Shown in pieces: positions 1 to 27,810 of a stretch of DNA of 27,810 nt. The position numbers and the translations under genes were made by a program. The DNA is from a virus: positions 22,485 through 50,294 of IMG/VR virus record IMGVR_UViG_3300030101_002344; one strand, 5' to 3'. How positions within the stretch are numbered: position 1 is the first letter of the stretch; every line of letters starts with the position of its first letter. The notes under the pieces are model-generated. The model searched no databases and was not told the DNA's origin. It worked only from the letters and a program-made list of their open reading frames with translations.

Positions 1-18
1 GTTTCAGTAGCTACTTAA
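1..18 (+). CDS. Possible 3' end of an upstream structural gene
   Basis: Frame 1 reads Val-Ser-Val-Ala-Thr and then two adjacent stops (TAA TAA). This would suit the end of a highly expressed gene such as a capsid protein lying just outside the window. Frame 3 also stays open, to a TAA ending at 41, so the true frame cannot be fixed from this stub. Confidence 0.3.
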   Translation, partial: VSVAT

Positions 19-65
19 TAAAAAGCTACATCGTTGAATAAATTCAATTCACACTACAGGCTCTC

Positions 66-94
66 TTGCGCTCTACTCAAATCTAGTATATAAA
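66..94 (+). promoter_or_regulatory. Weak sigma70-like promoter candidate in the leader
   Basis: TTGCGC (66-71) and TATAAA (89-94) are separated by 17 bases, upstream of the first complete gene. The -10 matches 5 of 6 consensus bases but the -35 only about half. In such AT-rich DNA a match like this arises easily by chance. The leader (19-181) otherwise shows no coding potential. Confidence 0.25.
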
Positions 95-117
95 ATAATC
101 ACTATACAATTATCAAA

Positions 118-160
118 AGATCATAGACGCGTATAGTCGACGGCCTAGAGACTATGATCT
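118..160 (+). other. Leader inverted repeat / hairpin upstream of first gene
   Basis: AGATCATAG (118-126) and CTATGATCT (152-160) are perfect 9-base reverse complements around a 25-base loop that contains GTCGAC. The hairpin ends 7 bases before the AGGAGG ribosome binding site at 168-173, so it would sit in the 5' leader of the mRNA. It lacks a T-tract and is therefore unlikely to be a terminator. A role in mRNA stability, processing or protein binding is inference. Confidence 0.45.
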
Positions 161-181
161 GTAAACTAGGAGGATATAATT

Positions 182-571
182 ATGGCAAAAACTACATTTT
201 CAGGTCCAGTACTTGAAGGAAAAGAAGGTGTAAATATTGAAACTAAAAGTTCAAATTACACTGTACAAGCCTCTGATTCAGGAAAAACTTTTGTTTCTGA
301 AACTGATGGTGTTGTATTTACGTTACCAGCAATTGCAGTGGGAGCAGTTTTTAAATTTGCAAACAATGCACCTGATGGAACAAACGCTCTAACAATCAGT
401 CCAAACGCTTCTGATGGAATCACATACGCTGGTTCTTCAACAGATGACAAAGACTTAATCAATACAAAAGCTACTTCTAAACAAGGTGACTTCGTTGTAA
501 TTGCATCTTTAGATGGAACTACAGCATGGCAAGTTACTCAAGTTAGAGGAACTTTTGCTAAAGAGTCGTAA
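182..571 (+). CDS. Small beta-rich virion protein, decoration-like
   Basis: This 129-aa protein has no signal peptide or membrane segment and is rich in Thr, Ser, Ala and Gly, as expected of a beta-sandwich virion protein. Residues from about 25 to 120 follow a pattern also found in the fibre proteins at 4026, 5495, 6876 and 12848. That pattern is a Tyr-x-Val strand, a short stretch ending in LPA, a Gly, then 'N-A-L-T-I-x-P-N' and a C-terminal strand with Trp. The start is supported by a consensus AGGAGG with 8-base spacing, the best ribosome binding site in the window. A strong terminator follows immediately. Position after a probable capsid gene and likely high expression suggest a head decoration protein or a head-surface fibre. 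I cannot exclude another structural role. Confidence 0.6.
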   Translation: MAKTTFSGPVLEGKEGVNIETKSSNYTVQASDSGKTFVSETDGVVFTLPAIAVGAVFKFANNAPDGTNALTISPNASDGITYAGSSTDDKDLINTKATSKQGDFVVIASLDGTTAWQVTQVRGTFAKES

Positions 572-582
572 TAAATAATTTT

Positions 583-608
583 GTGGGGCTTCGGCCCCAC
601 ATCAATTT
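583..608 (+). terminator. Rho-independent terminator after the first gene
   Basis: GTGGGGC (583-589), a TTCG tetraloop (590-593) and GCCCCAC (594-600) form a perfect 7-bp GC-rich stem, followed by a T-rich tail ending in TTT near 608. UUCG-capped stems are unusually stable. It begins 12 bases after the stop of the 182-571 gene and lies ahead of the neck and tail genes. It would give high expression of the upstream genes and reduced read-through into tail genes. Confidence 0.85.
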
Positions 609-622
609 AACGGAGAATAATT

Positions 623-937
623 ATGGCAGGCGGCGGATCGTTTATAAGTGATCAGAAGTTTACAACATTAACAGCAGACGGTAATTTTAAAACTATCACT
701 GGTGGTAGTACAAACTTAGGACCATGTAGAGTAACTTACATACAAGCTCATGGTGGTACTAACTGTTTAGTAAAATTACATGATGGAACTGGAACAGGTG
801 GTTCTTTAGAGTTTCAAGCTAAATTTAGTGATGAAGGATTAGATATAATGGTCCCTGGTTCTGGTATAAGATTTAAAACAGGAGTCTATTTAGACTTAAC
901 TACTACAGACTCTGTAACAATAGGATACACAGGATAA
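623..937 (+). CDS. Small structural protein, beta-rich
   Basis: A 104-aa protein preceded by CGGAGA with suitable spacing to the ATG. It is Gly/Thr-rich with alternating hydrophobic residues and no membrane segment. Its C-terminal half contains 'LHDGTGTGG', 'DIMVPGSGI' and 'VYLDLTT'. This parallels the next gene (937), which has 'LQDGNS', 'VDVPAGDV' and 'GMTVSAIS', so the two look like distant paralogues of a small beta-barrel head or tail protein. The stop codon overlaps the next ATG (TAATG), which suggests translational coupling. A minor virion protein (decoration, head-completion or tail) is likely, but no exact role is recognised. Confidence 0.55.
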   Translation: MAGGGSFISDQKFTTLTADGNFKTITGGSTNLGPCRVTYIQAHGGTNCLVKLHDGTGTGGSLEFQAKFSDEGLDIMVPGSGIRFKTGVYLDLTTTDSVTIGYTG

Positions 938-1206
938 TGAAATCAGACGTAAAAGCAGTTAGAAAAACAGACGCTACATCAGTCTTTGCAGGAAGAACAA
1001 GATTAAGAGGAATTATTTTAGCATCAACAGGTTCTGCAGGTTCAGTTACATTACAAGACGGAAACTCAGTAACACAGTTTCAAGTAGACGTACCAGCAGG
1101 TGATGTATTTTCTTATAATCTAGCAGAAGACGGAATTTTATTTGAAGGCGGAATGACAGTTTCTGCTATATCAAATGCAACGGCAACTGTTATTATAGAT
1201 AAATAG
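937..1206 (+). CDS. Small structural protein, paralogue-like to preceding gene
   Basis: An 89-aa protein starting on the A of the previous stop codon. After a basic N-terminus (KSDVKAVRKT) it becomes beta-rich with a 'LRGIILAS...VTLQDGNSV' strand pair, 'VDVPAGD' and a closing 'ATVIIDK' strand. The same strand order appears in the preceding 104-aa protein and loosely in the 109-aa protein at 15675. This suggests repeated use of one small beta fold in the virion. The function is unassigned. AGGAGA for the next gene overlaps this gene's stop. Confidence 0.55.
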   Translation: MKSDVKAVRKTDATSVFAGRTRLRGIILASTGSAGSVTLQDGNSVTQFQVDVPAGDVFSYNLAEDGILFEGGMTVSAISNATATVIIDK

Positions 1207-1214
1207 GAGAGTAA

Positions 1215-1940
1215 ATGGCCAACACTACTTCGGGTACAACTGTATTTGAAAAAGGTTTTTCTATTTCAGATATTGTTGAAGAATCTTTTGAAAGAATTGG
1301 TATACAAGGTGTATCTGGTTATCAATTAAAATCTGCCCGAAGATCTCTTAATATTTTATTTCAAGAATGGGCAAACAGAGGTTTGCATTATTGGGAAATA
1401 GCAAACAATAATTTTACTTTAGTTGCTGATCAATCTGTTTATACAATGTTTAGATCAACAGGTGATGGTACTTCAAGCACAACTGCTGTTTATGGTGTTG
1501 ATGATGTATTAGAAGCATCTTTTAGAAACAATAATGTAGACACACCACTTACAAAAATAAATAGATCGCAGTATCAAGCACTATCAAACAAGACATCTAC
1601 TGGAACACCATCACAATACTATGTTCAAAGATTTATAGATAAAATTACAGTTACTTTATATTTAACACCTGGTTCTAATGAAGCAGGTAAATTTATAAAT
1701 TATTATTATGTAAAAAGAATTCAAGATGCTGGAGATTATACTAATGATGCAGATGTACCATATAGATTTGTACCATGTATGACTGCAGGATTAGCTTATT
1801 ATCTTGCAATTAAAAATGCACCAGACAGAGTTCAAATGCTAAAGATGTTATACGAAGATGAATTACAAAGAGCTTTAGAAGAAGATGGTTCTTCTACTAG
1901 TACATATATTAGCCCTAAAGTTTACTATCCGGAGTCTTAA
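1215..1940 (+). CDS. Neck/head-tail adaptor, P22 gp4-like
   Basis: This 241-aa protein resembles the P22 gp4-type tail accessory factors (packaged-DNA stabilisation proteins) that join the portal to the tail in short-tailed phages. The N-terminal helical part (about 15-60) has the typical 'SLNILFQEWANRGLHYWEI' run. A beta region then leads to 'STGTPSQYYVQR' (around 135-145) and a C-terminal helical part (about 185-232: 'LAYYLAIKNAPDRVQMLKM'). AGGAGA lies at the right distance before the ATG. It overlaps the next gene by TAATG. Position near the head genes and just ahead of a second adaptor-like gene fits a neck role. Assignment rests on pattern recognition. Confidence 0.6.
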   Translation: MANTTSGTTVFEKGFSISDIVEESFERIGIQGVSGYQLKSARRSLNILFQEWANRGLHYWEIANNNFTLVADQSVYTMFRSTGDGTSSTTAVYGVDDVLEASFRNNNVDTPLTKINRSQYQALSNKTSTGTPSQYYVQRFIDKITVTLYLTPGSNEAGKFINYYYVKRIQDAGDYTNDADVPYRFVPCMTAGLAYYLAIKNAPDRVQMLKMLYEDELQRALEEDGSSTSTYISPKVYYPES

Positions 1941-2434
1941 TGTCTAATCTTTCTTCAGGTAAATACGCACAATTTATTTCTGATAGATCTGGATTAGCGT
2001 TTCCATATTCTGAAATGGTAATAGAATGGAATGGTGCAAGAGTTCACATATCAGAGTTTGAACCCAAACACCCACAACTAGAACCAAAACCACATAGTGC
2101 TGATCCACAAGGTTTATTAAATGCAAGACCTGCAAGAGTTGAACCTGCTGTTGCAAGAATACTAACTTTAAATCCATTGTCTGCTACGAGTGGGTCTACA
2201 ACAATATCTGTATTTGAAGATAACCATGGAAGAACTACAGGTGATACTGTTAGATTTAGAGATGCAGAACCTGGTGCAGGTATAACTTCTGCAGATATTA
2301 ATAACGCTTCGGGATTTACAATTACAGTTACAAATGCTAATAATTATACTTTTACAGCTTCAGGCACAGCAACTGCAACTGCAAAAATAGGAGGAGGAAG
2401 TATATCGGCTGGTCCGGTTACACTATCACCATAA
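1940..2434 (+). CDS. Conserved marine-phage virion protein with C-terminal FCCH-like domain
   Basis: This 164-aa protein has two parts. Residues 1-72 contain 'YAQFISDRSGLAFPYSEM', 'EWNGARVHISEFEPKHPQLE' and 'PQGLLNARP', a pattern seen between adaptor genes in many marine phages. Residues about 79-157 form a Thr/Ser-rich beta module ('NHGRTTGDTVRF', 'YTFTASGTATAT') of the kind often matched to ubiquitin-activating-enzyme FCCH-like domains in phage virion proteins. A clearly related module occurs at residues about 101-180 of the nozzle-like protein (13578). It lies between two adaptor-like genes with overlapping stop/start codons, so it is probably a neck or tail structural component. No enzymatic motif is present. 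Confidence 0.6.
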   Translation: MSNLSSGKYAQFISDRSGLAFPYSEMVIEWNGARVHISEFEPKHPQLEPKPHSADPQGLLNARPARVEPAVARILTLNPLSATSGSTTISVFEDNHGRTTGDTVRFRDAEPGAGITSADINNASGFTITVTNANNYTFTASGTATATAKIGGGSISAGPVTLSP

Positions 2435-3105
2435 TGGCATACACACTTACAAACTTACAAGATGATATTAGAAACTATACTGAAGTAGATAGTTCTGTAT
2501 TGTCGACTGCTGTATTAAATACAATAATTAAAAATGCTGAAAACAGAATTTATAGAGAAGTAGACTCTGATGATAACAGATTTTACGCTACATCAAACCT
2601 ACAATCTGGAAACAGATATGTAACAATTCCATCTGATCTTAGAGTTATAAGATATGTTCAATTAAAAGATGCTTCAAACAACCAAGTATTTTTAGAAAAA
2701 AGAGATACTAGTTTCATGACAGAATACTACAACACACCTAGCACAGCTAGTGGTTTACCTAAGTATTATGCTAACTGGGACGCTAATTTTTGGGTTGTAG
2801 CACCTACACCAAACGCTACATTTGAAATTACTTTAGCATATGTCAAACAACCTACAAGTCTTACAGATTCATCTGTAAGTTCTAGTGGAACCTTTGTATC
2901 TAATAAATATCAGGATTTACTTTTGTATGGATGTCTGGTAGAAGCATATGGATACTTGAAAGGTCCAGCGGATCTGTTACAATACTATGAACAGTCATAT
3001 CAAAGGGCTGCAAAATCGTACTCTATCGAACAAGAAGGTAGAAGACGTAGAGATGAATGGCAAGATGGCGCTATTCGTGCTCAGATTAAATCGCCATCAC
3101 CATAA
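2434..3105 (+). CDS. Head-tail adaptor protein, SU10/T7 gp11-like role
   Basis: This 223-aa protein has the organisation of short-tailed phage adaptors. An N-terminal helical pair comes first ('LTNLQDDIRNYTEVDSSVL', 'IIKNAENRIYREVD'), then a beta section containing 'RDTSFMTEYYNTPST' and 'LPKYYANW'. A long C-terminal helix bundle follows (about 160-212: 'YQDLLLYGCLVEAYGYLKG', 'YYEQSYQRAAKSYSIEQEG'). The chain ends in a basic Arg-rich tail. The family attaches to the portal and joins the nozzle. It shares layout with the protein at 1215, including a central 'ST..G.P..YY' turn. It starts on the previous stop codon (ATAATGG). Confidence 0.65.
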   Translation: MAYTLTNLQDDIRNYTEVDSSVLSTAVLNTIIKNAENRIYREVDSDDNRFYATSNLQSGNRYVTIPSDLRVIRYVQLKDASNNQVFLEKRDTSFMTEYYNTPSTASGLPKYYANWDANFWVVAPTPNATFEITLAYVKQPTSLTDSSVSSSGTFVSNKYQDLLLYGCLVEAYGYLKGPADLLQYYEQSYQRAAKSYSIEQEGRRRRDEWQDGAIRAQIKSPSP

Positions 3106-3118
3106 GGAGAAAATATAA

Positions 3119-3553
3119 ATGGCTAATGTAGTACCTGACTCTTTTAAAACAGACCTGTTAAAAGGAGAATTTAATTTTGATTCATCTGGTGGATCAACTT
3201 TTAAACTTGCTCTTTACACTAACATATCTGGCCTAACAACAGCAACAACTGCGTTCACTGCTACGAATGAAGTTTCTACATCTGGAACAAACTATACTTC
3301 AGGTGGAAATACTTTAACTAACAATGGTGTATCGGTATCAAGTAATATTGGTTTTGTTGATTTTGCAGATTTAACTTTTAGTTCTGTAACATTGTCTGCT
3401 GTAGGCGCACTGATTTATAAGAGTGGCGGAACAAACCCAGCTGTATTAGTTCTAGATTTTGGCGGAACAAAAACTGCAACAAACGGAGATTTCGTTGTTC
3501 AGTTTCCAACTGCTAACTCTTCTAGCGCTATTATTAGACTTGGCGACGCGTAA
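3119..3553 (+). CDS. Marine-phage structural protein, probable tail/fibre component
   Basis: This 144-aa protein belongs to a type common in marine phage tail regions. It opens with 'VPDSFKTDLLKGEFNF', followed by a long Thr/Ser/Gly-rich beta stretch ('TFKLALYTN', 'GLTTATTAFTATNEV', 'YTSGGNTLTN') and a hydrophobic C-terminal strand set ('AVLVLDFGG', 'DFVVQFPTA'). AAGGAGA precedes the ATG. No membrane segment or catalytic motif is seen. Position directly before the fibre genes suggests a baseplate-, tail- or fibre-associated protein. Exact function is unknown. Confidence 0.55.
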   Translation: MANVVPDSFKTDLLKGEFNFDSSGGSTFKLALYTNISGLTTATTAFTATNEVSTSGTNYTSGGNTLTNNGVSVSSNIGFVDFADLTFSSVTLSAVGALIYKSGGTNPAVLVLDFGGTKTATNGDFVVQFPTANSSSAIIRLGDA

Positions 3554-3570
3554 TAAAATTTGGAGTAGTA

Positions 3571-4026
3571 ATGGCTTTAATAGTTAACGATAGAGTTAAA
3601 GAAACAAGTACAACTACTGGAACAGGAACTTTGAATCTTGCAGGAGCGGAGCAAGGTTACGAAACATTTGTTTCAGGAATTGGAACTACAAATACAACTT
3701 TCTATGCAATAGAAAATAATTCTGCAGGAGAGTTTGAGGTAGGTATTGGTACAGTTACTGATGCTTCACCGGATACTTTATCAAGAGACACAGTTATCTC
3801 ATCATCAAATAGTGATAGCAAAGTAGATTTTGGAGCAGGTACCAAAAATGTATTTTGTACACTACCAGCATCGAGAGCTATGTCACCATCTATGACAGCT
3901 ACAGATTATTTAGTTACACATGCTACAACTCTTTCACAAGATCAAACAATTGCATCTGGAGTATTAGCAGGACCAGTTACAGTAACTGGAACACAAACTA
4001 TAACAGGAACGGTAGTAGTAATTTAA
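3571..4026 (+). CDS. Putative tail-fibre-associated structural protein
   Basis: This 151-aa protein has a GGAG site before the ATG. The N-terminal 100 residues contain 'MALIVNDRVKETSTTTGTG', 'LAGAEQGYETF' and 'VGIGTVTDASPDTLSRDTV', a pattern common in tail or fibre proteins of marine phages. The last 40 residues are a repetitive Thr/Val stretch ('GPVTVTGTQTITGTVVVI') that looks like beta-helix or triple-stranded fibre shaft. It overlaps the first glycine-rich fibre gene by TAATG, so the two may be co-translated. A collar or attachment component for the fibres is a reasonable guess. Confidence 0.55.
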   Translation: MALIVNDRVKETSTTTGTGTLNLAGAEQGYETFVSGIGTTNTTFYAIENNSAGEFEVGIGTVTDASPDTLSRDTVISSSNSDSKVDFGAGTKNVFCTLPASRAMSPSMTATDYLVTHATTLSQDQTIASGVLAGPVTVTGTQTITGTVVVI

Positions 4027-5492
4027 TGAGTAAGATAGAAGTAGATCAGATAACACAACAATCAGGTTCAACTTTAACAGTTGGTGGTGGGGCTTGTAAA
4101 ACTGCAACTGTAGATGCAACAACTGTAACTATAGGTAGATCAGGAGGTACAGTTTCACTAGCTAGTGGAGCTACTCAATCAGGTTTTGGTAGATCAGGGT
4201 CTGTTGATTGGCAAACAGGAAGTATTAAAACATCTACATTTACAGCATCATCTGGCGAAGGATATTTTATAGATACATCTAGTGGAACTGTGACTGCAAA
4301 TTTACCAGCAGGCTCTGCTGGAGCAATAGTTTCTTTTGCTGATTATACAAGAACTTTTCAAACGAATAAATTAACAATAACACCTAATGGTTCAGAAAAA
4401 ATAGGTGGTGTTGCTGCAAGTGCATTTTTAACTGTAAATGGTCAAGCAGCAACTTTTGTTTATGTAGATGGAACAGAGGGATGGATTAACGTTCAAAACG
4501 CTGAAGATACAGAAGAGGGTACAACACCTGCTTTTGTTGCAGCAACGGGTGGAACAGTTACAACTGTTTGCACAAATTTTAAAGTTCACACATTTACAAG
4601 TCCCGGCACTTTTACGGTAACTAATGCAGGAAATTCTGCTGGATCTAATAAATTAGATTATTTAGTGGTAGCTGGAGGTGGCGCTGGTGGTGGAGCTAAT
4701 GGTGGCGGTGGTGGAGGTGGTGCAGGAGGATTTAGATTTTCAAATTGTACATCTATGCCCGCACCTCAAAGTTCTCCATTAGCAGCACCAATAGCTATAA
4801 CAGCATCAGCTACAGCTTTTCCAATTACAGTTGGAGGAGGTGGTAGTCCTGGAACAGGTAATGCACCTCCTGTAGCAGGATTTCAAGGTGGTGATGGAAG
4901 TAATTCAATATTTGCTACAATAACGTCTACTGGTGGCGGTGGAGGTGGTGGAGCTAATCCAAATGGAACATCTGCAGGAAGACCTGGTGGATCAGGTGGT
5001 GGTGAAGGTGGAATGAGTGCTACTGGTGGACCAGGATCAGGTAATACCCCTGCTACTTTTCCTCCTCAAGGTAATCCAGGAGGAGACACTAATCCAGCAA
5101 TTGAAACTAACCAAGGTTCTGGCGGAGGTGGAGCTGCTTGCGCAGGGTCAGGTAATGGTCCAAGTCCCGCTACAAAAGCTGGTCCTGGTGGAGCTGGTAG
5201 TTTTGTAGTTCAAACAGGTTTTGCTGGTTGTAATGGAACACCAGGTCCTGTTTCAGGTGCTAGATATTTTTCTGGTGGTGGAGGAGGTCAAGCAGAAAGT
5301 CAAGCTAGTCCATCTTGTCAAGGAACAGGTGGAGCAGGTGGTGGTGGAGCAGCTGCAACTAGTGGATCAAGTGCTACATCCGGTGGAACAAATACTGGTG
5401 GTGGCGGTGGAGGAATAGATAGTAGTCCATCTGGACAAACTTCTGGAGCAGGTGGGTCTGGTATAGTAATAATAAGGTATAAATTTCAATAA
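4026..5492 (+). CDS. Glycine-rich tail fibre/adhesin, copy 1
   Basis: A 488-aa protein. The ATG at 4026 (TAATG overlap with the previous stop) is preferred over an upstream in-frame ATG at 3855, because it aligns with the N-termini of both paralogues. Order: an N-terminal attachment-like segment (1-65), a beta-domain (about 70-155, with 'ANLPAGSAGAIVSF', 'LTITPNGSEKI' and a closing 'GW'), and a linker with 'TNFKVHTFTSPGTF'. A glycine-rich domain then runs from about 210 to 488. It starts with 'YLVVAGGG', contains 'FPITVGGGG' and 'IFATIT', and ends 'GGSGIVIIRYKFQ'. Glycine-rich domains with variable loops occur at tips of phage receptor-binding adhesins. Unlike copy 2, the loops contain Cys. 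First of three tandem paralogues. Confidence 0.7.
   Translation: MSKIEVDQITQQSGSTLTVGGGACKTATVDATTVTIGRSGGTVSLASGATQSGFGRSGSVDWQTGSIKTSTFTASSGEGYFIDTSSGTVTANLPAGSAGAIVSFADYTRTFQTNKLTITPNGSEKIGGVAASAFLTVNGQAATFVYVDGTEGWINVQNAEDTEEGTTPAFVAATGGTVTTVCTNFKVHTFTSPGTFTVTNAGNSAGSNKLDYLVVAGGGAGGGANGGGGGGGAGGFRFSNCTSMPAPQSSPLAAPIAITASATAFPITVGGGGSPGTGNAPPVAGFQGGDGSNSIFATITSTGGGGGGGANPNGTSAGRPGGSGGGEGGMSATGGPGSGNTPATFPPQGNPGGDTNPAIETNQGSGGGGAACAGSGNGPSPATKAGPGGAGSFVVQTGFAGCNGTPGPVSGARYFSGGGGGQAESQASPSCQGTGGAGGGGAAATSGSSATSGGTNTGGGGGGIDSSPSGQTSGAGGSGIVIIRYKFQ
5460..5491 (+). repeat. Direct repeat A (3' end of fibre gene copy 1)
   Basis: These 32 bases, encoding the C-terminal 'GIVIIRYKFQ' and the start of the stop codon, match 6836-6867 at the end of the second fibre gene at 31 of 32 positions. 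The only difference is A at 5469 against G at 6845. The third fibre gene ends with the same protein motif but diverged codons. Such a match could support recombination between fibre genes. Confidence 0.8.
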
Positions 5493-5494
5493 TT

Positions 5495-6868
5495 ATGACA
5501 AGTACAATTAAAGTAAATACAATACAAAATACATGTGGAGCAGACATCATAAAAGAGTCTGGAAACACAATAACTATCGGTGCAAGTGGCGATACAGTAA
5601 CTTTAGGATCAGGCGCATCGCAAACAGGTTTTGGAAGAACTGGAACTGTTGATTGGCAGACAGGATCAATTAAAACAGCCACATTTACAGCAGCAAATGG
5701 TGAAGGATATTTTTGTAATACAACATCTGGTGGTTTTACAGTAAACTTGCCAGCAGGATCTGCTGGAGCTATTGTATCAGTTCAAGATTATAACAACACT
5801 TTTGACTCAAACGCTCTAACAATTGCACCAAATGGTTCAGAAAAAATCAATGGTGGAGATGGTGGAGGAGTAGTAGCTTTATCCACAGAAGGCGAAGGTT
5901 TAACTTTAGTTTATATTGATTCAACAGTAGGTTGGAGATCAATACAAGATTCAGATTTTGCGGCTTCAGGTTCATCAAACATAGTAGCATCAGGTGGAAC
6001 AGTAACAACTTGTGGTGATTGCAAAATTCATACTTTTACAAGCCCTGGAACTTTTTCAGTATCGGCTGCATCAGCAACTGCTGCTGAAAATATAGTATCT
6101 TATTTAGTAATAGCTGGCGGCGGTGGTTCAGCTGAAGATAATGGTGGCGGAGGTGGAGCAGGAGGATATAGAGAATTAAAAAGTCCTATAACTCCATACA
6201 CAGCAAGTCCTTTAGATGGTTATCCATCTGCACCACTTCGAGTAACAGTAACAGCACAAGATTATCCAATTACAGTTGGTGCTGGGGGAGCAGGATCTCC
6301 AAACCCTGGAGGAGCAAACGCAGGTTTACCAGGATCTAATTCAATTTTTTCAACAATAACGTCTGCTGGCGGTGGCGGAGGTGGCGGTGATGATAACGCT
6401 GACGCTAGTAATGGTGGTTCCGGTGGTGGCGGAGGTGGTCGTGGAGGTTCAAATCCTCCAGGTAAAGGATCTGGTAACACACCTCCAGTATCACCACCTC
6501 AAGGAAATGACGGAGGTAATGGTGGAACTTCTCCAGCACCAGGTGCTGGTGGAGGCGGAGGAGCAGGTGGAGCTGGCTCTGCAACACCTTCTGCACCTAA
6601 CGGAGGTGCTGGCGGAACTGGTGCAACAACTGGAATTACAGGATCAAATGTCACGAGAGCTGGTGGTGGCGGTGGAGGATCAGGACAAGGTGGAGGATCC
6701 GGAGGAGCTGGAGGATCAGGCGGTGGTGGAGCTGGTTCAGCAAGCAACACTGCTGGAGTCTCTGGAACAGCTAACACTGGTGGCGGTGGCGGTGGTGGAG
6801 GCCAAGCTGGTGGTAGTGGTGGAAGCGGTGGTTCAGGTATAGTAGTAATAAGGTATAAATTTCAATAG
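5495..6868 (+). CDS. Glycine-rich tail fibre/adhesin, copy 2
   Basis: This 457-aa paralogue of the 4026 gene starts two bases after the previous stop. It has the same domain order: N-terminal segment 1-65, beta-domain about 70-155 ('VNLPAGSAGAIVSVQDY', 'LTIAPNGSEKI'), a linker with two cysteines ('TTCGDCKIHTF'), then a glycine-rich domain. The glycine-rich part begins 'YLVIAGGGG', contains 'YPITVGAGG' and ends 'GGSGIVVIRYKFQ'. This is the most Gly-rich of the three, with many GGT/GGA/GGC runs, and its tip region has no cysteine. Loops between glycine blocks (for example 'ELKSPITPYTASPLDGY') differ from the paralogues, as expected of receptor-contact surfaces. Role inferred from architecture and location. 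Confidence 0.7.
   Translation: MTSTIKVNTIQNTCGADIIKESGNTITIGASGDTVTLGSGASQTGFGRTGTVDWQTGSIKTATFTAANGEGYFCNTTSGGFTVNLPAGSAGAIVSVQDYNNTFDSNALTIAPNGSEKINGGDGGGVVALSTEGEGLTLVYIDSTVGWRSIQDSDFAASGSSNIVASGGTVTTCGDCKIHTFTSPGTFSVSAASATAAENIVSYLVIAGGGGSAEDNGGGGGAGGYRELKSPITPYTASPLDGYPSAPLRVTVTAQDYPITVGAGGAGSPNPGGANAGLPGSNSIFSTITSAGGGGGGGDDNADASNGGSGGGGGGRGGSNPPGKGSGNTPPVSPPQGNDGGNGGTSPAPGAGGGGGAGGAGSATPSAPNGGAGGTGATTGITGSNVTRAGGGGGGSGQGGGSGGAGGSGGGGAGSASNTAGVSGTANTGGGGGGGGQAGGSGGSGGSGIVVIRYKFQ
6836..6867 (+). repeat. Direct repeat A (3' end of fibre gene copy 2)
   Basis: Second copy of the 32-base repeat at 5460-5491, differing at one base. It ends inside a TAG stop, whereas copy 1 runs into TAA. Confidence 0.8.
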
Positions 6869-6875
6869 GTAAATT

Positions 6876-8285
6876 ATGAGTGAAGTAAAAGTAAATAAAA
6901 TTAGTCCAAGAACAAATTGTGGTACAGTTCAGTTAGGAGATAGTGGTGACACCATTACAATTCCTGCTGGTGCATCAATTACAAACTCTGGTACTGCATC
7001 AGGTTTTGGTGCAACAGGTGCTGCGTCTTGGAATACAACAGTTAAGACAGGAGATTTTACAGCGGTTGCTGGCGAAGGATATTTCGTAAATACAACTTCA
7101 GGAGCTGTTAATGTAACACTTCCTGCAGGAAGTGCAGGAGCTGTTGTTGCAATAAAAGATTATGCAAATACTTTTGATACAAATAATGTTACATTAACTA
7201 GAAATGGGTCAGATAAAATTGGTGGTCAGGCTGTTAATGCAACTTTATCAACAGAAGGTATGGCAGTTACATTAGTTTTTGTAGATTCAACACAAGGTTG
7301 GTTAGTAACAGATGATGGTTTACAATCAATTGCACCTACATCTAAATATGTAGTAGCTACAGGTGGAACAATAACTTGTTGTGGAGATTTTAAAATTCAC
7401 ACATTTACAGGTCCAGGTACTTTTGAAGTTACTTGTGCAGGTAATTCTACTGGAAATAATGAATTAGAATATATAGTAGTAGCAGGTGGAGGACAAGGTG
7501 GAGTAAACAGAAGAGGTGGCGGTGGAGCAGGTGGTTTTAGATTTGCTTCTCCAAGTTTAGCTCCTGCGACTTATCCAGGCAAACCTTTAGCGGCTCCTGC
7601 TGCTATTACAGCATCAGTGGCTAGTTTTCCAATTACAGTTGGAGGGGGTGCAGCTCAACGACCTCACCCTAATCCAACACCACCTACAGGATTTGGATTA
7701 TCAGGTTCTCCTTCAACTTTTTCAACAATAACATCTGCTGGTGGTGGAGGTGGATCTTGTTCATCTTCTTCTGCTAATTTAGTTGGTGGACCAGGAGGTT
7801 CAGGTGGCGGTGGATATGGTGCTCCACCAGATGGTGGAACTCCTACTCTTGCGGGTGGTACAGGAAATACTCCTCCAGTTAGTCCAGCTCAAGGTAGAGA
7901 TGGTGGTGATGGCGGAGCTTCAGCTCAAACTTCAGGTGGTGGAGGTGGCGGAGCAATTAATGAGGGAGAAGATTCAGCATCTTCAGGTGGAACTTCTGCA
8001 TTAGGTGGAGATGGAGCTGGAGTACCAACTGCTTTTGGTAGTAATGGTGTTCCCTGTGGTTCATTTAGATATTATGCTGGAGGCGGTGCAGGTGGTTCAG
8101 GTTGTAGTCCTGCTGGACCAAGAGCAGGTGGAAAAGGTGGTGGGGGAAATGGTGGATTTCCAGGATCTAACGCAACTGCTGGAGCTACAAATAGTGGTGG
8201 CGGAGGTGGAGCTGGAGGTCAATCTGGTTTTGGTGCTGCTGGTGGTTCAGGAGTTGTTATTATTAGATACAAATTTCAAAATTAA
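6876..8285 (+). CDS. Glycine-rich tail fibre/adhesin, copy 3
   Basis: This 469-aa third paralogue starts 7 bases after the previous stop. Its domains match copies 1 and 2: N-terminal segment, beta-domain ('VNVTLPAGSAGAVVAIKDY', 'LTRNGSDKIGG', 'LVFVDSTQGW'), linker 'ITCCGDFKIHTFTGPGTF', and a glycine-rich domain. The last starts 'YIVVAGGGQGG', contains 'FPITVGGGA' and ends 'GGSGVVIIRYKFQN'. Its tip loops contain cysteines ('GGGGSCSSSSANL', 'VPCGSFRYYAGG') and aromatic clusters absent in copy 2. It is the most diverged at the DNA level. A long run of shifted frames stays open only because of GGN codons, and those are not genes. Likely host-recognition adhesin. Confidence 0.7.
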   Translation: MSEVKVNKISPRTNCGTVQLGDSGDTITIPAGASITNSGTASGFGATGAASWNTTVKTGDFTAVAGEGYFVNTTSGAVNVTLPAGSAGAVVAIKDYANTFDTNNVTLTRNGSDKIGGQAVNATLSTEGMAVTLVFVDSTQGWLVTDDGLQSIAPTSKYVVATGGTITCCGDFKIHTFTGPGTFEVTCAGNSTGNNELEYIVVAGGGQGGVNRRGGGGAGGFRFASPSLAPATYPGKPLAAPAAITASVASFPITVGGGAAQRPHPNPTPPTGFGLSGSPSTFSTITSAGGGGGSCSSSSANLVGGPGGSGGGGYGAPPDGGTPTLAGGTGNTPPVSPAQGRDGGDGGASAQTSGGGGGGAINEGEDSASSGGTSALGGDGAGVPTAFGSNGVPCGSFRYYAGGGAGGSGCSPAGPRAGGKGGGGNGGFPGSNATAGATNSGGGGGAGGQSGFGAAGGSGVVIIRYKFQN

Positions 8286-8330
8286 TATGTATTTACTAGT
8301 ATTTAAAATTAATATATAAGGAGAAACATT

Positions 8331-8786
8331 ATGGCACATTTTGCAAAACTAGGAGCTAACGGTAAAGTTATTCAAGTATTAACACTTGATGACAAGGACA
8401 TGAAAAATGCCGATGGTGTTGAGGATGAATCAGTAGGTCAACAATATTTAGAAACACATAACAATTGGCCTGCACAAATGTGGATTCAAACTTCATACAA
8501 TACAGCTAGTAATAAACATAAATCAGGTGACGACTCAAAAGCATTTAGAGGTAACTACGCAGGTATAGGTTATACTTGGGACGAAGATAATCAAATTTTT
8601 TGGCCTAAAAAACCATATGCATCTTGGGTAAAAAATACCGCAAATGCATCTTGGCAATCACCTATTGGTGATGCTCCAGAATTGACTGAAGAACAAACTT
8701 TACAAAATGAAGCTATGACACACGCTTGGTATTATAGTTGGAATGAAGCTAATCAATCTTGGGACTTGACAGACGGTAACGCATAA
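8331..8786 (+). CDS. Conserved marine-phage protein of unknown function
   Basis: This 151-aa soluble protein is of a type repeated in marine cyanophage and pelagiphage tail regions. It opens 'MAHFAKLGANGKVIQVL' and has 'WIQTSYNT', 'FRGNYAGIGYTWDEDNQIF' and a Trp-rich C-terminus ('YYSWNEANQSWDLTDG'). AAGGAGA at 8318-8324 precedes the ATG by 6 bases, a strong site. An independent start is likely because a 45-base AT-rich gap separates it from the fibre genes. The abundance of Trp, Tyr and Asn and its place after the adhesins suggest a fibre accessory or virion protein. No enzymatic motif is visible and its true role is not known to me. Confidence 0.6.
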   Translation: MAHFAKLGANGKVIQVLTLDDKDMKNADGVEDESVGQQYLETHNNWPAQMWIQTSYNTASNKHKSGDDSKAFRGNYAGIGYTWDEDNQIFWPKKPYASWVKNTANASWQSPIGDAPELTEEQTLQNEAMTHAWYYSWNEANQSWDLTDGNA

Positions 8787-8804
8787 ATTAAAAATGGTGG
8801 TGGT

Positions 8805-9308
8805 ATGCAAAAGAAAGTATTAAGCGAACAAGCATTATATTTTGGTGATGTCGATATGCCTAAAGATTGGGACATTGACCGAGATAAATTATCAGGTGAC
8901 ATCTTACAATCACAAATTAAAAACAAAGAATTTCCATTTTCACGAACTTGGGATATGTTGAATACATATATGCGAGATCATATTGGTCTTGAGTATGGTA
9001 TTAATCTAGTTAACAAAAAAACGTGGGGTGATATTTATAAACCTGCGGAAACTACAATTCCATTATTAAACATTGATCCAGTAGATTTACGTAACTCACC
9101 AGACTTTACATTATTATATGGTGTAAAAGTTAAAAATTGTAATGTTAGAATACATTTTGAAGATAACAGAAGAAAAGGAAGAAGCTGGGATATATCACTT
9201 GAAAATAATATGTTTATAATGTTTCCATCAACTAATATGTATTACATAACTAATAATCAGAAAGACAGTTTGAATTTTATTCAAACCATAACTTATGAAT
9301 ATATCTAA
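8805..9308 (+). CDS. Unknown protein, possibly degenerate oxygenase-like jelly-roll
   Basis: This 167-aa protein heads the oxygenase cassette. Its C-terminal third ('NNMFIMFPSTNMYYITN' followed by 'NFIQTITYEYI') resembles the last strands of 2-oxoglutarate/Fe(II) oxygenases, where 'FPS' precedes the distal iron-binding His. Here no His follows it, and no clear HxD/E pair precedes it. 'IHFEDN' might be a relic. It may be a non-catalytic relative or an unrelated cupin-like protein. About half of its Arg codons are CGN (CGA, CGT), unlike the AGA-dominated neighbours, which hints at a separate origin. The ribosome binding site is weak. It overlaps the next gene by 14 bases. Confidence 0.5.
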   Translation: MQKKVLSEQALYFGDVDMPKDWDIDRDKLSGDILQSQIKNKEFPFSRTWDMLNTYMRDHIGLEYGINLVNKKTWGDIYKPAETTIPLLNIDPVDLRNSPDFTLLYGVKVKNCNVRIHFEDNRRKGRSWDISLENNMFIMFPSTNMYYITNNQKDSLNFIQTITYEYI

Positions 9309-9933
9309 TTACTATTGGTATTTTAGTGGTGTATTAACATCCAGATTTTGTGATGATGTTATAGCCTATGCTAATGAAAAAAAAGAAGTTATGGCAAGAA
9401 CAGGTGGTTATGGTGATAGAAAATTAAACAAACAAGAAGTTAAAGATTTAAAAAGAAAAAGAAATTCTGATTTAGTTTGGTTAAATGATACTTGGATATA
9501 TAAAGAATTACATCCATACGTTCATGAAGCAAATAGGAACGCTGGTTGGAATTTTGACTGGGAAAGAAGTGAATCTTGTCAATTTACAAAATACAAACAT
9601 AATCAATATTATGATTGGCATTGTGATAGTTGGGATAAACCATATCAACGAGATGATGTTAATCATCCAGAGCATGGAAGAATTCGAAAACTATCTATGA
9701 CTTGTCAGCTAACAGATGGTTCAGAATATAAAGGTGGTGAATTAGAATTTGATTTTAGAAACTACGATCCACACATGAGAGATGAAAGTCAACACTTGAG
9801 AAGAGCAAAAGAAATATTACCTAAAGGATCTATTATTGTGTTTCCTTCTTTTGTGTGGCATAGAGTTAAACCAGTAACCGCTGGCACAAGATACAGTCTT
9901 GTTGTCTGGCATCTAGGAAAGCCGTTTAGATAA
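9295..9933 (+). CDS. 2-oxoglutarate/Fe(II) oxygenase, prolyl-4-hydroxylase-like (PKHD type)
   Basis: This 212-aa protein has the full catalytic set of the 2OG-Fe(II) dioxygenase superfamily. The proximal pair His109-x-Asp111 lies in 'YYDWHCDSW', the distal His189 in 'VFPSFVWHRV', and the 2OG-binding Arg199 in 'GTRYSLVVWH'. 'KGGELEFDF' is the strand seen in PKHD/P4H-type hydroxylases. Such enzymes use Fe(II), O2 and 2-oxoglutarate to hydroxylate protein side chains or small substrates, giving succinate and CO2. It starts inside the preceding gene, and its stop overlaps the next ATG (TAATG). Protein hydroxylation is the usual guess for this subfamily, and the fibres upstream are possible substrates. 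Substrate is inference. Confidence 0.8.
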   Translation: MNISNYYWYFSGVLTSRFCDDVIAYANEKKEVMARTGGYGDRKLNKQEVKDLKRKRNSDLVWLNDTWIYKELHPYVHEANRNAGWNFDWERSESCQFTKYKHNQYYDWHCDSWDKPYQRDDVNHPEHGRIRKLSMTCQLTDGSEYKGGELEFDFRNYDPHMRDESQHLRRAKEILPKGSIIVFPSFVWHRVKPVTAGTRYSLVVWHLGKPFR

Positions 9934-10565
9934 TGTATATAAGTAACTATTTTAACACAACCATTTGGTCAGAACAAAAACCAGAGTTTGTAAAATCTTT
10001 AAATAAAGCAAGTAACAAATATATTACTGAATCTCGTAAAAGAGAAAAAGAATTTATAAAAAAACACGGTGATTTTGGAAGATCTTATCACTCAACACCA
10101 TTAACACACGATAATGATTTTTTAGATTTTAGAAATTATATAGGTCAAAAATCTTGGGAGTATTTAGATCACCAAGGTTATGATATGTCACAATATCAAA
10201 CTATGTTTAGTGAGCTATGGGTGCAAGAATTTGCTAAAAAAGGTGGTGGCCATCATTCAGCACATATACATTGGAATCAACACGTATCAGGTTTTTATTT
10301 TTTAAAGTGTAGTGATAAAACATCTTACCCAGTATTTCACGAACCAAGAACCGGGGCACGTGCAACTAAATTAAAAATGAAACCAAATATTAGAGGTATT
10401 TGGGGTGGTAGTGAGCTAATACATTTTAAACCTAAACCAGGTACATTAATTATATTTCCAGGATTCTTAGAACACGAATTTGCAGTAGATTTTGGTAAGG
10501 AACCATTTAGATTCATACATTGGAATATACAAGCTGTACCAAAAGAAATGGCTAAAGATGTTTAA
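9933..10565 (+). CDS. 2OG-Fe(II) oxygenase-like protein, HxH type
   Basis: This 210-aa protein has the signature of the phage/marine bacterial '2OG-Fe(II) oxygenase' group with a His-rich proximal site. The site 'HHSAHIHWNQHVSGFYFLK' has His111 and His113. 'VFHEPR' follows (134-139), then 'PGTLIIFPGFLEHEF' with distal His181 and Arg193 in 'EPFRFIHWN'. The HxH replacing HxD/E is typical of that group. It is clearly a different subfamily from its neighbours, so it did not come from a recent tandem duplication. The basic N-terminal helix region (about 15-48) is extra. Translation is coupled on both sides by overlaps. The substrate is unknown. Confidence 0.7.
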   Translation: MYISNYFNTTIWSEQKPEFVKSLNKASNKYITESRKREKEFIKKHGDFGRSYHSTPLTHDNDFLDFRNYIGQKSWEYLDHQGYDMSQYQTMFSELWVQEFAKKGGGHHSAHIHWNQHVSGFYFLKCSDKTSYPVFHEPRTGARATKLKMKPNIRGIWGGSELIHFKPKPGTLIIFPGFLEHEFAVDFGKEPFRFIHWNIQAVPKEMAKDV

Positions 10566-11076
10566 AGATTTTATGTTAGTTAAAGATAAAATTTTTTCTA
10601 AAGAAGAATGTAAAGATATGATTAATAAATATAGTAAAAAATGTGTTAAAGGTGAAAAATCACATTTAGGTTATTATTTTTATGATGTTGAAACATTTGG
10701 ATATATTAATAAACTTCGTCCCGTTGTAGAAGAATATAAAGATAAATTTAAAGGAATACAACTAACTGCTTCAAAATGGAAATTAGATTACTTTAGGTTT
10801 AAACATTTTAAACCAGGAAAAAATTTTGATCTTTGGCATTCTGAACATTCTATGTCTCATTGCACTAGGGTGTTAAATGTGCAAATGTATTTAAGTAATC
10901 ATAATTGTGGTACACAATTTTTAGATTATAAAACTATTAAAAGTGTTGTTGGGAGAGTGGCTATATTTCCGTGTTACTTTACACATACACATAAAGGACA
11001 AGTTTGTCCTGAAAATAAAGATAGGTATTTAATTACATCTTATATAAACTTTTATGATAAAGGACCACTAGAATGA
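10558..11076 (+). CDS. 2OG-Fe(II) oxygenase, HxE type
   Basis: A 172-aa protein from the ATG at 10558. An upstream in-frame ATG at 10492 lies deep inside the previous gene and would add a non-homologous tail, whereas 10558 gives the usual 8-base overlap. His94-Ser-Glu96 ('FDLWHSEHS') is the proximal iron pair, His143 in 'IFPCYFTHTHKG' the distal ligand, and Arg156 ('KDRYLITSYINF') the probable 2OG salt-bridge residue. 'YRF..F.PG..F..WHSE' is characteristic of 2OG oxygenases found in marine myoviruses and cyanophages. It is very AT-rich. Its stop overlaps the next ATG (ATGA). Confidence 0.75.
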   Translation: MFKDFMLVKDKIFSKEECKDMINKYSKKCVKGEKSHLGYYFYDVETFGYINKLRPVVEEYKDKFKGIQLTASKWKLDYFRFKHFKPGKNFDLWHSEHSMSHCTRVLNVQMYLSNHNCGTQFLDYKTIKSVVGRVAIFPCYFTHTHKGQVCPENKDRYLITSYINFYDKGPLE

Positions 11077-11732
11077 GTTTTAAAAAGAAAAAGTATACAA
11101 TCATTCGTCAAGCAATATCAAAAGACCTAGCAGCTTTTATTGCTAATTATTTTATAATGCAAAAACAAGTTTATGATACTTGTAAAGCATCAAGATACTT
11201 TTCACCTTTTGAAACTATACTTGGATACTACGAAGGTAAAGATGAACAGATTCCAAATACTTATTCTCAATACGCTAATATGGCTATGGAAACTTTATTG
11301 CTTAAATGTCAACCAGGTATGGAAAAAGCAACAGGATTAAAATTATATCCTGCTTATACTTATGCAAGAATTTATAAAAAAGGTGATGAATTAAAAAGAC
11401 ATAAAGATAGATTTAGTTGTGAGATATCTACTACGATGAATCTTGGCGGAGATGATTGGCCTATATATTTAAGCCCAAATGAAAATGTAGGTGCACCAGA
11501 TGGTAAAAATATTACTGCAGCTAGCAAAGCAAGAGGTGTTAGGGTAGACTTAAAACCTGGAGATATGTTGGTTTATAGGGGTGTTGAGCTAGAACATTGG
11601 AGAGAAAAATTCAAAGGTAAAGAATGCGTACAAGTTTTTCTGCATTATAACAATCGTAAGACCCCAGGAGCGAAGGATAATATGTTTGACAAACGTCCAC
11701 ATTTAGGTCTTCCTTCTTGGTTTAAACGATGA
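11073..11732 (+). CDS. 2OG-Fe(II) oxygenase-like protein, last of cassette
   Basis: This 219-aa protein starts on ATGA, with AAGGA upstream as ribosome binding site. The proximal pair His110-x-Asp112 is in 'ELKRHKDRFSCEISTTMNLG'. The distal His175 is in 'YRGVELEHWRE'. The C-terminal strand reads 'CVQVFLHYNN', where Gln187 stands near the place of the usual Arg. That places it in the HWRe...QVFlHY subgroup, which marine phages and marine bacteria carry. N-terminal helices (10-90) form a typical support domain. The basic C-terminal tail ('DKRPHLGLPSWFKR') is distinctive. A putative terminator begins 14 bases downstream, so this closes the transcription unit. Substrate unknown. Confidence 0.75.
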   Translation: MSFKKKKYTIIRQAISKDLAAFIANYFIMQKQVYDTCKASRYFSPFETILGYYEGKDEQIPNTYSQYANMAMETLLLKCQPGMEKATGLKLYPAYTYARIYKKGDELKRHKDRFSCEISTTMNLGGDDWPIYLSPNENVGAPDGKNITAASKARGVRVDLKPGDMLVYRGVELEHWREKFKGKECVQVFLHYNNRKTPGAKDNMFDKRPHLGLPSWFKR

Positions 11733-11746
11733 TATAATTCTTAGAT

Positions 11747-11786
11747 GGGGGCTGTGTCACCACCACATACCACGCAGCCTCCTTTT
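11747..11786 (+). terminator. Putative rho-independent terminator after oxygenase cassette
   Basis: GGGGGCTGTG (11747-11756) can pair with CGCAGCCTCC (11773-11782) over 10 positions, including two G-U pairs, around a 16-base loop. TTTT follows at 11783-11786. The T-tract is short and the loop long, so strength is uncertain. It is the only GC-rich segment in this gap and separates the oxygenases from the repeat-protein genes. AAGG at 11787-11790 then serves the next ATG. Confidence 0.6.
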
Positions 11787-11800
11787 AAGGATTATATATT

Positions 11801-12517
11801 ATGTTTTTTGGCGGAACTACCTTTGCAGGAGCACCCTTTGGAGATTCAGGATTTAACCCTAATGCATTTGTAAATGTAACCGGGTCTAGAATAAACGAAT
11901 CAACAGGCACAGTAGGTTTAGTAGGTAAAGCAAATATTTCTGTTACCGGTAATAGACTTAATTTTACAATTGGTAATGTAACTATTATTGAAGGTACAGG
12001 TGTTATTGTATCTCCTGATGGTAGCCGTATAAATGTATCTAGTGGCGATCCAACTATTGTTGCAAAAGCTGTAACAGCTTTAACTGGGTCAAGAGTAAAT
12101 TTAAATACAGGCACACCTACATTTGCATTTAAGTATCCTGTAACAGGATCTAGAGTAAATACAAATACAGGAAATGTTACAACAGTTGGTAAAGCAACTG
12201 TATTACCAAATGGGTCTAGAGTCGATGTCAGCACTGGATCTGTAACAATTACAGCTGATGCAAATCTTTCAGTAACAGGAAACAGAGTTGATGTAGCTGT
12301 AGGAAACGTTACAACTAAAGCAAATGCAACTGTAACAGTTACAACAAACAGACAAAATTTATCAACAGGAACCGTAACAATTGTAGCAAAAGCAACAGTT
12401 ACTCCAGATGGTAGTAGAATAAATATGGCAGATGGTTCTGTATTAATTAAAAAATGGGATGGTATTGTACCAGGTGCTACTATGACTTGGGAACCAGTAC
12501 AAACATCTTTAGGATAG
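11801..12517 (+). CDS. Solenoid-like repeat virion protein, long form (9 repeats)
   Basis: A 238-aa protein built from an N-cap ('MFFGGTTFAGAPFGDSG'), about nine imperfect 18-24-residue repeats (residues about 24-219) and a 19-residue C-cap ('IVPGATMTWEP'). The repeat consensus is roughly TGSRVNxxTGxVTxxxKAxV, with one Arg, one central Gly and alternating Val/Thr. It looks like a parallel beta-solenoid or a filamentous fibre shaft. The next gene has both caps but only three repeats. Related short-repeat proteins are common in marine phage tail loci near the nozzle gene. A tail-spike shaft, tail-tube decoration or virion surface protein is likely. No enzymatic motif or signal peptide is seen. 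Confidence 0.65.
   Translation: MFFGGTTFAGAPFGDSGFNPNAFVNVTGSRINESTGTVGLVGKANISVTGNRLNFTIGNVTIIEGTGVIVSPDGSRINVSSGDPTIVAKAVTALTGSRVNLNTGTPTFAFKYPVTGSRVNTNTGNVTTVGKATVLPNGSRVDVSTGSVTITADANLSVTGNRVDVAVGNVTTKANATVTVTTNRQNLSTGTVTIVAKATVTPDGSRINMADGSVLIKKWDGIVPGATMTWEPVQTSLG
11870..12457 (+). repeat. Nine tandem ~22-codon repeats within the long solenoid gene
   Basis: Nine diverged units each start near 'VTGSR' or 'PDGSR' and end near 'KAxV'. Unit length varies from 18 to 24 codons. At DNA level the units are diverged, so the array is old or under selection for protein pattern rather than freshly expanded. Confidence 0.75.
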
Positions 12518-12520
12518 AAT

Positions 12521-12838
12521 ATGTATTTTGGAGGAAGCACATTTGCCGGAGCACCATTTGCCGATCCAGGTGGCGTAAGTGTATTTGTTGCTATAACAGG
12601 TAACAGAGTAAATGTAAGTACAGGAACTGTTGGTATTACTGCTTCTGCAAGAGTATTACCAGGAGGTTCTGAAATAGAAATATCCATAGGTAATGTTACT
12701 GTCAAAGTTAACAAAAGAGTGGCTGTAAATGGTATAAGAATAAACCTTGCAACTGGTACCGTTTCTGTGATATCATGGAACCCGATAGTTCCGGGGGCAA
12801 CTGGTACCTGGGTACCTATTGACCCGAATAATCCGTAG
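12521..12838 (+). CDS. Solenoid-like repeat virion protein, short form (3 repeats)
   Basis: This 105-aa paralogue of the 11801 gene starts 3 bases after its stop. The N-cap 'MYFGGSTFAGAPFADPG' and C-cap 'WNPIVPGATGTWVP' align with the long form without gaps. Between them are only three repeats (residues about 23-86), for example 'ITGNRVNVSTGTVGI' and 'VNGIRINLATGTVSV'. Shared ends with different repeat number suggest the same fold and binding site at two lengths, perhaps assembling together. AGGAG for the next gene overlaps its stop. Virion structural role inferred. Confidence 0.65.
   Translation: MYFGGSTFAGAPFADPGGVSVFVAITGNRVNVSTGTVGITASARVLPGGSEIEISIGNVTVKVNKRVAVNGIRINLATGTVSVISWNPIVPGATGTWVPIDPNNP
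12587..12778 (+). repeat. Three tandem ~22-codon repeats within the short solenoid gene
   Basis: Three units of the same consensus as the 11870-12457 array, in the same register relative to the shared caps. The middle unit ('PGGSEIEISIGNV') has lost the usual Arg. Confidence 0.7.
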
Positions 12839-12847
12839 GAGAAATAT

Positions 12848-13567
12848 ATGGCATCGAGTACGTCAAGTGATTTAAAACTAGAATTAATTACCACAGGTGA
12901 AAAATCAGGAACCTGGGGTACAATTACAAATACAAATTTACAGATATTAGAACAAGCATCATCAGGATATTTATCGTTAGATGTAGCATCTGGAGATGTA
13001 GCCTTATCTTTAGCAAATCACGCTACAGCAAATGGTAAAAATTTATATTATAAATTAACTGGTACACTAGCCGGAAACAGAGCAGTTACTATGCCTGACT
13101 CTGCAGAGAGAGTTTTTATTGTAGAAGATGCAACATCTAGATCAGCTTCAAATTATACATTAACAGTTAAAACTGTATCAGGAACCGGGCTAGCTTTACC
13201 AGTTGGATCAACAACAGTTCTATATTCTGATGGTACAAATATTACAGGTAAGCTACAGACTAAAGGATATCATACACCAAGTGCTACATACACTGCAGTA
13301 AACGGTGACCAAGTTTTAGTAAATACATCAGGAAGTGGTATAAGTGCTGCGGTTACTATAAACTTACCAGCTTCACCTGCTATTGGAAACGAAGTTACAT
13401 TTATTGATAGCGGAAACAATCTTGCATCTAACAATTTAACAGTTGGCAGAAACGGATCTAATATTAATGGATCTGCAGCAAATTTAGTAGTGTCAGCAAA
13501 TGCTTCAGCTTTTACGTTAGTGTATGTTAATGCAACACTAGGCTGGGTATATAAAGATAAAATATAG
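12848..13567 (+). CDS. Tail-fibre-type structural protein
   Basis: This 239-aa protein starts with 'SSTSSDLKLELITTGEKSG', followed by 'TWGTITNTNLQILEQA'. This N-terminal pattern is very widespread in marine phage tail-fibre/virion proteins. A central region (about 50-140) is beta-rich ('AVTMPDSAERVFIVEDAT'). The C-terminal domain (about 150-239) contains 'VLVNTSGSG', 'INLPASPAIGNEVTFID', 'LTVGRNGSNING' and 'LVYVNATLGW'. It is the same beta-domain present in the three glycine-rich fibres and in the 182-571 protein. AGGAGA precedes the ATG. It probably forms a fibre or fibre-attachment trimer next to the nozzle. The glycine-rich tip is missing. Confidence 0.65.
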   Translation: MASSTSSDLKLELITTGEKSGTWGTITNTNLQILEQASSGYLSLDVASGDVALSLANHATANGKNLYYKLTGTLAGNRAVTMPDSAERVFIVEDATSRSASNYTLTVKTVSGTGLALPVGSTTVLYSDGTNITGKLQTKGYHTPSATYTAVNGDQVLVNTSGSGISAAVTINLPASPAIGNEVTFIDSGNNLASNNLTVGRNGSNINGSAANLVVSANASAFTLVYVNATLGWVYKDKI

Positions 13568-13577
13568 GAGCTAAAAC

Positions 13578-15515
13578 ATGGCTCTACTTGACTTTACATT
13601 CTTTCCAGGAATCGACAAACAGAATACATCTGTTGGTGCTGAACAACGTTGGGTTGATTGTGATAACGTAAGATTTAGATACTTACTACCAGAAAAAGTT
13701 GGTGGTTGGTCATCACTTGTTACAGATACAATATGTGGTGTTGCAAGACGACAGTTTGCGTTTGTTGATCTTGACGGTAATAGATACGTTGCTATAGGCA
13801 CAGATAAATTTTTATTATTATATTTTGAAGGTCAGCTATATGACATTACACCTGTAAAGGCAGCTTTATCTGGTGCAACAATTGCAACTACATCTGGTTC
13901 AGCTGTTTGTACTATAACTAAATCTACACATGGATTAGTAGCAGGAGACATTGTACAATTTAACAATGTAACATTACCTGGTGGTACAGGATATTCTGCA
14001 TCTGATTTTGAAGATAAAAACTTTCAAGTAACTTCTGTTACATCTAGTTCTGTATTTACAGTTACACAAAGTTCTAATGCATCAGCAACTGTATCAACAG
14101 GCGGTAGTATAGAATTAATTCCTTATGAGCCAGTAGGCCCTGCCGCACAATCATATGGTTATGGTTGGGGTACAGATACTTGGGGAGCAGGAAACTGGGG
14201 TGAAGCATCATCTGCAAATGACATAACACTTGAACCAGGTCTTTGGTCATTAAGTAATTTTGGTCAAGTATTGGTTGCAACTATTGCAAATGGTAAAACA
14301 TTTACATGGAATGCAGGAGCTTCAACACCATTAGAAGTAAGAGCATCAACAGCAACATCTGGTTTTGCAACTACAAATAATCCAACTGCAACAAGGGTAA
14401 CATTAGTATCACCAACAACACGTCACTTAATTCATCTAGGTACAGAAACAACTATCGGTAATACAGCAACACAAGATGATATGTTTATAAGATTTTCAGA
14501 ACAAGAAGATATAAATGATTATACAATTACAGCAATTAACTCAGCAGGTTCACAAAGACTTCAAGATGGTACAAAAATTATGGGTGCATTAAAAGCAAAA
14601 GAAGCAATTCTTGTTTGGACCGATAATGCATTATATACCATGAAGTTTGTAGGTGCTCCGTTTACGTTTGGTTTTGAACAAGTAGGTACTAACTGTGGAT
14701 TAATTGGTAAGAATGCAGCGGTTGAAATAGATGGTGTTGCATATTGGATGTCACCAAATGGTTTCTTTGCGTTTGATGGTACAGTTAAATCTATTCCATG
14801 TTCAGTACAAGATTATGTATACGACCAAGCAGACACTACAAAAGGACAGCAAGTGTATGCAGGACTAAATAATCAGTTTACAGAAGTAGTATGGTATTAC
14901 CCATCAACAAACTCAGAATATAATGATCAATATGTTGTGTATAATTATGGTGAAAGTAATTCTAGAACAGGTCCAGTTTGGTATATAGGAACAGAAGCTA
15001 GAACTACCTGGATTGATGCAACAGTTTATCCAACACCTTTTGCAACTAAGTTTGATGATAGTGCGTCAGGTACATTTCCAGTCATTGTAGGAGAATCAGG
15101 GCTCGGGCAAACTACATTATTTGAACACGAGGTAGGTACAGATCAGGTAAACCCTGATGGATCTACAACAACAGTAACATCTTTTGTACAATCATATGAC
15201 TATGATCTCCAACAAATGCAGAGAGGACAATCATATGCTATAGCAGGTGATGTATTTTTAGCTGTTAGAAGATTTTTACCAGACTTTAAAACATTAGCAG
15301 GCAATGCTAAAGTAACATTAGCTGTTAAAAGATACCCTTCAGATTCACAAACTACTAGCACTTTGAGTCCATTTACAATTACTGCAAGTACTGATAAAAA
15401 GGATACAAGAGCACGTGGAAGATTTGTAAATATTAAGATAGAGAATGATGCTGTATCTGAGTCGTGGAGATTTGGCACATTCAGGTTAGACGTACAACCA
15501 GATGGTAGAAGATAA
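13578..15515 (+). CDS. Tail nozzle-like protein (P22 gp10 / T7 gp12-type role)
   Basis: This 645-aa beta-rich protein has the features of the nozzle/tail-hub protein of marine short-tailed phages. The N-terminus has 'FTFFPGIDKQNTSVGAEQRW' and 'CDNVRFR....EKVGGW'. A propeller-like body follows with 'ILVWTDNALYTMKFVG', 'GLIGKNAAVEIDGVAYWMS' and 'NGFFAFDGTVKSIPC'. The C-terminus has 'GRFVNIKIEND' and 'WRFGTFRLDVQPDGRR'. Residues 101-180 are an inserted FCCH-like module also found in the 1940 protein. A Trp/Gly stretch (195-208, 'YGWGTDTWGAGNWG') follows it. AGGAG lies 8 bases before the ATG. The nozzle closes the DNA exit and contacts the adaptor. Confidence 0.65.
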   Translation: MALLDFTFFPGIDKQNTSVGAEQRWVDCDNVRFRYLLPEKVGGWSSLVTDTICGVARRQFAFVDLDGNRYVAIGTDKFLLLYFEGQLYDITPVKAALSGATIATTSGSAVCTITKSTHGLVAGDIVQFNNVTLPGGTGYSASDFEDKNFQVTSVTSSSVFTVTQSSNASATVSTGGSIELIPYEPVGPAAQSYGYGWGTDTWGAGNWGEASSANDITLEPGLWSLSNFGQVLVATIANGKTFTWNAGASTPLEVRASTATSGFATTNNPTATRVTLVSPTTRHLIHLGTETTIGNTATQDDMFIRFSEQEDINDYTITAINSAGSQRLQDGTKIMGALKAKEAILVWTDNALYTMKFVGAPFTFGFEQVGTNCGLIGKNAAVEIDGVAYWMSPNGFFAFDGTVKSIPCSVQDYVYDQADTTKGQQVYAGLNNQFTEVVWYYPSTNSEYNDQYVVYNYGESNSRTGPVWYIGTEARTTWIDATVYPTPFATKFDDSASGTFPVIVGESGLGQTTLFEHEVGTDQVNPDGSTTTVTSFVQSYDYDLQQMQRGQSYAIAGDVFLAVRRFLPDFKTLAGNAKVTLAVKRYPSDSQTTSTLSPFTITASTDKKDTRARGRFVNIKIENDAVSESWRFGTFRLDVQPDGRR

Positions 15516-15682
15516 TGGCTAAGATAGTAATAAGATTACCGGAACCAAAAGAGGAGTACGATATATCTAACCAAAAACAAATTAACAGAGCTGTTGCTTT
15601 GATTGTAGAACAATTAAATTCAACATTTCTAGATGAACAAAAACAGGAGCAGGAAAGATTTTCTTGGTTTATAGGTGGCTAA
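15515..15682 (+). CDS. Small protein of 55 aa after the nozzle gene
   Basis: The ATG overlaps the nozzle stop (TAATG). The reading frame runs 'MAKIVIRLPEPKEEYDISNQ' and ends 'RFSWFIGG' at a TAA (15680-15682). Residues about 20-50 form a predicted charged amphipathic helix ('KQINRAVALIVEQLNSTFLD'), possibly a coiled coil. Tight coupling to the gene in front and an 8-base overlap with the gene behind support it as real. Similar tiny proteins occur next to nozzle genes in marine phages. Function unknown; a tail assembly cofactor or minor tail protein is possible. Confidence 0.65.
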   Translation: MAKIVIRLPEPKEEYDISNQKQINRAVALIVEQLNSTFLDEQKQEQERFSWFIGG

Positions 15683-16004
15683 CGTATACAAAAACGCAAA
15701 AGTAGATTTTACAAATACAGATAATACAACTGTTTATACAGTTCCTAGTAACTCAAGAGCAATCTTAAAAAATATTTTAGTATCTGATGATTCAGGTAGT
15801 GGAGATAGTATAACTGTAACTTTAACAGATGCAAGTGCAGCAGTATTTTCTCTTTTTAAAACAAAAACAATTGGTTCAAATGCAACTACAGAGTTAATAA
15901 CACAACCGATTATACTACAAGAGAGTGAGATATTAAAAGCACAAGCAACAACCGCAGCAAGACTACACATGGTAGTTTCTCTGCTAGAAATAAATAGGGA
16001 TTAA
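15675..16004 (+). CDS. Small beta-rich virion protein, GTG start
   Basis: This 109-aa protein starts with GTG at 15675, inside the end of the 55-aa gene. No ATG lies nearby in frame, and the alternative would lose the 'MANVYKNAKVDF' start typical of this kind. The body is a set of strands ('TTVYTVPSNSRAILKNILVSD', shown by 'ITVTLTDASAAVFSLFK') ending in 'AARLHMVVSLLEI'. This matches a small decoration- or tail-associated beta-sandwich, similar in layout to the 623 and 937 proteins. Translational coupling through the overlap may compensate for the weak start codon. Confidence 0.6.
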   Translation: MANVYKNAKVDFTNTDNTTVYTVPSNSRAILKNILVSDDSGSGDSITVTLTDASAAVFSLFKTKTIGSNATTELITQPIILQESEILKAQATTAARLHMVVSLLEINRD

Positions 16005-16007
16005 ATT

Positions 16008-16265
16008 ATGGCGTTTATAGAAGAAGGGTCAGTAGAGTACGTAATGATAGATGGTAAAAAAGTACCAGTCGTAAAATGTGAAACAGAAGTAGTATTGAGA
16101 AATAAAGAAACTGGTTATGAATATAACTCTGACAAAGAAGCAGAAGATGATATTGCAAACCCAGATACAGATACACAAAAAGAACACGTAACAAGATCAT
16201 TAAAAGTAAAAGTAGCAGCGATGCCACCTTTAGGTGCAGCATCCGATGAGGACAAAGAAGAATAA
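16008..16265 (+). CDS. Small acidic conserved protein
   Basis: This 85-aa protein has AGGGA before the ATG. It begins 'FIEEGSVEYVMIDGKKVPVV' and contains 'CETEVVLRNKETGYEYNSD', a beta segment. An acidic stretch ('KEAEDDIANPDTDTQKEHV') and a negatively charged end (DEDKEE) follow. The pattern recurs in marine phage genomes between nozzle and internal virion genes. No motif gives a function. It could be a small virion or scaffold-like protein. Its stop overlaps the next ATG. Confidence 0.55.
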   Translation: MAFIEEGSVEYVMIDGKKVPVVKCETEVVLRNKETGYEYNSDKEAEDDIANPDTDTQKEHVTRSLKVKVAAMPPLGAASDEDKEE

Positions 16266-17485
16266 TGGTAACAACACCGAGTTTTTATAATTTAAAAGAT
16301 CAGGGTATATACGCTGCGGGTGATTTTTTTATACCGCAAGAAAGATACAGAGCTGCTCCTTATACTGTAAATAAACCAACTAATAATCCTGATGAAGTTC
16401 CTGCAGGTATACCTACTGTGTATCAACCACAAGGTAGTGGAGGTGGTGGAGGTGGTAGCTATACTGGTGGAGTAAATGATCTAATACAAAACTATACCTT
16501 AGATACAAGAAATCAATATTTTGATAGTCAAAAAACACCTCTTATAGATAGAAATTATGAACAAAAACTTCAGTCTACATTTATGGGTTTTCCTAGTTTT
16601 AGACAACAGGAATTAACTGGTCCCGATTTAGGAGAATATATTGGAGGGCAGGAAATAGGTTACACTCCGGGTGGTGAAATAGGTTTTAGTTATGGGCAAG
16701 ATATTCCTTTAGAGTTAACTACTGCGGGTAAAATTCAAAATACTTTAGGAAACATAAAAGATAAAGCTAGTGGCATAATGAGCAATATAAAAGGTTTTGG
16801 TCCTGTAAGTATGGTGCTTGGAGCAATGGATAGATTTGGTTCGCTATCACCAGCTGATCAGGAGTTTATAAAACAAAACATGGGTTACATTGGTCCAACA
16901 GTGTTTGGTGAAAATACATCTGGACTATCTAAAGATCCTTTTGGAATTAATACTAGATCTGCATTTGGTAATTATGCAGATTATGTAGGTGAGAAATCAG
17001 CATCTTTAGGAGAATCTCTTCAAGAAAGTGCAGAAAAAGCCGGACTGTCATATGATCCTGCAACAGGAGAAGTTACAGGAGGAACTGATGACGAAATAGA
17101 AGAATGGGAAAAACTAACTAACTTAAAAAGAACAAAACAACAATTTTATTTTCAAAAAGAAAAAGAACGTATAAAAAATGAAAAAGAAATGGCAGAAAAA
17201 GCAGCAGCAGAGGCAGCAGCAGCTGCAAAACGTGAAAGAGATTTTGCTGCTCAAGGTAAATCTGATCCTAATGATCCATCAAGACAAGGTGCTTCTGGTA
17301 GAAGACCTGGATCGGGAAGCGGACCAACAGTTAGAGACGATCAAGGAGATAGAGATTCAGGACAAACCGGAGGATATAGCTATGATTCTGGTGGTAGACA
17401 AGGTTTTGGATATGGTCTAGCTGATGGTGGTAGAGTTTATTATATGGACGGCGGACTAGCTGACCTACTAGAAATATATGATTGA
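16265..17485 (+). CDS. Probable internal virion protein with GG-rich C-terminal motif
   Basis: This 406-aa protein starts on TAATG. It has a low-complexity Gly run near residue 60 ('GSGGGGGGSYTGG'), Gly/Pro-rich middle parts and a helical region with Ala/Lys/Glu repeats (about 280-325, coiled-coil-like, encoded by GCA/GAA repeats). A disordered Gly/Asp/Arg section precedes the C-terminal 'GLADGGRVYYMDGGLADLLE'. That motif is common at the ends of marine phage internal or ejection proteins, and recurs in altered form in the next gene. No membrane segment or enzymatic motif is seen. Position before the ejection-protein genes suggests it is packaged in the capsid. Function inferred. Confidence 0.5.
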   Translation: MVTTPSFYNLKDQGIYAAGDFFIPQERYRAAPYTVNKPTNNPDEVPAGIPTVYQPQGSGGGGGGSYTGGVNDLIQNYTLDTRNQYFDSQKTPLIDRNYEQKLQSTFMGFPSFRQQELTGPDLGEYIGGQEIGYTPGGEIGFSYGQDIPLELTTAGKIQNTLGNIKDKASGIMSNIKGFGPVSMVLGAMDRFGSLSPADQEFIKQNMGYIGPTVFGENTSGLSKDPFGINTRSAFGNYADYVGEKSASLGESLQESAEKAGLSYDPATGEVTGGTDDEIEEWEKLTNLKRTKQQFYFQKEKERIKNEKEMAEKAAAEAAAAAKRERDFAAQGKSDPNDPSRQGASGRRPGSGSGPTVRDDQGDRDSGQTGGYSYDSGGRQGFGYGLADGGRVYYMDGGLADLLEIYD

Positions 17486-17519
17486 TTATAGGAGAAAAAG
17501 ACAATAAAAAGGTAAGATT

Positions 17520-18671
17520 ATGGCAATTTCAAGAATGAATATGGAAAGACAAATGCGTAATATGGGTGGCATTATGGGTCTCGAAGACCAGAGACAAGGA
17601 TATTTTTTAGGTAAATTAGTTAAGAAAATAACTAAACCAATTAAAAAAATAGTTAAATCACCATTAGGTAAAGCAGCTTTACTAGCAGGTGGTGCATATT
17701 TAGCAGGTGGATTTATGCCTGGTGGAGCTGGACTTAGAGGAGGTCTAGCAAACTTTAGAAATTTTGGTAGCGGTATTGGTAAACTATTTGCAAAAGACAC
17801 TGGTTTATTACGAGGACTAGTTAGAGATAAAGCAGGTAATTTTAGTTTAGGTCGAGCAGCGCTTTCAGGTTTAGGTGCTACAGCTATTGCAGCGCCATTT
17901 TTTATGGGTGGTGATGAAGAAGAAGTTGACGAAGGTACACCATTTACTTCTCCACAAATGGATATAGAAGACATCAGAGATCAAGCTAGAGCTTATTATT
18001 CAGACCCTACAAAATCTGCATTATATTTTATGCCTCCTAAATCTGCTGTAAGATTTGGTGGAGCTTTTGCAGGTGGTGGATTAGCTGACATACCTAGAGA
18101 AGGGTACAACCAAGGTGAAATGGTTGAAGGTATTGAAACTGTAGCAGATGATGAAAACATGATGATGGCTGGTATGGGTAATGTTATGAAATTGTTTGAA
18201 ACACCATATGGTTTTGATAAAGCTGCTTTTGAAGACATGTTAATTCAATATGAAGATAGTGGTGCAAAAGGAAAAGGTATTAAGTTATATGAATTTGCAA
18301 CAGAATTTTTAGGTATGGTTAAAAAAGATACACCAGTAATGGATACAGATAGAGTACAAGCAGCAGAAGGTGGTATCATGGACTTAGGTGGTATGGAAAA
18401 AGACTATAGAGAAGGTGGCTTTGTGCCGATAGGAGCTAAAGAAAGAGCGGACGATGTGCCAGCTAGACTTAGCAAAAATGAATTTGTATTTACAGCAGAC
18501 GCTGTAAGAAATGCAGGCGGAGGTGACATAGATAAAGGCGCTGAAGTTATGCAAAATATGATGGACAATCTGGAAGCAGGTGGTACTATATCAGAAGAGT
18601 CCCAGGGCATGGAAAATCCTGCACAAGCAATGTTTGATCAATCACAACTATTGGAGAGTAGAATAGCATAA
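17520..18671 (+). CDS. Probable internal virion protein with conserved ADDVPARLSKNEFV motif
   Basis: This 383-aa protein begins with a basic stretch ('KLVKKITKPIKKIVKSP', about 38-54), then hydrophobic Gly/Ala-rich segments (about 56-75 and 115-135) that could insert in membranes. Later come 'FAGGGLADIPREGYNQGE' and 'EGGFVPIGAKERADDVPARL', followed by 'SKNEFVFTADAVRNAGGGDI' and 'KGAEVMQNMMDNLEAGG'. The ADDVPARLSKNEFVF segment is one of the most recurrent motifs in marine phage virion proteins. An upstream AAGG serves the ATG. It overlaps the next gene by TAATG. It is most likely an ejected or internal virion protein. No catalytic motif is visible. Confidence 0.55.
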   Translation: MAISRMNMERQMRNMGGIMGLEDQRQGYFLGKLVKKITKPIKKIVKSPLGKAALLAGGAYLAGGFMPGGAGLRGGLANFRNFGSGIGKLFAKDTGLLRGLVRDKAGNFSLGRAALSGLGATAIAAPFFMGGDEEEVDEGTPFTSPQMDIEDIRDQARAYYSDPTKSALYFMPPKSAVRFGGAFAGGGLADIPREGYNQGEMVEGIETVADDENMMMAGMGNVMKLFETPYGFDKAAFEDMLIQYEDSGAKGKGIKLYEFATEFLGMVKKDTPVMDTDRVQAAEGGIMDLGGMEKDYREGGFVPIGAKERADDVPARLSKNEFVFTADAVRNAGGGDIDKGAEVMQNMMDNLEAGGTISEESQGMENPAQAMFDQSQLLESRIA

Positions 18672-19462
18672 TGGCATTACCAGATTATTTAGAATCCTCA
18701 GCAAAAGATTTTGCCCGTCAGCTAACGGCAAGTACATCTACACCTATTAACACTGGTACGTTTACCGGTAGATCATTTGTTGCAGGCGAAGATCCTTTAC
18801 AAACACAAGCTATTACAGCAGCAACACAAGGTATTGGTTCTTACCAACCGTTTTTAACACAAGCACAAACACTCACGGGACCTGGAGCAGGAACCGGGGC
18901 TGGTTCTATTGCATCATTTATGTCTCCATATCAAGGAGCTGTCATTGATGAAACATTAAGACAATACGATTTATCAAGACAAGGTGGTTTACAAGACATT
19001 GGTCAACAAGCATTTACATCTGGTGCATTTGGTGGTGGCAGACAAGGTGCATTAGAAGGACAATACATGTCAGATACTGCACAAGGTAGGGCAGGTATCG
19101 TAGCACAAATGAATCAACAAGCTTTTCAAAATGCACAAGCTCAAAGAGCACAAGCATTACAGAATCAATTTGCATTATCTAATTTTCAAAGATCTGGTTT
19201 AGCAGGAGACGTTGCTACACTAGGTAACCTTGGAGCATTTAGACAAGGATTAGAACAACAACGATTACAAGCAGATGCAGACGCTGCAAGAACTGGAGCT
19301 TACGAGCCTCAACAAAGACTTCAACAATACGGAGGTGGTCTAGGTCAATTAGCTGGATTCGCATCTCCTCCACCAGCACCTATGGGTGGAGCTAGTCCGT
19401 TTGCTACCGGTTTAAGTACAGCAGCAGGTATTGCAGGATTGTTTGGTAAATTATACGGGTAG
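18671..19462 (+). CDS. Probable internal virion / DNA-ejection protein, Gln/Ala-rich
   Basis: This 263-aa protein is rich in Gln, Ala and Gly. It contains 'FMSPYQGAVIDETLRQYD' (about 89-106), 'FTSGAFGGGRQGALEGQY' (about 116-133) and long Gln/Ala helices ('QMNQQAFQNAQAQRAQALQ', about 151-169). This pattern is widespread in marine phages, in genes next to large internal proteins. The C-terminus is hydrophobic and Gly/Ala-rich ('GLSTAAGIAGLFGKLYG') and might contact membrane during ejection. The composition recalls short-tailed-phage ejection proteins such as T7 gp14 or P22 gp7, but the assignment is by analogy. It is co-translated with the gene before it. Confidence 0.55.
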   Translation: MALPDYLESSAKDFARQLTASTSTPINTGTFTGRSFVAGEDPLQTQAITAATQGIGSYQPFLTQAQTLTGPGAGTGAGSIASFMSPYQGAVIDETLRQYDLSRQGGLQDIGQQAFTSGAFGGGRQGALEGQYMSDTAQGRAGIVAQMNQQAFQNAQAQRAQALQNQFALSNFQRSGLAGDVATLGNLGAFRQGLEQQRLQADADAARTGAYEPQQRLQQYGGGLGQLAGFASPPPAPMGGASPFATGLSTAAGIAGLFGKLYG

Positions 19463-19465
19463 TAC

Positions 19466-20797
19466 ATGAGACCATTAAATAGACCAATGTTCAGATACGG
19501 CGGCCCTATCAAAGAGGGTATCATGGATGGTATGAGAGAACCGAAGAAAGATGGTAATATCGTTGGCGGTAAACAATCACCATTATTAGCTGGAGCTCAC
19601 CCTTTAAAAGATGCAGAAGGTAGAGAACAACACTTTATACCAGCCTTATATGCTGCCGGTCTAGGAGCTTTAAATATAGGTAGAGCAGGTCTTGCTGCTG
19701 CTAGAATTGCAGGACCAGCTATAAAAAGAGGGTTTCAAGCAGCTAGAGCATTTGGTGCCACTCCAGGTAAATTAGGTTTTTTTGGTAGAGCAAAAGATTT
19801 AGCAACAATTAGAAAAGGTATAGGTCTACCTATGGCTAGTCGTCCAGAAAGTGTTGGTTTTAGAATAGGTTCTTTTGCAAAACAAAATCCATTATTAACA
19901 CTGTCAGCACCAAGTTTAGGTTATGATGCCGCAAGAATTGGAGGACCAGCTTTATTAGAAGGTGCTAAGGGTATTGCAAACTTTTTAGTACCAGGCACAG
20001 CTCTTGATCCATTTAAACCTAAAGGTAAAGTAGAAGAAACAGGTGGAGACACACCAATTGTAAGACTAGATAAAAATAAAACTGTAACTGGTGGAGACAC
20101 TGGTGGTGATCCAAACACATCTCCAAAAACAGACGCAGAAAAACAAAAAATAAATGAAGATAGAATTAACGAAACAAAACAAAAATATTACAAATTAATG
20201 GGTATAGATAAGATGAATAAAGAAGCAACTTACGACTCATTAATTGATGCAAGTAAAATTATACAAGCAGAAGGTGGTGATCTAAAAGGAGCTATCAAGT
20301 CCGGTAGTCTACAGTCACAACTAATTAGTGCTATATCTAAAAACTTAGACAAATCTTCTGATCTTAAAAAGAAAATTGATTCAGCTGTGCTTACTGCTGA
20401 GATTCAAAAAGATATTAACAAAACTAAAATGTCTGACTTTGATAAACAGTTAGCAATATTAGGAGAAGATGGTTACAGAAAGAAAGCATTAGGTGAGACT
20501 TCTGTAGCAGATATGGTTGCTGCAACTAAAGCAAAAGGAACTTTAGTTAACAGTGATATTGTATCATCATTTATAGAATCAAAAGGTGGTAAAGTTACAG
20601 ATACTTTTGATGACACTAAGTTTCAAAAATGGGAAAAGAATAACACAGGTAAAGACGAAATAGATTACATTACTGAAAACTTCTCTACAATAGATCCAGG
20701 CGTTTATGTAGTAAACGGAAGAGCTGTTGAAATTGGTGTTGGAGAAGACGGCAAAAAAACAGCGAACTATATAAGCTTAGATAAAATAATTGGTTAG
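19466..20797 (+). CDS. Probable internal virion protein
   Basis: This 443-aa protein opens with 'MRPLNRPMFRYGGPIKEGIM', a start motif common in marine phage internal proteins (R-P-M-F-R-x-G-G). Residues about 58-110 are hydrophobic and rich in Gly and Ala ('LYAAGLGALNIGRAGLAAAR') with basic residues, so membrane or DNA contact is possible. From about 170 it becomes charged and helical (KTDAEKQKINEDRINETKQK region). The C-terminal 100 residues form a compact-looking domain ('VDMVAATKAKGTLVNS'-like helices, then a beta hairpin 'GVYVVNGRAVEIGVGEDGKK'). No enzyme motif is recognised. It sits 3 bases after the previous gene and before the 1302-aa protein. Confidence 0.5.
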   Translation: MRPLNRPMFRYGGPIKEGIMDGMREPKKDGNIVGGKQSPLLAGAHPLKDAEGREQHFIPALYAAGLGALNIGRAGLAAARIAGPAIKRGFQAARAFGATPGKLGFFGRAKDLATIRKGIGLPMASRPESVGFRIGSFAKQNPLLTLSAPSLGYDAARIGGPALLEGAKGIANFLVPGTALDPFKPKGKVEETGGDTPIVRLDKNKTVTGGDTGGDPNTSPKTDAEKQKINEDRINETKQKYYKLMGIDKMNKEATYDSLIDASKIIQAEGGDLKGAIKSGSLQSQLISAISKNLDKSSDLKKKIDSAVLTAEIQKDINKTKMSDFDKQLAILGEDGYRKKALGETSVADMVAATKAKGTLVNSDIVSSFIESKGGKVTDTFDDTKFQKWEKNNTGKDEIDYITENFSTIDPGVYVVNGRAVEIGVGEDGKKTANYISLDKIIG

Positions 20798-20806
20798 GAG
20801 TAACTC

Positions 20807-23800
20807 ATGGCTAGCCTAAGAGAGCTCGAAATACAACAAGCAGAATCGAACAATAGAGTAGGTACAATTGAATCTATACTTGCTGGTGTAGGTTCTGGTC
20901 TTCTTGCAATACCAAAAGGTTTCTTTTCATTAGGTGCAACACTATTAGATCTAGGTGTAGATCAAAACAGAGCAGCTAGAGTTGAAGCATTCTTTGATGA
21001 TCTTACAACATTAGATGAGAAAGCAGAAGCAACTGTAGCTGGACAGATAACAGAAGCATTAGTTAACATTGGTATACCTGCTACTGCAGGATTTAGAGTA
21101 GGATCTAAGATTGCAGTTGATGCTATGAAAGCTGCAAAAGCTGGTAAGTATTTTAAACCTACAAGTCAGGTAAAAAAACTAGCTGACGATGTTGTAAACT
21201 TAAATACCAAAGGTAAGACAAATAGATTTATTGGTGGTGCTATTGGAGGTGGTGTTGGTGAAGCAACGTTTGTTGGTGATGTAGAACAGATTGGTACGTT
21301 TGGTGACCTAATTGGTGGACCCACAGAGATAGATAGAGAGACTGATGACCCATTAACAGATTTATTAAACAGAGTTAAGTTTGGTACAGAAGGTGCATTA
21401 TTTACAGGTGTAATTGCAGGTACAGGTAAAGTTATTAAAAAACTAACTAACAGAAATAAAAACATTACAGATTCAAACGATAAGATAGATAGATTTATAG
21501 ATAAAATTGCATCAGGGTTCAGAGCTAGAAGTGGTAAGACCCAAGAGTTTTTTGATATTGAAAGAACTAATATTGGTGAAAGATCTGCTGATGCTGTAAA
21601 AGCAAAAAACATATCTAGAGAACTAGACATAGCTATCGATAAAATATTTCCGCCGTTTAGAAATATAGCTAACAGAACTAATCAAAAGAAAAGAGATGAA
21701 TTACTAAAAGATATTAATGAATTATTATTATCTGGAGATGCACAAATAGATGACCTTGGTTATGCAAAGTTTGGTGCACTAGATCAAACAAAAAAAGAAG
21801 CATTACTTAAAAAATTACAAGACTTAAAAGTAGATGAAGAAACTATGGGTACTATATTTGGTAGCCTTACAACTATTAGAGATAAATGGGCTGATCTATT
21901 TTCTAATCTAGGAAGAACACTAGGTAAAAATGAAATACAAGAATTTAAAAAATTATTTGGTAACAAGTTTAAAAACTATATTGGTGCAACGTATGATGTA
22001 TTTCAAAACAAAAGTATATTACCTTTTTTTGCATACACACCTACAAGAGAAGCAATAGACAGGGCAAAAGAAGTATTTAAAAGTAGTGCTAAAGAAGCTG
22101 GTAAGGATCTTACAGATCTAGAAGCAGAACAGATAGTAGCCAATGCACTAAAGGACCCTAATCTACCTAAAGGTTTTAGATTAGATAAACCTTCTGATGT
22201 TATATTTAAAGTACCAGATTTTTTTGTTAATAGAACTGTGCTAGATGAAACACTACAAAGAAGAACTGCACAACCACTTGTATCAATTGGTGAAATAAAA
22301 TCAAAAGCAGACAGAGAAGTATTTGAAGAACTATTTGGTAAACAAAGAAATCCAATGCAAACAATCATAGGTGCTACTGCAAAACTATCTATGCTTACAA
22401 GACGTAATATGTTTTACAGAGACTTGTTAAAAAAGAATGATGAAGTTGCAGAATTATTTAGATCAGGTACAAGTAATGTAAAACCTTTCTTAGCTAGAAG
22501 TGAAGACGAAGCTAGAGAATTATTTGGTACTGATTACCAGTTAGTAGAAGTTATTGACCCCGCTAAAAGATTAACTGTTGATGCAGGTAAAGGTGTTAAA
22601 AAAGAAGTATTAGATAAAAACAATCTTGCTATGGGTGCAACAAACCCTTTTGGAGAGTCACAGTTCTTTGCAAGACCTGGTGTTGCTAAAGCTTTAAAAG
22701 ATACAGGACTAACGCAACAGGAACCAGGAATGTTGGGTCAGCTGTATCAAAGTTTAGTTTTATATCCAAAAGGTTTATCACAGGTAGCTAAAACAATTTT
22801 ATCACCAGTTACACACATGAGAAACTTTGTTAGTGCTAGTTTCTTTGCAACAGCAAATGGTATCATACCTGATGGTGAAGCTATTAAAATGGCTTATCAA
22901 GCATTACAAACACCTCTTAAAGGTACAAGAATGCAGAATGATTTATACGAAGAGCTACTACAATTAGGTGTAGTAAACTCTAACGTAAGACTTGGAGATC
23001 TAACAAGACTACTAGAAGATGTAAACTTCGGTGAAACAATGACAGCAGACAAAGGGTTTAGAATGTTGTTAAAACCATTGTCAAAATTAAAATCAGTATC
23101 ACAAGATCTATATACAGCTGAGGATGACTTCTGGAAGATAGCATCATGGGCCATGGAAAAATCTAGATTAGAAAAAAATCTTACAAATGCAGGTCTAACA
23201 AAAGGACAATCATTTATTAGAAATGGTATTGAAACTACATTCGATGACAACTTCTTAAAAAAAGAAGCTGCAGATATAATTAAAAACAATGTACCAAACT
23301 ATGACTACGTATCTGACTTTGTAAAAGGTTTAAGAAAACTACCAATTGGTAACTTCGTATCGTTCCCTGCAGAGATTGCTAGAACAGGAACTAACATTGT
23401 AAGACGTGGTCTTAGAGAAATAAACGAAGAAATAATTTTACCTGATGGTACAAAAGTAAAACCTTTTCAAGCTATAGGGTACACTAGATTATTTGGTATG
23501 GGTGCAACTACAATAGCTGTACCAGCTGCAACAGCAGAAGCGTTCGCAGCTATCTATGATGTAACAGACGAAGAGAGAGAAGCTCTTAGAAGATATGTAG
23601 CTGACTGGTCAAAAAACTCAACACTACTGCCAATAAAAGACGAAGAAGGTAACTTTAAATACATAGATTTCAGTCACGCTAATGCATACGACACATTAGT
23701 TAGACCTATTCAAACTATTTTAAACCAAGTAGCTGATGGTAGAACAGATGAAGATGGTATGATGGATGACTTCATTGCTGGTATGTTTGGATCTATGTCT

Positions 23801-24715
23801 GAGTTTGCACAACCATTTATATCAGAATCTATTTGGACAGAAGCAGTAGCAGATATTATAGCTAGAGGTGGTAGAACTAGAGATGGTTTCCAAGTATTTA
23901 ACCCACAAGATACAGCTGGTGACAAAGCATATAAGATCATGGGTCACCTGGTAGAAGCACAGATGCCATTCTCACTTAACCAATTAAAAAGATTAGATCA
24001 ATCTATTGAGTCTGTTGATGTAATACAAAAAGGTAAGTTTGATAAGTTTGGACAAGCGTATGAGTTTGGTGATGAGTTTGCAGGTTTATTTGGTTTTAGA
24101 TCTGTAGCAGTTAATCCAGACAGAACTTTAAAATTTAAAGTTGCAGATTACCAAAGAGGTGTAAGGGAATCTAGACAATTGTTTACTAGAGAAGCTTTAC
24201 GTGGTGGACCAATTGATCCAAGTGAAATAGTAGACTCATACATAAATGCAAACAGAGCTTTGTTTGGTGTAAGAAAAAATTTTAAATTAGATTTAGATGC
24301 AGCAAACACATTAGGTATTAGTCAATCAGGTTTAAGAAACTCTACAGATAGACTTTCAAATGTAGAGGTTGCTTCAGTTGTTAATAATTTATTTAGACCA
24401 ATAAATATATCACCAGAAATACAACAAGCGTTTGCAGAAAATGCAGCAAAGATTGGTGAAGCAAATCCTTTTCTTGCAGCACAAAGCGCACTAGCTAATT
24501 TACAAAACGCTATGGCTAGAGTATCTTTATTAGATCCAGAGTTTCCAGTATTTGAAAACCCTCTACTACCTATTACACAGGACACACCTTTCACACCACA
24601 AACGTTGAATTTACCTGGTGTTGATGCAAATATTATTAATAATCCTAATGCAGCAGGGTCTTTTTCTAACTTGACAACAGAGCAAAAACTGCGATTATTA
24701 TTTCCAACAGGATAA
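20807..24715 (+). CDS. Large internal virion protein (1302 aa)
   Basis: This is the largest gene, with TAGGAGT before the ATG. The N-terminal 60 residues include a hydrophobic stretch ('ILAGVGSGLLAIPKGFFSLG'). Gly-rich patches follow ('FIGGAIGGGVGEATFVGD' and 'GALFTGVIAGTGKVIKK'). The middle is long, charged and helical. Around residue 850 lies 'FVSFPAEIARTGTNIVRRG', followed by a possible membrane-contact segment ('GMGATTIAVPAATAEAFAAI'). Then come 'DDFIAGMFGSMSEFAQPFIS' and a Pro/Thr/Asn-rich tail. Large proteins of this style lie last in the virion module of marine short-tailed phages and are probably ejected like T7 gp15/gp16. No transglycosylase or protease motif was found by eye. Confidence 0.55.
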   Translation: MASLRELEIQQAESNNRVGTIESILAGVGSGLLAIPKGFFSLGATLLDLGVDQNRAARVEAFFDDLTTLDEKAEATVAGQITEALVNIGIPATAGFRVGSKIAVDAMKAAKAGKYFKPTSQVKKLADDVVNLNTKGKTNRFIGGAIGGGVGEATFVGDVEQIGTFGDLIGGPTEIDRETDDPLTDLLNRVKFGTEGALFTGVIAGTGKVIKKLTNRNKNITDSNDKIDRFIDKIASGFRARSGKTQEFFDIERTNIGERSADAVKAKNISRELDIAIDKIFPPFRNIANRTNQKKRDELLKDINELLLSGDAQIDDLGYAKFGALDQTKKEALLKKLQDLKVDEETMGTIFGSLTTIRDKWADLFSNLGRTLGKNEIQEFKKLFGNKFKNYIGATYDVFQNKSILPFFAYTPTREAIDRAKEVFKSSAKEAGKDLTDLEAEQIVANALKDPNLPKGFRLDKPSDVIFKVPDFFVNRTVLDETLQRRTAQPLVSIGEIKSKADREVFEELFGKQRNPMQTIIGATAKLSMLTRRNMFYRDLLKKNDEVAELFRSGTSNVKPFLARSEDEARELFGTDYQLVEVIDPAKRLTVDAGKGVKKEVLDKNNLAMGATNPFGESQFFARPGVAKALKDTGLTQQEPGMLGQLYQSLVLYPKGLSQVAKTILSPVTHMRNFVSASFFATANGIIPDGEAIKMAYQALQTPLKGTRMQNDLYEELLQLGVVNSNVRLGDLTRLLEDVNFGETMTADKGFRMLLKPLSKLKSVSQDLYTAEDDFWKIASWAMEKSRLEKNLTNAGLTKGQSFIRNGIETTFDDNFLKKEAADIIKNNVPNYDYVSDFVKGLRKLPIGNFVSFPAEIARTGTNIVRRGLREINEEIILPDGTKVKPFQAIGYTRLFGMGATTIAVPAATAEAFAAIYDVTDEEREALRRYVADWSKNSTLLPIKDEEGNFKYIDFSHANAYDTLVRPIQTILNQVADGRTDEDGMMDDFIAGMFGSMSEFAQPFISESIWTEAVADIIARGGRTRDGFQVFNPQDTAGDKAYKIMGHLVEAQMPFSLNQLKRLDQSIESVDVIQKGKFDKFGQAYEFGDEFAGLFGFRSVAVNPDRTLKFKVADYQRGVRESRQLFTREALRGGPIDPSEIVDSYINANRALFGVRKNFKLDLDAANTLGISQSGLRNSTDRLSNVEVASVVNNLFRPINISPEIQQAFAENAAKIGEANPFLAAQSALANLQNAMARVSLLDPEFPVFENPLLPITQDTPFTPQTLNLPGVDANIINNPNAAGSFSNLTTEQKLRLLFPTG

Positions 24716-24717
24716 TT

Positions 24718-24897
24718 ATGGCTAAACGATCGGCATTACAAAAAATAGAAGACCATGAAAAGCTTTGCAGAATTATGCAGAAGCAGACGTTCGAACAAAT
24801 AAAAGAAATGAAAGAACGTATTAGAAGAATTGAATATATGATTGTTGCTGGAATGGGATCTATGATTCTAGCTTTAGTCATGAACTACATGAAATAA
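24718..24897 (+). CDS. Small membrane protein, holin-like candidate (59 aa)
   Basis: The ATG lies 2 bases after the previous stop, and the frame ends in TAA at 24895-24897. Residues 1-40 are charged and helical with coiled-coil-like spacing ('EHEKLCRIMQKQTFEQIKE'-like region, 'MKERIRRIEY'). Residues 41-57 ('MIVAGMGSMILALVMNY') form one membrane span. This layout (cytoplasmic coiled coil plus C-terminal anchor) is that of XhlA/BhlA-type phage lysis proteins. It is first of three overlapping genes ending with a peptidase endolysin, so it likely controls membrane disruption. The topology evidence is simple hydropathy by eye. Confidence 0.6.
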   Translation: MAKRSALQKIEDHEKLCRIMQKQTFEQIKEMKERIRRIEYMIVAGMGSMILALVMNYMK

Positions 24898-25061
24898 TGA
24901 CAGCTAGTTTTGGTATTGGAATGTTTTTTTATGGTATGGCCTGTATATGTATAGGAGCTATTGCTGTATACTATGTTATAAATAAATTAAATAAAACTCC
25001 AGAAGAAATAGAACAAGAAGAAAACGAAAAATATTTAAACGAACTAAAGGGTAAACTATGA
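24897..25061 (+). CDS. Small membrane protein in lysis cassette (54 aa)
   Basis: The ATG overlaps the previous stop (TAATGA), and its TGA overlaps the endolysin ATG (ATGA). Residues 5-28 ('FGIGMFFYGMACICIGAIAV') form one membrane span with two cysteines. Residues 29-54 are strongly charged ('NKTPEEIEQEENEKYLNELK') and may extend outward or inward as a helix. It may be a holin/antiholin partner or a short inner-membrane spanin-like protein. The 'GMAC' before a Cys is only a weak lipobox, so lipoprotein is unlikely. It is supported by the cassette order rather than by similarity. Confidence 0.55.
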   Translation: MTASFGIGMFFYGMACICIGAIAVYYVINKLNKTPEEIEQEENEKYLNELKGKL

Positions 25062-25534
25062 ATTTAACGCGGAACTTTACTCTCTCAGAGCTTACTAAAA
25101 GCGACACTGCCATACGTAAAGGCATAAATAATAATCCTAGTGCAGAACAAGTAGAAAAATTAAAAGCATTATGTGAAAATATTTTACAACCAGTTCGTGA
25201 CCATTTTGGCAGGGTTAAGATCACTAGCGGTTTTCGTAGCGTAGATTTGTGTCTTGCCATCGGCAGCTCAAGTAACAGCCAGCATGCAAAAGCTGAAGCG
25301 GCAGATTTCGAATGTGTTGGCGTAGACAATGCAGAACTAGCTGACTGGATTAAAAGTAATTTACCCTATGATCAATTGATAGTCGAGTACTACACTCCAG
25401 GCGAACCCAACTCGGGCTGGATACATTGTAGTTATGTTGAAGGAACTCCAAGAGCTTCTTACCTTTGGGCATATAAATCAGAAGGTAAAACAAAATATAA
25501 ACCTATTATTGGTAAAGCTAAAGATTTAGTTTAA
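25058..25534 (+). CDS. Peptidase M15-type endolysin
   Basis: This 158-aa protein matches the M15A family of zinc peptidases that cut peptidoglycan peptide stems. 'NFTLSELTKSDTA' begins the domain, and 'PVRDHFGRVKITSGFRS' (45-61) is typical. His76 and Asp83 in 'SQHAKAEAADFE' and His123 in 'GWIHCSY' are the zinc ligands. It starts on ATGA within the preceding small membrane-protein gene, completing a membrane-protein/endolysin lysis unit. Unlike its neighbours, four of its six Arg codons are CGN and its middle is noticeably GC-richer, so it may have been acquired recently from another phage or host. No signal peptide is seen, so it needs the holin for release. Confidence 0.85.
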   Translation: MNLTRNFTLSELTKSDTAIRKGINNNPSAEQVEKLKALCENILQPVRDHFGRVKITSGFRSVDLCLAIGSSSNSQHAKAEAADFECVGVDNAELADWIKSNLPYDQLIVEYYTPGEPNSGWIHCSYVEGTPRASYLWAYKSEGKTKYKPIIGKAKDLV

Positions 25535-25606
25535 CATCCATAGCATACACATAACAAGACTAATCCATAGTCCCATTCTTACAATAACTCCTGGTCTTAA
25601 ATCCAT
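25526..25606 (-). CDS. Possible 26-aa hydrophobic peptide overlapping helicase end
   Basis: On the minus strand, ATG at 25606-25604 lies within the last codons of the helicase gene and reads 'MDLRPGVIVRMGLWISLVMC' onward to a TAA at 25528-25526, 26 residues in all. It has one hydrophobic segment ('VRMGLWISLVMCMLWML'). Stop/start overlap with the gene in front is like real genes in this genome. The frame fills the otherwise empty gap and ends 9 bases inside the opposing endolysin gene. Length is too small to exclude chance. Comparison with relatives would decide. Confidence 0.35.
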   Translation of the reverse strand: MDLRPGVIVRMGLWISLVMCMLWMLN

Positions 25607-27030
25607 GCTTTCAATTCCTCTCCCATTATCTGTGTAGCTATATCTACTTTCTTACGTAGAGCTTTTACTATTCGCGTGTCTACAGTATTCTCACATATAA
25701 TGTCAATGTAAGTCATAGGTTTTTCTTGACCGATACGATCTATTCTAGCCTCTGACTGCTGTCTTTTCTCTAGGTCGTAGCCATTTGAATAGTATATCAT
25801 AGTGCTAGCAGCTGTAAGTGTAATACCGTAACCACCAGTTTGGGTCGTTCCTACAAAGAACCGGACTCCGGAATCGGGGTCCTGAAATTTCTGTATATTA
25901 CTTTGTCTTTCTTCTTGTGGCGTAAGACCATAGTAGTCTACAAAAGTACCTTCTCCATATTCTTTTGATAGTGCATTTATTATATTATGTACATCTCTTT
26001 GAAACTGGGCCCAGATAACAACCTTGCCTTCTACTTCATCTAATAGATCTAACAGCTCACCAATTCTATTGTTTGGCATCTCTTTGATTGTACCATCATC
26101 AGCCGTGAAGTGACCACAAGTTATCTGTTGTAGTCTCATTAGCTGAGTCAATACCGTAGCTGTAGACATCATCTTACCATCTAGCTGTGCATGAGCTAGC
26201 TTCTGCATCTGTAGGTATGCTTTACTTTGTTCTGGTGTAAGCAATACTTCTCTCTTCATAAATGTTTTCTTAGGTAAATCTAGACATTCATCTTTTAATA
26301 CTCTGTAAGAAAATGCTTTTAATTTATCAGACAGCTCATCTAGATTTCTGTAACCAACTACAATTTGTACGGACCTACCACTAAAGTTTGCTGTTCTCAT
26401 GACAGCATATCTAGTTCTAAATGCATAGTAAGAATTAAAACCAAGTAGTTCATCTTCTAGAAACTCACATTGTTTATATAGATCTAGTGGTGATTTAGTT
26501 ACAGGTGAACCTGTAAGTATTCTTCTGTATGTTGCAAGCTTACCAAGTGTTACAATATTTTTTGTACGTTTAGCTTCTGGGTTTTTTATTGTAGTAGACT
26601 CATCAATAGCCATCAATGCTCTGTGTGAATTTAAAAACTTTTCTGCAAACGCTACACCTTTTTTAGTAGACAAAGATTCTACATTCATAACCAATACATG
26701 TAAGTCTTCACCTGTTTCAAATAGTGAGTCTAATTTTCTTTGTTGCTTTACATTAATTAAAGACTGCCATAAAATATTTTTATGTTCTATATGATCTACT
26801 AAGTGTGTAGGTATCTCACCTTCGTGCCAGTTTTTTACTACACCTTTTGGTGCCACAATTAGAACACCATTGATCTTACCATTATCATAAAGCATAGATA
26901 TGTTATCTATTAATACTTTAGATTTACCTGTACCCATCTCCATAAAGTATGCAAAGTATGGTCGCTCCCATGACATTTCTAAAGCTTTGAGCTGATGCTC
27001 GTATGGCTTTGTCTTAAATTTATAATTCAT
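25597..27030 (-). CDS. SNF2-type (superfamily 2) helicase/translocase
   Basis: A 477-aa protein from the ATG at 27030. It carries the SNF2/SF2 motifs in order: motif I at 31-37 (EMGTGKS, Lys36 in the Walker A), motif II at 143-146 (DEST in place of DEAH), motif III at 172-176 (LTGSP). Motif V is at about 399-405 (GGYGITL) and motif VI at 425-435 (QSEARIDRIGQ). An upstream in-frame ATG (27144) would run through the promoter region and the opposing gene, so 27030 is preferred. The leader has AAGAAG as a modest ribosome binding site. Such ATP-driven dsDNA translocases occur in many marine phages and may act in replication, recombination or host-DNA remodelling. It is the only long gene on this strand here. 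Confidence 0.85.
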   Translation of the reverse strand: MNYKFKTKPYEHQLKALEMSWERPYFAYFMEMGTGKSKVLIDNISMLYDNGKINGVLIVAPKGVVKNWHEGEIPTHLVDHIEHKNILWQSLINVKQQRKLDSLFETGEDLHVLVMNVESLSTKKGVAFAEKFLNSHRALMAIDESTTIKNPEAKRTKNIVTLGKLATYRRILTGSPVTKSPLDLYKQCEFLEDELLGFNSYYAFRTRYAVMRTANFSGRSVQIVVGYRNLDELSDKLKAFSYRVLKDECLDLPKKTFMKREVLLTPEQSKAYLQMQKLAHAQLDGKMMSTATVLTQLMRLQQITCGHFTADDGTIKEMPNNRIGELLDLLDEVEGKVVIWAQFQRDVHNIINALSKEYGEGTFVDYYGLTPQEERQSNIQKFQDPDSGVRFFVGTTQTGGYGITLTAASTMIYYSNGYDLEKRQQSEARIDRIGQEKPMTYIDIICENTVDTRIVKALRKKVDIATQIMGEELKAWI

Positions 27031-27050
27031 AATATTTTTCTTCTTTCTAG

Positions 27051-27078
27051 TTGACAAAATATATAACATCTTTATATT
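27051..27078 (+). promoter_or_regulatory. Promoter for rightward early operon
   Basis: Perfect TTGACA -35 (27051-27056), 16-base spacer, TATATT -10 (27073-27078, 5 of 6). Expected start of transcription is near 27084-27086, directly before the ATG at 27087. It overlaps the leftward promoter below on the other face. Confidence 0.75.
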
Positions 27079-27087
27079 GATTGTCAA
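27058..27087 (-). promoter_or_regulatory. Promoter for leftward helicase gene
   Basis: On the minus strand TTGACA (27087-27082), 18-base spacer, TATATT (27063-27058). Predicted start near 27051, giving a leader of about 21 bases before the helicase ATG at 27030. The -35 arms of both promoters form the inverted repeat TTGACAA/TTGTCAA. Confidence 0.6.
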
Positions 27088-27443
27088 TGTCAGAAAGAAT
27101 AGTTTATTTAGTGCAAGACGTACCTGGTACACAAGCTGGAACACCTAAAATAAATATTGTAGGTGCTAGAGAATACGGTGAAGTAAAATCGTTGTTACCA
27201 GAATTATCTCAAATAATTTTTTCACCTGGTCCATTAATTTTTAAATTAAGAAAACTTTTAAAAGATTTTAGACCTGATGATTATTTATTATTAACAGGTG
27301 ATCCTGCTATCATAGGTGTTGCATGTTCTATTGTATCTGATATTACAAATGGAAAATATAATTTACTCAAATGGGACAGACAAGAAAGAAAATACTATCC
27401 TATTAAAATTAATTTATACGAGAAAGGAAAAATAGATGAGTGA
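27087..27443 (+). CDS. Conserved marine-phage early protein, unknown function
   Basis: A 118-aa protein from the ATG at 27087 (a TTG two codons upstream is within the promoter and not used). It begins 'MSERIVYLVQDVPGTQAG', then 'TPKINIVGAREYGEV', 'SQIIFSPGPLIFKLRKLLKD' and 'DDYLLLTGDPAIIGVA'. It ends in a 'LLKWDRQERKYYPIKINLYE' stretch. This is a soluble alpha/beta protein and is a common early-operon gene in marine phages, but I do not know its function. The predicted transcript starts at or next to the ATG, so it may be translated leaderless. It overlaps the next gene by 8 bases. Confidence 0.65.
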   Translation: MSERIVYLVQDVPGTQAGTPKINIVGAREYGEVKSLLPELSQIIFSPGPLIFKLRKLLKDFRPDDYLLLTGDPAIIGVACSIVSDITNGKYNLLKWDRQERKYYPIKINLYEKGKIDE

Positions 27444-27810
27444 ACTAACACAAAAATTCCCAGCAGCAACTGATGGGATTAATTTTGAGGAAGATCAAAG
27501 AGAAGATCTTAACTCAGTAAACGATGCAAAATCATTATCAGATCAAGTTGTTAAATTAAAACAATTAGAAGATGATTTGGTACAAAAAGAAAAAGAATTA
27601 AAAGAACTGAAACGACACATCGATTTAGTTTCTGGTGAGGTTATACCTACCATGATGCAAGAGATGAATATCTCTACATTAAAACTAGCAGATGGTTCTT
27701 CAGTTGAAGTTAAACCAGTTTATGGCGCTTCTATTACAGTAGCAAATAAAGAAGCAGCCTATACATGGCTTCGAGAAAACGGCCTGGGTGATCTTATTAA
27801 AAATGAGATT
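27436..27810 (+). CDS. Conserved marine-phage early/replication-region protein, partial
   Basis: ATG at 27436 overlaps the previous gene. The frame is open through the window's end, giving 125 residues. It starts 'MSELTQKFPAATDGINFEED' and has a long coiled coil (about 33-62, 'KQLEDDLVQKEKELKELKRH'). A small domain follows with 'GEVIPTMMQEMNISTLKLAD', 'VKPVYGASITVANKEAAYTW' and 'LRENGLGDLIKN'. Similar proteins lie beside replication genes in marine phages. No catalytic motif is visible. AAAGGAAAAA upstream acts as ribosome binding site. The 3' end is outside the window. Confidence 0.65.
   Translation, partial: MSELTQKFPAATDGINFEEDQREDLNSVNDAKSLSDQVVKLKQLEDDLVQKEKELKELKRHIDLVSGEVIPTMMQEMNISTLKLADGSSVEVKPVYGASITVANKEAAYTWLRENGLGDLIKNEI

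Follow-up and report, generated by a model that had tools for sequence, protein, structure and literature searches.

HTVC023P-type pelagiphages are described as carrying colocated 2OG-Fe(II) oxygenase and “ferrochelatase” genes, as auxiliary metabolic genes (AMGs) (Wittmers et al. 2022, PMC9599517). In T4-like cyanophages, the reported sets of 2OG oxygenase genes comprise 24 in S-SCSM1 (PMC9602691) and 10 in S-CREM1 (PMC9964418). For the Chlorella virus PBCV-1, a prolyl 4-hydroxylase and viral hydroxyproline have been reported (Eriksson 1999, cited in PMC9301287). Finally, a receptor-binding function is ascribed to the Gly-rich domain that forms the Pam3 fibre tip (PMC9608196). Publications already cover such gene clusters in HTVC023P-type pelagiphages and the large sets of cyanophages; in open-access papers we found no link of phage 2OG gene clusters to fibres. 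Phage 2OG oxygenases belong to the most frequent marine “auxiliary metabolic genes”, and we know of none among them with a tested function.

The window, the whole stretch of 27,810 nucleotides analysed here (positions 22,485 to 50,294 of IMG/VR record IMGVR_UViG_3300030101_002344), is from an HTVC023P-type pelagiphage. Across the cassette its DNA identity to the isolates 023Pt_psg01 and HTVC023P is 84% and 83%, with gene order alike. A cassette of 2OG-Fe(II) oxygenases follows three Gly-rich fibre genes (Table 1). The preliminary description had seen iron-ligand motifs in four genes, and all four are 2OG-Fe(II) oxygenases; the positions it quoted (9295, 9933, 10558 and 11073) are gene starts. 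Neighbouring genes overlap at every junction from B to F (B/C by 14 nt, C/D by 1, D/E by 8, E/F by 4), which fits translational coupling. The core A-B-C-D-F is kept in about 150 relatives, with E as an optional slot filled in a minority of them. As for the terminator proposed at the end of the cassette, a strong hairpin is present, but it has no T run and is not listed by the terminator scan.

Table 1. Genes and hairpin of the fibre and oxygenase region, in window coordinates.
Feature	Position	Strand	Evidence
G1, Gly-rich tail fibre (PF21722)	4023..5492	+	Pfam 1.9e-16; motif GNTPATFPPQG at 5040
G2, Gly-rich tail fibre (PF21722)	5495..6868	+	Pfam 3.3e-23; motif GNTPPVSPPQG at 6473
G3, Gly-rich tail fibre (PF21722)	6876..8285	+	Pfam 6.9e-9; motif GNTPPVSPAQG at 7863; domain Pro 8.5%
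A (phrog_7759), small gene partnering Gly-rich fibres	8331..8786	+	PHROG 1.2e-32; synteny
B, degenerate 2OG-oxygenase-like protein	8805..9308	+	HHalign to D family E=2.5e-5, residues 70-159; alignment of 29 relatives
C, 2OG-Fe(II) oxygenase, PKHD/prolyl-4-hydroxylase-like, core enzyme	9295..9933	+	PF13640 1e-15
D, 2OG-Fe(II) oxygenase, PF13759/TIGR02466 kind, HxH...H	9933..10565	+	PF13759 5.9e-12
E, optional slot, 2OG-Fe(II) oxygenase with HxE...H; called “DNA endonuclease” in public records (phrog_2297)	10558..11076	+	Weak PF13640, iterated profiles
F, core enzyme, 2OG-Fe(II) oxygenase by predicted fold; wrongly labelled “ferrochelatase” (phrog_2954)	11073..11732	+	AF2, Foldseek
Long stable hairpin without T run, end of cassette	11731..11799	+	-33.2 kcal/mol for 11720-11805, z -6.6

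C and D are assigned to the DSBH fold through Pfam matches over the cut-off. The ligands of C (H109-x-D111, H189 and R199) are invariant across 32 relatives, and its family profile matches PiuC/PKHD (1e-11) and the prolyl 4-hydroxylases 5c5t (1.6e-5), which we take to be the PBCV-1 enzyme, and 2jig (0.0028). NCBIfam PKHD models also match C, below their own cut-offs. C is thus akin in sequence to characterised prolyl 4-hydroxylase/PKHD hydroxylases, and prolyl hydroxylation is its putative activity. The motif of D (H111-x-H113, H181, R193) departs from the canonical triad by its HxH...H; D matches TIGR02466 at 1.1e-14, below the cut-off of that model, and PDB 3bvc at 0.0016. In E the motif is H94-x-E96 with R156, and the distal His is residue 143 or 145. 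Its match to PF13640 (0.0016) is below the cut-off, and its superfamily placement comes from this weak match and iterated profiles. For the Arg/Lys that would bind 2OG, some 10-12 residues past the distal His, C has the invariant R199, D has R193 and E has R156, while F has none at that place.

In B, both metal-ligand stretches are lost and read FEDNRR and FPSTNMYY in the alignment of 29 relatives. Judged by sequence, B is the fifth, degenerate member of the cassette and a relative of the D family, a kinship of fold only. The enzymes had been described as gathered and not duplicated. The four in the window are indeed barely alike by BLASTP, but under iterated profiles all except F join one superfamily.

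Up to E=1, Pfam gives no match for gene F, and the HHalign link between F and C is unconvincing, so its identity was settled through structure. The AF2 model (pLDDT 92.8) has the P. putida prolyl-4-hydroxylase 4iw3 as its best Foldseek match (1.4e-8), and reaches Z about 15 against PHD2, P4H and SnoN. Ligands H110-x-D112 and H175 are invariant in all 39 relatives, as are R177 and H191; the usual conserved Arg 10-12 residues after the distal His is absent. The model thus has the DSBH fold of a prolyl-hydroxylase-like 2OG oxygenase, an activity that is predicted. With that fold, oxygenase ligands and no Pfam match, F as a ferrochelatase was rejected.

The fibres G1, G2 and G3 score 61, 83 and 36 bits against PF21722, all over the cut-off of 24.3. 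In the AF2 model of G2 (pLDDT 86), residues 47-155 resemble T4 gp9/gp10 and CBA120 TSP4, while residues 174-457 resemble the Pam3 fibre tip (Z 15.0) and the Bxb1 tail tip (Z 14.8). Given an attachment domain like gp9/gp10 and a tip like that of Pam3, we predict that G1-G3 are fibres of the virion and bear a Gly-rich tip. Of the reported richness in Gly, Pro, Asn and Asp, that in Gly and Pro stands; the fibres are also rich in Ser and Ala, and Asp is not raised. The G1 domain has 5.9% Pro, counted on a frame lengthened upstream as far as 3855. Fibre-tip Pro is about four times higher with the cassette than in phages without the enzymes. Gene A occurs beside Gly-rich fibres also at loci without oxygenases; a chaperone role for it is unproven, since a PDB sequence search gave no match.

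The order [Gly-rich fibre]-A-(2OG)n-F is met again in podophages and in T4-like phages, pelagimyophages and cyanomyophages among them, in some with the fibre on the opposite strand. The hosts are SAR11 and marine cyanobacteria, so that the co-occurrence raised in the preliminary description is found in the phages of both. A Gly-rich fibre gene lies within 5 kb of the C-family gene in 51 of 59 testable cases, and in 24 of 24 at 45% identity or more. In the other direction, starting from Gly-rich queries, at least two oxygenases lie within 3 kb in 155 of 181 classifiable Gly-rich genes. BLAST of the phage collection with Gly-rich queries recovered only the query, a result that low-complexity masking would predict. 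Counted over whole genomes, oxygenases near fibres exceed chance only weakly (combined p=0.04), since 2OG genes abound in such genomes; the gap between C and the fibre gene was therefore used in their place, and gives Fisher p=3e-4 over five phages. A multi-enzyme cassette beside adhesins, previously thought less usual, is instead the rule among such phages, and colocated 2OG genes were published in 2022 (PMC9599517). Cassettes without Gly-rich fibres, which had been named as evidence against a fibre role, do exist in part: among clusters that are more distant, those with F and no close C adjoin tail-collar-type genes instead.

In terms of composition, Gly-rich domains with an A neighbour have a median of 6.8% Pro with the cassette (n=51) and 1.5% without oxygenases (n=14; AUC 0.986, p=3e-8), a set that keeps the four no-oxygenase loci from which the Pro idea first arose. 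GC is lower in the cassette group and does not explain the difference. Within proteins, Pro is 7.3% inside the Gly-rich domain and 2.7% outside; within the HTVC023P genome, gp59-62 have 7-12% and gp70 1.7%. The host strain HTCC1062 is infected by both HTVC023P, with the cassette, and HTVC025P, without it. The fibre of HTVC025P has 1.3% Pro, and its whole genome gave no PF13640 or phrog_2954 match in a search run with a positive control.

For an independent-pairs test the A tree offered too few branches with support, and PGLS was run as well. On this weakly supported tree it gives +4.1 points of Pro (p=1.4e-7; p=0.001 under full Brownian motion). The fully supported branches hold only one independent change, so shared ancestry may underlie the association. 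Exceptions are found in L518 (2.3% Pro despite C and F), L402 (1.2%), L400 (2.9%) and an extra fibre in L446 (1.5%). Pro content shows no correlation with the number of oxygenases, and the strict X-Pro-Gly collagen pattern was not found around the prolines. In a larger mixed set including bacterial genomes, the AUC for Pro drops to 0.85 and Gln is also up.

Fibre-tip Pro enrichment beside the enzymes suggests that the phage modifies its own docking fibres. Beyond the observed fold family, ligands, gene order, recurrence and Pro signal with its controls, we infer the fibre as substrate, proline as target residue and a benefit to the phage. We lean towards the reading that late prolyl hydroxylases mature the receptor-binding Gly-rich tips of the phage, with substrate and chemistry as its inferred parts. 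G1-G3, each with attachment domain and tip, would be made alongside A and at least two 2OG-Fe(II) oxygenases. The shared core C and F would hold Fe(II) by HxD...H, consume O2 and 2-oxoglutarate, and hydroxylate the prolines of Pro-rich tip segments such as GNTPPVSPPQG. Other sites would probably be modified by D and E, and a helper role without catalysis may fall to B. Once hydroxylated on proline, the exposed loops in contact with the host would be stiffer or retuned.

The preliminary description had offered the phage's own fibres, host surface proteins or nucleobases as targets. As a whole this interpretation is partly supported: its preferred target, the first, gains strong indirect support from synteny in both directions and the Pro-specific composition; the other two found no positive support here.

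An unlikely alternative is that the enzymes act on the Gly-rich fibre chiefly at Asn, Asp, Lys or His, or by other chemistry, with Pro richness reflecting subtype structure. Several distinct families side by side, needless for one reaction, would be accounted for, as would the D-type and denV-type enzymes, which have no known targets. However, in the first table of all 20 residues Pro was the strongest (AUC 0.97), with Cys enriched too, while Asn, Asp, His, Ser and Thr showed no cassette-linked difference. The nearest relatives of C by sequence and of F by fold also include prolyl hydroxylases.

Less probable again is hydroxylation of a host protein (EF-Tu or a ribosomal protein) in infection to tune translation, the fibre neighbourhood being only a seat in the late operon. 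The best Foldseek match of F was solved in complex with EF-Tu, but the module sits among late structural genes, and the cross-family tie to Gly-rich fibres and the Pro signal are left unexplained.

We give the same low probability to auxiliary metabolism acting on 2-oxoglutarate levels, small molecules, lipids or host iron/haem chemistry. This is the view in the literature, through a 2OG/nitrogen link and the ferrochelatase partner as described (PMC9602691, PMC9599517), and haem oxygenase and PcyA-like genes adjoin the cluster in Mosig. However, fold and ligands make the “ferrochelatase” a 2OG oxygenase, and neither the late structural position nor the fibre composition is accounted for. Lastly, DNA or nucleobase modification or repair is very improbable and was dropped: only public-record “DNA endonuclease V” labels (phrog_2297) favour it, whereas proteins so labelled join the 2OG oxygenases under iterated profiles, the protein called “endonuclease V” in psg01 is a remote homologue of E, and sequence matches to AlkB/TET included none with a useful E-value (F profile against a Tet-like enzyme, 0.34).

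Returning to own-fibre maturation, a wider form of it, which we hold to be evenly balanced between right and wrong, is that abundant marine phages run a collagen-like maturation of their own receptor-binding fibre tips. A mobile module of at least two oxygenases (core C and the new F family) would hydroxylate prolines enriched only in the adjoining fibres, and O2, iron and 2-oxoglutarate would become inputs to host attachment. If fibre maturation is true, these would be virion-modifying enzymes instead of metabolic genes, and a whole annotation class would change, to which the false labels “ferrochelatase” and “DNA endonuclease V” belong.

Compared with cellular enzymes, P. putida prolyl-4-hydroxylase (4iw3) and PiuC/PKHD share the DSBH fold and HxD...H with the cassette, but are single genes with different substrates (EF-Tu for the P. 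putida enzyme). The PBCV-1 prolyl hydroxylase is thought, by the account cited above, to target viral proteins, and the prolyl 4-hydroxylase 5c5t is akin to C in sequence. However, that is a single enzyme of a eukaryotic virus, whereas here bacteriophages have several enzymes and tips without GXY repeats. As for the fibres, the tip of G2 shares the fold of Pam3 gp24, which with S16 gp38 is described as a Gly-rich fibre tip; that description (PMC9608196) presents both without oxygenases, and G2 has extra Pro-rich segments. The cyanophage sets share enzyme families with the window and have many distinct copies per phage, but the role proposed in their gene descriptions is host 2-oxoglutarate/nitrogen metabolism, with fibres not considered. 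The set of Wittmers et al. is the closest, with the phage group shared and a colocated gene set alike by description. It is presented there as a group of AMGs partnered by a haem enzyme, with no fibre link, whereas here F has the fold of an oxygenase and Gly/Pro-rich fibres are linked to the set.

The record that holds the window has 50,294 bases and belongs to a virus of the HTVC023P type. Its cassette, the row of oxygenase-type genes B to F, is 84% identical in DNA to 023Pt_psg01 and 83% to isolate HTVC023P. Four iron-site enzymes had been proposed here, in a row (8805-11732) after three glycine-rich adhesins, and the motifs of C to F were confirmed. Since B is degenerate and C to F carry the ligand motifs, the cassette contains four plausible enzymes and one probable non-enzyme.

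Features of the fibre and oxygenase region
Feature	Position	Strand	Motif	Assignment
G1	4023..5492	+		Gly-rich tail fibre, PF21722
G2	5495..6868	+		Gly-rich tail fibre, PF21722
G3	6876..8285	+		Gly-rich tail fibre, PF21722
A	8331..8786	+		small fibre-partner gene, phrog_7759
B	8805..9308	+		degenerate relative of the D family (HHalign E=2.5e-5)
C	from 9295	+	HxD, distal His	PF13640
D	from 9933	+	HxH, distal His	PF13759
E	10558..11076	+	HxE, distal His	weak Pfam match, iterated profiles
F	11073..11732	+	HxD, distal His	oxygenase fold in AlphaFold model
Hairpin	11731-11799			-33 kcal/mol, z -6.6

F has no match in Pfam. Its model (pLDDT 92.8) has a prolyl-4-hydroxylase as top Foldseek match, with Z ~15 to SnoN, BesD-type enzymes, PHD2 and P4H. 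Among 39 relatives H110, D112 and H175 are invariant. The usual 2OG-binding Arg is missing; R177 and H191 are also invariant, and either may substitute for it. Public records call F and its relatives “ferrochelatase” (phrog_2954, phrog_3531), and E and its relatives “DNA endonuclease V” (phrog_2297). Both labels look wrong, as these families join the 2OG oxygenases. The closest characterised relatives of the cassette enzymes include prolyl hydroxylases.

A long, stable hairpin separates F from the next gene, stopping just upstream of that gene's start codon (position 11801). Lacking a T run, the hairpin does not qualify as a classical terminator.

In the G2 model (pLDDT 86), residues 47-155 match the T4 gp9/gp10-type attachment domain, and residues 174-457 match the Pam3 fibre's receptor-binding tip as well as the tail tip of Bxb1 (Z ~15). 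In Pam3 the Gly-rich domain lies at the distal end and has been proposed as the host binder (PMC9608196). The prolines of GNTPxxSPPQG (P330 and P334 of G2) recur in each of the 40 fibres of this type that were aligned. In many phages gene A lies downstream of Gly-rich fibres whether or not oxygenases are present, and it possibly has a role in fibre assembly. It tends to be longer where the cassette is present.

About 150 IMG/VR relatives keep the order G-A-B-C-D-(E)-F with little variation, and E is optional. More distant searches found the same arrangement with different gene sets, as [Gly]-A-(2OG)n-F, in T4-like cyanophages (S-SM1, S-RSM4) and podophages (HTVC033P). In pelagimyophages such as HTVC008M the fibre is on the opposite strand, and in Mosig the fibre is present and A was not detected. 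The arrangement, called less usual in the preliminary description, is common. A Gly-rich gene lies no more than 5 kb away from 51/59 C-family genes, counting those flanked by at least 4 kb on both sides, and a search started from Gly-rich proteins alone found the cassette at 155/181 classifiable genes; both sets contain many close relatives and document repeated occurrence rather than independent events. The most widely shared parts are C and F.

Gly-rich fibre genes are sometimes inserted within the A-to-F module (L397, L398, L446, HTVC033P). Some distant oxygenase clusters (L309, L328, L335, L337, HTVC027P), most containing F and all lacking a close C, adjoin tail-collar-type genes instead of Gly-rich fibres; the enzymes may therefore serve other kinds of fibre as well. 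Contigs assigned to SAR11 genomes (L530, L557, L558; Pelagibacteraceae assemblies) carry the Gly-rich-A-oxygenase module, which is either a prophage or comes from phage DNA present in single-cell datasets.

Reading the sequences, we first noticed that Gly-rich domains at oxygenase-free loci are almost without proline. All 20 residues were then compared in dereplicated sets. Proline differed most (6.8% with cassette vs 1.8% without, AUC 0.97), with no difference for Asn, Asp, His, Ser or Thr; Cys was also raised (~1% vs 0.2%). The set was enlarged with more cassette-free and bacterial loci and restricted, for the main test, to fibres with an A neighbour. Median proline was 6.8% with cassette (n=51) and 1.5% without (n=14; AUC 0.986), despite the lower GC of cassette phages; four of the tested loci had suggested the idea, and most others were collected later. 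Across the whole mixed set the AUC drops to 0.85 and shifts also appear in other residues, Gln among them. At least two “none” cases there (L509, L516) appear to be cassette-type fibres from contigs on which the cassette is not fully visible.

Outside the Gly-rich domain, the same proteins have 2.7% proline. In HTVC023P, proline makes up 7-12% of the four cassette fibres, compared with 1.7% of a fifth Gly-rich protein, encoded past the cassette. HTVC025P infects the same host strain; its fibre has 1.3%, and a scan of its complete genome, with a positive control, detected neither PF13640 nor F. Regression on the A tree gave +4.1 points of proline with cassette (p=1.4e-7; p=0.001 under full Brownian motion), but the tree is poorly resolved, and only one independent change falls on its supported branches. 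Exceptions are L518, L402, L400 and L446.

We observed kinship, gene order and composition. Given the prolyl-hydroxylase kinship, the late structural siting with fibres and the occurrence of Pro-rich fibres only beside the enzymes, the simplest reading is that the cassette serves to modify the receptor-binding tip of the fibre; reaction, substrate and benefit are inferred. Hydroxylation of the phage's own fibres, as suggested earlier, is the best-supported reading, narrowed to proline. The interest is high, since a gene class that ranks among the commonest in marine phages would gain a function, and the idea can readily be tested.

We found no link between these enzymes and Gly-rich fibres in open-access literature. 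For HTVC023P-type phages, the colocation of 2OG genes with a “ferrochelatase” gene was already published (PMC9599517), and two cyanophages have 24 (PMC9602691) and 10 (PMC9964418) such genes. These three papers treat them as metabolic genes of untested function. In a Baltic study, viral prolyl 4-hydroxylase is said to have a “cryptic” role, and viral collagen is brought to mind (PMC9301287).
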